A DNA stretch of 64,000 bases from Erythrobacteraceae bacterium Alg239-R51 (GTDB lineage Bacteria; Pseudomonadota; Alphaproteobacteria; Sphingomonadales; Sphingomonadaceae), in NCBI GenBank assembly GCA_947331495.1, contig CAMZOI010000001.1, forward strand, positions 310,001-374,000, in the 5' to 3' direction. Of this stretch, positions 1-64,000 are shown one piece after another. The notes beneath the pieces were generated by a model that was not told the origin of the DNA, searched no databases, and worked only from the letters and a program-made list of their open reading frames with translations. Position numbers and translations under genes: made by a program. Within the stretch, counting starts at the first letter, position 1. Every line of letters begins with the position of its first letter.

Positions 1-2374
1 CGCCGGCCAGCTTGGCGACCGAAAGGCCATAACTGCGGTCGGCCACGCCCTTCGCCAGTTCATGCAGGAGAACGAGTTCGCCTTTCCACTCGCGCGCGCG
101 CACATGGTGCAGGCTGAGGGCGTCGCAGGTCTCGGCAAGGCGCGCCAGCTCGTGATAATGCGTCGCGAACAGACAACGGCACTGCAACTGCTCGTGCACC
201 GCCTCGACGACTGCCCAGGCCAGCGCCATGCCGTCATAGGTCGACGTGCCCCGGCCGACCTCGTCGAGGATGACGAACGAACGTTCGGTCGCCTGGCTGA
301 GAATTGCAGCAGTTTCGACCATCTCGACCATGAAGGTCGAGCGCCCTCGCGCCAGATTGTCCGAGGCGCCGACCCGGCTGAACAGGCGGTCGGCAATCCC
401 GATCCGCGCCGTGCCGGCAGGGACGAAGCTTCCGGCCTGCGCGAGCAGGAGAATAAGAGCGTTCTGGCGCAGGAAGGTCGACTTGCCCCCCATGTTCGGC
501 CCGCCGATCAGCCACAGCCGATCCTCCTGGTCGAGAGAACAATCATTGGCCACGAAGCGTTTGCCGATCTTGTCGAGCGCCGCCTCGACCACGGGGTGGC
601 GCCCGCCCGCAACTTCGAAACAGGTTTGCTCGACCATTTCCGGCCGGGCCCAGTCGCCCTCCACCGCGCGTTCGGCCAGCGCGGCACAGACATCGATCCG
701 CGCCAGCGCAGCCGCCGTTGCCGCCACGGCTTCGCGTGACCCGACGACCGCGCCCGCAAGTTCCTCGAAATGAGCCTCTTCGGCGGCAACGGCATGCGCG
801 CCCGCCTCGGCAATTCGGGTGGCTTCCTCGTGCAGGCCAACCGAATTGAATCGCACGGCGCCGGCCATCGTCTGGCGATGGGTGAAGCCGCTTTCCGCTG
901 CCATCAGCTTGTCACCGTGCTTCGCGGGCACCTCGATGAAATAGCCGAGTACCTTGTTGTGCTTGATCTTGAGCGAGGGCGTATCGGTATCATTTCGATA
1001 CTTCGCCTCCAGCGCGGCGATGGCCTTGCGGGCATTGCCCGATGTCTCGCGCAGGGCATCGAGCGCATGGTCGTATCCGCTGGCAATGAAACCGCCCTGC
1101 TGCCGTTCGGTCGGCGGCGCCGGGACGAGCGCCCGCGCGAGATGATCGACCAGCGCCGCATGGCCGCCCAGCGCCCCGGTCATGCGCGCCAGCAAGACAG
1201 GCAAATCGACGCTGGCGGAGAGCATGTCGCGTATGCGCCGCGCTTGCGACAGACCGTCGCGGATCTGGCCGAGATCGCGCGGACTCCCGCGCCCTGCCAC
1301 CACGCGTCCCAGCGCGCGGCCGATGTCGGGCGCCTGCCGCAGAACGGCACGCAGATCGGCGCGTAGGAGCGGGTCGACATGGAAGTGCTGCACTGCCGCC
1401 AGCCGTTCCTCGACTGCACTGCGGCTGGCGAGCGGAGCCGACAGGTCGTCGGCCAGTTGCCGGGCGCCGGCACCGGTAGCGCACCGGTCGATGCAGGCTA
1501 CGAGGCTGCCTTCGCGCGAACCGCTTTGCGCTTCGAGGATTTCCAGGCCCGCCCGCGTCGCGGCGTCCATGGCCAGATGCGCGCCGCTGCCCCGGGCGAC
1601 CGGCGGCAACAGGAAGGGCATCACCCCCCGGCCCACATGATCGAGATAGGCCACCAGCCCCGCTGCCGCAGCGAGCATGGGCCGCGTGAAATCGCCCAGC
1701 CCGTCGAGCGTGGCCAAACCGTGCAACTCGGTCAACCGCGCCTCGCCATCCTCGCTGCGGAAGTCCGAGCGGGGCCGGACGATCGTTTCGGCCACGGTCC
1801 CGTCCCAGCCCTCCGGCGCGATCACCTCGCTTGCGCCCAACCGCGCGAGTGCCGCTTCGAGCGCGCCCGCTGCGCAGTCCTCCAGCTCCATGCGCCCGGT
1901 CGAGATGTCGCAGGCAGCCAGTCCGACGCGGTCGCCAAGCGGAGCCAGCGCGGCCAGCAGATTCGCCCGGCGCGGCTCGAGCAGCGCGTCCTCGGTCAGC
2001 GTGCCGGCCGTGACGAAGCGTACGATTTCGCGCGCGACCAGCGCCTTGGACGCAGCGCCGCCCTCGCGTTTCACCCTGTCCTTCGCCTGGTCTGGGGTTT
2101 CGGTCTGCTCCGCGATGGCGACCCGGCATCCTGCCTTGATCAGGCGAGCGAGATAATTGTCCGCCGAATGGACCGGCACACCGCACATCGGGACCGGGTC
2201 CCCGTCATGCTCACCCCTGCTGGTCAGCGCGATGTCGAGCACACCGGCCGCAATGCGGGCGTCTTCGAAGAACAGTTCGAAAAAGTCGCCCATGCGGTAG
2301 AACAGCAGCGCAGCACCTGCTTCCTGCTTCAGCGCAAGATACTGCTCCATCATCGGGGTCGGTTTGGCGGGCAT
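1..2374 (-). CDS. mutS: DNA mismatch repair protein MutS (3' end outside window)
   Basis: MutS recognises base mismatches and small loops and recruits MutL in post-replicative repair. About 791 codons are present. The C-terminal end lies beyond base 1. The mismatch-reading motif GDFFEL sits near residues 29-34, with the Phe and Glu expected to contact the mismatch. The Walker A motif GPNMGGKST is near residue 622 and the Walker B motif LDEVGRGTST follows, as in full-length MutS of about 850-880 residues. The start is the ATG at 2374. An internal ATG pair eight residues in (MMEQY) is an alternative. It is transcribed away from maeB across a 111-base divergent gap. The frame is intact although no single unbroken entry covered it, because the gene runs off the window. 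Confidence 0.96.
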   Translation of the reverse strand, partial: MPAKPTPMMEQYLALKQEAGAALLFYRMGDFFELFFEDARIAAGVLDIALTSRGEHDGDPVPMCGVPVHSADNYLARLIKAGCRVAIAEQTETPDQAKDRVKREGGAASKALVAREIVRFVTAGTLTEDALLEPRRANLLAALAPLGDRVGLAACDISTGRMELEDCAAGALEAALARLGASEVIAPEGWDGTVAETIVRPRSDFRSEDGEARLTELHGLATLDGLGDFTRPMLAAAAGLVAYLDHVGRGVMPFLLPPVARGSGAHLAMDAATRAGLEILEAQSGSREGSLVACIDRCATGAGARQLADDLSAPLASRSAVEERLAAVQHFHVDPLLRADLRAVLRQAPDIGRALGRVVAGRGSPRDLGQIRDGLSQARRIRDMLSASVDLPVLLARMTGALGGHAALVDHLARALVPAPPTERQQGGFIASGYDHALDALRETSGNARKAIAALEAKYRNDTDTPSLKIKHNKVLGYFIEVPAKHGDKLMAAESGFTHRQTMAGAVRFNSVGLHEEATRIAEAGAHAVAAEEAHFEELAGAVVGSREAVAATAAALARIDVCAALAERAVEGDWARPEMVEQTCFEVAGGRHPVVEAALDKIGKRFVANDCSLDQEDRLWLIGGPNMGGKSTFLRQNALILLLAQAGSFVPAGTARIGIADRLFSRVGASDNLARGRSTFMVEMVETAAILSQATERSFVILDEVGRGTSTYDGMALAWAVVEAVHEQLQCRCLFATHYHELARLAETCDALSLHHVRAREWKGELVLLHELAKGVADRSYGLSVAKLAG

Positions 2375-2485
2375 GGTCGATGCCGTAGCCCCTCGGCTTG
2401 CGATTCGGGAAGCGGGCGGCCTCAGGTTTCCCCTACCGCTGGGCCGACAAGCGCGTTAGGGCAGGCCTTCATTACAGGAGCGCGC

Positions 2486-4747
2486 ATGTCCGACGATACG
2501 ACCAACGCATTCAAGGCCCGCGAGGCGCTGTTCTATCACGAGACGATCCGTCCCGGTAAGATCGAGATCATTGCGAGCAAGCCGATGGCGACGCAGCGCG
2601 ACCTCAGCCTTGCCTATTCGCCCGGCGTCGCCGCCCCGGTCGAGGCGATCGCGAAGAACCCGAAGGATGCGGCCCGTTACACCGCGCGGGGCAATCTCGT
2701 CGCAGTGATTTCGAATGGCACGGCAATCCTTGGGCTGGGCAATCTCGGCGCGCTGGCATCGAAGCCGGTCATGGAAGGCAAGGCAGTCCTGTTCAAACGG
2801 TTTGCCGATGTCGATTCGATCGATATCGAGCTCGATACCGAAGACCCGGAGAAGTTCATCGAGGCGGTCGCGCTCATGGAACCGAGCTTCGGCGGCATCA
2901 ACCTTGAAGACATCGCCGCGCCGGAATGCTTCATCATCGAGCAGGCCTTGCGCGACCGGATGAACATACCGGTCATGCACGACGACCAGCATGGGACGGC
3001 CATCATCGCCGCTGCCGGGCTGATCAATGCCTGCCACCTGACCGGACGCAATCTTGAGGACGTGAAGATGGTCGTGAACGGAGCAGGAGCCTCGGCGCTT
3101 GCCTGTACCGCGCTGGTCAAGGCCATGGGCATGCGCCACGAGAACGTGATCGTGTGCGACCGCTCGGGTCCGATCACCCCGGGGCGGGATAATGTCGACC
3201 AATGGAAGAGTGCGCATGCCGTCGATACCGACGCACGCGATCTCGAAGCGGCGCTTGCTGGCGCGGACATCTTCCTTGGTCTGTCGGCCGCCGGGGCCCT
3301 GAAGCCCGAATGGGTGAGGAACATGGCCGATCAACCGATCATCTTCGCCATGGCCAACCCGGTCCCGGAAATCATGCCCGAGGATGCCAAGGCTGTGCGT
3401 CCCGATGCCATTATTGCCACCGGACGCAGCGACTATCCCAACCAGGTCAACAACGTGCTGGGTTTTCCTTTCATCTTCCGCGGCGCGCTCGATGTTCAGG
3501 CAACCGCGATCAACGAGGAGATGAAGATCGCTGCCGCTCATGCGATCGCGGAACTCGCGCGCGAACGTGTGCCGGAGGAAGTCGCCGCAGCCTATGGCGT
3601 GACCCATCAGTTCGGCGAAGACTACATCATCCCGGCGCCCTTCGATCCGCGGTTGATGGAGGTCGTGTCTTCCGCTGTTGCGAAGGCCGCCATGGATTCC
3701 GGCGTGGCCCAGGCTCCGATAAAGGATTTTGACGATTACCGTCACAAGCTCAAGGCGCGCCTCAATCCGACGACTGCCGCTCTCACCAATATCTACGAGC
3801 AGGCGCGCGCCAATCCCAAGCGCATGGTGTTCGCCGAAGCCGAGGAAGACGTCGCCCTGCGCGCCGCGATCCAGTATCGCGAGTTCGGCTATGGCGAGCC
3901 AATTCTAGTCGGCCGGACCGAAAAGGTCCGCGAAAAGCTGGTCGAACTGGCGGTGGACGATCCCGACGACTGGACCATCGAAAACTCGAAGGTCTCGGAC
4001 AAGGTGCCCGGGATGGTCGATTATCTTTACAAGCGCCTGCAACGGCGCGGCTATACCGAACGCGATGTGGCGCGCATGGTCAATCAGGAACGCAACGTCT
4101 TTGCGGCCCTGCTGGTGGCGCTGGACCACGGTGATGCGATGATTTCTGGCCTTACGCGCACATTCAGCCAGACTGCGCGAGAGGTCGGACGTGTCCTCGA
4201 CGAAAAACCGGGCGCCGTGCCCTTTGGCATTCACATGATGATCGGCAAGAACAACACCGTGTTCCTGGCCGACACGACGATCAACGAACGTCCGACAGCT
4301 GAACAGCTGGCCCATATCGCGAAGGAAACCGCGGCGGTCGCGCGGCGCATGGGGCACGAGCCACGCGTCGCCTTTCTTTCCTTCTCCACCTTCGGCAATC
4401 CCAGCGGGCAGTGGCTGGCCAACATCCGCGATGCGGTGGCGATCCTCGATGCGGAGGATCCCGGTTTCGAGTATGAAGGCGAAATGGCACCCGACGCGGC
4501 ACTCAACCCCACGGTGATGAAGCTTTATCCCTTCAGTCGCCTGTCGGGTCCCGCGAACGTCATGATCATGCCTGGCCTGCAATCGGCCAATCTGTCGGCC
4601 AAATTGCTGCGCGAACTGGCGGGCGAAACCACCGTTGGCCCCATGCTCATCGGCATGGAAAAGCCGGTCCAGATCGCACCGATGACGTCCATCGCACCAG
4701 ACATTCTGACCCTGGCCGTGCTGGCCAGCGCAGGCATCGTGGGATAG
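2486..4747 (+). CDS. maeB: NADP-dependent malic enzyme, phosphotransacetylase-fused type
   Basis: It decarboxylates malate to pyruvate with reduction of NADP, supplying NADPH and pyruvate for gluconeogenesis. The 753-residue length matches the MaeB class, in which an N-terminal malic domain and NAD(P)-binding Rossmann fold (GAGASALA near residue 198) are followed by a phosphotransacetylase-like C-terminal half that is generally regulatory. The SPGVAAP motif near residue 45 and the NPVPEI motif are typical. The start is the ATG at 2486, preceded by ACAGGAG at 2474-2480, although the open frame extends far upstream opposite mutS. The stop overlaps the next gene's GTG start by one base, so the two are probably translationally coupled. 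Confidence 0.95.
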   Translation: MSDDTTNAFKAREALFYHETIRPGKIEIIASKPMATQRDLSLAYSPGVAAPVEAIAKNPKDAARYTARGNLVAVISNGTAILGLGNLGALASKPVMEGKAVLFKRFADVDSIDIELDTEDPEKFIEAVALMEPSFGGINLEDIAAPECFIIEQALRDRMNIPVMHDDQHGTAIIAAAGLINACHLTGRNLEDVKMVVNGAGASALACTALVKAMGMRHENVIVCDRSGPITPGRDNVDQWKSAHAVDTDARDLEAALAGADIFLGLSAAGALKPEWVRNMADQPIIFAMANPVPEIMPEDAKAVRPDAIIATGRSDYPNQVNNVLGFPFIFRGALDVQATAINEEMKIAAAHAIAELARERVPEEVAAAYGVTHQFGEDYIIPAPFDPRLMEVVSSAVAKAAMDSGVAQAPIKDFDDYRHKLKARLNPTTAALTNIYEQARANPKRMVFAEAEEDVALRAAIQYREFGYGEPILVGRTEKVREKLVELAVDDPDDWTIENSKVSDKVPGMVDYLYKRLQRRGYTERDVARMVNQERNVFAALLVALDHGDAMISGLTRTFSQTAREVGRVLDEKPGAVPFGIHMMIGKNNTVFLADTTINERPTAEQLAHIAKETAAVARRMGHEPRVAFLSFSTFGNPSGQWLANIRDAVAILDAEDPGFEYEGEMAPDAALNPTVMKLYPFSRLSGPANVMIMPGLQSANLSAKLLRELAGETTVGPMLIGMEKPVQIAPMTSIAPDILTLAVLASAGIVG

Positions 4748-5349
4748 TGTATCGAAAGCCCGGCGATCATGCCGGACGCAATGGCCTCTCCCGTTGGCTG
4801 ACAACGGTCCGGCCAGAGGTGGCGCAGTCGAAACCGAGCCAGTTGCTTGCTGTTGCGGTCTTCAGCTTCGTATTTCTCTGGATGCCGGATATCGATCTGG
4901 TGTTCCTGGAGATACTCCATCATCGCTCGGCGTTGACGCACTCGCTGATCCCGGTCGCGATCTTGTCATGGTTCTTACGGGAATGGGGACCTGGCATCGG
5001 CACCGGCGCCTTGCTGGGGACCAGCATTCACTTGTCGGCGGACCTCGTGACGCCGAGCATGGTCGGCTTTGCCCAGGTGTGGCTGCCCGAGCCATGGCAG
5101 ATTTCGCTAGGGTCTTGCAGCTATGTCTGGCTGTTTGCCAACGCGTTCGCCGGTTTTGCTGCGGCTTCTATCTATGCGCGAAGAAGTTTCGGAGCGAAAT
5201 GGTCGCTGCCGGTGGTGTTCGCTTGCGCAATTCTGGCAGGGTCCTTGTACGGCTGGATCAACGAGCAGTCGGTCGTATCCGTCCTGGTCATCTGGTTGAT
5301 GGCGATTCTGGCGCTCTGGCCCGAACGAAGATGGGCAAACAGGGCTTAG
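4747..5349 (+). CDS. Membrane-bound metal-dependent hydrolase, YdjM/DUF457-like
   Basis: This is a 200-residue inner-membrane protein with about four hydrophobic segments. A PDID motif is followed by HHRSALTHS (residues about 48-70), the Asp and His pattern that marks the LexA-regulated YdjM/DUF457 family of predicted membrane hydrolases. The substrate is unknown. The GTG start shares one base with the maeB stop (TAGTG), which suggests coupled translation, although no functional link with malic enzyme is evident. The family assignment rests on the motif and topology only. Confidence 0.7.
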   Translation: MYRKPGDHAGRNGLSRWLTTVRPEVAQSKPSQLLAVAVFSFVFLWMPDIDLVFLEILHHRSALTHSLIPVAILSWFLREWGPGIGTGALLGTSIHLSADLVTPSMVGFAQVWLPEPWQISLGSCSYVWLFANAFAGFAAASIYARRSFGAKWSLPVVFACAILAGSLYGWINEQSVVSVLVIWLMAILALWPERRWANRA

Positions 5350-5377
5350 GAACCCGCCGCTTTCCCGAGAAGAGCGA

Positions 5378-5405
5378 GCGGTCGCGGTTTCCTGGCCGCG
5401 ACCGC
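5378..5405. terminator. GC-rich hairpin between convergent genes
   Basis: A perfect 10-base inverted repeat (GCGGTCGCGG / CCGCGACCGC, 8-base loop) lies between the convergent hydrolase and membrane-protein genes. There is no strong T tract, so it may be a weak or Rho-assisted terminator. Confidence 0.5.
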
Positions 5406-5415
5406 CGCTGCTGAT

Positions 5416-6186
5416 TCAGACCGAACGATTGTCCAGATCGACTTCCTCACGTGCTGTCACAAAGGTCCGCTTGGGCGAACCTGCCCCTGCGCCAAGAACT
5501 GCTGCGCCGAACGCCAGCAGCGAAGCGAAGAAGGCATACCAGGCCGCGGTCGACAACCCTTCACTGGCGCGTATGGCAGCCGCTTCGGCATCGGCGCGCA
5601 ATTCCTGCGTATCGATCTGCTGCGCCTGGCGCTGCGCCGTGTTCACTGCCTCCTGCGCGGCATTCTCGATTTCCGAAGCCGATATGTCGACCGGGCTGTT
5701 GGGGCTGGTAGCAGCGTCGGCTGCGGTGGTAGCGGCCGAGCCAGCTACCCGAAAAGCCCCCGCAAAGGCACCGGCGGCGGTGTTGATCGTGGATCCCACG
5801 GCGCTGGCGGCCATCCAGACGGTCAGAATGGTCACCAGACCCCAGACCGAAGCACCATGTGCCGTCGCAGACGATTTGTCGGGAATCCCTGACAATCGAG
5901 CCGCAACGAAGCCACCGATCCCGAGCGCCACGATACTGGTCACAATCCACCAGATCCCGGCGCCGATGCCGATGCCCTCAAACGGTGCCCCGGTGCCCGG
6001 ATCGATCGCCTGTATGCCAATCGCCGTGCCCAGAATACTCAACAATATCAGCACGCCCAGCGCGATTACGGTGCCAGCGAAGATGGCGCCCCACGAAACC
6101 CGCGAAAGGAGGGCGGGGGTGGAAGTGGCGGAGACAAGGGACGCGGTATGATGGTCCCGGTCGTTATGGTCATGAGTTACAGCCAT
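5416..6186 (-). CDS. Conserved four-helix membrane protein, general-stress promoter
   Basis: This 256-residue protein has a His/Asp-rich N-terminus (DHNDRDHH) followed by hydrophobic segments at about 30-55, 75-95, 110-135 and 220-240. A long Ala- and Gln-rich helical stretch between about 150 and 215 probably lies outside the membrane. Similar sphingomonad proteins are usually annotated as PhnA-like or hypothetical membrane proteins. No enzyme motif is visible. The ATG at 6186 follows an AGGGGAA ribosome site. An exact sigma-EcfG-type promoter lies about 30 bases upstream, so it is probably a general-stress envelope protein. Its function is unknown. Confidence 0.8.
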   Translation of the reverse strand: MAVTHDHNDRDHHTASLVSATSTPALLSRVSWGAIFAGTVIALGVLILLSILGTAIGIQAIDPGTGAPFEGIGIGAGIWWIVTSIVALGIGGFVAARLSGIPDKSSATAHGASVWGLVTILTVWMAASAVGSTINTAAGAFAGAFRVAGSAATTAADAATSPNSPVDISASEIENAAQEAVNTAQRQAQQIDTQELRADAEAAAIRASEGLSTAAWYAFFASLLAFGAAVLGAGAGSPKRTFVTAREEVDLDNRSV

Positions 6187-6218
6187 GGTATTCCCCTTTT
6201 CCTAAATCCATGACTATG

Positions 6219-6243
6219 AACGACAAACCGCCCATGCCGTTCC
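6219..6243 (-). promoter_or_regulatory. Sigma-EcfG (general stress response) promoter
   Basis: On the minus strand the sequence reads GGAAC, 16 bases, CGTT. This is the exact consensus for EcfG-type sigma factors of alphaproteobacteria. It predicts a start near 6211 and a leader of about 25 bases before the ATG at 6186. Confidence 0.75.
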
Positions 6244-6296
6244 TCGCGAAGGTCGATGCCATTGGGTTCAGGTCGGCTAGGTCGACGGCGCCAACG

Positions 6297-6965
6297 CTAG
6301 TAGGCCAGTTCCTTGCCGCTATAATCGACGAAGCGGAAGCCGCCGCCCCCGGCCCGCTCGATAACATCGGCAAGCCCCGTGACGCTTTGCGCAACGGACA
6401 GTTTCGCATTCGGTCCGCCCATATCGGTCTGTACCCATCCGGGGTGGAGAGCCAGTACTTCGACGTTCCGATCGGCGGCCTCCTGTTCGGCAATGCCCTT
6501 TGCCAGCATGTTCAGGGCCACTTTGCTGGTGCGGTAGAGTTCGTAACCACCCGATGAATCGTCGATCGAGCCCATCAGCGAAGACATGACGCCGAGCGTT
6601 CCGCCGGTCTTGAGCTTGGGCAACATGGTTTTGGCGACCCGCGCGGGGCCAAAGGCATTGGTCATCATGACTTCGGATACCTCATCAGTCGTCGCCTCGA
6701 CGCTCGATTGGTGCTTCGCTCCCGTAATGCCCGCATTGACGATCAGCGCATCGAGGCTGCCGTCGGCCAGTCCGAGTTTCTCGTAGCTTCCCGGTTCGGT
6801 GACGTCGGCAGTGACGATGCGCAGATTGTCGCCTTCCAGATCGTGCAGTTCCTTGCTGCGCGAGCGTTCGCTGGCGATGACCGACCAGCCGCGGTCGAGA
6901 AAGGTGCGGGCGAGGCCCAGGCCGATTCCGCGCGACGCGCCAAGAATGAAGATGGTCTTGCTCAT
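6297..6965 (-). CDS. Short-chain dehydrogenase/reductase (C-factor-like SDR)
   Basis: This is an NAD(P)-dependent Rossmann oxidoreductase of 222 residues. The cofactor loop GASRGIG is near residue 9, NAG (in VNAGITGA) is near residue 78, and the catalytic YxxxK is present as YRTSK. The short length and the sequence style fit the C-factor/CsgA-like SDR group. The substrate cannot be told from the sequence. It ends 110 bases from the stress-promoter membrane protein and starts 10 bases after the stop of the aldehyde dehydrogenase, so it is the downstream gene of a two-gene operon. Confidence 0.88.
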   Translation of the reverse strand: MSKTIFILGASRGIGLGLARTFLDRGWSVIASERSRSKELHDLEGDNLRIVTADVTEPGSYEKLGLADGSLDALIVNAGITGAKHQSSVEATTDEVSEVMMTNAFGPARVAKTMLPKLKTGGTLGVMSSLMGSIDDSSGGYELYRTSKVALNMLAKGIAEQEAADRNVEVLALHPGWVQTDMGGPNAKLSVAQSVTGLADVIERAGGGGFRFVDYSGKELAY

Positions 6966-6975
6966 AATCTGGTTC

Positions 6976-8343
6976 CTATGCTGGATGAATCAGCGTCTTG
7001 AGGTTCATGAATTCGTGCAGGCCGTGTTGCGACAGTTCGCGTCCGAAGCCGGATCGCTTGATGCCGCCGAAAGGCGCTTCGATCTTGGAGCCATTGACGG
7101 CGTTGAAAGTGGTCATCCCGGCAGCGATTGCATTGGCGAAATGCTCCTTTTCATCCTCGTCATTCGTCCAGACAGCTGAGCCGAGCCCGAACGGGATGGC
7201 GTTGGCAATGGTCGTCGCTTCGTCCATGTCGCTAGCCTTGTAGATCTGGGCGACGGGACCGAAAATCTCGTCCGTGCCCGTTTCACTGCCTAGCGGCACG
7301 TCGGCCAGGAGACCGACATTCATCCATGCCCCGGGGCGGTCGAGCTTTTCGCCGCCGAACAGCAAGGTGCAGCCCTCGTCTCGTGCCTTCACGACCTGAT
7401 CTAGCACGGTGTCGCGCTGGCCCTCGCTCGACAATGGTCCCAATTGGGTATCATCGTCCAGGGGATCGCCAATCGTCACATCTTTCAGGGCGGCGGTGAA
7501 GCGGTCTGCGAACGCGTCATAGATGTCCGCATGAACAATCGTCCGCTTGCCGCAGATGCACGACTGGCCGTTGTTCTGAATACGCGCCGTGACGGCATCC
7601 TCGACGGCCTGTTCGATATCGGCCGAGGGCATGACGATGAACGGATCGCTTCCACCCAGCTCGAGAACGACCTTCTTGAGATGCTTGCCGGCCTGTTGCG
7701 CGACAGCGCTGCCCGCGCCCTCGCTGCCGGTCAGGGTGGCGGCGGTGATGCGGCTGTCGGCAATGACTTCGGCAATCGGGTCCGAAGAGACGCACAGGTT
7801 CTGGAACAGTCCGTCGGGTCCGCCGGCTTCCAGTACCAGTTCCTCGATCTTCGCGGCGACGCCCTGAACGATGCTGGCGTGTTTGAGCACGCCGACATTG
7901 CCCGCCATGACCGTAGGCGCAAGAAAACGGGCAACCTGCCAGTACGGGAAGTTCCACGGCATGACCGCAAGCACAGGTCCTTGGGGCAGCCAGCGCCCTT
8001 CGGCCCGGCCACCATCGGACAGGTCCCACCATTCCGATTCAAGCATGGCCGGACCCGCCTCGGCCAGATACCGGAACAGGCTGGCACATTTTTCTACTTC
8101 GGAGCGGGCCTGGCTGATCGGCTTGCCCATTTCGGTCACTGCGAGCCGGGCCAGTTCTTCCTTCCGGCTTTCGAATAGACCGCCAAGGTTCTCCAGCACT
8201 CTGGCGCGCTGGTCAACCGGGCTCGCCCGCCAGTCATGATAGGTGCATATCGCCGTTTCCAGCTTCGCATCGATACCATTCGCATCGAGCGTTTCGTATT
8301 CGGCGATAGTCTCGCCGGTGGCGGGATTGATGGTGGTGATCAA
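6976..8343 (-). CDS. NAD(P)-dependent aldehyde dehydrogenase, succinate-semialdehyde type
   Basis: It oxidises an aldehyde to the acid with NAD(P). At 455 residues it matches the GabD/Sad subgroup of the ALDH superfamily. The general-base Glu lies in LELGG (near residue 231) and the nucleophilic Cys in GQSCICGKR (near residue 265). The PWNFP motif of the cofactor site is also present. The N-terminus ITTINPATGE is typical of succinate-semialdehyde dehydrogenases, but substrate choice cannot be fixed from sequence. It is transcribed together with the downstream SDR. Confidence 0.9.
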   Translation of the reverse strand: MITTINPATGETIAEYETLDANGIDAKLETAICTYHDWRASPVDQRARVLENLGGLFESRKEELARLAVTEMGKPISQARSEVEKCASLFRYLAEAGPAMLESEWWDLSDGGRAEGRWLPQGPVLAVMPWNFPYWQVARFLAPTVMAGNVGVLKHASIVQGVAAKIEELVLEAGGPDGLFQNLCVSSDPIAEVIADSRITAATLTGSEGAGSAVAQQAGKHLKKVVLELGGSDPFIVMPSADIEQAVEDAVTARIQNNGQSCICGKRTIVHADIYDAFADRFTAALKDVTIGDPLDDDTQLGPLSSEGQRDTVLDQVVKARDEGCTLLFGGEKLDRPGAWMNVGLLADVPLGSETGTDEIFGPVAQIYKASDMDEATTIANAIPFGLGSAVWTNDEDEKEHFANAIAAGMTTFNAVNGSKIEAPFGGIKRSGFGRELSQHGLHEFMNLKTLIHPA

Positions 8344-8402
8344 GAAGAACGCTCCTGTTCAGGTCCTACCCGATCAATCGCCACGTCCCCACAGCGTTCC
8401 GT

Positions 8403-9104
8403 TCACCGACGCCGGAAGCGGAAGTACCACACCTCATGACCCATCTGCTCGCGCGCTTTTTTCTCATAGCGCGTCTCGCACCAGCCGGAAGGGCGGTTTT
8501 CCCAGCTGGCTCGATCTTCCACTACCCATTCGAATTCCTTCGTAAAACGGCGCATCACCATGAGGGCGTGCCGCAGATAGACCGGGTGGTCGGTGCCGAA
8601 GCGGAATTCGCCGCCAGCTTTTAACTTGTCCGCGAACAGCCGTACCGGCCCGTCGTTCATCATCCGTCGCTTGGCGTGCTTGTTCTTGGGCCAGGGATCG
8701 GGGTGCAGCAGGTAAAGCATGGTCAGCGCGCCATCGGGCACCCGGTCCAGCGCTTCCAAGGCATCGCCATGATGCACCCGGACATTGGCATGTCCGCCGT
8801 TTCGCACGTGCATCAGCGCTTGGGCCACCCCGTTGAGAAACGGCTCGGCACCGATGAAACCGTGGTCGGGCAGAAGGTCGGCGCGATAGGCAAGGTGTTC
8901 GCCCCCGCCGAAACCGATCTCGAAATGCAGCGGACGATCATATCCGAACAAGCGTTCGGCAGTGACCGGACCGTCTTCCGGCAAGGAAATCTGCGGCAGA
9001 AGCCGGTCGACCAGTTCCTGCTGCCCGCTGCGCAGCGGTTTTCCCTGGCTGCGGCCATAAAGCCGGTTGAGAGTGGTCGGATCGCCTTGCTTGAATGCGC
9101 TCAT
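8403..9104 (-). CDS. trmB: tRNA (guanine-46-N7)-methyltransferase
   Basis: It methylates N7 of G46 in the tRNA variable loop using SAM. The SAM loop FEIGFGGGEH, the HPDPWPK motif followed by a basic KHAKRRM stretch, and a C-terminal TRYEKKA segment identify TrmB. The open frame reaches 9140, but the ATG at 9104 (MSAFKQGDP) gives the usual 233-residue length and is preferred. It lies downstream of, and in the same direction as, the SAM methyltransferase at 9157-10113. In many alphaproteobacteria trmB sits beside metK. Here metK is 14 kb away. Confidence 0.94.
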   Translation of the reverse strand: MSAFKQGDPTTLNRLYGRSQGKPLRSGQQELVDRLLPQISLPEDGPVTAERLFGYDRPLHFEIGFGGGEHLAYRADLLPDHGFIGAEPFLNGVAQALMHVRNGGHANVRVHHGDALEALDRVPDGALTMLYLLHPDPWPKNKHAKRRMMNDGPVRLFADKLKAGGEFRFGTDHPVYLRHALMVMRRFTKEFEWVVEDRASWENRPSGWCETRYEKKAREQMGHEVWYFRFRRR

Positions 9105-9156
9105 GGCGCGCCCGCTAAAAGCAAAACGCCCGAAAGCCAAGGCCTTCAGGACGCTC

Positions 9157-10113
9157 CTATCTGGTTCGCCTGAACCAGAAAGAACCCGGCCGGCGTTCGG
9201 GATGGCGTTTCATGGACGGGCAGGCTGCTGCGAACGCATCGTAGTGTTCGCGGGCGAGTAGGTTGCTGGCGGCCAGGACCTCGAATTCTTCGTTGAACGC
9301 CAGGAAGGCCTCGAGCAAATATTGCTCGTTCCACAAACGGCGCTTCTCGCGCAGCCAGAATTCCGGGTAGGGATAGGGCGTGAAAACGTCATGCACGTGA
9401 ACGAGAACGCCCGGCTTCAAATTCGGAATAATTTCTTGGAATTCATAGAGGACATCGCCGAACGGGCGGATCACGTGCGAACTGTCGATCAACAGTATGT
9501 CGTTTTCTTCCAGCTGGTCGAACCATGACAGATCGATATCCTCGATCTTCTTGCGAATGACCGTCACGCTCGTCTGGCTGAGCCACTCTACCTCGTAGGG
9601 TTCGATGCACAGCTGGGCGCATTCATAGCCGGCATCCTGCGCCCGGTTCTGCTTCACGGCCAGTTCGGAAATCAACGTCGATTGCCCGCTGCCGACTTCG
9701 ATGATGCGCTGCGGCTTGAAGTGGCGTATCATGTTGTAGGCCATGTCCGCATCGCCCGGCCCGTAGAACCGGTTGGCGAAACCGAATTCCGTCTTCGACG
9801 GTTTCTTATCGGCGAATGCATTAAGTTCGTCGGCGTAGGAAAACTTGGCAAGCAGGTCGAGCTGGCCATCCACGTTGAGGTCCACGCCAGGCAGGTTCCG
9901 CTTGCTAAGAACGTCTTCGGGAAGATCCTGATCGCGATAGGTCGGCTCGTAATACCGACTGGTCCGAACCTGGAAATTCAGCCGGTCGGCGGTCTTGCGG
10001 AAAAGCGGCAGGTTTTCGTGATACCGCCCCGCGAACCGCAATGCGGGCGAAACGGCGTACGCAAATGCCGATACGAGCACATCAGCTGTTTTTATGCGAA
10101 ATTTAGAGGGCAT
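9157..10113 (-). CDS. Class I SAM-dependent methyltransferase, function unknown
   Basis: This is a 318-residue protein with a central Rossmann methyltransferase core. The SAM-binding IEVGSGQST is near residue 147, an acidic residue follows in the second strand (CIEPYE), and ILLIDSSHV marks strand 4. Such Methyltransf_24-type proteins are found in polysaccharide and small-molecule modification, but nothing here fixes the substrate. The N-terminus has a basic stretch and a weak hydrophobic segment (residues 9-25) that might associate with the membrane. The start at 10113 (MPSKFRIK) is chosen over a longer frame because AGGTGAAGG precedes it. Confidence 0.78.
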   Translation of the reverse strand: MPSKFRIKTADVLVSAFAYAVSPALRFAGRYHENLPLFRKTADRLNFQVRTSRYYEPTYRDQDLPEDVLSKRNLPGVDLNVDGQLDLLAKFSYADELNAFADKKPSKTEFGFANRFYGPGDADMAYNMIRHFKPQRIIEVGSGQSTLISELAVKQNRAQDAGYECAQLCIEPYEVEWLSQTSVTVIRKKIEDIDLSWFDQLEENDILLIDSSHVIRPFGDVLYEFQEIIPNLKPGVLVHVHDVFTPYPYPEFWLREKRRLWNEQYLLEAFLAFNEEFEVLAASNLLAREHYDAFAAACPSMKRHPERRPGSFWFRRTR

Positions 10114-10217
10114 CAAACCTTCACCTGACCGGCCCCTGGACCATCGGTTGCGCCACTTCCATAAAAGCCCAGGCATTGCAACCGAATGAACTTCCAAACA
10201 AAGTCGTGACAGCAAGA

Positions 10218-10243
10218 CGCCCGGAAGCCGAAGCAACCGGGCG
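10218..10243 (-). terminator. Hairpin after ctrA
   Basis: CGCCCGG and CCGGGCG are separated by 12 bases, about 30 bases past the ctrA stop. No clear T tract follows. It probably marks the 3' end of the ctrA transcript. Confidence 0.5.
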
Positions 10244-10272
10244 CGCTCGCCATTCCCGTCCAGGAGAAAACT

Positions 10273-10968
10273 TCAGGCGGCTTCGGCCTCTTCGTTCGGA
10301 TCGCGCAACACGTAACCGCGACCCCACACGGTTTCGATGTAGTTCTCGCCAGCGCAGGCGTGGCTCAGCTTCTTGCGCAGCTTGCAGATGAAGACATCGA
10401 TAATCTTGAGCTCGGGTTCGTCCATGCCGCCGTAAAGGTGGTTGAGAAACATTTCCTTCGTCAGCGTGGTGCCCTTGCGGAGCGACAGGAGCTCCAGCAT
10501 TGCATATTCCTTGCCGGTCAGGTGGACGCGGGCACCATCGACTTCGACCGTCTTGGCATCGAGGTTGACCGCCAGCTTGCCGGTGCGGATGACCGACTGG
10601 CTATGACCTTTCGAACGGCGGACGACGGCGTGAATGCGCGCTACCAGTTCTTCGCGATGGAACGGTTTCGTCACGTAATCGTCGGCGCCAAAGCCGAACG
10701 AACGGATCTTGCTATCCATCTCGGCAATGCCCGACAGGATCAGAACCGGGGTTTGCACCTTGGCCACGCGCAGCTTCTTGAGCACATCGTATCCATGCAT
10801 GTCCGGCAGGTTCAGATCGAGCAGGATGATATCGTAATCATACAGCTTACCCAGATCGAGGCCCTCTTCGCCAAGATCGGTTGAATAGACATTGAAGCCT
10901 TCGGTGGTGAGCATGAGCTCGATCGCCTTGGCTGTTGTCGGCTCATCTTCGATCAGCAGTACACGCAT
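10273..10968 (-). CDS. ctrA: Cell-cycle master response regulator CtrA
   Basis: CtrA is an OmpR-type transcription factor that controls cell cycle, motility and envelope genes in alphaproteobacteria after phosphorelay from CckA-ChpT. The receiver domain (1-115) has the phosphoacceptor Asp51 in LLDLNLP and the conserved Lys in VTKPF. The winged-helix domain (about 125-222) has the highly conserved [10 protein letters not shown] and WGRGYVL segments. The 231-residue length equals Caulobacter CtrA. The C-terminus (EEAEAA) ends in Ala-Ala, as is usual for ClpXP-degraded CtrA. Upstream TTAA boxes suggest autoregulation. Confidence 0.97.
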
Positions 10969-11030
10969 GGGAAGTCCCCCGTTTGTCCCTAGTGTCCTTG
11001 GTAACCCTCCGCCAGGAGGTGTCGCCCCTT

Positions 11031-11085
11031 GTTAACCACATCAGGTCTGAACGGAAAAGGTTAACGGCGGGTAAAGGGCGTTAAC
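11031..11085 (-). promoter_or_regulatory. Cluster of CtrA-type boxes upstream of ctrA
   Basis: Three GTTAAC hexamers stand at 11031-11036, 11060-11065 and 11080-11085. The middle one forms TTAA, seven bases, TAAA at 11061-11075. This has one mismatch to the TTAA-N7-TTAA CtrA operator. The cluster lies 63-117 bases before the ctrA ATG, where autoregulatory sites are expected. Confidence 0.65.
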
Positions 11086-11109
11086 TTTTTCAGGTGTGGT
11101 GAGATGGAC

Positions 11110-12558
11110 TCACATCGCGCGGAGTTTCTTTTCCCGTCGCCGCTGTGCGCTTGACCCGATTCCGATCGCCTCGCGATATTTCGCGACCGTGCGTCGGGCA
11201 AGGTCAAATCCTTCGGCGTTGAGCAAGTCGGCGAGCTTCTGGTCGGACAGCACCTTCTTCGGATTCTCGCTGTTGCAAAGGGCACGGATGCGGGCCTTGA
11301 TTGCCTCGCTGCTGGCTCCTTCGCCGTCCGCCGCGCCCACTCCACTGGAGAAGAAATACTTCAGTTCGAAGGTGCCGCGCGGACAAGACAGATACTTGTT
11401 GCTGGTCACCCGGCTTACGGTCGATTCATGCATTTCGATCGTGTCGGCCACTTCGCGCAGAGTCAGCGGGCGCATGGCGGTAACGCCTTGGCGAAAGAAA
11501 CCGTCCTGCCGCTTAACGATTTCGGCGGCGGTCTTGAGGATCGTTTTCTGTCGCTGATCCAGTGCGCGGATCAGCCAGTCTGCTTCGCCCAACTGCTCCT
11601 TGAGCCAGCTTCGCGATGTCTTGTCGCGCGCGTCGCCGGTTAATTGGACATAATATTCGCGATTGACGACAAGGCGCGGAAGGCTCGCTTCATTGAGGCG
11701 GATGTCCCAACCCTGACCCCTCGGCGCGACCAGCACGTCCGGAACCACGGACATCTCCACGCCTCCGCCGAAATGACAACCTGGCTTCGGGTCGTATGAC
11801 CGCAGTTCAGCGAGCATGTCGGCGAAATCCTCGTCATCGACCTCACACATGCGCTTCAGTCTCGCGAAGTCGCCTGCCGCGACGAGATCGAGATTGTCGA
11901 TCAGCCGGGCCATGCAAGGATCGTAGCGGTCAGCCTCTTTCGCTTGCAAAGCGAGACATTCGGAAAGGGAACGCGCACCCACCCCCGTTGGATCGAGCGA
12001 CTGGACTGTTTCCAACGCCCGTTCGACTTCGCAGAGCGGCACGCCCAACTCGCCAGCCAATCGCGCAAGGTCGGCCTGCAAATATCCGGCCTCGTCGAGC
12101 TCACCGATCAGCCGTAGTGCGATCAGGCATTCGCGTGTGTCGTGTGCGACGGCGCCAATCTGGTCTGAAAGGTGCTGCGCCAGGGTCGGTTCGTCGGAAG
12201 ACCAGTTTTCCAGGTCGGGTAATGCTTCGCCAATACTGCCACGATCCGCAGCACGGCTCCAGTCGCCGGTGTCGGCAGAGGCTGCATCGGGGTCGAGGGC
12301 GGCGGGGTCGACATCCAACGCACGCTCGCCATCGAAATCCGGTCCGGCGTCGTGCTCGCCCGGATCGGCAGTCTCGTTCTCGCCTTTCTCGCGGCTGATC
12401 TCCCCGACTTCCAGCAGCGGGTTGGTTTCCAGCGTTTCGGCGACGAAGCTTTCGATTTCCAGATTGGACAGCGCGAGCAATTTGATCGCCTGCTGGAGCT
12501 GCGGCGTCATTACCAGCGATTGCGTCTGTCTGAGGTCCAGCCTCGGAGCTAGCGTCAT
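11110..12558 (-). CDS. rpoN: RNA polymerase sigma-54 factor
   Basis: Sigma-54 directs RNA polymerase to -24/-12 promoters that need an AAA+ activator. The 482-residue protein has the Gln-rich region I (QSLVMTPQLQQAIKLL at the N-terminus), an acidic linker (about 65-125), the core-binding and HTH regions, and the C-terminal RpoN box ARRTVAKYRE. It lies 26 bases downstream of lptB and is probably co-transcribed with it. The lptB-rpoN pairing is widely conserved in Proteobacteria. Confidence 0.96.
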   Translation of the reverse strand: MTLAPRLDLRQTQSLVMTPQLQQAIKLLALSNLEIESFVAETLETNPLLEVGEISREKGENETADPGEHDAGPDFDGERALDVDPAALDPDAASADTGDWSRAADRGSIGEALPDLENWSSDEPTLAQHLSDQIGAVAHDTRECLIALRLIGELDEAGYLQADLARLAGELGVPLCEVERALETVQSLDPTGVGARSLSECLALQAKEADRYDPCMARLIDNLDLVAAGDFARLKRMCEVDDEDFADMLAELRSYDPKPGCHFGGGVEMSVVPDVLVAPRGQGWDIRLNEASLPRLVVNREYYVQLTGDARDKTSRSWLKEQLGEADWLIRALDQRQKTILKTAAEIVKRQDGFFRQGVTAMRPLTLREVADTIEMHESTVSRVTSNKYLSCPRGTFELKYFFSSGVGAADGEGASSEAIKARIRALCNSENPKKVLSDQKLADLLNAEGFDLARRTVAKYREAIGIGSSAQRRREKKLRAM

Positions 12559-12584
12559 CGTTCAGCTCCCGACACATCCATGCA

Positions 12585-13370
12585 TTACAACGTGAAGCTC
12601 TCGCCGAGATAGAGGCGTTTGACATTTTCGTCCGCCACCAGTGCCTGCGGCGTGCCCGCAAACAGCACTTGTCCGCCATAGATGATGCAGGCGCGGTCCA
12701 CGATCTCCAGGGTTTCACGCACATTGTGGTCCGTGATCAACACACCGATACCGCGCGTTTTCAGATCCGCCACCAGGTCCCGGATATCGCTGATCGAAAG
12801 GGGGTCGATGCCTGCAAATGGCTCGTCGAGCAACATGATCGAAGGCTTGGCAGCCAGCGCGCGGGCGATTTCGCAGCGGCGCCGCTCACCGCCGGACAAG
12901 GCCATGGCGGGGCTTTCGCGCAGCCGTGTCAGCCCGAACTCATCGAGCAGCCGCTCGAGCTCGTCACGACGTGTCTGCGCATCGGGTTCGACCATCTCGA
13001 GCACGCTGTTGATGTTCTGCTCGACCGTCATGCCGCGAAAGATGCTGGTTTCCTGGGGAAGATATCCCAGACCCAGTATGGCGCGGCGATACATCGGCAG
13101 ATTGGTGACATCATCGCCGTCCATCAGGATGCGCCCGGCATCGGGACGGACAAGACCCATGATCGAATAGAAGCACGTTGTCTTGCCGGCGCCGTTCGGG
13201 CCGAGCAATCCGAGGACTTCGCCCTTGCCGACGCTCAACGAGATGTCGGTCAGCACAGCACGCTTGTCGTAGCTCTTGGCGATGGAAATCACTTCCAGCC
13301 CGCCTTGCGGCAAGGGCGGGGCGGCATCGTGTACCGCTTCGTTGTCCGGGCTCAGTCCGATATCGGCCAT
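12585..13370 (-). CDS. lptB: LPS export ABC transporter ATP-binding protein LptB
   Basis: It is the ATPase of the LptB2FGC complex that drives lipopolysaccharide extraction from the inner membrane. Walker A GPNGAGKTT is near residue 60, signature LSGGERRR near 158, and Walker B LLDEPFAGID near 179. The sequence around PQETSIFRGMTV is typical of LptB. The N-terminus carries about 25 extra residues before the ABC fold. The ATG at 13370 (MADIG) is chosen. An in-frame ATG at 13382 is an alternative, and neither has a strong ribosome site. lptA and lptC, usually just upstream, are absent here. Confidence 0.94.
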   Translation of the reverse strand: MADIGLSPDNEAVHDAAPPLPQGGLEVISIAKSYDKRAVLTDISLSVGKGEVLGLLGPNGAGKTTCFYSIMGLVRPDAGRILMDGDDVTNLPMYRRAILGLGYLPQETSIFRGMTVEQNINSVLEMVEPDAQTRRDELERLLDEFGLTRLRESPAMALSGGERRRCEIARALAAKPSIMLLDEPFAGIDPLSISDIRDLVADLKTRGIGVLITDHNVRETLEIVDRACIIYGGQVLFAGTPQALVADENVKRLYLGESFTL

Positions 13371-13552
13371 GGCCGTGCCCATAGCATGCCGGCCAACGCT
13401 GGAAACCCCGACCGCCGCGCTTTTTCGTCGAACCGCTAGGTTCCAGGTGTGAATCGAGATACGCCCCGCGGCGCAAGAGGTTGATGACCCTTGCCAGCCG
13501 TTCACAAATTTGAAAGGATGTGCATCGGGTAGAGGAATACGCGGAGAGACAT

Positions 13553-13927
13553 ATGCCAAAGGCACTCCACGACGGCGATATCGTTGCCGGTGACGCGGCG
13601 AAGGCCGATCGCGACTGGCGCAAGGCCATGAGCGACAATGTGGCCATGGCCCTGCTGGTTTATACAGCGTTGCAGATTTTCGTCACCGTCAATGCCTTGA
13701 AGCAGGGTGTGTCCTCGACGCTTCCCTATTTCGCGCTCATAATTCTGGTCGCAGGAATCATTCCAGCCTGTCGCTGGTTCGAAAAGCGCTGGAGAGATCT
13801 TTCCGACACGCAAGCCGCCGACCCTGAGTTGAAGAGCGCGTTTCGTCGCGATCAACTCATGCTTTGGGGTCTTGCTATCCTTCTCCCGCTTTTGCTTACG
13901 GGTTTTTTCAAGGCGATCTTCGCCTGA
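13553..13927 (+). CDS. Small three-helix membrane protein, unknown function
   Basis: This is a 124-residue protein with hydrophobic stretches at about 30-50, 58-75 and 103-123 separated by charged loops (CRWFEKRWRD). It has no recognised domain. The ATG at 13553 follows GGAG at 13543-13546, a better start than the longer frame beginning at 13520. It is divergent from lptB and followed after 72 bases by pmbA on the same strand. The sequence looks like a lineage-specific conserved membrane protein. Confidence 0.72.
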   Translation: MPKALHDGDIVAGDAAKADRDWRKAMSDNVAMALLVYTALQIFVTVNALKQGVSSTLPYFALIILVAGIIPACRWFEKRWRDLSDTQAADPELKSAFRRDQLMLWGLAILLPLLLTGFFKAIFA

Positions 13928-13999
13928 TCTTCTCGTAGTTGTCAGCGCGGCACCCTGCGCCTACCGAACGCGGATGACTGCCCCTGCCAGAACTATCCC

Positions 14000-15346
14000 G
14001 TGATCGATCCGGACGAAGCAATTGTCCGTGGTCGCGAACTTGTCGACCTTGCGCTCAAGAACGGTGCCGATGCCGCAGACGTTGTGGCGCGCGCCAGTTC
14101 TTCGGAAAGCGTGACCGTGCGGCTTGGGGCGATCGAGGATGTCGATCGTTCCGAAAGCGAAGCGATCGGCCTGCGGGTATTCGTCGGTAAGCGCTCTGCC
14201 TCGATCCATACCAGCGATTTTGCGCCTGCCGGACTACGAGAACTGGCGGCTCGTGCAGTCGAGATGGCCAGGCTCGCCCCGGAAGATTCGTATGCCGGCC
14301 TGGCACCAAAGGACAATTTGTACACCGGCGACAACAGCGATCTCGATTTGCTGGATGCAGGCGAACCGGACCCGGCCGACCTGCGTGAGGCTGCCTTGCA
14401 AGCAGAAGAAGCAGCGCGCGCCGTCGCCGGCGTTACCAATTCCAACGGTGCCACAGCAGGCTACGACCGCGGAGTGTTCGCGCTCGTCACATCGCACGGT
14501 TTTGCGCGTGGTTTCGGGAGCAGCTCGCATTCACTGTCGGCCAGCATGGTCGCCGGTGCGGGCGGCGACAAGCAGACGGATTATGCTTATCGTACGCAGC
14601 GCCACCGTGCCGACCTTCCCGCACCCGAAACCATCGGTCGCGAAGCGGGCGAACGCACGGTACGCAAGGTCGGTTCGTCATCCATGCCGTCGAAGCGAAT
14701 GCCGGTCCTGTTCGACCCGCGCGTTGGCAACGGGCTCGTCGGCCATCTGCTGGGTGCGATGAAGGGGCCGGCGATAGCCCGCAAAGCCAGCTTCCTGCTC
14801 GCCTACGAGAGCGAGCAACTGTTCGATAGTCATATCCACATCGTGGAGGAGCCCCTGCGCCGCCGCGGTCTGCGTTCGCGAAGTTTCGACGGGGAGGGTG
14901 TCGAATGCAAGGCGCTCGCCTTGATCGAGGGTGGGCGCACGACCGGTTGGCTGACGAACGTCGCGTCCGCCCGACAGCTAGACCTGCCATTGACCGGCCA
15001 TGCGGGGCGGGGCGGTGGGGGATCGCCGGGCGTTTCGCCAAGCAACGTCGCGCTGGAAGGAGGCAGCCAGAGCGTTGCGGAGCTGATGGCCGATATCGAG
15101 GACGGCCTTTATGTCACCAGCCTGTTCGGCCAGGGTGTGAACCTCGTCACCGGCGATTACAGCCGCGGGGCGAGCGGGCTGCGCATCCGAAACGGCGAGC
15201 TGGCCGAACCGGTGGCGGAGATCACGGTGGCAGGCACTTTACCCGACATGTTCCGTGCGCTTGTTCCTGCCAACGACCTTCAACTAAGGCATGGGATCGA
15301 CGTACCTACGGTGCGGATCGACAACATGTCGGTAGCCGGATCGTGA
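14000..15346 (+). CDS. pmbA: TldD/PmbA-family metallopeptidase PmbA
   Basis: TldD and PmbA (TldE) form a heterodimeric protease that processes peptides such as microcin B17 precursor and CcdA. PmbA is the partner that lacks the metal site. The 448-residue length and the conserved GVSPSNV, GLYVTSLFGQGVNLVTGDYSRG and C-terminal NDL segments identify the PmbA side. A GTG start at 14000 is the only early start in frame. No clear ribosome site precedes it. No tldD is in the window. The stop overlaps the mechanosensitive channel gene by four bases (GTGA). Confidence 0.9.
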   Translation: MIDPDEAIVRGRELVDLALKNGADAADVVARASSSESVTVRLGAIEDVDRSESEAIGLRVFVGKRSASIHTSDFAPAGLRELAARAVEMARLAPEDSYAGLAPKDNLYTGDNSDLDLLDAGEPDPADLREAALQAEEAARAVAGVTNSNGATAGYDRGVFALVTSHGFARGFGSSSHSLSASMVAGAGGDKQTDYAYRTQRHRADLPAPETIGREAGERTVRKVGSSSMPSKRMPVLFDPRVGNGLVGHLLGAMKGPAIARKASFLLAYESEQLFDSHIHIVEEPLRRRGLRSRSFDGEGVECKALALIEGGRTTGWLTNVASARQLDLPLTGHAGRGGGGSPGVSPSNVALEGGSQSVAELMADIEDGLYVTSLFGQGVNLVTGDYSRGASGLRIRNGELAEPVAEITVAGTLPDMFRALVPANDLQLRHGIDVPTVRIDNMSVAGS

Positions 15347-16746
15347 CCAGGCTGTTCGCGGTTCTGGCGTTCTTTATCGCCATGCCGCTCTCGGCGCAGC
15401 TCGAACTGCCGAGCGATCCGGAACCGACCCAGACCGCCGCGCCCGAACCTGCCCAGACGATTGCAGCCACGCAGGACGAAGGAACCGATGCGCGCATCGA
15501 ACAACGCGTTTCCGGCATCTTTGCCGAACTGCCGTCGTTCCAAGATGTCGCGGTTACGGTCAGCGAAGGTGTGGTTTCGCTTTCGGGCACCGTGCCGCGC
15601 GCGGAAGATGTCGAGCGCGCCGAAGCGATTGTTAACCGCGTATCGGGCGTCGTTACGGTGGAAAACGCCCTGGAGCGCGACCTGTCGATTTCTGCCCAGG
15701 GTGGTGGGATCGCGAGCCTCGCGGACCGCTGGGCAGGCTTTCTTGCCGCGTTGCCTCTTATCGGACTCGCGATTGCCGTCTGGGCGGTGATCGCGGTGAC
15801 CGGCTATCTCATCGCGGGGCTCGGGACCATCTGGCACCGGATCGCCCCGAATGGCTTTCTGGCCGAGTTGATCTCCAGCGCAATTCGCTTCGGATTCGTC
15901 ATTCTGGGCCTGGTGGTGGCGCTCGACATGGTCGGGGCGACCGCGCTACTCGGGGCGGTGTTGGGAGGAGCGGGTCTGATCGGGATCGCGCTGGGCTTTG
16001 CCTTGCGCGACACGATCGAGAACTACGTCGCCTCGCTGATGCTGTCGCTGCGCCAGCCATTTCGCGCCAACGATCATGTCCTGATCGACGATCTGGAAGG
16101 CAGGGTGATTCGCCTCACCAGCCGCGCGACCATATTGATGACGCTGGACGGAAATCATCTGCGCATTCCGAACGGCCAGGTGTTCAAGGCAGTCATCACC
16201 AATTTTACCCGCAATCCGCAGAGACGGTTCGAGTTCGATCTCGGGGTCGATGCCGACGATGATGCCCGCGCCGCTCGCAAGCTGGGACGCGAAACCCTGG
16301 CGGCACTGGATTTCGTGCTCGCAAATCCTCCACCTGAAGCCCGTATCCTGGAGGTCGGAGACTCAAACGTTGTCATCCGTTTCCTGGGGTGGATCGACCA
16401 GACGCAGACCGACTGGTTCAAGGGACAGAGCCGCGCCATACCGGCAGTCAAGGAAGCGCTGGAGGAGGCCGGCTTCGGCCTGCCCGAACCGATCTACCGG
16501 CTGCGCTTCGATCCTCGTTCTGCAACCGTCCCGTTCGAAAATATTCCCGAGGGTGAGCGCGCGCGGGGTTCCGGGCAGTCACCTTCACCTGCGCCAGCGA
16601 AAACGAAACACACCATCACCGTGACCGAAGCCGACGAGGATATCCGCCCCGCGAACGAAATCGCAACCATGGTGGAAGAGGAACGCCGAACGAGCAGCGG
16701 CGAACAGGAAAAGGACCTGCTCGACCGCTCTCGACCCGTAGAGTGA
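15343..16746 (+). CDS. BON-domain mechanosensitive channel (MscS family)
   Basis: This is a 467-residue small-conductance mechanosensitive channel with an added periplasmic BON domain. A signal peptide (cleavage after MPLSA, about residue 18) is followed by a BON domain (about 50-110). Transmembrane helices follow at about 128-160 and 170-205, including the Gly/Ala-rich pore helix LGGAGLIGIALGFALRD. The MscS beta domain comes next (RANDHVLIDDLEGRV). The last 60 residues are a hydrophilic, charged tail. The GTG start overlaps the pmbA stop. BON domains bind phospholipid or connect to the envelope, so membrane-stress sensing is likely. Confidence 0.88.
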   Translation: MTRLFAVLAFFIAMPLSAQLELPSDPEPTQTAAPEPAQTIAATQDEGTDARIEQRVSGIFAELPSFQDVAVTVSEGVVSLSGTVPRAEDVERAEAIVNRVSGVVTVENALERDLSISAQGGGIASLADRWAGFLAALPLIGLAIAVWAVIAVTGYLIAGLGTIWHRIAPNGFLAELISSAIRFGFVILGLVVALDMVGATALLGAVLGGAGLIGIALGFALRDTIENYVASLMLSLRQPFRANDHVLIDDLEGRVIRLTSRATILMTLDGNHLRIPNGQVFKAVITNFTRNPQRRFEFDLGVDADDDARAARKLGRETLAALDFVLANPPPEARILEVGDSNVVIRFLGWIDQTQTDWFKGQSRAIPAVKEALEEAGFGLPEPIYRLRFDPRSATVPFENIPEGERARGSGQSPSPAPAKTKHTITVTEADEDIRPANEIATMVEEERRTSSGEQEKDLLDRSRPVE

Positions 16747-16747
16747 T

Positions 16748-17305
16748 CTAGTCGTTGCGCCCCAGGCCGGGGTTCGGCGAGTTCTTCGCCCGCTCGATCG
16801 ATTCCATCACGATGCGCTTTGCATCGGCGGCATCACCCCAGTTTCCGACCCGCACCCACTTTTCCTTTTCAAGATCTTTGTAGTGGGTGAAGAAATGTTC
16901 GATCTGCTGGAAAATGATGCTCGGCAGATCTTTGGTTTCGCCGACATCGGAATAATACGGAAACGTCGTGTCGACCGGCACGCAGACGATTTTCTCGTCG
17001 CCGCCGTGCTCGTCTTCCAGGTTCAGCACGCCGATCGGCCGTGCGCGGACGACACAGCCGGGAATGAACGGGCTGCGTGCGATGACCAGCGCGTCCAGCG
17101 GATCGCCGTCGGGCGACAGCGTATGCGGCACGAACCCGTAATTGGTCGGGTAACGCATCGGCGTGTGCAGAATGCGGTCGACGAACAGAGCGCCTGAATC
17201 CTTGTCGAATTCGTATTTCACCGGTTCGCCGCCAGTCGGCACTTCGATGATGACATTGAGGTCGTCGGGCGGGCTTTCGCCGATGGGAATCCTGTCGATG
17301 CGCAT
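16748..17305 (-). CDS. ppa: Inorganic pyrophosphatase
   Basis: It hydrolyses pyrophosphate to phosphate and pulls nucleotide-polymerising reactions forward. The protein is 185 residues. The family signature DGDPLDALV is near residue 66 and the downstream catalytic DEHGGDEKI region is present, as in family I soluble pyrophosphatases of about 175-180 residues. It is convergent with the mechanosensitive channel gene, with only one base between the stops, and divergent from hisS. Confidence 0.96.
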   Translation of the reverse strand: MRIDRIPIGESPPDDLNVIIEVPTGGEPVKYEFDKDSGALFVDRILHTPMRYPTNYGFVPHTLSPDGDPLDALVIARSPFIPGCVVRARPIGVLNLEDEHGGDEKIVCVPVDTTFPYYSDVGETKDLPSIIFQQIEHFFTHYKDLEKEKWVRVGNWGDAADAKRIVMESIERAKNSPNPGLGRND

Positions 17306-17417
17306 TCTTGCGTCCTTGGCTGTTTCTGTCCGGTCCCCCTCCCCAGAAAGACTTCGCGGCGCGCCCTAGCCTTCCCTTGATATTGCGGCAACAGCCTTCC
17401 TCGCCTAAGCGCGCGCC

Positions 17418-18785
17418 ATGTCCAAATCACCTCAGGCCATTCGCGGGACGCAGGATATTTTCGGGCCCGATGCGGAGGCGTTCGCGTTCGTGGTCGAAAC
17501 TTTCGAGCGCGTCCGCAGGCTCTACCGTTTCCGCCGCGCCGAAATGCCGGTGTTCGAAAAGACCGAGGTGTTCGCGCGTTCGATCGGCGAAACGACCGAC
17601 ATCGTCTCCAAGGAAATGTATTCCTTCGAGGATCGCGGCGGCGAAAGCCTGACCCTGCGGCCCGAATTCACCGCCGGGATCGCGCGCGCTTTTCTCTCCA
17701 ATGGCTGGCAGCAGCATGCCCCGGTGAAGCTGGCGACGCATGGCCCGCTGTTCCGCTATGAACGGCCGCAGAAGGGCCGCTACCGCCAGTTCCATCAAAT
17801 CGATGCTGAAATTATCGGCGCGGCCGAGCCTCAGGCCGATGTGGAACTGCTGGCGATGGCCGACCAGCTGCTGAAAGAGCTGGGAATCGAAGGGGTTACG
17901 CTACATCTCAACACGCTGGGCGATGGCGAGAGCCGAGACGCCTGGCGCGCCGCGCTGGTCGAGCACTTCCTCAGCGTGAAGGACGAATTGAGCGAGGATT
18001 CGCAGGAGCGGCTGGAGAAAAACCCACTGCGGATCCTCGACAGCAAGGATCCGCGCGACAAAAAACATGTCAATCATACGCTCGATATCGACACTTTTCT
18101 GTCCGATAGTGCTCGGCGCTTCTTCGACGAGGTTACAAGCGGCCTCGATGCGGCGGGAGTGAAGTGGCAGCGCGCGCCGAACCTGGTGCGCGGCCTCGAC
18201 TATTACCGCCACACCGCCTTTGAGTTCATCCCCGACGAAGGCAGCGAGGCAGCGGACAAGCTCGGCAGCCAGAGCACGATCCTGGGCGGCGGGCGCTACG
18301 ATGGCCTGATGGAAAGCCTTGGCGGCGCGCCCACGCCGGCGGTCGGCTGGGCCGCGGGGATCGAACGGCTGGCGATGTTAGCAGGCTCGCCGAACCGGAG
18401 AGTTGAAACATTTGGCATTGTTCCAGAGCGGCCGGAAGCGAGCCATTTTGCTCAAGAGCTAGCATATATATTGCGGTCCAATGGCCTTCCCGTTGACATG
18501 CTCTTTAATGTTTCAGCGAGAAAAGCTCCTAAAAAACTTTACGATAGAGAAATCACTACAATTCTTTATGTCAATAACTTCGACGATGCCCCTCAGAGCG
18601 GGTTCATAAACTTCAAACGGAATTTTTCAGGCTCGCATTCGCTCGAAAAGCGTGTGGGTATGAGATTAGCCGAAGAGTTTCGCTTGGAGCGAACTTTCGA
18701 TGTGAGCGAAGAAGAGGCCGTCCTAAATAGAGAACGCGCCGATTTGGTGCTGCGTCGACGCGTTGATAAGCCGACTAAATCTTGA
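17418..18785 (+). CDS. hisS: Histidyl-tRNA synthetase with atypical C-terminal domain
   Basis: It charges tRNA-His. The class II catalytic core is normal: motif 2 [19 protein letters not shown] at 109-127, the HisA motif [15 protein letters not shown], and motif 3 [14 protein letters not shown] near 307. From about base 18380 (residue 321) the DNA changes sharply. Bases 18421-18780 are 47% GC by count, and 40% in one 60-base stretch, against 77% in 18301-18360. The protein there (residues about 324-455) matches the anticodon-binding fold only loosely and lacks the usual Lys/Ala-rich KKQxxxAD stretch. It is also about 30 residues longer than typical HisRS. The frame stays open to a stop that overlaps prfA, so the gene is intact. 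Recombination or lateral replacement of the 3' part is likely. Confidence 0.93.
18379..18785 (+). other. AT-rich, compositionally foreign 3' segment of hisS
   Basis: Codon choice switches to AAA, AAT, ATA, TTT and CTT within the frame, then returns to GC-ending codons at prfA. The left edge is within about 20 bases of 18380. No direct repeats or insertion-sequence ends flank it, so the exact mechanism is not visible. Confidence 0.75.
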
Positions 18786-19849
18786 CAGTTCCCGCCAGCC
18801 GCCTCGACCAGATCACCCATCGTTTCGCCGAACTCGAGGCGCGCATGGCGTCGGGCCAGCTCGAGGGCGACGCATTCGTCAAGGCGAGCCGCGACTATGC
18901 CGAGCTCGAACCGGTGGCGAAAATCGCGGCAGAGGTGAAGTCGGCGCGCGAGGAAATCGCAAGCCTGGAGGCCATGCTCGGCGATCCCGAGATGAAAGCC
19001 ATGGCGGAAGAGGAAATTGCCAGCCTGCGAAAACGGTTGCCTGAGGCAGAGCGCGAGCTTGCCATCGCCCTGCTGCCCCGCGATTCCGCCGATGCCAAGC
19101 CCGCAATGCTCGAAATACGCGCCGGGACGGGCGGGGATGAAGCAGCGCTGTTCGCGGGCGATCTTTACCGCATGTACGAACGTTTCGCCGCCGAGCAGGG
19201 CTGGAAGGTCGAGCCGGTCAGCATGAGCGCCAGCGAAGTGGGCGGCTTCAAGGAAGTGGTCGCGAATGTCACCGGCACTGGCGTGTTCGCCAAACTGAAA
19301 TTCGAGAGCGGCGTCCACCGCGTCCAGCGCGTGCCGGAAACCGAAAGCGGCGGGCGCATTCACACCTCCGCGGCGACGGTGGCGGTGTTGCCCGAGCCGG
19401 ACGCGGTGGATGTCCAGATCGATCCGGGTGATCTGAAGATCGACACCTATCGAGCATCCGGGGCGGGCGGGCAGCACGTCAACACCACTGATTCCGCGAT
19501 CCGCATCACGCACCTGCCCACCGATACCGTCGTCACCTGCCAGGACGGCAGGAGCCAGCACAAGAACCGCGAAAAAGCCATGCAGGTGCTGCGCGCGCGA
19601 CTTTACGAACAGCAGCGCGACGCGACGCAGGGGGCCGAGGCCGAGGCACGCAAGGCGATGGTCGGCAGCGGCGACCGTTCCGAACGCATCCGGACCTACA
19701 ATTTTCCCCAGGGCCGCGTGACCGACCACCGGATCGGGCTGACGCTGCACAAGCTGCCGGAAATCATTGCCGGCACGGGTCTGGGCGAACTGATCGAAGC
19801 CTTGATCGCCGAGGATGAGGCCAAACGGCTGGCGGTGCTGAGCGAGTGA
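18782..19849 (+). CDS. prfA: Peptide chain release factor 1
   Basis: RF1 releases nascent chains at UAA and UAG codons. The GGQ hydrolysis motif (GAGGQHVN) is near residue 229. The P-x-T stop-reading region (VPETES) is near residue 181 and is followed by [11 protein letters not shown], typical of the RF1/RF2 family. The length is 355 residues. The start is a TTG at 18782 that overlaps the hisS stop by four bases (TTGA). It therefore relies on translational coupling, and its expression probably depends on hisS translation. GGQ is the substrate of PrmC, encoded next. Confidence 0.96.
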
Positions 19850-20676
19850 CGGTCGGAGAGGCGATCCGCGCCGCCGCCGAACGCCTGGCCGAAACGAGCG
19901 ATACGGCGCGTCTCGATGCCGAGGTGCTGATGGCGCATGCGCTCGGCGTGTCCCGGTCGGACCTGTTCCTGCGCGAGATTGGCAAACCTGCCCCCCCAGC
20001 CTTCGCCGCCCTGGTGCAGCGGCGGGCACGGCACGAACCCGTTGCCCATATCGCCGGATCGCAGGAGTTCTACGGCCTCGACCTGCGTGTGACAGCCGAT
20101 ACGCTCATTCCCCGCGGTGACAGCGAGACGTTGATCGACGCAGCGCGAGAATGGTTCGATGGCAAGGCTTCGCCCTCCCGGATTCTCGATCTCGGGACTG
20201 GCACGGGGGCTCTCCTGCTTGCAGCGCTTTCCGTGTATCCTGCGGCGGAGGGTATCGCGGTCGATGCCAGCGAAGCCGCGCTCGCTGTCGCGAAAGACAA
20301 TGCGATGCGGCTTGGACTGACAGACCGAACCCGGTTTTTCTGCCGGAGCTGGCTCGTGGCGAACTGGACAGAAGGCCTCGGGCAGTTCGATCTGGTCCTT
20401 TGCAACCCGCCCTATGTCGAGAGCGGAGCTACGCTGGATCCCGACGTGCGAAATTTCGAACCGGGCGCGGCGCTTTTTGCGGGACCAGAGGGCCTTGACG
20501 CCTACCGCGCAATTGTACCGCAACTTGGCAAGCTGAAATCGCCCGAGGGGGTTGCCGTACTGGAAATCGGGGCGGCGCAGACCGAATCGGTGGCTGCGAT
20601 TATCCGCGAATCGGGTTTCGACGCCACCCTTCGCCACGACCTTGCCGGGCGTCCGCGCGCGCTAATTGTCACTTAG
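19846..20676 (+). CDS. prmC: Release factor glutamine methyltransferase
   Basis: PrmC (HemK) methylates the Gln of the GGQ motif in RF1 and RF2. The SAM-binding [13 protein letters not shown] is near residue 110 and the catalytic NPPY ([12 protein letters not shown]) near residue 187. The 276-residue length is typical. The GTG start at 19846 overlaps the prfA stop (GTGA), completing a hisS-prfA-prmC chain of overlaps. Modifier and substrate are therefore made from one transcript. Confidence 0.95.
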
Positions 20677-20913
20677 GGGTTGGCAAAGCCGGTTCGACGC
20701 TTTAACTCTGACCCAAGACTTGCGGAGCGCGATCCTATCGTCCCGCCGGTTCTTGCTCCGACATTGCAGTTACGGTGCGCAGCCCAAGGCTACGTATACC
20801 ATGCATAACCAGGGGGCACGCGGTTGGCGCAGGGGTGCCACCGTGCAAGGGGTCACGCGGCACAAGGCGGACTAACGGGTGCGCGCCGCGCCATGAATGA
20901 GGACGAATAGCCC

Positions 20914-21570
20914 TTGAACAATAATCGCAACAACAACCGTCGTCGCGGACGCGGGAGCAATCGTAACCAGGGCGGTGGCAACGCGGCCAACCGGATCGAC
21001 AGTCGCGCGCGGGGCAATGCGCCGCAGCTTCTCGACAAGTACAAGAAGCTCGCCCAGGACGCCCAGCATAATGGCGATCGCGTGCAGGCCGAATACTACC
21101 TGCAATTTGCCGATCATTATTTCCGCGTAATCGCCGATAACAAGGCGCGACAGGACGAGGTAAAGGCCAAACGCCAGGACGAGCGCGGTCAGGATCAGTC
21201 GGATGACGACGATGACGAGGACAGTGACGATCGGCGCAACAACCGTCGTCCGCGCGGCCGTCGCAACGATCGGGACGACAATGCCGGCGCAAGGCCGAAT
21301 GGCCGCGGCCGCAAGAACGACGAAGGCGATACGAATTACGAATCGTCGGACAATCCGTTCACGCGCGGCGATGACGAGGCGCCCAAAAAGAAACGCGCTC
21401 CACGCAAGACCAAGAAGAACGAAGAGGGCGCGCCCGGCAATGAAGGCGAGATCGATGCCGCCGTTCTGCCACCGTCGATTGCTGCCGGAGATGGCGAGGG
21501 CGAGGCAAAGCCTGCGCCACGCCGTCGTCGCCGCAAGCAGGACGAGGATAGCGAGGCAAGCGCGGCCTGA
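20914..21570 (+). CDS. DUF4167 protein, probable RNA-binding
   Basis: This is a 218-residue protein with a basic, Asn/Arg-rich N-terminus (NNNRNNNRRRGRG). The DUF4167 core is at about 28-75 (NAPQLLDKYKKLAQDAQHNGD), followed by a long charged low-complexity tail alternating Asp-rich and Arg-rich blocks. Composition suggests nucleic-acid binding. The TTG start at 20914 gives the family's usual N-terminus, and the only nearby upstream ATG (20893) runs into a stop. It follows prmC by 237 bases, a neighbourhood conserved in alphaproteobacteria. The biochemical role is unknown. Confidence 0.86.
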   Translation: MNNNRNNNRRRGRGSNRNQGGGNAANRIDSRARGNAPQLLDKYKKLAQDAQHNGDRVQAEYYLQFADHYFRVIADNKARQDEVKAKRQDERGQDQSDDDDDEDSDDRRNNRRPRGRRNDRDDNAGARPNGRGRKNDEGDTNYESSDNPFTRGDDEAPKKKRAPRKTKKNEEGAPGNEGEIDAAVLPPSIAAGDGEGEAKPAPRRRRRKQDEDSEASAA

Positions 21571-21612
21571 TCGCGCTTGCCTGTCGCGCAAGGCGGCCTA
21601 AGGGCAGGGTCG

Positions 21613-23202
21613 ATGGATAGATATTTCGTCCCGGTCCGGGACTTTGTGCGCAATCATCCGAACTGGACCGCCCTGACGCTGGGCGCGCTGGCCGCATTCG
21701 GTTTTCAGCCGCTCCATCTATGGCCGCTCGGCCTTGCTTCGATCGGTGCATTCGGCTGGCTGGCATGGCTTAGCCCAACCTTGCGTCAGGCGTTTCTGCG
21801 GGGCTGGCTGTTCGGTCTGGCGCACTTCACCATAACCAACAACTGGATCGCCACGGCTTTCACCTACCAGGCGGAAATGCCCGCCGTGCTCGGTTGGGCT
21901 GCCGTGCCGTTATTGTCGATCTACCTCGCTGTATGGCCTGCCCTGGCTGCGATGGCTGCGTGGTTGGTTGCGCGCAAAGGCCCATTGCCGGTTTTCGCAT
22001 TGGCCTTCGGCGCATTCTGGATCGCCGCCGAATGGTTCCGCAGCTGGGTGTTCAGCGGGTATATCTGGGGGCCGTTCTCGATGATGATGCTCGGTCCGTG
22101 GGATCGACCGGGGTGGGGCGTCGCATTGCCGTTTGTCGGAACTTACGCGCTGTCCGGTATCGCCATTGCAGCAGCCATCCTCGGCGCGTGGGCGCTGATC
22201 GGACGGCGCTGGGCGATGGCGTCGACACTGGCCGTGGTCATAACTGCCGGAGTTTACTTGCCTGCAGGAAATCCGCGTGATGGCGATCTACCACTCACGC
22301 TGGTCCAGCCGAACCTCAAGCAGGACGAGATCGCCGATGCTTCGAAATTTGAAAGCCAGTTCCAGACAATCGCCCGGCTGAGCGTTCCGCAACGACCGGT
22401 GAACCGCCGGCTTGTCCTCTGGCCCGAAAGCGGGGTGCCGGATTACCTGCGCGAAGGTTACCCGCAGCGTTATTACAACCAGATGACCGCAGGCGGCGAC
22501 CCGGCGTTCGCCCGTGCGCGGATCGGCCAGGTCATTGGCGAAGACAGCCTGCTCCTGACCGGTATGGTCGATCTCGAGATCGGCGAAGTCGACGGGCGAG
22601 AGCGGGCGGTCGGTGCCTACAATGCCGTTACCGCGATTTATCCGGACGGCTCGCTGGGTGAGAGGTACGCCAAGGCACACCTGGTGCCCTATGGCGAGTA
22701 CCTTCCGATGCGGGCGCTGCTCGAACCGCTGGGTCTGTCCCGGCTTGTGGCGGGAAGTTTCGATTTCATTGCCGGTCCGGGGCCGCTGACCTTCGACCTC
22801 GGCCCGTTCGGAAAGGCCGGGATGCAGATCTGTTACGAAATCATCTTTTCCGGTGACGTGGTCGAGGACGGCAACCGCCCCGACTATATCTTCAATCCCT
22901 CGAATGACGGATGGTTCGGCGCGTGGGGCCCTCCTCAGCACCTTGCGCAGGCCCGCATGCGCGCTGCCGAAGAGGGGTTGCCTGTCCTCCGCTCGACCAC
23001 GACCGGCATCAGTGCGGTGATCGACGCGCGCGGCGTGGTACGCGAGCACATCGGCCGCAATGTCGAGGGCAGGATCGACGGCTTTGTTCCACCGCCACTT
23101 CCCGCCACCTGGTTCGCCGGGCTGGGCCACTGGCTGACGCTGATATGGGGCGTGTTGCTTTTGGTCGGATCGCTGGTTGCCAGAGCCCGAGCGAGGCGCT
23201 AA
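21613..23202 (+). CDS. lnt: Apolipoprotein N-acyltransferase
   Basis: Lnt adds the third acyl chain to the N-terminal Cys of lipoproteins at the periplasmic face of the inner membrane. The 529-residue protein has about six N-terminal transmembrane helices, then a nitrilase-type domain. The expected catalytic residues are the Glu in LWPESGVPDY, the Lys in KAHLVPYGEYLP and the Cys in MQICYEI. NPSNDGWFG and a C-terminal helix follow. The ATG at 21613 is preferred over the upstream in-frame start at 21577. At least three lipoproteins in this window would be its substrates. Confidence 0.94.
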   Translation: MDRYFVPVRDFVRNHPNWTALTLGALAAFGFQPLHLWPLGLASIGAFGWLAWLSPTLRQAFLRGWLFGLAHFTITNNWIATAFTYQAEMPAVLGWAAVPLLSIYLAVWPALAAMAAWLVARKGPLPVFALAFGAFWIAAEWFRSWVFSGYIWGPFSMMMLGPWDRPGWGVALPFVGTYALSGIAIAAAILGAWALIGRRWAMASTLAVVITAGVYLPAGNPRDGDLPLTLVQPNLKQDEIADASKFESQFQTIARLSVPQRPVNRRLVLWPESGVPDYLREGYPQRYYNQMTAGGDPAFARARIGQVIGEDSLLLTGMVDLEIGEVDGRERAVGAYNAVTAIYPDGSLGERYAKAHLVPYGEYLPMRALLEPLGLSRLVAGSFDFIAGPGPLTFDLGPFGKAGMQICYEIIFSGDVVEDGNRPDYIFNPSNDGWFGAWGPPQHLAQARMRAAEEGLPVLRSTTTGISAVIDARGVVREHIGRNVEGRIDGFVPPPLPATWFAGLGHWLTLIWGVLLLVGSLVARARARR

Positions 23203-23214
23203 TCCCCGCGGCAC

Positions 23215-23230
23215 ATAAAGATATCTTTAT
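23215..23230 (+). promoter_or_regulatory. 16-base palindrome before metK, SahR-type operator
   Basis: ATAAAGATATCTTTAT is a perfect palindrome 12 bases before the metK ATG. Its AT-rich sequence stands out from the GC-rich surroundings. The AAAGATATCTTT core resembles, from memory, operators of the ArsR-type SAH-responsive regulators (SahR) of methionine-cycle genes. No regulator gene lies in the window. Confidence 0.6.
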
Positions 23231-23242
23231 ATTGGGAATTTC

Positions 23243-24481
23243 ATGCGCACGAATTATCTTTTCACCTCCGAGAGCGTGTCGGAAGGCCACCCGGACAAGG
23301 TTTCCGACCAGATCAGCGATGCAATTGTCGATCTGATGCTGTCGAAGGATATCGAATCGCGCGTTGCCTGCGAAACGATGACCACCACGCAGCGCGTGAT
23401 CCTGTCGGGCGAAATTCGCTGCGCGCCAATGTACGATGCCAACAATTCCGACTGGGCCGAGAATGGCGGCTGGGCTCCGGGTGCCAAGGAAGAGATCGAG
23501 CAGGCCGTGCGCCGCACCGTGCGCGAGATCGGTTACGAACAGGAAGGGTTCCACTGGAAGACACTGACCTTCGAGAACCACTTGCACGGGCAGTCGTCGG
23601 AAATCGCGCAGGGCGTCGATGCCAGCGGCAACAAGGACGAGGGCGCCGGCGACCAGGGTATCATGTTCGGCTTCGCTTGCGACGAGACACCCGACCTGAT
23701 GCCGGCAACCCTGGATTACAGCCACAAGATCCTGGAGCGCCTGGCTGCCGATCGCAAGAACGGGAACGCGCCATTCCTGGAACCTGACGCCAAAAGCCAG
23801 CTTACGCTTCGCTACGAGGACGGCAAGCCGGTGGAATGCACAGCGATCGTCGTCTCGACCCAGCATGGCAAGGGCTATCACGAAGGCGACAAGGAAGCGG
23901 AACTGAAGGACTACGTGAAAAACGTCGTCAGCGAGATTCTGCCTGACGGATGGGTGACCGATTCAACCGAATGGCACATCAACCCCACCGGTGCTTTCGA
24001 AATCGGCGGACCCGATGGCGATGCCGGCCTGACGGGTCGCAAGATCATTGTCGACACCTATGGCGGGGCAGCCCCGCATGGGGGCGGGGCGTTCAGCGGG
24101 AAGGATCCGACCAAGGTCGACCGATCGGCAGCGTACATAACGCGGTATCTTGCCAAGAATATCGTTGCCGCCAACCTTGCCACACGCTGCACGATCCAGC
24201 TGTCCTACGCGATCGGGGTATCGAAACCCCTGTCGCTCTATGTCGACACGCATGGGACTGCTGCCGATGGCGTGACCGATGAAGCGCTGGAAAATGCGAT
24301 CCGCGACATGGAAAAGCTCGGCGGGCTTTCCCCGCGCGGCATTCGCACGCATTTGGGCCTCAACAAGCCGATCTACCGCAAGAGTGCAGCCTATGGCCAT
24401 TTCGGTCGGCAAGCGAATGGGGATCATTTCCCCTGGGAGCGCACCGATCTGGCAAGCGATCTGAAAGCTGCGCTCGGCTGA
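23243..24481 (+). CDS. metK: S-adenosylmethionine synthetase
   Basis: It makes SAM from methionine and ATP. The 412-residue protein has [14 protein letters not shown] near the N-terminus, the [11 protein letters not shown] hexapeptide region near residue 134, and [17 protein letters not shown] near residue 280. All are signature elements of MetK. The ATG at 23243 is directly behind the palindromic operator. It is followed by a convergent CoA-transferase gene whose stop adjoins this one. Confidence 0.97.
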
Positions 24482-25621
24482 CTAGCCGTGCTCGCCCATG
24501 CGCGGGCTGGGTGAATCGACTGCGAGTTCGGCTTCGGAAAAGCGGAAGGGGCTGCGAACGCCCGGAATGCCGCCGGGATCGATACGCATTCCGCGTGCCT
24601 CCACCTGTGGATCGGCGAACATCGCGTCGATCGCGTTGATCGGCCCCGCCGGAATCCCGTCTCTTGCGCATTCGGCCAGCAATTCGGCCTGTCGCCATTG
24701 CGAGGTTTCGGCAGCGATGAGCGCGTCCAGTTCCTCGCGATTGACAAGCCGCGCTTCGTTGGTCGCGAACCGTTCGTCGCCCAGAAGGTCGTCCCGGCCC
24801 AGCAGCGAAAGCAGCTTTCGAAACAGTCCGTCATTGGCCGGGGCAAGGACAATCTCGCCATCGGATACGGGAAAAACACCATACGCGCTGACCTGCGCAT
24901 GGTTGTTGCCCATGCGTGGCGGGTTCGCGCCGGTTACGAGATATTGCATCGCCTGGCTGGCCAGCAATCCGACCGAACAGTCGAGCAGGGACATGTCGAC
25001 ATGCTGCCCGCGCCCGGTTCGTTCGCGCATGGCCAGAGCGGCCTGGATGCCGATGACAGAATAAAGACCACAGGCAAGGTCTGAGATCGAAATGCCCATC
25101 TTCATCGGCTGGCCGTCGGGTTCTCCGGTCAGGGCCATGAATCCGCTCATCGCCTGAATGACGAAATCGTATCCTGCCTCGGATGCTCGCGGGCCCGTAT
25201 GTCCGAAGCCGGTGATCGAGCAATAGACGAGGCCCGTATTGGCCTGGCGTAGCGTTGGGTAATCCAGACCGAATTTCGCCAAGGCACCGGTTTTGAAATT
25301 CTCCAGCACCACATCGGCATCTGCTGCCAGTTGCCGGACACGCAGCAAGTCGTCCCCGTCCTTGAAATCGGCGACAATCGATCGCTTCCCACGATTGGCA
25401 GCATGGTAATAGGCTGCCTCGCGCGCACCATCCTCCCGCTCGACCCAGGGCGGGCCCCATTTTCGCGTACCGTCGCCGTCGGGGCTTTCCACCTTGATGA
25501 CGTCCGCACCCAGATCGGCCAGAACCTGCCCGGCCCACGGCCCGGCCAGCACCCGGGCCAGTTCCAGCACCTTGAGGCCAGCCAGAGGAGAATTCGCATT
25601 GCGCGGTTTTTCGAGCCACAT
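24482..25621 (-). CDS. CaiB/BaiF-type class III CoA transferase
   Basis: Family III transferases move CoA between carboxylic acids through an aspartyl intermediate. The 379-residue protein has LAGLKVLELARVLAGPW at the N-terminus, DLGADVIKVESPDGD near residue 40, and YCSITGFG near residue 130. The likely catalytic Asp is in YDFVIQAMSG/DLACG. The ATG at 25621 (MWLEKPRNA) is chosen. The frame continues upstream but would overlap the oxidoreductase gene. It is the last gene of the 24.5-29.1 kb operon. The acyl substrate is unknown. Confidence 0.9.
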   Translation of the reverse strand: MWLEKPRNANSPLAGLKVLELARVLAGPWAGQVLADLGADVIKVESPDGDGTRKWGPPWVEREDGAREAAYYHAANRGKRSIVADFKDGDDLLRVRQLAADADVVLENFKTGALAKFGLDYPTLRQANTGLVYCSITGFGHTGPRASEAGYDFVIQAMSGFMALTGEPDGQPMKMGISISDLACGLYSVIGIQAALAMRERTGRGQHVDMSLLDCSVGLLASQAMQYLVTGANPPRMGNNHAQVSAYGVFPVSDGEIVLAPANDGLFRKLLSLLGRDDLLGDERFATNEARLVNREELDALIAAETSQWRQAELLAECARDGIPAGPINAIDAMFADPQVEARGMRIDPGGIPGVRSPFRFSEAELAVDSPSPRMGEHG

Positions 25622-25658
25622 ACGAAGCGTCGTGCGGGGCCGCGTGGCTAGGGTCAAG

Positions 25659-26798
25659 TCACTCCATGTCGAGGGTGGATGCAAGTCCGCTGACGGAGTC
25701 GAGAAACTCTTCGCGGAAATCGTGCACGACCTGCCTTGCGGAGCGGGTCTGTTCCACCAGACCGACACCCTGTCCGACGAAATAGCTGACCAGTTCGCGG
25801 GCCTCGTGGTTACCAGCCGCCGCTTCGCGCTCGATGCGGGCGAAGGCGGGTTCGGAGACCATGCCCATGAGCGGCATAGGTAGCGTACCGGGTCCGTCCT
25901 CGGCGTCCCACGCATCGTGCCACGCGGTCTTCAACTGGCGAGCCGGTTTGCCCGTCCGGCTTTTCGACCGCACGGTATCGCGGCTGCGCGCGGCTACCAT
26001 CTTGTCGCGGAAGGCCTCGCTGGTTTCGGCTTCCGGAGTGGCCAGCCATACCGAACCGGTCCAGGCACCTTGGGCTCCGGCCGCCATCATGCCGGCCATC
26101 TGTCCGCCCGTCATGATCCCCCCGGCCGCAAGAACCGGTATGTCATGACCGGCCCGGCCAAGCGCGCGCACGACTTCGGGTATCAGCACAAGGGTGGATA
26201 CTTCGCCGCAGTGACCGCCTGCCTCGGTCCCCTGGGCCACGATAATATCGACACCGGCCTCTGCCTGACGAAGCGCATGCTCCTTCGCGCCCACCAGCGC
26301 CGCTACGGGAACGCCGCGCTTTCTGCCTTCTTCGATCATGGCCGGGGGTGCGATGCCAAGGGCGTTCGCGATCAGCTTGATCGGATGACTGAAAGCGACT
26401 TCCATCAGCGCGAGGCCGTTCTCCGGCGTGATGCCCATCCTTTCGGGCATTACGCGCAAGTCCGCTTCGGGCGGCACGCCATATTTGCCAAGCACTTCAT
26501 TGACGAAGCCCTGATAGGACGGGTCTATCGCAGCAGCGCGGCTCCTGTTGTCGACCAGGGCACGAACGGCAGGATCGATCACTTCGGGCACAAGGACATC
26601 GACGCCGTAAGGCGCGCCGTCGACCTGCTCGTCGATCCAGGCGAGTTCTTCCTCGAGCTGTTCGGGCGTGAAACGAGTGGCACCGAACACGCCGAAACCG
26701 CCCGCCTTGCTGACCGCCGCGACGACATCGCGGCAATGGCTGAAGGCGAATAACGGAAATTCCGCTCCGGTCATTTCGCAGACACGGTTCATCGGCAT
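25659..26798 (-). CDS. Nitronate monooxygenase-like flavin oxidoreductase
   Basis: This is an FMN-dependent TIM-barrel oxidoreductase of the 2-nitropropane dioxygenase/NMO family, 379 residues. It has GGFGVFGA near residue 33, the phosphate-binding QGTEAGGHCG near residue 190, and LAAGGIMTG near 217. Such enzymes oxidise nitronates or act as flavin-dependent enoyl reductases, and the residues seen do not separate these roles. Its position inside an acyl-CoA operon favours a role in acid catabolism. Confidence 0.86.
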   Translation of the reverse strand: MPMNRVCEMTGAEFPLFAFSHCRDVVAAVSKAGGFGVFGATRFTPEQLEEELAWIDEQVDGAPYGVDVLVPEVIDPAVRALVDNRSRAAAIDPSYQGFVNEVLGKYGVPPEADLRVMPERMGITPENGLALMEVAFSHPIKLIANALGIAPPAMIEEGRKRGVPVAALVGAKEHALRQAEAGVDIIVAQGTEAGGHCGEVSTLVLIPEVVRALGRAGHDIPVLAAGGIMTGGQMAGMMAAGAQGAWTGSVWLATPEAETSEAFRDKMVAARSRDTVRSKSRTGKPARQLKTAWHDAWDAEDGPGTLPMPLMGMVSEPAFARIEREAAAGNHEARELVSYFVGQGVGLVEQTRSARQVVHDFREEFLDSVSGLASTLDME

Positions 26799-26849
26799 AG
26801 TTCTCTCCTCTTGCGGAGCTACCCTATGCTTCCGGCACAGTTGTGCAAG

Positions 26850-27506
26850 TCAGCTGACATACTCGGCGGTCGTCTTTGCGCGGACCTCATCCGCCGTCAC
26901 ACCGGGTGCCATTTCGGTCAGTTTGAACGGGCTGTCATGATCGGGACGCCTGAACACCGCGAGATTGGTGATCACCATGTCGACCACGTTCTTCCCGGTT
27001 AGCGGAAGGGTGCATTCCGGAATGAACTTCGGGCTTCCGTCCTTGGCCGTATGATCCATCACCACGATGATCTTCTTGACCCCGGCCACGAGATCCATCG
27101 CGCCGCCCATGCCCTTGATCATCTTTCCGGGGATCATCCAGTTGGCGATGTCCCCGTTCTGGGCCACTTCCATCGCGCCGAGCACGGTCAGGTCGATGTG
27201 CCCGCCCCGGATCATCGCGAAACTTTGCGAACTGTCGAAATAGGCCGAATGCGGCAATTCGCTGATCGTCTGCTTGCCAGCGTTGATAAGGTCGGGATCC
27301 TCTTCACTTTCGTAAGGGAAAGGGCCGATGCCGAGCATGCCGTTCTCGCTCTGCAGCGTGACATGCATGCCTGCCGGGATATGGTTTGCGACCAATGTGG
27401 GAATGCCGATGCCGAGATTGACATAATAGCCATCCTCCAGCTCCTGCGCCGCGCGCGCCGCCATCTGATTGCGGTCCCAGCCGATCTTTTCCACCGTATC
27501 GCTCAT
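26850..27506 (-). CDS. scoB: 3-oxoacid CoA-transferase subunit B
   Basis: This is the beta subunit of a class I CoA transferase that transfers CoA from succinyl-CoA (or acetyl-CoA) to acetoacetate or another 3-oxoacid. The 218-residue protein has [13 protein letters not shown] near residue 35 and the catalytic Glu in SENGMLGIG near residue 55. The start MSDTVEK at 27506 is chosen over a longer frame from 27521. It lies one base past the stop of the phosphatase gene, and its alpha subunit is encoded on the far side of that gene. Confidence 0.93.
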
Positions 27507-27507
27507 C

Positions 27508-28410
27508 CTATTTGCCTTCATTCATGATTATCGGGGCATCGCCCGGAGTGGGTTTCCAGCGCGAGTCGGGCGGGAAGACTTCATCTAAGCTGCCTTCCTG
27601 CCAGGCACCGTAGACGGGATTGGGCATGAGGAACCAGCCTGCGCCCCAAAGTTGCGCGTATTCGCCACGCGCGACCATGGCGCGACGGGCCTGAATCGCA
27701 GATTCGTCGGCATTGAAGACATCCGCGAAATCGCCGAGATTGTCTCCCGCCATTGCGACGATGCAATATTTGCTCGCGATTGTCGCGCGGCGTCCGTCCT
27801 TGCGCCCGCCCATCGCGTCATCCCCCCGCAGGAACAGGTTTTGCAGATGGACTGCCTCTCCCGCGCCAGCGGCGGCGATGGCTGCCGCGGTCCCGGAAGC
27901 GGTTTCCGAATTGCGGTTGGTGTTGAAGATCACGGTGATACCCGCCTCGCGCAACCTGCGCAGCCCGGTCACTGCACCTGGCACCGGCTTGGCAATCCCT
28001 GCTCCTTCGCTCGCCCATTGCGACCATTCATCGGGATCGAAGGGACGACCGGTCAGCGCCTGCCAGTATTCGTAGCCGGTATTGAGCAATACTGTCTCAT
28101 CGACATCGAACACCGCCGCCGGGGGTTTGCCCGCACAATCGACCCGCGCGATGCCGCCTGCGACTTCGGGCAGTCCCATCGCTACCGAACGGTCCGGCAT
28201 TTGCGCCGCGCTGGCAATCGCGAAGTCCGCTATATGTCGCCAGGTCTGGATCGAGGCCGCGGCAGCTTCTCCCGAACCGTACAGCCAGCGCATGGTATCC
28301 GGCGCGGGACTGGTTCCGACAACCGAAGCAGGCGGCGCCGAGGCGAGATCGGCCTGCGCCGTTGCACAGCCTGCCAGCAACAGCGCGGCAAGGGCAGCGA
28401 CACTTCGCAT
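27508..28410 (-). CDS. HAD-family acid phosphatase lipoprotein (class B/e(P4)-like)
   Basis: This is a secreted lipoprotein phosphatase of 300 residues. The signal peptide ends in a lipobox (LLAGC, lipidated Cys15). HAD motif I is [14 protein letters not shown] (DxDxT), motif II lies in IFNTNRN, and the C-terminal acidic motif is [10 protein letters not shown]. This matches the e(P4)/class B-C acid phosphatase group that strips phosphate from nucleotides in the periplasm or outer membrane. It sits between the two CoA-transferase subunit genes, overlapping scoA by one base and one base short of scoB. The insertion is odd and its reason is unclear. Confidence 0.85.
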
Positions 28411-29117
28411 CACGCTGCTTCCTTTTCGCGCGTTGTGACAAACTCGATCTTCTTGTCGTACGGCGCGCCCACAATCATGCGCTGAACGTAAACGCCGGGC
28501 AGGTGGATACAGTCGGGATCGAGCGATCCGGTCGGTACGATCTCTTCCACTTCGACCACGCAGACCCGGCCACAGGTGGCGGCTGGCTGGTTGAAGTTTC
28601 GCGCGGTCTTGCGGAATACGAGATTGCCGGTCTCATCTGCTTTCCATGCCTTCACAATGGCGAGATCGGCGAAGATGCCGCGCTCGAGGATGTAATCTTC
28701 CCCGTCGAAGCTTTTCACTTCCTTGCCTTCGGCCACCTGCGTCCCGACGCCGGTCTTGGTGTAGAAGCCCGGAATGCCAGCGCCGCCAGCGCGCATCCGC
28801 TCGGCAAGCGTGCCCTGCGGACAGAATTCGACTTCGAGTTCGCCAGAGAGGAACTGGCGTTCGAATTCCTTGTTCTCGCCGACATAGGACGAAATCATCT
28901 TCTTCACCTGCCGGGTGCGCAGCAGCATGCCGATGCCCTCATTGTCGATCCCGGCATTATTGCTCGCAAAGGTCAGTCCTTTGACGCCCGAATCACGGAT
29001 GGCCTCGAGCAAACGTTCAGGTATCCCACATAAGCCGAAACCCCCGCTGGCGATCGTCATGTCATCGGTGAGAAGCCCGGCCAGGGCAGCGGTGGCATCG
29101 GTATACAGCTTGTTCAT
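28410..29117 (-). CDS. scoA: 3-oxoacid CoA-transferase subunit A
   Basis: This is the alpha subunit (235 residues) partnering scoB. GGFGLCGIPE near residue 25 is the CoA-binding glycine loop, and TKTGVGT and the CGRVCVVEVEEIV region are typical of SCOT/AtoD-like alpha subunits. It is the first gene of a five-gene minus-strand operon. The start is the ATG at 29117. A strong dyad 70 bases upstream may be its operator. Confidence 0.94.
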   Translation of the reverse strand: MNKLYTDATAALAGLLTDDMTIASGGFGLCGIPERLLEAIRDSGVKGLTFASNNAGIDNEGIGMLLRTRQVKKMISSYVGENKEFERQFLSGELEVEFCPQGTLAERMRAGGAGIPGFYTKTGVGTQVAEGKEVKSFDGEDYILERGIFADLAIVKAWKADETGNLVFRKTARNFNQPAATCGRVCVVEVEEIVPTGSLDPDCIHLPGVYVQRMIVGAPYDKKIEFVTTREKEAA

Positions 29118-29186
29118 GGCGAGCGGCTTAACGCCAGTTGTATCCCGTGTCACGCCGCAGCGTATCGCAAGTTCCGTTCCACCGTT

Positions 29187-29207
29187 CTTTGTTGCAATGC
29201 AACAAAG
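29187..29207. promoter_or_regulatory. TGC-rich inverted repeat upstream of the CoA-transferase operon
   Basis: CTTTGTTGC, AAT, GCAACAAAG form a perfect 9-base inverted repeat 70 bases before scoA. It looks like a dimeric repressor site. The TTGCaaTGCAA core is reminiscent of TGC-rich PhaR-type sites of polyhydroxybutyrate control, a tentative match. Confidence 0.55.
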
Positions 29208-29312
29208 TGGCGTATCAGGCACAACTATCCTACTATATGAAAAATAGGAATTTTCTAGCGGCGGTTAGCTACAGAATTGCATATTATGCAATAAAAATTG
29301 TTCTTTACGCAC
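29208..29312. other. AT-rich control region between scoA and cdc48
   Basis: This gene-free stretch is much richer in A and T than its surroundings. It holds TCCTA...TAGGA and TTGCATA-T-TATGCAA (29277-29291) dyads. No open reading frame with a ribosome site is evident. It probably carries the scoA promoter and binding sites. Confidence 0.5.
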
Positions 29313-29341
29313 TTGCACAAATCCCGTGCCGCCAGCATATG
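29313..29341 (+). promoter_or_regulatory. Putative promoter of a small RNA
   Basis: TTGCAC (29313-29318), 17 bases, CATATG (29336-29341). This fits a housekeeping promoter and would start transcription near 29348, just before the structured RNA. Confidence 0.45.
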
Positions 29342-29347
29342 GCGGTC

Positions 29348-29411
29348 ATGCCTTTTAGGCATCCTCTCCCAAGACTCCCAAGCCCGGTTGGTTCGCCAGC
29401 CGGGCTTTTTT
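29348..29411 (+). ncRNA. Candidate small RNA, suhB/MmgR-like
   Basis: About 64 bases form a compact trans-acting sRNA layout. A 5' hairpin (ATGCC, 5-base loop, GGCAT) is followed by a pyrimidine-rich single strand with CCTCTCCC and ACTCCC, which could pair with Shine-Dalgarno sequences. An intrinsic terminator then follows. No open frame feeds this terminator, so it must end a non-coding transcript or a cdc48 leader. The layout and terminator stem recall the alphaproteobacterial suhB/MmgR (alpha-r8) family, but I cannot align it here. Confidence 0.5.
29380..29411 (+). terminator. Strong intrinsic terminator with UUCG loop
   Basis: AAGCCCGGTTGG and CCAGCCGGGCTT pair (one G-U) around a UUCG tetraloop and run into six Ts. 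It lies 105 bases before cdc48 and behind no protein gene on this strand. Confidence 0.88.
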
Positions 29412-29516
29412 CTTGAGTGGAGCCGTCCTGGCTGGACCCGTCGCGCCGCTCGCTCATTGCATCCCTGTATCCTGGTTCCCACGTTGCGGAGCCGAAACAA
29501 TGGGAGATATGCCCTC

Positions 29517-31844
29517 ATGGCCGATGCGGACGCAGCGACGGCGGTAGACGAGAACCAGGTTCGGCTGCAGGTCGCAGCTGCACGGCAGGAAGAAAGCGGC
29601 CAGGGCATCGCCCGGATGCCACGCTCGGCCTTCCAGGCACTCGGCATAACCGAAGGCGATACGGTCGAGATAGCCGGCAAGCGATCGACCGTGGCTATCG
29701 CCATGTCGGCCTATGACGAGGATCAAGCCCTCGAGGTGATCCGGCTGGACGGGCTGCAACGGGGCAATGCCGAGGTCGGTTCTGGCGAGCACGTGAATGT
29801 CAAAGCCGCTGAATCGCGGCCTGCGACCCGGGTCGTCTTCGCACCGGCGAACCGGGAAATGCGGTTGCAGGGTCCGGCGCAGGCGCTCAAGCGCAATTTC
29901 TTTCGCAAGCCGCTGACCGCCGGAGACCTGGTGGCCACAACAGGTCAGCAGCCGGTCCAGAACATGCCGCAGGAGGTGCGGCGAATGTTCAACGCGCCCG
30001 CCTATGCGCTGACCCAGATCCGTCTCAGCGTCGTGTCGACCAGCCCCAAGGGCATCGTTCACATCGACGAGAACACCGAGGTCGAACTGCGCGCCGAATT
30101 CGAAGCACCGCGCGATGCGCGCGCGGTCGTGAACTATGACGATGTCGGCGGGATCGAAGACACGATACAGCAGTTGCGCGAAATGGTCGAACTGCCGTTG
30201 CGTTACCCTGAATTGTTCACCCGGCTCGGTGTCGATCCGCCAAAAGGCGTTCTGCTCCACGGGCCACCGGGCACCGGCAAGACGCGCCTTGCGCAGGCCG
30301 TTGCGAACGAAAGCGACGCCAGTTTCTTCACGATCAACGGGCCCGAGATCATGGGTTCGGGCTATGGCGATAGCGAAAAGGCTCTGCGCCAGGTGTTCGA
30401 GGAGGCAGGCAAGTCAGCTCCGGCGATCGTGTTCATCGACGAGATCGATTCGATTGCACCCAAGCGCGATCGCGTGCCGGGTGAAGCGGAAAAGCGGCTG
30501 GTCGCCCAACTCCTGACATTGATGGATGGGCTTGAGGCCCGGTCTAACCTCGTCGTCATCGCGGCGACGAACCGTCCGGATGCCATCGACGAGGCGTTAC
30601 GGCGTCCGGGTCGGTTCGACCGCGAAATCGTGATCGGGGTGCCTGATGAAAGCGGCCGCCGTGAGATCCTCGGGATTCACACGCGCGGCATGCCGCTTGG
30701 CGAAAAGGTCGATCTCAAGGAGCTGGCCAAGGCCACTTACGGTTTCGTGGGCGCTGATATCGCGGCGCTTGCGCGCGAAGCGGCGATCGATGCCGTGCGC
30801 CGCATCATGCCCAAGCTCGATCTCGACGAGCGCACGATCCCGCCCGAAGTTCTCGATGAACTTTTTGTCAGCCGCGAGGATTTCCTCTCGGCCCTGAAGC
30901 GCATTCAGCCCTCCGCCATGCGCGAAGTCATGGTGCAGGTGCCAAACGTCGGATGGGGCGATGTCGGCGGCGTCGGCGATGCGATCGAGAAGCTGAACGA
31001 GGGTATCGAGCTTCCGATGAAGAACCCGGATGCCTTCCACCGGCTCGGTATCAGGCCTGCGAAGGGATTTCTCCTTTACGGGCCGCCAGGCACCGGCAAG
31101 ACCCTGTTGGCCAAGGCGGTTGCCAAGGAAGCGGAGGCGAACTTCATTTCGATGAAGTCGAGCGATCTGCTTTCGAAATGGTATGGCGAGAGCGAGCAGC
31201 AGATCGCCAGAATGTTCAAGCGTGCGCGAGCGGTTGCTCCCTGCATTGTGTTCATCGACGAGATCGACAGTCTTGTGCCGGCGCGTGGCAGCGGACAGGG
31301 AGAACCGCAGGTGACCGGCCGTGTGGTGAACACCATTCTGGCCGAAATGGACGGGCTGGAAGAACTGCAGTCAGTGGTCGTGATCGGTGCGACCAATCGT
31401 CCGACGCTGGTCGATCCGGCCTTGTTGCGGCCCGGCCGTTTCGATGAGCTGGTCTATGTTGGCACCCCCGACAAGCCGGGGCGGGAGCAGATTCTCGGAA
31501 TTCATACAACGGATATGCCGCTGGCCGACGATGTCGACCTAGGGTCGGTTGCGGGCAAGACCGACCGGTTCACCGGAGCGGATCTGGAAGACGTGGTTCG
31601 CCGGGCCGGGCTCAATGCGCTGAAACGGGCGGGCGACGATGTTCAGAGCGTGACTGCCGGCGATTTCGATGAGGCGCTGAAAGAAAGCCGCGCGACCGTG
31701 ACCGCCAAGATGGAAGCGGAGTACAAGAAGATGCGTGGTGAACTGAAGAAGCGGGCTGCAGAGGCCATGCCGATCGGCTTCATCCACGAGGGAATGGTCG
31801 AATCGACCCGGGACAAGAAGCACGGCAACGACCCGGACGGCTAG
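29517..31844 (+). CDS. Cdc48/VCP-type double AAA+ ATPase
   Basis: This is a 775-residue protein-unfolding ATPase of the Cdc48/p97 class, well known from archaea and eukaryotes and found in some bacteria. An N-domain (1-200, double-psi barrel start [20 protein letters not shown]) precedes D1. In D1, Walker A GPPGTGKT is near 248 and Walker B FIDEIDS near 305. In D2, Walker A is near 521 and Walker B near 578. Both rings keep arginine-finger regions ([13 protein letters not shown]). The C-terminus lacks the eukaryotic HbYX-like tail. The ATG at 29517 follows GGGAG. Its stop shares a CTAG with the convergent mscS gene. Confidence 0.93.
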
Positions 31845-32920
31845 GCCCCGGTTACACGCTGGTTCGCCGCTTCGACCTCGAGGCGATGGCGGATCAGTGC
31901 CTCGGGCTGATTCTCCCGCAACCATCGCAGCATGTGTTCGCGAACCGCGCATCGCAGGTTCCACAGATTGCCGATCGTCTCGGCGCTGACCGAAAGCCGC
32001 AATTCCACGCTTTCGGGATAGGCTTCGGTCATGAGCAAGGCGAGGTTGCGACCATCCCAAAGGTCGTGTTTCTTGACGAAGCGTTCGAATTCCGCGCGTA
32101 TCGGCCCGACTTCTGCAATCGGGTCGAGATGAAGAAGGACAGCTCCTGTGAGTTTTTCGCTCACGCGCGACCAGTTTTCGAAACTCTCGTCCAGGAAGCG
32201 GCTCGTCGGCGCGACGATGACACGCTCGTCCCATGTGCGAACCGTCACGAAGCTCATCCTGATTTCTTCAACTCGGCCGACTTCACCGTCGACCTTTACC
32301 ATGTCGCCAATCCTCAGCGGCTGGGTGAGGGCCATCTGCAAGCCCGCGATAAGCGATTTGAGCGCCGGCTGTGCTGCGGCGCCTATGGCGAGCGCGGCAA
32401 GCCCGGCCGAAGCCAGCATGGTCGTGCCGACATCCCGCACGGAAGGAATGTTCAGCATGATGAGCGAAACCGTTACGATGACGATCGCTACTTTTACGGT
32501 ACGGGTAAGAATGGCGATACGCGTACGCCGACCGCGGTTGGCAATATTCTCACCCTGAACTGCGAGTTGCGCTTCGTACCCGGCAGCAATTCCCTTCACT
32601 ACCGCATAAGCGACCCAGCCCACCACGGCAGGTTTGAGGAAAGTGGCAAGCAGATCCCAACCCTGCCCGACAAGAGCATTGTTTTCGGCAGCGAACGAGA
32701 TCGCGAATGCGACCATGGCCCACCGCAAGGGCCGCCGCATTTTCGCAATCACGACATCGTCCATCCGGCTGTCGGAACGCTGGACGATTCGGCGCAAGAT
32801 CGCAAAGCCGATCCAGTGCACCAGAAGTGCCAGAACGACCGCGCTGCCAAGCACTACCAGCGTCTCGATCAGGCCTTCGTAGGATAACGGCCAGTTGCGT
32901 GGGTCGTAACGTTCCAGCAT
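31841..32920 (-). CDS. Mechanosensitive ion channel family protein (MscS-like)
   Basis: This is a 359-residue MscS-family channel with four to five predicted helices. The pore helix is near 175-205 (LASAGLAALAIGAAAQPALKSLIAG), followed by the beta domain (RIGDMVKVDGEVGRVEEI) and a C-terminal alpha-beta domain. It has no signal peptide and no BON domain, unlike the channel at 15343. The ATG at 32920 (MLERYDPRNW) is chosen. It is the last gene behind polA and the histidine kinase, 11 bases from the latter's stop. Confidence 0.88.
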   Translation of the reverse strand: MLERYDPRNWPLSYEGLIETLVVLGSAVVLALLVHWIGFAILRRIVQRSDSRMDDVVIAKMRRPLRWAMVAFAISFAAENNALVGQGWDLLATFLKPAVVGWVAYAVVKGIAAGYEAQLAVQGENIANRGRRTRIAILTRTVKVAIVIVTVSLIMLNIPSVRDVGTTMLASAGLAALAIGAAAQPALKSLIAGLQMALTQPLRIGDMVKVDGEVGRVEEIRMSFVTVRTWDERVIVAPTSRFLDESFENWSRVSEKLTGAVLLHLDPIAEVGPIRAEFERFVKKHDLWDGRNLALLMTEAYPESVELRLSVSAETIGNLWNLRCAVREHMLRWLRENQPEALIRHRLEVEAANQRVTGA

Positions 32921-32931
32921 GCCAGCGGCAC

Positions 32932-34242
32932 CTAGATTTCGGCGTTCGTGCTGGCAAGGGAGCTTGCCTGGCCGGGCACAGGCAGATCGATTGTGACCAA
33001 CAGCCCGTCCCGCGTGAAATCGCGCGTTACCTCGCCCCCGAACTGGCGGGCTGCACTGTTCATAAGCAGGCTGCCAAAGCCCTTGTGTTCGGGTTCGTCG
33101 ACAATCGTGACCCCGCTCTCGCGCCAGGTCATCCGGACCGTGTCTTCGGCATGTTCCCACTCGACACTGATCGACCCGCCATGCGCCCATGCGCCGTATT
33201 TTACCGCGTTCGTGGTCAGTTCGTGAAGTATCAAACCCAAGGGCGTGACATGCTTAGCCGGCAACATGACTTGCGGGCCTTCTATCGTCGCGGTCTGTTT
33301 CTGCGAGCGGTAAGGTGCGAGCGACGTTTCGACCAGCTGCTCCAGCGAGGCAACCGGGCGTTCGAGCTCGCCCTGGCTGACTTCGTGAGCTGTCAGCAAG
33401 GCGCGGATACGCTGCGCGATGGCATCGGTGACAGGCTTCGCTTCGGGCTTGTCGCGAGCACTCATCTGGACGATCGCCAACACGACGGCGAACAGGTTCT
33501 TTACCCTGTGGTTCAGTTCGCGCGCCAGCAGGTCCGCGCGATCGCGCGCTTCGCCGACGGCCGCAGCCTGCGCAGCTTCGGCCTCGGCTCGCGCTGCGCG
33601 GCCGACCAGGCGGCTGCCAAGGATCATCGACAGGATTAAAAGAGCGATCAGCGTGCCGAGCAAGGGCAGGACCCGGCCTTCGATCCGGGCCGTTTCCTGA
33701 GCTTGCTCAGCCAGAATTTCGCGCTCGATATTTTCCATTTCGCGAAGCGAGCGAAGGAGGCGTTCCATGGTTTCCTGACCTTCGTCGGTCAGCACGGCGC
33801 GGCGCGCATCGAGCAGGCGACCTTCGGCGAGCAACGAAACCGACTCCTGCATCTCGGCGAATTTCGAGCGTGCAAGAGTGTCGATCTGATCGAGCAATTC
33901 TTTCTGTCGCAGGGTCGCACCGGAACCGATCAGTTCCTGCAATTCCCGCAGGGCCGGACCGATCTGTTCGCGTCCGCGCACATAGGGGTCAAGATAACGC
34001 CGGTCGAGCGTGATGAGATAGCCGCGCTGGCCAGTTTCGCCATTGAGGGCGGCGGTTTCCACACGCTGCAATTGTTCGATGATCTGCGAGGTTTCCCGGG
34101 TTTGCTCGCGCTCTTCGCGTTCCGATTCCAGTGTCTGGTAAACCAACAGAATCAACGCGAACATTGCAGCAGCGATAATGAGCAGCAGAAACGCGTTGGG
34201 CCAGCGGCTTCCCCATGCAACCGGGTTTAGCGAGCGGGTCAA
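32932..34242 (-). CDS. CHASE3 sensor histidine kinase, HisKA_2/HWE type
   Basis: This is a membrane sensor kinase of 436 residues. A first helix (about 15-37), a periplasmic CHASE3 domain (about 40-180) and a second helix (near 185-208) precede the kinase. The phosphoacceptor His is in ELNHRVKNLFAVVLAIVQ, the hallmark of HisKA_2/HWE kinases. The N box HELTTNAVKYGAW and a GFGSLLM G box follow. This kinase type often feeds the PhyR-EcfG general stress response, but no PhyR lies in the window. The start is taken as the TTG at 34242, overlapping the polA stop by four bases (TTGA). A TTG at 34257 is possible. Confidence 0.88.
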   Translation of the reverse strand: MTRSLNPVAWGSRWPNAFLLLIIAAAMFALILLVYQTLESEREEREQTRETSQIIEQLQRVETAALNGETGQRGYLITLDRRYLDPYVRGREQIGPALRELQELIGSGATLRQKELLDQIDTLARSKFAEMQESVSLLAEGRLLDARRAVLTDEGQETMERLLRSLREMENIEREILAEQAQETARIEGRVLPLLGTLIALLILSMILGSRLVGRAARAEAEAAQAAAVGEARDRADLLARELNHRVKNLFAVVLAIVQMSARDKPEAKPVTDAIAQRIRALLTAHEVSQGELERPVASLEQLVETSLAPYRSQKQTATIEGPQVMLPAKHVTPLGLILHELTTNAVKYGAWAHGGSISVEWEHAEDTVRMTWRESGVTIVDEPEHKGFGSLLMNSAARQFGGEVTRDFTRDGLLVTIDLPVPGQASSLASTNAEI

Positions 34243-37103
34243 TGCGCCGCCCCCCAACTCTGGCCGGTACCAATCTCAATCCCTAGCGGCACTGACAGAT
34301 CTACTGCCGGCAATGCGGCTTCGGCCATGATCTTCTCGATTATGGGCGAGGCTTCCTCGACATCGCTTTCGGGCAGTTCGAACACCAGTTCGTCATGGAC
34401 CTGGAGCAGCATGCGTACCTGCCCCAGTCCTGCCGTTTTAAGAGCGGGTCCGATACGAGCCATCGCGCGCTTGATAATGTCCGCACTGGTCCCCTGGATC
34501 GGGGCATTCACGGCCCCGCGTTCGGCACCTGCGCGTTCGTTCGGGTTTTTGGATCGAATGCGCGGGAACCATGTTTTGCGGCCAAACAGCGTTTCCGAAT
34601 AGCCATAGGCCCTCACACTTTCCAGCGTGCTATGAATGTATTGTTGGATACCGGGAAAGCGCTTGAAATAGGTATCGATCATTTCCTGCGCCTGGTCCGC
34701 GTCGATATCAAGGCGGCCGGCTAGCCCCCAGCGGCTGATGCCGTAGAGAATGGCGAAGTTCACTGTTTTGGCCTGAGCGCGGGTTTCTCGATCGACAGCG
34801 CCGAACATTTCGCGCGCCGTGCGCGCGTGAATGTCCTCGCCTTTCGCGAAAGCTTCTTTCAATTGGGGAACATCGGCCATGTGGGCGGCAAGGCGCAGCT
34901 CGATCTGCGAATAGTCCGCAGCCAGGAGCACGTTGCCGTTCTCGGCTACGAACGCATCGCGGATCTGCCGCCCTATCTCGGTCCGGATGGGAATGTTCTG
35001 CAGGTTCGGATCTGTCGAGGACAGACGGCCTGTCTGCGCGCCGACGAGGCTGTAGCTGGTGTGCACGCGACCGGTTTCCGGATTGATTGCTTGCTGCAAG
35101 GCATCGGTATAGGTTGATTTCAGCTTCGTTAGGTGCCGCCATTCGAGGACTTTGCGCGCGATGGGCGCACCTTTCGCCTCGAGCTTTTCCAGCGTGGCCT
35201 GATCGGTCGAGTATTGGCCGGACTTTCCCTTTCGTCCTCCTTGATAGCCCATCTTGTCGAACAGGACGTCGCCCAGTTGCTTTGGGCTGCCGACGGCGAA
35301 ATCCTCGCCCGCAAGCGACTGGATTTCGCCTTCGAGCTGGTCTGTTTCGCTCGCGAATTCTTCGGACAGTTTGGAAAGCTGCGCGCGGTCGACCATGATC
35401 CCGTGCCGTTCCATCGAAGCGACGACGGGGACAAGCGGTCTATCGACGCGCTCGTAAACCTTCGTGCCACCTTCCATCGCAAGTCTGGGTTTCAGGTGCG
35501 CGTGAAGCCGCCAGGTCACGTCGGCATCTTCTGCAGCGTACTCGGTCGCCTTGTCGAGCGGGACTTCGCCAAACGGAATTGCCTTCTTGCCCGTTCCGCA
35601 AAGCTCCTTGAAGGTCAGGCAGGTATGGTCGAGATGGCGCTGGGCGAGTTCGTCCATCCCATGCCCCCCGCCAATGCCATCCAACTGGCGGCCCGCGTCG
35701 AGATCGAAACTGATAAGCATCGTGTCGTCGACCGGCGCTACATTTATGCCATTGCGAACGAGAACGTTGAGATCGTATTTCCCATTGTGAAATACCTTCA
35801 GGACAGCGTCGCTTTCGAGCAGAGGCTTGAGCAGTGATAATGCTTCTCTCATGGCGATCTGGTCTGGCCGGTCGGCGAACATGTCCGTTCCCCCATGACC
35901 GAGCGGAATATAGCAGGCGTCGTTCGGGCCGATCGCCAGGCTGATGCCGGTCAGATCGCACAGCATGCAGTCCAGTGAACTGGTTTCGGTATCGACCGCT
36001 ACGAGCCTGGCCGAACGGGCTCGCTCGACCCAATGTTCGAGCCGGTCGACGGTCTGAACACACTCGTAGGCGCTTCGGTCTATCGGAGGCATATTGGGCA
36101 GCGGCCGGCGATTGCCGGCCCTGTTTTCGCTGGCGCCCTGGGTATCGTGTTTTGCAGGGTTAAGTTCGGTCGCGCGGTTCGGGCTCCCGGTTCCCGACTC
36201 CAGGCGTTTGAGCAGGGTGGCGAAACCGTGTTTGCGCAAGAAAGCGGCAAGAGGTTCCGGCGGGACGCCGTCCAGCTTCATGTCTTCCAGATCGACCGGC
36301 AGGTCGCAGTCTTCCTTGAGCGTGACGAGCACACGGCTGAGTTCCGCCATTTCGCGGCCCTCGAGTAGCCGTTCTTTCAGCTTGCTCTTTTTCATGTCCG
36401 GTGCCGCATCGAGTGCGGCGGAAAGGCTACCGTTTTCCGCAATCAGCTTGCTCGCCGTCTTCGGCCCGATGCCGTAAATGCCGGGAATGTTGTCGACGCT
36501 GTCGCCCATGAGCGCCAGAACGTCGCCGAGCAGTTCGGGCGGCACGCCGAATTTTTCTTCTACTTCTTCGCGTCCGATCCGGGCGCCTTTCATCGTATCG
36601 AGCATGTCGATACAGCCGCCGGTCCTCACTCCCTCTTCCAGCTCATCGTCCGCGCATTGGCCGATAAGCTGCATCAGATCCTTGTCGGACGAGACAATGG
36701 TCACATCCCAGCCTTTGCGAGTTGCGGCGCGAGCATAAGTGGCAATCATGTCGTCCGCTTCGACATCGGGCTCTTCGATGCATGGCAACGAGAACGCGCG
36801 GGTCGCATCGCGGATAAGCGGGAATTGCGGCACCAGATCTTCTGGGGGATCGGGCCGGTGTGCCTTGTACTGATCGTATATATCGTTGCGGAAGGAATGG
36901 CTCGACTTGTCGAGAACGACCGCGAGATGAGTCGGTCCGTCAGCGCGGTCGAGATCATCGGCCAGCTTCCACAGCATGGTCGTATAACCATAGACCGCGC
37001 CCACTGGTGTGCCTTCTGGATCGGTCAGCGGGGGCAGCCGGTGATAAGCACGGAAGATATAGGCGGAGCCATCAACGAGGTAGAGATGAGATTTTTCGGC
37101 CAT
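34239..37103 (-). CDS. polA: DNA polymerase I
   Basis: It provides repair and lagging-strand synthesis with 5'-3' exonuclease, proofreading and polymerase activities. The 954-residue protein has the FEN domain (1-300), a 3'-5' exonuclease domain whose first acidic motif VAVDTETSSLD is intact near residue 374, polymerase motif A ADYSQIELR near 724 and motif C QVHDELVF near 897. Proofreading residues therefore appear present, unlike in some other bacteria. The ATG at 37103 is preferred to the GTG two codons earlier. It is followed by the overlapping histidine kinase gene. Confidence 0.97.
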   Translation of the reverse strand: MAEKSHLYLVDGSAYIFRAYHRLPPLTDPEGTPVGAVYGYTTMLWKLADDLDRADGPTHLAVVLDKSSHSFRNDIYDQYKAHRPDPPEDLVPQFPLIRDATRAFSLPCIEEPDVEADDMIATYARAATRKGWDVTIVSSDKDLMQLIGQCADDELEEGVRTGGCIDMLDTMKGARIGREEVEEKFGVPPELLGDVLALMGDSVDNIPGIYGIGPKTASKLIAENGSLSAALDAAPDMKKSKLKERLLEGREMAELSRVLVTLKEDCDLPVDLEDMKLDGVPPEPLAAFLRKHGFATLLKRLESGTGSPNRATELNPAKHDTQGASENRAGNRRPLPNMPPIDRSAYECVQTVDRLEHWVERARSARLVAVDTETSSLDCMLCDLTGISLAIGPNDACYIPLGHGGTDMFADRPDQIAMREALSLLKPLLESDAVLKVFHNGKYDLNVLVRNGINVAPVDDTMLISFDLDAGRQLDGIGGGHGMDELAQRHLDHTCLTFKELCGTGKKAIPFGEVPLDKATEYAAEDADVTWRLHAHLKPRLAMEGGTKVYERVDRPLVPVVASMERHGIMVDRAQLSKLSEEFASETDQLEGEIQSLAGEDFAVGSPKQLGDVLFDKMGYQGGRKGKSGQYSTDQATLEKLEAKGAPIARKVLEWRHLTKLKSTYTDALQQAINPETGRVHTSYSLVGAQTGRLSSTDPNLQNIPIRTEIGRQIRDAFVAENGNVLLAADYSQIELRLAAHMADVPQLKEAFAKGEDIHARTAREMFGAVDRETRAQAKTVNFAILYGISRWGLAGRLDIDADQAQEMIDTYFKRFPGIQQYIHSTLESVRAYGYSETLFGRKTWFPRIRSKNPNERAGAERGAVNAPIQGTSADIIKRAMARIGPALKTAGLGQVRMLLQVHDELVFELPESDVEEASPIIEKIMAEAALPAVDLSVPLGIEIGTGQSWGAAH

Positions 37104-37172
37104 TGCCACGCCGCTTAGCAGCGCAATTTCGCCTTGGGGAGCCTTTTGGACTGCGGTAAATAGGGCGAAAAG

Positions 37173-37207
37173 ATGGCGATTAGAGCAAAAAGGACTTGTA
37201 TCGCCAT
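37173..37207. repeat. Inverted repeat in the polA-lipoprotein gap
   Basis: ATGGCGAT and ATCGCCAT are separated by 19 A-rich bases, 70 bases from the polA start and 107 from the lipoprotein ATG. It may be an operator or a leader hairpin. Confidence 0.35.
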
Positions 37208-37313
37208 ATTCTCGCCACTATTTGGACATCGTGAGGCCTCATTCGAGGACTTGCGCGGACAGGATCGGATACGACCGGTTCGCACTCAACTCGCTGTTCA
37301 AGGATTTGTACCT

Positions 37314-37556
37314 ATGCGTAAGATCGCTCTCGTCGCCGCCGCTTCGGCCGCCGCTCTCTCGCTCGCCGCTTGCTCGGAAGCCACCGAAGATTCGACTGAA
37401 GTCGCTGCCGAAAACGCCGCTGCCGACATCGAAACCAACACTGAAGCTCTCGAAGCCGAAACTGAAGATGCGATGGCCGATATCGATGCTACTGCGGAAA
37501 ACGCCGAAGCCGAAGTCGAAGCTGAAGTTTCTGAAGAAATGAACGAAGCCGAGTAA
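37314..37556 (+). CDS. Small acidic lipoprotein, coiled-coil
   Basis: This is an 80-residue lipoprotein. The signal peptide ends with a lipobox (LSLAAC, lipidated Cys20). The mature part is almost entirely Glu, Ala, Asp and Thr with a heptad-like pattern, which predicts a negatively charged helix or coiled coil tethered to the envelope. There are no aromatic residues in the mature part. AAGGA at 37300-37304 precedes the ATG and a strong terminator follows, so it is a one-gene transcript. The function is unknown. Small lipoproteins of this type can be Lpp-like spacers, but that is a guess. Confidence 0.8.
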   Translation: MRKIALVAAASAAALSLAACSEATEDSTEVAAENAAADIETNTEALEAETEDAMADIDATAENAEAEVEAEVSEEMNEAE

Positions 37557-37589
37557 TCGGATCGCTCGATCGGTCAAACGATCAAAAAT

Positions 37590-37621
37590 AAAGGGCGGTG
37601 CCTCGCGGTACCGCCCTTTTT
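37590..37621 (+). terminator. Intrinsic terminator after the small lipoprotein
   Basis: AAAGGGCGGTGCC and GGTACCGCCCTTT pair around TCGC, followed by T5. A near-identical hairpin stands at 55497-55526. Confidence 0.88.
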
Positions 37622-37642
37622 ATTTGCTATGGCAAGGAACAC

Positions 37643-38665
37643 CTACTCGCCACCACCGCCGTAATTGGCATCTGCCCATACGCGGCCATCATCGGCTTGA
37701 TTGCCGAAGCCATTGTATAGCGCGCTCGTGATTGAGGCTATGCGCGTATCGCGCAAGCGGCGTGCCTCCAGCTTGGCGCTGCGGCTTCCGTTCTCGTAGG
37801 ACATGGAGCGGCTCTGGCCGGTGACATAAATTGCCGCGGCGATCGCACGACCGTCTGGCGTGTGGAAGATTCCGATATCGCTGGCCGTGCGCGCCAGCGT
37901 ACCGGTCTTGTGGGCCAAATTTGCATTGTAAGGGAGCGCCGAGCGCATGCGCCGCTTGCCGGTTGTGGTCTTCTCCATTGCGTCCAGAAGCACACGCCGG
38001 GACGAGGGGCTGAGCCAACGGCCTTGATAGATGCCCGCGAGCAACTGGCCCATCACGCGCGGAGTTGCACTGTCCTTCACGTCGATCATGGTGGCCGGGT
38101 CGGAGCGGCCATCTTCACGGACCAGCGTGGCAATGTCGCGGCTGAGCAGAAAATCGCTCATGCCAGCCTGCATCATCCATTTGTTGACCGCCACAGGTCC
38201 GCCCACTGCCTGAAGCAACGCATCGGTGCAGTCGTTGCAGCTCTTGCTAATCATCAGGTCGAGGTGCTGGCGACCGGAAAGATACGCGCCTCCTGGGCGG
38301 GGCAGGCGAAACTCGCTCGTCAAGCTCCAGCGTCCCTGATCGACACCGGCAAGAAAGACGGCGGCGATTGCAACCTTGCTGGTACTGGCGAGCGGGAAAC
38401 GCTGATCGGCCAGAACGCCAATCTCGCGGCCTGTTGACAGATCAATCGCATAAACGCCGATCCGACCCTGGGCACCGTTGGCAAGTTGAGCGACTTGCCG
38501 CTCGAACCCGGAGGGATATACGGCATCGAAACTCTTCGGTGTCCGCTGTTCTGTACCAAGCGCAGTATCGAACTGCACTTCCAGATTGTTAGTTTGTGCA
38601 AAAGCCGGCGGCGCCAAAACAATGGCCGCTACTGCCAGCGCTCTCCTCAAAATCCCTGTTCGCAT
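37643..38665 (-). CDS. Beta-lactamase-like serine hydrolase (class A fold)
   Basis: This is a 340-residue secreted protein with a signal peptide (cleavage after residue 23, AFA-Q). The class A serine beta-lactamase plan is present: S94-T-S-K97 (nucleophile and Lys) and K253-T-G. The second motif is S142-C-N in place of the usual SDN, and no clear ExxLN omega-loop Glu can be assigned (residues about 180-195). Four Cys lie close together around 143-146. It may be a chromosomal beta-lactamase homologue with weak or different activity, or a peptidoglycan-related hydrolase. Base composition matches the surroundings, so it does not look acquired. Confidence 0.82.
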   Translation of the reverse strand: MRTGILRRALAVAAIVLAPPAFAQTNNLEVQFDTALGTEQRTPKSFDAVYPSGFERQVAQLANGAQGRIGVYAIDLSTGREIGVLADQRFPLASTSKVAIAAVFLAGVDQGRWSLTSEFRLPRPGGAYLSGRQHLDLMISKSCNDCTDALLQAVGGPVAVNKWMMQAGMSDFLLSRDIATLVREDGRSDPATMIDVKDSATPRVMGQLLAGIYQGRWLSPSSRRVLLDAMEKTTTGKRRMRSALPYNANLAHKTGTLARTASDIGIFHTPDGRAIAAAIYVTGQSRSMSYENGSRSAKLEARRLRDTRIASITSALYNGFGNQADDGRVWADANYGGGGE

Positions 38666-38690
38666 ACAACCCTGCTTACGCGTGCTATGG

Positions 38691-38721
38691 TTGCTCGTTC
38701 CTTAAGCCCGGGAACGAGCAA
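38691..38721. repeat. Strong inverted repeat upstream of the beta-lactamase-like gene
   Basis: TTGCTCGTTCC and GGAACGAGCAA (11 bases each) flank a 9-base spacer. The repeat lies 26 bases upstream of the ATG at 38665. It may be an operator, or the terminator of the gene at 38802, although it has no T tract. Confidence 0.55.
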
Positions 38722-38801
38722 CGCGCAAGCAGCAACGCGGTGGAAGGTTTTCGAAAGACGACGGAATTTCGTTCTTTCGCCGAAACTTACGCCGTGCGGG
38801 A

Positions 38802-39209
38802 TCAGGCGGAAGCGATCGCTTTTTCGATCCTGTCGACCGGTTCACCGGTCATGGTCTTGTCGATTTCCCCGACCAGCCTTTTTTCTAGTTCACTATGGTA
38901 ATGGCGGCGCATCTCGCCGAGCGTCTTGGGATCGGCGATTATCAGAAGCTCGTCGATCTCATTGGCGATAGCTTTGGCGTTCAGCCATTCGGCTGCCGCA
39001 GCCCCATGAGCGAGCTCTTCCAGATCGGTGCGTCCGCGTTGTTGTCCGAAATCGTCCTGATGTTTGACGCCTGCGCTGTAATTGGACGCAGAAAGGTCCG
39101 GCTTCTGCGCGTTTTCGAGCTTTGGTTCGAAGATTTGTCCCGCGTTGCGCATGACCGTGAAATTTTCACCGTCGACGATGGCAACATGGGCCTTGTGCGG
39201 AAGCTTCAT
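38802..39209 (-). CDS. Host-attachment family protein (COG5622-like)
   Basis: This is a 135-residue cytoplasmic protein resembling the family named for attachment of Agrobacterium to host cells. It has LPHKAHVAIVDGENF at the N-terminus, a central DDFGQQRGRTDLEELAHG segment and a C-terminal TLGEMRRHYH stretch. The fold is related to archaeal release-factor-like domains, so the attachment name is probably historical. It sits between a dyad-flanked gene and a divergent kinase gene. A near-consensus stress promoter precedes it. Confidence 0.78.
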   Translation of the reverse strand: MKLPHKAHVAIVDGENFTVMRNAGQIFEPKLENAQKPDLSASNYSAGVKHQDDFGQQRGRTDLEELAHGAAAAEWLNAKAIANEIDELLIIADPKTLGEMRRHYHSELEKRLVGEIDKTMTGEPVDRIEKAIASA

Positions 39210-39245
39210 TCATTGTTCTCCTGTCGAAGTTATCTCTCGTATGCC

Positions 39246-39270
39246 AACGGCCAAACCTTAAAATCGGTCC
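39246..39270 (-). promoter_or_regulatory. Near-consensus sigma-EcfG promoter
   Basis: On the minus strand GGACC, 16 bases, CGTT, with one mismatch in the -35 element. It lies 37 bases before the ATG at 39209, similar geometry to the exact site at 6219-6243. Confidence 0.4.
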
Positions 39271-39285
39271 GGGCTTGAGGGTCTG

Positions 39286-40659
39286 GTGGAGTTGCGGCAC
39301 AACTTGCCCGTGGAAGAGAGCGAGCAACACAGCGCATTGCGCACCGGCTTGGCAAGCGCCCTGGCGCGAGAAGGTCTTGGACGGCCGGAGGAGCCGGTTC
39401 GTTTGACTGGCGGCGCGACAATGGAAAGCTGGCGGTTCGAAGTGGGGCGGGAAGCATTTGTACTGCGTCGCGCACCGAGCCTCGCTGCGATGGAAGACCG
39501 TCCATTCGGGCACGAGACCGAAGCATCGATCATCCGGGCCGCTCACCGGGCCGGGATCAAGGCTCCCGAGGTAATCGTCGAGTTGAAGCCGGAAGACGGC
39601 ATTGGCAGCGGTTTCGTCATGCGTGCATTGCCCGGCACGCCCGACCCGAAGCGCATTCTTGAAGTGGACGATCCCGTCGGCCTTCTGGCCGAGGTTGCAA
39701 CGGACCTTGCGCGGATTCATGCGCTCGATCGCTCGAACCTTCCGGACGCGGTGCCAGAGCTGAATTACGAAGAGGCCTTGGCAGGTTTGCAAGAGCAGTT
39801 CGAGGAGGCTGGCAGCGATCGGCCCATTATCGCGCTGGGCCTCAAATGGCTCGCCGACAATCTTCCAGACCGGTCCGATCCGGTTCTCAACCACGGCGAC
39901 TACCGGATGGGAAACATTCTCGTCGAGGACTCGCACCTGACTGGCGTCCTCGACTGGGAGCTGGCTCATTTCGGTGACCGCCACGAGGATCTGGCTTTCG
40001 GATGTATGGCCGTATGGAGGTTTGCGCGGGCCGATCGGCCCGCCTTCGGGCTCGGTTCGCTGCAGGATTACGTGCTTGCTTACGAGGCACGCAGTGGCGT
40101 GACGGTCGACGCCAACCGCTTTCGGTTCTGGCTGGTCTTTCGCACCGTCTGGTGGGCGCTTGGTTGCCTGCGCAACGCAAGGATGTGGCGTAGCGGCGAA
40201 GACCGAATGCTGGAGCGGGTGGTCATTTCCCGCCGCGCGAGCGAGCAGGAACTCGACCTGCTTCTTTTGCTTGAGGAGGACGCGCCTGACGAAGAGCAAT
40301 TGCGCCCTCTCCCGCCTCTGGACGAGCAAGCCGATCCGACGGGCGAAGCGAGCCCGGGCGAGATCGCGTCGGCAGTCAGCGAATGGCTGACAACCGTTAA
40401 AGATCGCATGGAGGGGCACGACCGGTTCCAACTGGCCGTCGCACGCAATGCTCTGGGAATGATCGCGCGCGGCGATTCAACCGGCATCCATGCACATGAC
40501 CTGATGCTGGCGCAGGACATTCTCGATGGGACGATTTCGCTATCATCGCCGGGCGTACTCGCCATGCTGCGGCGCGCCGCGCTCGACAAGCTTTCTGCCG
40601 ATGTGCCGAAATATCCCATGCTTCCTAGGGCCCGCGCTAAATGGATTGGAGATAATTGA
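39286..40659 (+). CDS. Phosphotransferase (APH fold) fused to DUF6285
   Basis: This is a 457-residue protein. The N-terminal two-thirds is an aminoglycoside-phosphotransferase-fold kinase, with a Gly-rich loop in LTGGATMESW, catalytic HGDYRMGN near residue 204 and the metal-binding Asp in LDWELAHFGD. From about residue 355 it continues into a helical DUF6285 region, which in other species is often a separate gene beside the kinase. Such kinases next to acyl-CoA dehydrogenases resemble the ACAD10/11 system, where a hydroxyacyl-CoA is phosphorylated and then eliminated. The GTG start has a GAGGG ribosome site. The stop overlaps the next ATG. Confidence 0.86.
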   Translation: MELRHNLPVEESEQHSALRTGLASALAREGLGRPEEPVRLTGGATMESWRFEVGREAFVLRRAPSLAAMEDRPFGHETEASIIRAAHRAGIKAPEVIVELKPEDGIGSGFVMRALPGTPDPKRILEVDDPVGLLAEVATDLARIHALDRSNLPDAVPELNYEEALAGLQEQFEEAGSDRPIIALGLKWLADNLPDRSDPVLNHGDYRMGNILVEDSHLTGVLDWELAHFGDRHEDLAFGCMAVWRFARADRPAFGLGSLQDYVLAYEARSGVTVDANRFRFWLVFRTVWWALGCLRNARMWRSGEDRMLERVVISRRASEQELDLLLLLEEDAPDEEQLRPLPPLDEQADPTGEASPGEIASAVSEWLTTVKDRMEGHDRFQLAVARNALGMIARGDSTGIHAHDLMLAQDILDGTISLSSPGVLAMLRRAALDKLSADVPKYPMLPRARAKWIGDN

Positions 40660-41951
40660 TGGACTTCGCGATACCGCAGGCGCTCGAGGACTATTACGTA
40701 GAACTCGAGCAATTCATCGAGGCCGAGATCGAACCTCTGGTCGCGAAGAACGACAATATCAGGTTCTTCGATCATCGCCGGGAAGACGCGCGGACCGATT
40801 GGGATCGCGATGGACTGCCGAACAACGATTGGGAGAACCTGTTGCGCCGGAGCCGCGAAATCGCCGACGAGGCGGGACACTGGCGTTTTTCGGCTCCGAA
40901 AGCATATGGGGGCAAGGACGGCTCGAACCTGTGGATGGCCGTGATCCGCGATCGCTTCGCGCAGCGCGGCCTCGGCCTGCACAACGATCTGCAGAATGAG
41001 CATTCGATCGTGGGAAATTTCCCGTTTGTCGCCATGTTCGAGACTTTCGGTACCCGGGAACAGAAGCAGGAGTTCATCGCGGGTGGCTTTGAAGGCAGCC
41101 GCCGGGTTGCGTTCGGTCTTACCGAACCGGAGCATGGCTCGGATGCGACATGGATGGAAACTCGGGCGGTACGCGAAGATCGCAATGGCAAAACTGGTTG
41201 GCGCATCGACGGAGAGAAGATGTGGATCACGGGAATGCATGTGGCAACGCATTGCGCGGTGTTCGCGCGGACGAGCGGCGAGGACGGCGATGCACGCGGG
41301 ATAACCTGTTTCCTGGTTCCCAATCCGACCGAGGGGCTCAAGATCGAGGAATGGCTATGGACGTTCAACATGCCTACCGATCATCCTCGCCTGTCGCTGA
41401 CGAACGTGTGGGCAACGGACGACATGATCCTCGGCAAGGAGGGCAAGGGACTCGCGCTGGCACAGAGTTTCGTCCACCAGAACCGCATCCGCCAGGCGGC
41501 GAGCAGTCTGGGCGCAGCGCAGTTCTGCGTCGAAGAAAGCGTCAGATATGCTCGTGAGCGCAAGCCGTTCGGGGAAGAGCTGGCAAGAAATCAGGCAATC
41601 CAGTTCCCGCTGGTCGAGCTCGCGACCCAGTGCGAGATGTTGCGCCTGCTGATCTACAAGACGGCGTGGGAAATGGATAACATGCCGCACGAGGAAATCG
41701 AAAAAACGATCTCCGACAAGGTTTCCATGTGCAATTACTGGGCGAACAGACTGGTTTGCGAAGCGGCCGATCGCGCGATGCAGGTCCATGGGGGGATCGG
41801 CTATTCCCGGCACAAGCCGTTCGAGCATATCTACCGTCATCACCGGCGCTATCGCATCACCGAAGGTGCCGAGGAGATCCAGATGCGCAAGGTGGGAGCT
41901 TATCTGTTCGGCTACCTGGGTCCGCGAAAGGGCAAGTTCGGCAGCGCTTAA
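40659..41951 (+). CDS. Acyl-CoA dehydrogenase family protein
   Basis: This is an FAD-dependent acyl-CoA dehydrogenase of 430 residues. TEPEHGSDAT near residue 156 and the C-terminal RITEGAEEIQMRKVG are typical of the ACAD11-like group. The ATG shares one base with the stop of the kinase gene (TGATG), so the pair is translationally coupled. The likely role is to process a 4-hydroxyacyl-CoA after phosphorylation by the kinase, as proposed for ACAD10/11. The chain length is unknown. Confidence 0.9.
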   Translation: MDFAIPQALEDYYVELEQFIEAEIEPLVAKNDNIRFFDHRREDARTDWDRDGLPNNDWENLLRRSREIADEAGHWRFSAPKAYGGKDGSNLWMAVIRDRFAQRGLGLHNDLQNEHSIVGNFPFVAMFETFGTREQKQEFIAGGFEGSRRVAFGLTEPEHGSDATWMETRAVREDRNGKTGWRIDGEKMWITGMHVATHCAVFARTSGEDGDARGITCFLVPNPTEGLKIEEWLWTFNMPTDHPRLSLTNVWATDDMILGKEGKGLALAQSFVHQNRIRQAASSLGAAQFCVEESVRYARERKPFGEELARNQAIQFPLVELATQCEMLRLLIYKTAWEMDNMPHEEIEKTISDKVSMCNYWANRLVCEAADRAMQVHGGIGYSRHKPFEHIYRHHRRYRITEGAEEIQMRKVGAYLFGYLGPRKGKFGSA

Positions 41952-42040
41952 TGGACGGGACAAGTCGTTCGCAGAGTTAGTGCTTGACCTGGCAGAGCTT
42001 TGCGCTGTTTGCTCGACACCTACTCTTGGGGACTGACATC

Positions 42041-44254
42041 ATGAACATTTCGTTCCGCGCGCTCGCTGCGGGCCTGTTGCTTACGACCTCCACTGCCGCA
42101 ATCGCGCAGCAGGCGCCCATCGTGCTTCCCGGCGCTCCCGGTCAAGCTCCGCGCGTTATCGACGAGGCCGAGGCGCTCGATCTTTCCGATACCACCTATT
42201 CTCCGGCGGACGTCGCTTTCATGCAGGGTATGATCGCGCATCACCAGCAGGCTGTCGACATGGCGGCACTGGTCGAAGAGCGGACGAACAACGACGCCAT
42301 CCTGAAAACCGCAGACCGGATCGAAGCGGGGCAGAAGGATGAAATGAAGTTCATGCGCGAATGGCTGGAAACGCGTGGTGAGCCGCTGGCGATGAACCAT
42401 GCGATGCATGGCGCGCATCAACGCATGAAAGGCATGGCGACGGCGGAAGAAATGGCAGCGCTCGCCGCGGCAAACGGAACGAACTTCGATCGCTTGTTCC
42501 TCAAACTCATGATCGGCCATCACCAGGGCGCGGTCGAGATGGTCAAGGAGCTGCACGAAGCACCCGGTAGCGCCTACGAACCGGTAATGTTCGAGTTCAC
42601 GAACGAGGTCGTGACCGACCAGGATACCGAGGTCGAGCGGATGAACGCCATTGCGGCAGGCCTGTCGACCGACCCGCGTGCGACGCTTGCCGCAGGTTTC
42701 CGCGATGCGGGCGAGGCGATTTCGAACCTACGCCTGATTGCGGCACAACCCAAACCGGCCGGCTTTTTCGACCCCCAGAACCCTGCCCAGTTGCAGCCGG
42801 AAAAGCCGGAAAAGGAGGGCGAGGCTGAAGAGGATAAAAACTCTTCCGACCGGGATCGCCTGAAAGATGGTGAGGAAGCCGAAGAGGAAAAACCGCAGTT
42901 CACCGAACGCGGTTCGCTTCTGTCGTTCGCGAACACCGACATCGCTTTCAGCGGCGACCTGATGGTGGCGGGCAACTACCATGGCTTCAATGCCTATCGT
43001 CTCGGCACGGACGGCGTACCGGCACTCGTATCTTCTACCGTCTGTCCCGGCGGGCAGGGCGACGTCTCAATAGTCGGCGATCTGCTGATCATGAGCGTGC
43101 AGGATAGCCGCGCGCGCATCGATTGTGGTTTGCAGGGCGTCACGGGCCGCATCAGCGACGAGCGTTTTCGCGGTATTCGTATCTTCGACATTTCCGATGT
43201 TACCCGCCCCAGGCAGGTCGGCCAGGTTCAAACCTGTCGCGGCAGCCACACTCATTCGATTGTCAGTGCCGATGACCGCAATATCGTCCTGTACAACTCT
43301 GGCACGTCCTATGTGCGCGATGCCGAAGAGCTCGAAGGCTGTTTCGAAACCGGCGGAGACAACACCGCGCTGTTCAGTATCGACGTCATCGAAATTCCGG
43401 TCAGCAATCCCGCCGCGGCGCGGATCGTCGACCGACCGCGCATCTTCGCGGAGGACGGCGAGATCGCCGGCCTCTGGCGCGGCGGGGATCACGGAGACGG
43501 AACACAGGAAACCTCGATCACCAACCAGTGTCATGACATAACCGTGTTCCCCGCCAAGAACCTGGCGGCTGGTGCGTGTTCCGGCAATGGCATCATCCTG
43601 GACATTTCGGACCCGCTCCGGCCTGAACGGATCGACGATGTAACCGACCAGGGGTTTGCCTATTGGCACTCGGCAACGTTCAACAATGACGGCACCAAAG
43701 TGGTGTTCACCGATGAATGGGGTGGCGGTGGCAGGCCGCGTTGTCAGGCGGGCGATCCCACCAATTGGGGCGCGGATGCGTTCTATGCCATTGTCGATGG
43801 CCAGCTCGAATACCGCGGAACGTACAAATTGCCCGCACCGCAAAGCGACATGGAAAATTGCGTCGCGCACAATGGCTCGATCATTCCCGTACCGGGGCGC
43901 GATATCTTCGTTCAGGCCTGGTACCAGGGCGGCATTAGCGTGATCGATTTCACCGATGCGACGAAACCTGTCGAGATTGCCTATTTCGACCGGGGGCCTG
44001 TCGACAATGATCAACTCGTCACCGGGGGCTACTGGTCGGCCTATTGGTACAACGGGCGGATCTACGCGACCGAGATCACGCGCGGGCTCGACATATTCGC
44101 GCTCGAGCCGAGCAAGTTCCTGACCGCGGCAGAAATAACCGCCGCCGAAGCGGCGCGGTACGAGGACAATGTCTTCAACCCGCAGACGCAAACGCAGGTC
44201 ACCTGGCCTGAGGACCTCGTTGCTGCAGCAGTCGCTAGCCGACTGGGCGGCTAG
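42041..44254 (+). CDS. Exported DUF305-beta-propeller protein
   Basis: This is a 737-residue exported protein with a signal peptide (cleavage after Ala22). The DUF305 domain (about 55-225) carries two His pairs, HHQQA near 67 and HHQGA near 159, a four-helix ferritin-like fold often tied to metal binding. A very acidic Glu/Lys linker (about 252-285) leads to LVIVD-type beta-propeller repeats to the end (IFDISDVTRP, LDISDPLRP, VIDFTDATKP). Similar proteins are annotated as hypothetical or choice-of-anchor proteins. It may sense or bind copper or another metal at the surface. Its stop shares CTAG with the convergent transglutaminase gene. Confidence 0.82.
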   Translation: MNISFRALAAGLLLTTSTAAIAQQAPIVLPGAPGQAPRVIDEAEALDLSDTTYSPADVAFMQGMIAHHQQAVDMAALVEERTNNDAILKTADRIEAGQKDEMKFMREWLETRGEPLAMNHAMHGAHQRMKGMATAEEMAALAAANGTNFDRLFLKLMIGHHQGAVEMVKELHEAPGSAYEPVMFEFTNEVVTDQDTEVERMNAIAAGLSTDPRATLAAGFRDAGEAISNLRLIAAQPKPAGFFDPQNPAQLQPEKPEKEGEAEEDKNSSDRDRLKDGEEAEEEKPQFTERGSLLSFANTDIAFSGDLMVAGNYHGFNAYRLGTDGVPALVSSTVCPGGQGDVSIVGDLLIMSVQDSRARIDCGLQGVTGRISDERFRGIRIFDISDVTRPRQVGQVQTCRGSHTHSIVSADDRNIVLYNSGTSYVRDAEELEGCFETGGDNTALFSIDVIEIPVSNPAAARIVDRPRIFAEDGEIAGLWRGGDHGDGTQETSITNQCHDITVFPAKNLAAGACSGNGIILDISDPLRPERIDDVTDQGFAYWHSATFNNDGTKVVFTDEWGGGGRPRCQAGDPTNWGADAFYAIVDGQLEYRGTYKLPAPQSDMENCVAHNGSIIPVPGRDIFVQAWYQGGISVIDFTDATKPVEIAYFDRGPVDNDQLVTGGYWSAYWYNGRIYATEITRGLDIFALEPSKFLTAAEITAAEAARYEDNVFNPQTQTQVTWPEDLVAAAVASRLGG

Positions 44255-45126
44255 GTTTCGGCTTTTGCCGGTGCGGATTGCGGCAGCGCCGTTTCATCGG
44301 GTGAACGGTCGAGATCCGTATCGGCGACCTCGTCCGTATGGACGTGGAATTCGGCCAGCTTCGCCGCGCCAAACTGGGTGGTCAACGCGGTATCTATCGC
44401 GTCGCGGCCATAGGCCATGACGATGCGCCCGATGCGCGGGCGATTGTGCCGTGCATCGAATGTGTACCATCGATCGCCCAGATAAACTTCCATCCAAGCC
44501 GAGAAATCCATTGGGTAGTCGACCGGATCAATCCCGATATCGCCCAGATACCCGGTGCAGTACCGTGCCGGAATATTGACCGAGCGGCACAAGGTGATCG
44601 CCAGGTGGGCGAAATCGCGACACACGCCGAAGCGCTGGTCGAAGGCCGAGCGTGCCGTATGTTCGGTACTTGCCTTCGTGTAGTCGAATTCGATCCGTTC
44701 GTGCGCAGCTGTCACCAGCGCCTGAACGCGCTCCCAACCCGGCTCGGTCTTGTTGGCGATTTTCCAGGCCTCGTCGCCGAGCTGGCTGACTTCGCAATAG
44801 CGTGAGCTGAGCAGGTATTTCAGCACGTCGGCCGGAAGTTCCTCGACGGGGTGTTGCCTGGCCTGAAGATCGACAGGGTCAGGTTCACCGCTGTCCTCGA
44901 TGACGAAGTCGGCCGACAGCGTCACGCCACCTTCGGGAATGACAAACCGGCTGCAGACATTGTCGAAGCTGTCGCGATAGATTTCCACGTCCAGGGGCGG
45001 TTCGGTGTAAAGCGTTTCCGGTGTGCGCAGATCGGCCTGACGTTCAGGCCTGACATGCAGCAAGGCCAACGTGGGAACAGGGATGTCGGCTTCGAAACGC
45101 AGCCTGTAGCCGGTGCGGATCAACAT
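44251..45126 (-). CDS. Transglutaminase-like protein lacking the usual His
   Basis: This is a 291-residue transglutaminase-like cysteine protein. The nucleophile is Cys169 in FGVCRDFAH. Where the family shows HAW, this protein reads FSAW with Ser209. The Asp is present in YTFDARHN (Asp224). It may use another base, or it may be a non-catalytic partner of the neighbouring enzyme. It is the second gene of a pair, starting inside the last codons of the first (seven-base overlap). The substrate is unknown. Confidence 0.85.
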   Translation of the reverse strand: MLIRTGYRLRFEADIPVPTLALLHVRPERQADLRTPETLYTEPPLDVEIYRDSFDNVCSRFVIPEGGVTLSADFVIEDSGEPDPVDLQARQHPVEELPADVLKYLLSSRYCEVSQLGDEAWKIANKTEPGWERVQALVTAAHERIEFDYTKASTEHTARSAFDQRFGVCRDFAHLAITLCRSVNIPARYCTGYLGDIGIDPVDYPMDFSAWMEVYLGDRWYTFDARHNRPRIGRIVMAYGRDAIDTALTTQFGAAKLAEFHVHTDEVADTDLDRSPDETALPQSAPAKAET

Positions 45127-46037
45127 CGGTTTTGTTCCTTTCGTTGCATTTGCGGGTGACTGGTTTCGAGATCGAGCTGCTTGATGCGGACATCCACGTC
45201 CATGTCGATATGGCTGCCTCTTTGCCCGACCCAGGTTCCCGACAGAGGAATGGCCTGGCCGGGTTCGCGCGCCACCGCCACGCGGATCAGACCGCGATTG
45301 CCGACAATGCCGTTGGTCGGATCGAATTCGATCCAGCCCGAGCCTGGAAGAAACACGCGTAGCCAAGCATGCGTGCTGTGGCCTCCGACGCGAGCGCTGT
45401 GATTGTCGGGTTGGTAGAGGTAACCCGAAACAAAACGCGCCGCGAAACCGAGCGCCCGGACCGCATCCATCATCAAGACGGCATAGTCGCGACAGGTGCC
45501 CCGTTTCAGCGCCAGAGTAGACAACGGCGATTGCACGCCTTTGTCATAGCGCGGTTCATATTCGAAATCGGCGTAGATCGTTTCGGTCATGCGGCGCAGA
45601 AGGTCGAGCGTTCGCCCTGAACCATTCTCGAGAAAACCGCGAGCCCAGGCGTCGATTTCGCGATCGGGATCGGGATATCGCCGTTCTATCGAACGCAGGA
45701 GGTCAGGCATGTCTTCAGCCGAATAGGTGAACGGATAGGTTTCGGCATAGGATTCGACGGCGATCTCCTCAGCTTCCATCGGAAGATGTTCGACCTCCGC
45801 TGCTGCACGGATTTCAAGCTCATCGGCCCGGGTATCGAACTGCGCAATCGCGACTGCGTTACCGAACACGTCCTGCAACCATCGTAACGACTCCGGTTCG
45901 GGATCGATGACCAGTGAAGCGTTGAGCACGCGCTGGTCGTAACTTTCGCGCGGACGCACGAGAATGCGATGCTCGCCAAAGGCAACATCGCTGCTGTAGC
46001 GGTAGCGTGTGACGTGGTTGATCGATACAAGGGGCAT
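45120..46037 (-). CDS. Transglutaminase-like cysteine protease
   Basis: This is a 305-residue cytosolic transglutaminase-superfamily protein. The N-terminal beta-rich domain (MPLVSINHVTRYRYSS) precedes the catalytic core, which has Cys in RGTCRDYA near residue 182, His in HSTHAWLRVF near 228 and Asp in FDPTNG near 243. The triad is complete, in contrast to the overlapping downstream gene. These paired genes are widespread in Proteobacteria but their substrates are unknown. A role in peptide or polyamide cleavage is possible. Confidence 0.87.
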   Translation of the reverse strand: MPLVSINHVTRYRYSSDVAFGEHRILVRPRESYDQRVLNASLVIDPEPESLRWLQDVFGNAVAIAQFDTRADELEIRAAAEVEHLPMEAEEIAVESYAETYPFTYSAEDMPDLLRSIERRYPDPDREIDAWARGFLENGSGRTLDLLRRMTETIYADFEYEPRYDKGVQSPLSTLALKRGTCRDYAVLMMDAVRALGFAARFVSGYLYQPDNHSARVGGHSTHAWLRVFLPGSGWIEFDPTNGIVGNRGLIRVAVAREPGQAIPLSGTWVGQRGSHIDMDVDVRIKQLDLETSHPQMQRKEQNRC

Positions 46038-46069
46038 GAGCCGAAAGTCGCTGAAAAAGTTAGGTTACA

Positions 46070-46843
46070 ATGCTGCTGAACGAACGTGACGGCAATCCGG
46101 TCCGAACCAATGGCGTCGCGATATCAGCGGGCCGGTTTCTTCTGATTGGCGACCATGCGGGCAACGCGGTCCCGGAAGCGCTGGGCGGGCTTGGTCTCGG
46201 ACCCGCCGAATTGAACCGGCACATCGCTCTCGACCTGGGTGTGCGGGAACTTGGTCTTGAACTTGGCGAGCGTTTGACAGCACCATTTCTTTGGCAGCAT
46301 TTCTCCCGCCTGGTTTGCGACTGCAACCGAGATTTCGCAGATGCGGACTGGGCACCAACGGTCAGCGACGGAACGAACATTCCCGGGAACGCAGGGCTTG
46401 AACCAGCCGAGCTGACGTTGCGGCGCGAAGAAGTGTACGAACCCTATCATCAGGCGGTCGGAAAAGCCTTGGATGCGCGTCGCCGGGCGGAACAGGAAAC
46501 CATTCTCATTTCGTTGCACAGCTTCACCCCCGCGATGGGGGGACGGGAGAGGCCATGGGAGATCGGTGTGCTTCACGACGGGCGAGAGGACCATTTCGCT
46601 CTGGCCCTGCTCGAAAAACTTCGCGGCGTGGATGGCCTCGTTGTCGGCGACAACGAGCCTTATGATATGGACGATACGGATTATACCGTTCCTCGCCACG
46701 CCTATCCCCGCGGCTTGCCTTATGTCGAACTTGAAATCCGGCAGGATTTGCTCAGAGACGCTGTGAAGGTGCACAAGATGGTCGAGTGCCTCGCCCCGCT
46801 CCTGTCTGAATGTAGCGCGTCGATAACGTCAGGGGCCGATTGA
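46070..46843 (+). CDS. N-formylglutamate amidohydrolase family protein
   Basis: It is a 257-residue member of the family that hydrolyses N-formylglutamate to formate and glutamate, the last step of one histidine degradation pathway. The N-terminal LIGDHAGNAVPE, the CNRDFAD segment and HSFTPAMGGRERPWEIG are typical. No other histidine-degradation genes are nearby, so its physiological substrate is uncertain. It is divergent from the transglutaminase pair, 32 bases away. Confidence 0.87.
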   Translation: MLLNERDGNPVRTNGVAISAGRFLLIGDHAGNAVPEALGGLGLGPAELNRHIALDLGVRELGLELGERLTAPFLWQHFSRLVCDCNRDFADADWAPTVSDGTNIPGNAGLEPAELTLRREEVYEPYHQAVGKALDARRRAEQETILISLHSFTPAMGGRERPWEIGVLHDGREDHFALALLEKLRGVDGLVVGDNEPYDMDDTDYTVPRHAYPRGLPYVELEIRQDLLRDAVKVHKMVECLAPLLSECSASITSGAD

Positions 46844-46874
46844 GCGATATATTGCAAGCAACAGGAAACTCGCG

Positions 46875-48842
46875 TCAGACTCCGAACGGGTAGGTCTCCG
46901 GCGTGCCATGATGCGGTTCGTGATCCGCCAATGTCTCGAGCGCCCGTGTTTCGTCGAACCAGCAATAGGCGTCGAACTGGCGCGGCAAAACCGCGTCGCT
47001 GTAATGACTCCAGCGCTCGGTCTCGGGACGGTAGATCACCCCAATGAAGCGCTCGAGCAGCGGTTCCATCAACCTGTCGCGCAATGCGCGATCGACCGAC
47101 GGATCGAGGAGAAAGCGCTCGACGCCGCTATCGTGGCATAGCCGCTCATAGCTGTCGCGGCGCGAGGGGAGAACGCGTTTGACCTCGCGCTCGCCATCCC
47201 AATCGGTCGCGGCGCTGACCGTGCCGGTATGAGTGCCGAAGCCGATCAGCGCAACATCATCGCCCCATTTTTGACGGGCGAGTTGACCGATATTGTGCTC
47301 TTCTCGCACGGCACCCATTTCGGTCGCCCGGGCATCGCCAATATGGCTGTTGTGCGCCCAGACGACCGCCTTACTGTCGGGCCCACCCTGTTCGAGAAGG
47401 TGTTCCAGCGTGTCGGCCATGTGGCTGTCGCGCAAGTTCCAGCTTTCGGCACCGCCATAGTACATGATGCGGTAATACTTCTCCGCCGAGGCGATCAGGC
47501 GCGCGTTCATCGCCGCGCCGAAGGCTTCGCCGTTCTTGTCGAGCGCGCTTTCCAGCAAGTCACGACACTGGCTCACCACGGCTTCCTCGCATTCGGCATA
47601 ACCCTTGCGAAGTGCGGCCCGGCCATACGTCGCGGGATCGTTCTGCCATGGTGTCAGGCAGCCGTAGCGTTCACGCGCGACTGCCGCCGCGCCCGGATCA
47701 TGCTCATCGAGATAGGCCAGCACGGCCTCGATCGATCCGGACATGTTGTAGATGTCGAGTCCGTAAAACCCCGCTCGACTTTCCGCTTCGCGGCCCTCGT
47801 TCAGATCGCGCAGATCGTGCATCAGGTCGCGGATTACCGGATTGCGCCACATCCAGGTGGGAAATCTCTGGAAGGGTGGCGAGGCGTCCGTATTTGGTTG
47901 TTCGTGATTGATGAAGCGGTTCAGTACCGCGGCGTCCGGCCAGTCAGCTTCCGCCGCGACGATGGTGAAGCCATGCTTTTCGACTAGGCGCTTGGTGATT
48001 TGCGCACGGGCGGCGTAGAATTCGTGCGTGCCGTGGCTCGCTTCTCCCAGCAGTACCACGCGCTTGTCAGCGAACCGGTCGAAGGCGGCAGCGAAATCGG
48101 GATCGTCGATTGCAGGCAGTTCGTCCGCGTGACGAGCAATCAGTTCGGGTGTGGACAGATCGCGTGCGGGCTGGTGGTTGCTCGCGGCCTTGGTCCCGTT
48201 CTCGGTCACGGAACCGGGCAACAGGGGGACGAAACGAACCGAGCCGAGATCGTGCTCTTCCCAATCGTCGGGACCAAGGCGCTTGAGACAGCGCAGCGAC
48301 TGGACCGTTTCCTCGCCGACAGGAATGACGAGGACCCCGCCGATCGCCAGTTGCTGCTTGAGCGCTTCGGGAATTTCGGCACCGCGCGCAGCGACCAGAA
48401 TGGCATCGAAGGGGGCCTCGTCGAGGCAGCCCTTCATGCCGTCACCGGCGATTATCGTGCAATTTTTATAACCGAGGTCTTCGATCTTGCCACGCGCCCG
48501 GCGAGCGAGGATCTCGTGCCGCTCGATCGCGATCACCCGATCCGCAATCCGTGAGAGGATCGCCGCCGCATAGCCGGAACCTGCACCCACCTCGAGAACC
48601 CTGGACTGGCCGTCGACCTCGGCGGCATCGATCATCTCGGCCACGATGAAGGGCTGACTGATCGTTTGGCCTTCGCCAATCGGCAACGGCCCATCTTCAT
48701 ACGCAAATTCGCGCATGTCCTCGGGAACGAACTGCTCCCTGGGAACCGTGGAGAAGGCATTTAATATGGCCGGATCGTCGACCCCCCGGTTGCGGATTTG
48801 CCGGTCGACCATGCGTTCGCGAAGCTTTTTGAAATCTGTCAT
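46875..48842 (-). CDS. Protein-isoaspartate methyltransferase fused to erythromycin-esterase domain
   Basis: This 655-residue two-domain protein has an N-terminal PCMT (1 to about 215), with substrate-loop QTISQPFIVAEM and SAM-binding VLEVGAGSGYAAA, which repairs isoaspartyl residues. After a hydrophilic linker (about 215-240) comes an erythromycin-esterase/ChaN-like domain with LLGEASHGTHEFY, EADWPDA and WAHNSHIGDA, motifs that carry the metal and catalytic His/Glu. The frame is continuous, so this is a real fusion. The esterase domain need not act on macrolides. The ATG at 48842 is chosen. The stop is 31 bases from the convergent amidohydrolase stop. Confidence 0.88.
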   Translation of the reverse strand: MTDFKKLRERMVDRQIRNRGVDDPAILNAFSTVPREQFVPEDMREFAYEDGPLPIGEGQTISQPFIVAEMIDAAEVDGQSRVLEVGAGSGYAAAILSRIADRVIAIERHEILARRARGKIEDLGYKNCTIIAGDGMKGCLDEAPFDAILVAARGAEIPEALKQQLAIGGVLVIPVGEETVQSLRCLKRLGPDDWEEHDLGSVRFVPLLPGSVTENGTKAASNHQPARDLSTPELIARHADELPAIDDPDFAAAFDRFADKRVVLLGEASHGTHEFYAARAQITKRLVEKHGFTIVAAEADWPDAAVLNRFINHEQPNTDASPPFQRFPTWMWRNPVIRDLMHDLRDLNEGREAESRAGFYGLDIYNMSGSIEAVLAYLDEHDPGAAAVARERYGCLTPWQNDPATYGRAALRKGYAECEEAVVSQCRDLLESALDKNGEAFGAAMNARLIASAEKYYRIMYYGGAESWNLRDSHMADTLEHLLEQGGPDSKAVVWAHNSHIGDARATEMGAVREEHNIGQLARQKWGDDVALIGFGTHTGTVSAATDWDGEREVKRVLPSRRDSYERLCHDSGVERFLLDPSVDRALRDRLMEPLLERFIGVIYRPETERWSHYSDAVLPRQFDAYCWFDETRALETLADHEPHHGTPETYPFGV

Positions 48843-48884
48843 ACCCAGATAATGCGTAGCCAAACCAAAAGGTTGCACGAAAAA

Positions 48885-48910
48885 GGCCCGGCGGATTGCA
48901 CCGCCGGGCC
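48885..48910 (-). terminator. Terminator of groESL
   Basis: On the minus strand GGCCCGGCGG, 6-base loop, CCGCCGGGCC, then a run of Ts. It lies 33-58 bases past the groEL stop. Confidence 0.9.
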
Positions 48911-48942
48911 TCTGTCTGTCCGGTCGAGCCGGGAGGCGGGGC

Positions 48943-50634
<1,692 letters not shown>

Positions 50635-50664
50635 TTAGTTGAAGAAGTGCATACGGGGTCGGGC

Positions 50665-50952
50665 TCAGCCCATGATCCCCATGATGTCGCTTTCCTTCAT
50701 GATCAGCAGGTCTTCCCCGTCGAGCTTGACCTCGGTGCCCGACCACTTGCCGAACAGCACGCGGTCGCCGGCCTTGACGTCGAGCGGGGTGATGGTGCCA
50801 TCTTCGGCGCGGGCGCCCGAACCGACGGAGACGATTTCGCCTTCGCTCGGCTTTTCCTTGGCGCTGTCGGGAATGATGATACCGCCGGCGGTCTTCTCAT
50901 CGGCTTCGATGCGACGGACCAGTACGCGGTCGTGCAGCGGACGAAATGCCAT
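50665..50952 (-). CDS. groS: Co-chaperonin GroES
   Basis: It is the seven-fold lid of GroEL, 95 residues. The mobile loop region ([23 protein letters not shown]) and the [11 protein letters not shown]-type roof are present. It is the first gene of the operon. The ATG at 50952 is 36 bases from the CIRCE element. Confidence 0.98.
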
Positions 50953-50987
50953 ATCTGTGACCTCTCAAGTTTGAGTGAATAGCTCTG

Positions 50988-51014
50988 TTGGCACTCTCGT
51001 AGTGCGAGTGCCAA
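50988..51014 (-). promoter_or_regulatory. CIRCE operator of groESL
   Basis: TTGGCACTC, 9 bases, GAGTGCCAA form a perfect inverted repeat. It differs from the classical CIRCE (TTAGCACTC-N9-GAGTGCTAA) at one symmetric position per arm. It is the binding site for HrcA repressor. hrcA is not in the window. Confidence 0.93.
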
Positions 51015-51021
51015 CGACGCG

Positions 51022-51050
51022 GATGTGGGGACGGCCCGGATATGAGTCAA
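51022..51050 (-). promoter_or_regulatory. groESL promoter
   Basis: On the minus strand TTGACT (51050-51045), 17 bases, CACATC (51027-51022). The predicted start is near 51015, exactly at the edge of CIRCE, so HrcA would block initiation. Confidence 0.6.
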
Positions 51051-51168
51051 GCAAGGTTCAGCGAAAAAAGTTTCATCGTTTCGCCAAGCCGTGGCGTCGG
51101 GTGGCCAAGGCGTGCTTCCTTCCCTATCGCGCCGCTCGATCTGCCGCTTTTGCTAGGAAACCTGCCCC

Positions 51169-52002
51169 ATGACGACCGACTATGAAGTCGCTGCGCTGAC
51201 CATCCCCGAACAGATCTGGTTGTGGCTGCGACTCAACATGATCGACGTCGCGGGCGCCTTTGCAGTGCTGATCATCGGTCTGCTGGTCGCCGGTATCCTG
51301 TCGCGCTGGGTCGAACGTGCGCTGACCCGATCGCCGCGCTTCGATCCGACCGTGGCAAACTTCCTTTCGAACGTGGTCAAATATGTCCTGTGGGTGCTCG
51401 TACTGGTCACCGTTCTCGCCCAGTTCGGGGTGGAGACGACCAGCATTCTGGCCGCGCTGGGCGGGATGGCGCTGGCGATCGGCCTGGCGTTGCAGGGAAC
51501 GCTCAGCAATGTCGCCTCGGGCGTGATGATCCTGGTGCAGAAACCGTTAAAGGTCGGTGAGGCGATCAACGTTGGATCGATCACCGCGACGGTCCAGAAT
51601 ATCGGTTTGTTCACGACCGAGCTGAAGCAGTTCGACGGCCTGTTCGTGATGATTCCCAATTCCGAATTGTGGAACAAGCCCATCGTGAATTTCCACCGCC
51701 ATCCGACGCGGCGTTTCGAACTGGTCGTGGGCATCGCCTATGGCGACAGCATGGAACAGGCGCGCAAGGAATTGCTGGCGCTGGCCCAGGCCGACGAACG
51801 GGTCCTGGCCGATCCGGCACCGGCGGCCTTCGTCAATTCGCTCGACGACAGTTCGGTGGGCATCGGGTTGCGCGTCTGGTGCGTGACCGGCGATTATCTG
51901 GGTCTGTCCTGGGATCTGACCGAAGCGGTCAAGGCGCGCTTCGACGATGTGGGCATTTCGATTCCCTTCCCGCAGCGCGAGATCACGAGAAAGCTGGCGT
52001 AG
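51169..52002 (+). CDS. Small mechanosensitive channel (MscS family)
   Basis: This is a 277-residue MscS-type channel, the third in the window and closest in size to E. coli MscS (286). It has three helices: about 25-45, 68-88 and 95-125. The pore helix ALGGMALAIGLALQGTLSNVASG matches the MscS TM3 signature, and the beta domain PLKVGEAINVGSITATV follows. It ends inside the convergent MATE gene (20-base overlap). It would protect against hypo-osmotic shock. Confidence 0.93.
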   Translation: MTTDYEVAALTIPEQIWLWLRLNMIDVAGAFAVLIIGLLVAGILSRWVERALTRSPRFDPTVANFLSNVVKYVLWVLVLVTVLAQFGVETTSILAALGGMALAIGLALQGTLSNVASGVMILVQKPLKVGEAINVGSITATVQNIGLFTTELKQFDGLFVMIPNSELWNKPIVNFHRHPTRRFELVVGIAYGDSMEQARKELLALAQADERVLADPAPAAFVNSLDDSSVGIGLRVWCVTGDYLGLSWDLTEAVKARFDDVGISIPFPQREITRKLA

Positions 52003-53416
52003 CGGAGCGTACCCCCGGCCGGGTCGTCAGTCCCAGCGCCTCGCGCCGGTGCCAGCGCCAGCCCAGCAGCGCCGCCGCCACGGTCAGCCCCGTCGCCAGC
52101 CCGATCCACACGCCTACACCTGCGAGCGGGGTGGCAAAACCGAGAACCAACGCGGTGCCGATGCCCGGCACCCAATAGGCGAAGGCGGCGATCCACATCG
52201 GAATGCGCGTATCCTGCAGCCCGCGCAGCGCCCCGGCCGCGACCGCCTGCATCCCGTCGAACAGCTGGAAGGCGGCGGCAATCACGATATATTTCAGCGC
52301 GAAGCTGACCAGTACGGCGTTCTGGGGATCCCACGGATCGACATAGATCGCGATCAGGGGCTTCGGGATTGTCAGCATTGCGAGAGCCGTCAACGCCATG
52401 AAGCCGGTGCCAATTGCAATGGCGGCCCAGCCGGCGCGCCTGATGCCTTCGGAGTCGCGCGCGCCATAGAAATAGCCGACCCGGATGGTTGCTGCCTGCC
52501 CCACACCGAACGGTACCTGAAACGCAAGCGCCGCGATCTGCAAGGCGATTGTATGAGCGGCGAGCTGACCAGCACCGATATTGCCCATCAGGAAAGCCGC
52601 TGCGCCGAATATCCCCGCTTCGGCGGTAATCGTCAGCGCGATCGGCGTCCCGATGCGGGTAATTTGCCACAACCGCTCCCAGTCCGGCGACCACCAGCGC
52701 CCGAAGACGCGGTATCGGTGCAGGCGCTTGTCCAGCCGGATCGCGACAATGTAGGCCAAAAGCGTGGTTAGCGTCGTGATGATCGTCGCCATTGCCGCAC
52801 CTTTCAGGCCCAGCTCCGGCGCGCCGAGATTGCCGAATATGAAGGCATAGTTGGCCAGCGCATTCACGAAGATGCCGCCTGCGGTGATCGCGGTCGCGAA
52901 GATCGGTCGGTCGAGCGTGGAAACGAAGCTGCGCAGCACATTGTTGAACAGCATCGGTACGAGGCTGAGGACCAGCAGCGTGTTGTACTCGATCGCGAGA
53001 GCAACGATGCGCGGTTCCTGACCGGTCACGCGCATCAGCGGGCCGAGCAGAAGGCACAGGCCCATGCCGACGATCCCCGATGCTACGGACAGCCACAAGG
53101 CCATGCGCACCGAACGACGCACCGCGCGCAAAGCGGGCGCGCGCTCGCCCAGTTCCGCAGCGGCGACTGCCGCGACTGCACCGGTAAGGCCCGACAGCGC
53201 CCAGAGCACCAGTCCGAACATCGCCACCGTCAGGGCCGAGGCGGCCAGCTCTTCCTCGCCCAGGCGGGCGATGAAGATCACATCCACGGCATAGGTAAGC
53301 GTCTGCAGAAGGTTCGCTGCCGCCAGCGGCCAGCTCAGCCTGAACGTCGCGCCGAACTCGGCGCGCCAGCCATCGCCGCGCTTTCGCGGGGGGTTCTGGA
53401 TCAGGTCATGGGCCAT
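51983..53416 (-). CDS. MATE family efflux transporter
   Basis: This is a cation/drug antiporter of the multidrug and toxin extrusion family, 477 residues, with 12 predicted helices in two homologous halves (LSWPLAAANLLQTLTYAVD and ITRIGTPIALTITAEAG at the two starts). The substrate is unknown. The ATG at 53416 (MAHDLIQ) is chosen over a longer frame. It overlaps the mechanosensitive channel gene at the 3' end and has no operon partner. Confidence 0.92.
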   Translation of the reverse strand: MAHDLIQNPPRKRGDGWRAEFGATFRLSWPLAAANLLQTLTYAVDVIFIARLGEEELAASALTVAMFGLVLWALSGLTGAVAAVAAAELGERAPALRAVRRSVRMALWLSVASGIVGMGLCLLLGPLMRVTGQEPRIVALAIEYNTLLVLSLVPMLFNNVLRSFVSTLDRPIFATAITAGGIFVNALANYAFIFGNLGAPELGLKGAAMATIITTLTTLLAYIVAIRLDKRLHRYRVFGRWWSPDWERLWQITRIGTPIALTITAEAGIFGAAAFLMGNIGAGQLAAHTIALQIAALAFQVPFGVGQAATIRVGYFYGARDSEGIRRAGWAAIAIGTGFMALTALAMLTIPKPLIAIYVDPWDPQNAVLVSFALKYIVIAAAFQLFDGMQAVAAGALRGLQDTRIPMWIAAFAYWVPGIGTALVLGFATPLAGVGVWIGLATGLTVAAALLGWRWHRREALGLTTRPGVRSATPAFS

Positions 53417-53575
53417 GCAGCCGGCCCGGTTAGGCGGGCGGCCAGTGCCAGGCAAACGAAAAGGGGGTCGCGCGGAACCGTATGGCTGTCCGCAGGGACA
53501 TCACCTTCGCACGCCTGGTGCCGGAAATTCTGCGGACCAACGCCGGATAACATAAGTTAACATTCTGAAAGGACA

Positions 53576-53600
53576 GGAACTTTATCGAGTTCGTCGCGCT
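53576..53600 (+). promoter_or_regulatory. Near-consensus sigma-EcfG promoter of the stress operon
   Basis: GGAAC (53576-53580), 16 bases, CGCT. One mismatch from CGTT. It lies 31 bases before the ATG at 53632, matching the spacing of the exact site at 6219-6243. Confidence 0.4.
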
Positions 53601-53631
53601 CCGTAAGCATCACTTCAATCAGGAGACAGGC

Positions 53632-54192
53632 ATGGCAGATCCATCGAAAGGACCACGAGGCTCGTCCGCCGCATCATCGGCGACCGAGGAATTGAAACAT
53701 GACGCGCACGATCTGAAGGACACGGCCGCGCACCAGGCGGAGGCCAAGGCCAAGCAGGGCAAGGCGCGCGTCAGCCGTACGGCAAGCTCAGCCTCGTCGG
53801 CCATGAAGACCGCGGCAGACGAATTGCGCGACGATGACGATGCCCCGGACTGGCTGGCATCGGCTTTCGCCAGCGTCGCCCGCGAGGTGGAGGACCTCGC
53901 ATCGCATCTGAAAGACAGGTCCCCGCGCGAACTGGCCGGAGAAACCCGTCGTTTCGCACGGGACAATCCCGGCGCATTCCTGACCGCCTCGGCAGCCGCA
54001 GGGTTCGCTGCCGCGCGCTTCCTGCGTGCCGGGGCGGAGTATCACGACGATTACGACGTCGGCGACGATCGCAACGAGACGACCGGACGCACGACCGCGA
54101 ATGCCGGCGCTATCGGGCGGGGCCAGCGCGCAGAAACGGTAGCACAGGCAAAGAGCCGATCCGCCATCAAGCCGACGGGAGATGTGCGATGA
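53632..54192 (+). CDS. Membrane-anchored stress protein, ElaB/YqjD-like in layout
   Basis: This is a 186-residue protein with a hydrophilic Ala/Lys/Glu-rich helical N-terminus, one short hydrophobic segment (FLTASAAAGFAAARFL near residue 125) and a charged C-terminal tail. The layout resembles the YqjD/ElaB group of single-helix membrane proteins, but the sequence match is weak. It is the first of three genes that overlap by ATGA. An AGGAGAC ribosome site precedes the ATG. The role may be association with ribosomes or envelope in stationary phase, by analogy only. Confidence 0.75.
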   Translation: MADPSKGPRGSSAASSATEELKHDAHDLKDTAAHQAEAKAKQGKARVSRTASSASSAMKTAADELRDDDDAPDWLASAFASVAREVEDLASHLKDRSPRELAGETRRFARDNPGAFLTASAAAGFAAARFLRAGAEYHDDYDVGDDRNETTGRTTANAGAIGRGQRAETVAQAKSRSAIKPTGDVR

Positions 54193-54635
54193 GCGTCAAC
54201 ACCCCTCCCACTACGACCACCGCCCGGAACCGGTCGGCGGACGACAATCCGGTCGATCTGATCGGCCGGCTGACCCGCCAGAGCGCGCATCTCGCGCAGC
54301 AGCAGGTCAACCTTGTACAGGCGGAAATGCGCGAATCCGTCAGCGATATCCAGGAATCCGTAGCCGGATTGCTCGGTGCGGCCGTGTTCGGTATCGCCGG
54401 ACTGGGCGTGACGCTGATGGGTATCGCCTATCTGATCGGCGATGCCATGGGCGATCGGGACTTGGCGACTCTGCTGGTCGGTATCGCCACGCTGATCCTG
54501 GCGGCCATACTCTACGCCTCGGCCCGCAAGAAGATGTCGGCCACCAATCTCAAGCCCGAGCGCACGATCGATACCGTCGAACGCGACGTCGATGCCGCGA
54601 AGGGCGATCTCACTCATACCGGAGCCCCACGATGA
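54189..54635 (+). CDS. Phage-holin-family (YqjE-like) membrane protein
   Basis: This is a 148-residue protein with two central helices (about 58-82 and 90-115) and a helical pre-region (ARLTRQSAHLAQQQVNLVQAEM type). This is the DUF1469/holin_3_6 superfamily pattern. It overlaps the genes on both sides by four bases. Despite the family name there is no phage context. It corresponds to YqjE in the E. coli yqjDEK operon. Confidence 0.82.
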   Translation: MSVNTPPTTTTARNRSADDNPVDLIGRLTRQSAHLAQQQVNLVQAEMRESVSDIQESVAGLLGAAVFGIAGLGVTLMGIAYLIGDAMGDRDLATLLVGIATLILAAILYASARKKMSATNLKPERTIDTVERDVDAAKGDLTHTGAPR

Positions 54636-55456
54636 CACAGACTGACACGCGCGATCCCGACGCGATCGAACGCGATATCCGCCGCACACAGGAAAACATG
54701 AGCGAAACGGTCGACCGCCTCGGCGACCAGATGACGCCCAGAAGACTCATGGAATCGCTTCTCGACAAGGCCGACGAGAACGGGGTTGATGCCCGCTATC
54801 TCCTGGACGGCGCGCGTCGTAATCCGCTCGCACTCGGTCTCATCGCGGCCGGAGCGATCTGGATGGTCAGCGAACATGACGCCAAGCCCGGTGCCTTCAC
54901 CTCGGATTCGGACGGATACGACGATTACGACGACCGCTACGACTACGATCCGGACCATCGCGGATACGTGTCCCACATGGCGCGGTTCGAACGCAATCCC
55001 GACGAGGACGATGTTACCTATGCGCGTCGGCGCGACGAGCATCGCGGCGCCTACCTGATGATCGAACGCGAGCATGACGAGGATCATTCGGCCTTCCGGC
55101 AGCGGCTCGACGATGCGACAGGCAAGATACGCCAGAAGCGCGACGATTTTGCGGAAAATGCCCGGCAGACGCGCCACGACATGGCGCGCCAGGGCCGCAA
55201 GGCAGCGCGCCGCGGCCGCGACGCCTATTACGACAACCCGCTGATCGGCGGTCTGGCCGCGGCAATCGTGGGCGCATTCGCGGGCTCGGCCATTCCTTCC
55301 TCGCAGACCGAACGCGAAAAGCTGGGACCGCAAGGTGCCAAGGCCATCGACAAGGCCGAGGAACAGGCACACGCGGCTGGCGAGAAAGCGCGCAAGAAGA
55401 AGGACCAGGCCGTTGCCAAGGCCGACCGGAAGATGAAACAGGAAGGGCCCGCCTGA
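54632..55456 (+). CDS. DUF3618 membrane protein
   Basis: This is a 274-residue protein with the DUF3618 motif at the N-terminus (DAIERDIRRTQENMSETVDRLGD), two hydrophobic segments (about 68-84 and 205-225), a tyrosine/aspartate-rich loop (about 95-115) and a long Lys/Arg/Glu-rich coiled tail. It is the last gene of the overlapping three-gene operon. DUF3618 proteins are small envelope proteins of unknown function that often appear with holin-like proteins. Confidence 0.85.
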   Translation: MTQTDTRDPDAIERDIRRTQENMSETVDRLGDQMTPRRLMESLLDKADENGVDARYLLDGARRNPLALGLIAAGAIWMVSEHDAKPGAFTSDSDGYDDYDDRYDYDPDHRGYVSHMARFERNPDEDDVTYARRRDEHRGAYLMIEREHDEDHSAFRQRLDDATGKIRQKRDDFAENARQTRHDMARQGRKAARRGRDAYYDNPLIGGLAAAIVGAFAGSAIPSSQTEREKLGPQGAKAIDKAEEQAHAAGEKARKKKDQAVAKADRKMKQEGPA

Positions 55457-55496
55457 CGCGCTTCCCGCTGAACGACACTACAGCACGCAAGACAAC

Positions 55497-55526
55497 AAAA
55501 GGGCGGCACCTCGCGGTGCCGCCCTT
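55497..55526. terminator. Bidirectional terminator between stress operon and rplL
   Basis: AAAGGGCGGCACC and GGTGCCGCCCTTT pair perfectly around TCGC. An A tract on one side and T3 on the other suit both strands. It resembles the hairpin at 37590-37621. Confidence 0.85.
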
Positions 55527-55552
55527 TCCTGTCTCGTAAACGAGAGCGAAGC

Positions 55553-55930
55553 TTACTTGAGCTCGACGGTACCGCCGGCTGCTTCGATCTTGCCCTTGAT
55601 CTCTTCGGCTTCCGCCTTGTTGACGCCTTCCTTGATCGGCTTGGGCGCGCCTTCGACAAGACCCTTGGCTTCGGAAAGGCCCAGGCCGGTGATGGCGCGG
55701 ACTTCCTTGATGACCTGGATCTTCTTGCCGCCGTCGCCGGTGAGGATGACGTCGAATTCGTCCTTCTCTTCGGCTGCGGCACCGGCGTCGCCACCACCGG
55801 CAGCAGGTGCTGCGGCTACGGCTGCGGCTGCGGAAACGCCCCATTCGTCTTCAAGTGCCTTGGCAAGCTCGGCGGCTTCCATGACGGTCAGTTTGCTCAG
55901 TTCTTCAACAAGCTTGGCGATATCGGCCAT
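55553..55930 (-). CDS. rplL: Ribosomal protein L7/L12
   Basis: It forms the ribosomal stalk that recruits translation factors, 125 residues. The N-terminal dimer domain ([20 protein letters not shown]), the Ala-rich hinge ([12 protein letters not shown]) and the C-terminal domain with [15 protein letters not shown] are typical. It is co-transcribed behind rplJ, 80 bases downstream. Confidence 0.98.
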
Positions 55931-56010
55931 GATGTTTCACTCCAAAATATAAGGCGGGGCACTGGTTGGATTGGGCCCCATGAATACGTGCTATTCGCGA
56001 TGAACCAGCT

Positions 56011-56526
56011 CTATGCGGCTTCCTTGGCACCGTAGGCACCAAAGACGCGCGCGAGCTTGGCAGCGGGTTCGTTGACGACCCGGGCGATCTTTGTCGCCGG
56101 GGCATTGACGAGGCCCACGATTGTCCCGCGAAGTTCGTCGAGGCTGGGCATCGAGGCCAGTGACCTCACGCCTGCTTCATCGAGCTTCTGCGCGCCCATC
56201 GAACCGCCGACGATTTCAAGCTTGTCGGTGGTCTTGGCGAACTCGACCACGGCCTTGGCCGCGGCGACCGGATCCTCGGAATAACCGAGGGCGGTCGGAC
56301 CGGTCAGGTATTCATCGATACCTTCATAGTCCGTGTCCTTGAGGGCGAGCTTGGCGAGACGGTTCTTCGCAACCTTGTAGGACGCACCGGCTTCACGCAT
56401 CTTCGTACGCAACGCGGTCGACTGGTCGACCGTGAGGCCAAGGTTGCGAGTGACAACTACGACACCGCTTTCCTTGAAGACATCGCTGAGCTGGGCGACC
56501 GCATCGGCTTTTTGCGAACGATCCAT
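56011..56526 (-). CDS. rplJ: Ribosomal protein L10
   Basis: L10 anchors L7/L12 dimers to the ribosome and represses its own operon by binding its leader. The 171-residue protein has the MDRSQKADAVAQL start and the C-terminal helix for L7/L12 (VNEPAAKLARVFGAYG). The ATG at 56526 is preceded by AAGGAG. It is separated from rpoBC and faces away from it. Confidence 0.97.
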   Translation of the reverse strand: MDRSQKADAVAQLSDVFKESGVVVVTRNLGLTVDQSTALRTKMREAGASYKVAKNRLAKLALKDTDYEGIDEYLTGPTALGYSEDPVAAAKAVVEFAKTTDKLEIVGGSMGAQKLDEAGVRSLASMPSLDELRGTIVGLVNAPATKIARVVNEPAAKLARVFGAYGAKEAA

Positions 56527-56696
56527 GCCATACTCCTTCACTAATGATCGCCCGTGCGAACGGACGACCGGCTGCATTTGTCCGCTCCGGAAAACCGGGG
56601 CGGGCGAGTCCGTTGAGGGGGAAGGAGTGCGCCTGATGACGCGAAACGACGGGGCCAGGCACCGCCGGAAATCTCGTATCCCCGTCTAGGCTGGAA
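56527..56696 (-). promoter_or_regulatory. rplJL leader, possible L10-binding region
   Basis: About 164 untranslated bases separate the predicted start from rplJ. A GC-rich stem-forming part (CCGGTTTTCCGG) is visible. An L10 leader is expected from known biology but its specific kink-turn motif was not resolved here. Confidence 0.4.
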
Positions 56697-56725
56697 ATTA
56701 AGAAGGCCAGATTGCCTTCACCAAC
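56697..56725 (-). promoter_or_regulatory. rplJL promoter
   Basis: On the minus strand TTGGTG (56725-56720), 17 bases, TTTAAT (56702-56697). It lies just downstream of the lipoprotein terminator and predicts a start near 56690. Confidence 0.6.
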
Positions 56726-56757
56726 TGTCTCGGACGGATGAACGGCAGAACGATAAA

Positions 56758-56782
56758 GGCCCGCCGTTCGGTGGCGGGCCTC
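56758..56782 (-). terminator. Terminator of the small lipoprotein gene
   Basis: On the minus strand AGGCCCGCC, 7-base loop, GGCGGGCCT, then TTAT. It isolates the lipoprotein gene from rplJL. Confidence 0.85.
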
Positions 56783-56829
56783 TAAAGAGTCTGCACTGCG
56801 AGTCAAGTTAAAGCTCGCATAGCGCGCGT

Positions 56830-57099
56830 TTAGTATTCGGTCGCGTCGCTGTCGCCAGACTCGACTTCCATGACCGTATCGTCAATGACAACGGGCTCGA
56901 CCGGCTCGTCTCCGGGGACGACATCGTTCTGCAACGGGCCGTCTTCGCCCGGCTGGTAATCGGCATCGCCGGGTTCACCCGTTCCGGCGCTTACCGCGTC
57001 GGGTGCAAGGTCGGCGGTATCGCTACCGTCGATCGGTTCGCTGCAGGCGCCGAGTGAAAAGATGAAAGGGATGGCGGCCAAAAGGGCGGTCTTTTTCAC
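56830..57099 (-). CDS. Small acidic lipoprotein with general-stress promoter
   Basis: This is an 89-residue lipoprotein. The signal peptide ends in a lipobox (SLGAC, lipidated Cys19). The mature region is acidic and Pro/Gly-rich ([22 protein letters not shown]), probably disordered, with no repeats of note. A GTG start at 57099 is set by an excellent AGGAGAAC ribosome site. The longer frame to 57309 is not supported. An exact EcfG-type promoter lies upstream. It has no sequence similarity to the other small lipoprotein at 37314 apart from the signal peptide. Confidence 0.82.
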
Positions 57100-57128
57100 A
57101 GTAGTTCTCCTGGGATACACTGCCTTAA

Positions 57129-57153
57129 AACGGCCACAATTGCCAAGGGTTCC
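57129..57153 (-). promoter_or_regulatory. Sigma-EcfG (general stress response) promoter
   Basis: On the minus strand GGAAC, 16 bases, CGTT, an exact match. It predicts a start near 57121 and a leader of about 20 bases to the GTG at 57099. Confidence 0.75.
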
Positions 57154-57205
57154 CGACCCATGGCAGAATGTGACCTCGAGACTCGCGGCAACCGCTTCGC
57201 CCCGG

Positions 57206-57234
57206 TTGACCGCCCCGGCCGAGCTCTCTATATG
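57206..57234 (+). promoter_or_regulatory. Strong rpoBC promoter
   Basis: TTGACC (57206-57211), 17 bases, TATATG (57229-57234). This near-consensus housekeeping promoter starts about 225 bases before rpoB and explains how rpoBC is transcribed without rplJL. Confidence 0.75.
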
Positions 57235-57240
57235 CTTCCC

Positions 57241-57465
57241 GACCGCACGCTTCGAGCGAGTCCGATTCATGCGCGGGAATCGGACACAGGATGGAAGCGG
57301 CGTTTTCATAATCGCGACGCTAGAGAAGCTGCAGCAGGCAACCGGAACCGGTTTGCGGATCGCTGCGGCCTTTTCGCGTCCCGGCTAACTCTGACGCGAC
57401 CGAGACATGAATTTCCGGGCCCCGTTCGGGGTGCCGGCATTTACGAGAAGAGGCACGCACCCCTT
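57241..57465 (+). other. Long rpoB leader
   Basis: About 225 untranslated bases precede rpoB. They hold a dyad AACCGG-AA-CCGGTT (57340-57353) and a small CCCC-GTTC-GGGG hairpin just before the gene. No small coding frame with a ribosome site is evident, although the rpoB frame itself is open through it. Confidence 0.5.

Positions 57466-64000
<6,535 letters not shown>

Follow-up and report, generated by a model that had tools for sequence, protein, structure and literature searches.

A suhB/alphaR8-family small RNA gene of a Sphingomonadaceae sub-type, conserved together with its promoter

What does an intrinsic terminator end when no protein gene runs into it? The question is raised by a short intergenic segment in a 64,000-nucleotide stretch of DNA from Erythrobacteraceae bacterium Alg239-R51 (the whole of this stretch is called the window here). 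A sequence-only reading had proposed that the terminator closes a small RNA of the suhB/MmgR class, and the parts on which that proposal relied (TTGCAC-N17-CATATG, a 5' hairpin, a CU-rich stretch and a UUCG-loop terminator with T6) are all present in the sequence where it had placed them (Table 1). It is also correct that the terminator is not fed by any protein gene: scoA points the opposite way, and cdc48 begins downstream at 29517.

Table 1. Features of the small RNA locus and its neighbours (positions in the window)
Feature	Position	Strand	Basis
scoA, 3-oxoacid CoA-transferase subunit A, divergent neighbour	28413..29117	-	TIGR02429, 229 bits
Conserved upstream dyad TTGCATATTATGCAA, centre about -65 from the inferred start	29277..29291	+	61 copies
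Second conserved element (family TTTCGCACTTGCACAA), overlaps the -35	29305..29321	+	61 copies
-35 hexamer TTGCAC	29313..29318	+	sequence; columns 0.64-1.99 bits
-10 hexamer CATATG	29336..29341	+	sequence
Small RNA gene, suhB/alphaR8 family, Sphingomonadaceae sub-type	29349..29411	+	RF00519 match and own model R1
5' hairpin UGCCU-UUU-AGGCA	29349..29361	+	fold
Single-stranded seed CAUCCUCUCCCAAGACU, complementary to GGGAGAGG Shine-Dalgarno sequences	29360..29376	+	conservation, predicted targets
CU-rich unpaired stretch	29362-29379	+	sequence and fold
Intrinsic terminator, UUCG loop, T6	29380..29411	+	scan, fold, stem covariation
CDC48-family AAA ATPase (cdc48), downstream neighbour	29517..31844	+	TIGR01243, 892 bits

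The RNA gene and its two sub-families

The Rfam suhB search suggested by the sequence-only reading was run, and RF00519, suhB/MmgR (alphaR8), matches positions 29343-29420 of the forward strand over its full length (model positions 1-77) at 49.6 bits, compared with a gathering score of 41 bits (E 3.4e-7 for 64 kb); this is the only gathering-level Rfam match in the whole window. The alphaR8 layout of a weak 5' hairpin, a single-stranded seed and a Rho-independent terminator is present, and the RNA would start at about 29348-29349 and be about 63 nt long. Our own model of the sub-type (R1), built from 31 sequences with the window RNA among its members, gives the window RNA 70.7 bits. A coding reading of the locus was dropped because the related copies do not share the ATG at 29348.

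The RNA from 29349 to 29412 folds at -27.9 kcal/mol (z -5.1), and none of 200 shuffles folds as well. In the terminator stem (29380-29407, with T6 at 29406-29411) 38 cells are changed on both sides, compared with 11.6 in shuffles and with 0 of 500 shuffles as high, and sliding the stem partners by 1-3 columns leaves at most 7 such cells. Weaker measures gave 5 pairs changed on both sides against 3.6 (70 of 500 shuffles as high) and 10 pair types against 8.3 (32 of 500). The four counted pairs of the 5' hairpin are invariant across 31 sequences, and since this hairpin never varies it yields no covariation evidence for or against itself. CAUCCUCUCC is invariant in the window RNA and its 30 best-scoring relatives.

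The proposed assignment to the suhB/MmgR class is right, the RF00519 score lying above the curated cut-off; the copy in the mmgR/sisA position, however, is a different locus. Two more RF00519 matches occur in the genome, both below cut-off. One of them, L002 (C1:1887476, 32.2 bits), ends beside an FGase-domain gene (PF05013, 210.5 bits), that is, in the usual mmgR/sisA position next to the N-formylglutamate amidohydrolase (FGase) gene, and has the core UCCUCCCU, read as CUCCUCCCUGAACCUUGGCC. The other (28.6 bits, directly 3' of an EF-Tu-like ORF by eye) was set aside as a plain terminator because it lacks a CCUCCC core. The window RNA is not FGase-adjacent, its neighbours being scoA and cdc48 and the FGase-linked copy being L002/L164; its core is AUCCUCUCCCAA (exact core YAGGCATCCTCTCCYAA). 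In most species, according to PMC12559287, there is one alphaR8 copy, which lies next to FGase and contains the 10-mer UUUCCUCCCU; this 10-mer is absent from the window RNA, which has UCCUCUCCCA. A model built from 10 FGase-linked copies (R2) reaches at least 48 bits in 20 of the 30 best FGase loci from 39 genomes (10 of the 20 having built the model), whereas an R2 search at E up to 1 did not match the window RNA. R1 finds L002 at 22.1 bits (E 0.0016), a weak kinship. This contrast between the models indicates that two sub-families coexist, of which the window RNA is the sphingomonad one, and since the mmgR/sisA-position copy lies at another locus, the gene in the window must be counted as its paralogue, with a core of its own.

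Of 149 family genomes, 115 contain the exact sub-type core. Across the class, a sample of 289 genomes has it in 4, all of them members of the organism's own family, and none of the 285 other Alphaproteobacteria has it. In a search with stricter filters RF00519 matches 132 of the 149 family genomes at E 1e-3 (above cut-off in 120), and 17 have no match at that threshold. Several genomes carry multiple sub-type copies (G011, for instance, has 5 and G008 has 4).

Some observations concern the FGase-linked loci themselves. The copies at L151 (1248-1352) and L152 (1160-1268) also match Rfam ar14 (RF02344), though below its threshold (32.8 and 31.5 compared with 58.8 bits), and both have CUCCUCCC. 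A second FGase-domain gene lies inside the window at 46136-46750 (C1:356136-356750; 152 bits), where the sole gathering-level Rfam match remains the one at 29343.

Conservation of the promoter

The regions upstream of 61 distinct copies, picked by a 13-base RNA match alone, were aligned; RNA columns 29357-29369 are invariant in this alignment by construction. Information content in the dyad columns reaches 1.97 bits per column among the 61 copies, and a strict TTGC-N7-GCAA stands at the fixed place in 37 of 61, compared with 0.04 per 61 in shuffled sequence. CGCANTTGC covers the -35 in 56 of 61 copies, the window's own version of this second element being TTACGCACTTGCACAAA, and the distance from dyad to CGCA is 31 bases in 35 of the 36 rows that have both elements. 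The window's TTGCAC and CATATG are separated by 17 bases; at the -10, CATA is found in 41 of 61 copies and CA[TA][AT], over a wider range, in 56 of 61. Columns between and outside these elements mostly carry less than 0.5 bits, and the 61 copies have common ancestry. A sigma-70 scan of 28000-31000 reported no promoter, so that the promoter is weak by consensus alone, yet it is conserved in related copies. The gene is conserved together with its promoter. At L022 two sub-type RNAs lie in tandem about 360 bases apart (1514 and 1876, oriented), the second without the dyad and CGCANTTGC.

The dyad fits the T-N11-A pattern of LysR-type sites, with its centre at -65 for an assumed start at 29349, and the vicinity of -65 is the typical location of such a dyad for LysR-type regulators. 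A regulator of this type probably acts there, judging by the pattern and its placement. T-N11-A is a generic LTTR motif (PMC8844928), and the AbcR1/LsrB system described in the same paper likewise has a T-N11-A type motif 5' of the sigma-70 promoter of an alphaproteobacterial small RNA; the RNA is a different one, however, and the LsrB consensus GCAT-N3-TG-N3-T misfits the spacing of the window dyad by eye. No LysR gene was recognised by eye beside the RNA among the neighbours of 15 copies. Three other sites were considered at the promoter and rejected. GCAC-N7-GTGC at 29315-29329 resembles an NtrC dyad, and was dropped because relatives do not keep its second half; an LsrB/VtlR motif at the dyad is off by one in spacing (by eye); and a PhaR/AniA site at the RNA promoter misfits by eye the spacing of the motif as given in PMC12542648. 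Elsewhere in the genome there are 6 other TTGCA-N5-TGCAA sites, 5 within ORFs and 1 (L115) 5' of an outer-membrane receptor-like ORF. At L115 the dyad (about 1501; C1:711850) is followed at a different spacing by CGCAGTTGCA, and the downstream ORF has PF13620 and PF25183; this could possibly be a second site of the same regulator.

Candidate targets

The pattern GGGAGAGG-N3-10-ATG occurs 9 times in the genome, at 8 sites, compared with 2 occurrences of the reversed pattern. Three of the 8 sites open recognisable genes, which encode a PQQ alcohol dehydrogenase, a GPH-like symporter and a DUF559 protein (PF04480) of no known carbon role; the other 5 look like chance. The dehydrogenase matches TIGR03075 and has as its best PDB relative 1kv9, a type II quinohemoprotein alcohol dehydrogenase, and the symporter matches PF13347, with TIGR00792 below its cut-off.

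All 9 of the 9 alcohol dehydrogenase loci at 74% identity or above have GGGAGAG ahead of a candidate start, and several of them have more than one such start; since the organism's own dehydrogenase was picked for carrying the motif, the fair count is 8 of 8 others, and the loci share ancestry. The complementarity is conserved at this one candidate target, while the flanks and the GGGAGAG-to-start spacing (4-9 bases) vary. As background, 9 of 409 ORFs in the window and 80 scoA loci have GGGAGAG when any candidate start is counted. Among all 30 fetched dehydrogenase loci it is found in 11, all of them among the 22 whose genome has the exact core, compared with 0 of the 8 without it (Fisher p 0.014, on counts made by eye and confounded by identity); 5 of the 8 exact-core-less genomes have an RF00519 match. 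The predicted duplex with the dehydrogenase mRNA has an energy of -25.0, an unremarkable value that 46 of 500 shuffled RNAs equal or better, and that with the symporter mRNA one of -29.7 (2 of 500). At the symporter, conservation of the site is limited: of the 5 next closest orthologues in which a start could be read, 3 have GGGAGAG (L189, L190 and L192) and 2 do not (L191 and L194); L193 gave no readable start. The quinohemoprotein alcohol dehydrogenase is put forward as the best candidate target.

An Hfq gene is present in the genome. At C1:1628608-1629033 (L177, L178) two tandem Hfq domains share a reading frame, each within an open frame of 221 residues, and apparently form a fused double Hfq.

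Neighbouring genes, alternative readings and proposed action

The sequence-only reading had found a link to the acetoacetate enzyme encoded by scoA, and thereby to polyhydroxybutyrate (PHB) storage, attractive. The closest scoA relatives are those of Erythrobacter, Altererythrobacter, Croceibacterium and Qipengyuania (87-94%). Thirty sub-type copies, chosen by best Rfam score (L004-L033), have within 1.5 kb both scoA and cdc48 in 14 cases, scoA only in 1, cdc48 only in 4 and neither in 11; conversely, the RNA is present at 30 of 80 loci drawn by scoA, some on short contigs. These counts (15 of 30 and 30 of 80) make the neighbourhood lineage-limited; the RNA's place beside scoA looks incidental, and its proximity provides no evidence that the RNA is functionally tied to acetoacetate or PHB. 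The window also has, 5' of scoA at 29192-29202, TTGCAATGCAA, which resembles the PhaR/AniA sites given in PMC12542648, and a similar motif lies within 250 bases 5' of scoA in 10 of 80 relatives, compared with 48 of 4856 250-base stretches from the fetched loci.

Could the RNA nevertheless be this genome's MmgR orthologue, controlling PHB storage together with scoA? The Rfam family name and score would suit such a role, as would the genes for PhaC-domain proteins in the genome and the adjoining scoA here and in the 30 scoA-drawn loci, and a putative PHB role is possible. We regard this reading as improbable, given that the mmgR/sisA-position copy with its own core and FGase neighbour is L002, that R2 passes over the window, that 15 of the 30 best sub-type copies have no scoA within 1.5 kb, and that inspection by eye showed no complement of the seed at the scoA start. 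MmgR, an Hfq-dependent RNA that acts by base pairing and negatively regulates PHB accumulation, shares the RF00519 name and the same order of elements; the mmgR promoter of Sinorhizobium meliloti answers to NtrC and AniA/PhaR (PMC8401924, PMC12542648), whereas the window dyad has another spacing, and the usual place of the family is better matched by the FGase-linked copy. The sequence-only reading had itself raised a read-through leader of cdc48. That the element is such a 5' leader or attenuator, with no separate RNA, would account for the common strand and for a cdc48 that starts about 105 bases past the terminator and comes next in 18 of the 30 copies; it is highly improbable, because the 12 copies without cdc48 within 1.5 kb keep the RNA and 10 of those 12 keep CGCANTTGC (the exceptions being L016 and L025). 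The RNA is thus independent of its neighbours. A chance terminator-like structure without function might be entertained because a simple scan found 6 terminator-like sites where 2.9 were expected, but the Rfam match, the covariation and above all the family-wide conservation leave this with almost no probability. Finally, a real sub-type RNA might have as its main partner a sponge RNA or a protein in place of Shine-Dalgarno sequences: in Caulobacter, CrfA acts as a sponge of the Sis RNAs and inactivates SisA-D (PMC12559287). The mRNA-start complementarity conserved in 9 of 9 close dehydrogenase orthologues speaks against this possibility, which we consider very unlikely.

The reading that we hold with good confidence is that of a free-standing, trans-acting RNA of the suhB/MmgR/alphaR8 family with its own promoter. 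A sigma-70-like promoter, probably controlled by a LysR-type protein bound at the dyad near -65, would drive an RNA of about 63 nt ending at the T6 terminator; with the help of Hfq, its CU-rich seed would pair with GGGAGAG Shine-Dalgarno sequences and block the translation of alternative-carbon genes such as those of the quinohemoprotein alcohol dehydrogenase and the GPH-like sugar symporter. We infer transcription, regulator, Hfq binding, repression and physiological role, with seed-blocking and Hfq taken by analogy with Sphingopyxis SuhB and SisA. SuhB of Sphingopyxis granuli TFA, of 61 nt, binds the thnR 5' UTR in an Hfq-dependent manner, lowers thnR translation and is part of carbon catabolite repression (PMC6563040). 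By description, not by sequence, it resembles the window RNA as a sphingomonad RNA of the same Rfam-type name and similar length; its target thnR belongs to a tetralin pathway. The family seed of Caulobacter SisA pairs with a 5' UTR (PMC12559287), and C. crescentus SisA-D have the weak 5' hairpin, the CU-rich single-stranded seed, the terminator and several copies per genome; they differ in having the family's 10-mer where the window RNA has its own core, and in that, for sisA-D, PMC12559287 reports no upstream motif held in common, whereas the window sub-type has one.

The window RNA is a further member of a family already studied as SuhB in Sphingopyxis, SisA-D in Caulobacter and MmgR in Sinorhizobium; searches of the open-licence PMC literature did not find the conserved promoter cassette, the split into sub-types or the candidate dehydrogenase target. 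As a tentative proposal, which may well turn out otherwise, Sphingomonadaceae might run two alphaR8 RNAs in parallel, one of them ancestral and linked to FGase, the other a mobile and frequently duplicated sub-type that moves as a cassette together with its LysR-type-regulated promoter and represses alternative-carbon oxidation and uptake (quinohemoprotein alcohol dehydrogenase, sugar symporter). The sub-type split separates two RNAs that are lumped under the Rfam name suhB, and, sphingomonads being studied as pollutant degraders, a family-wide RNA with a strongly conserved promoter and a conserved candidate target offers a concrete entry to their carbon catabolite control.
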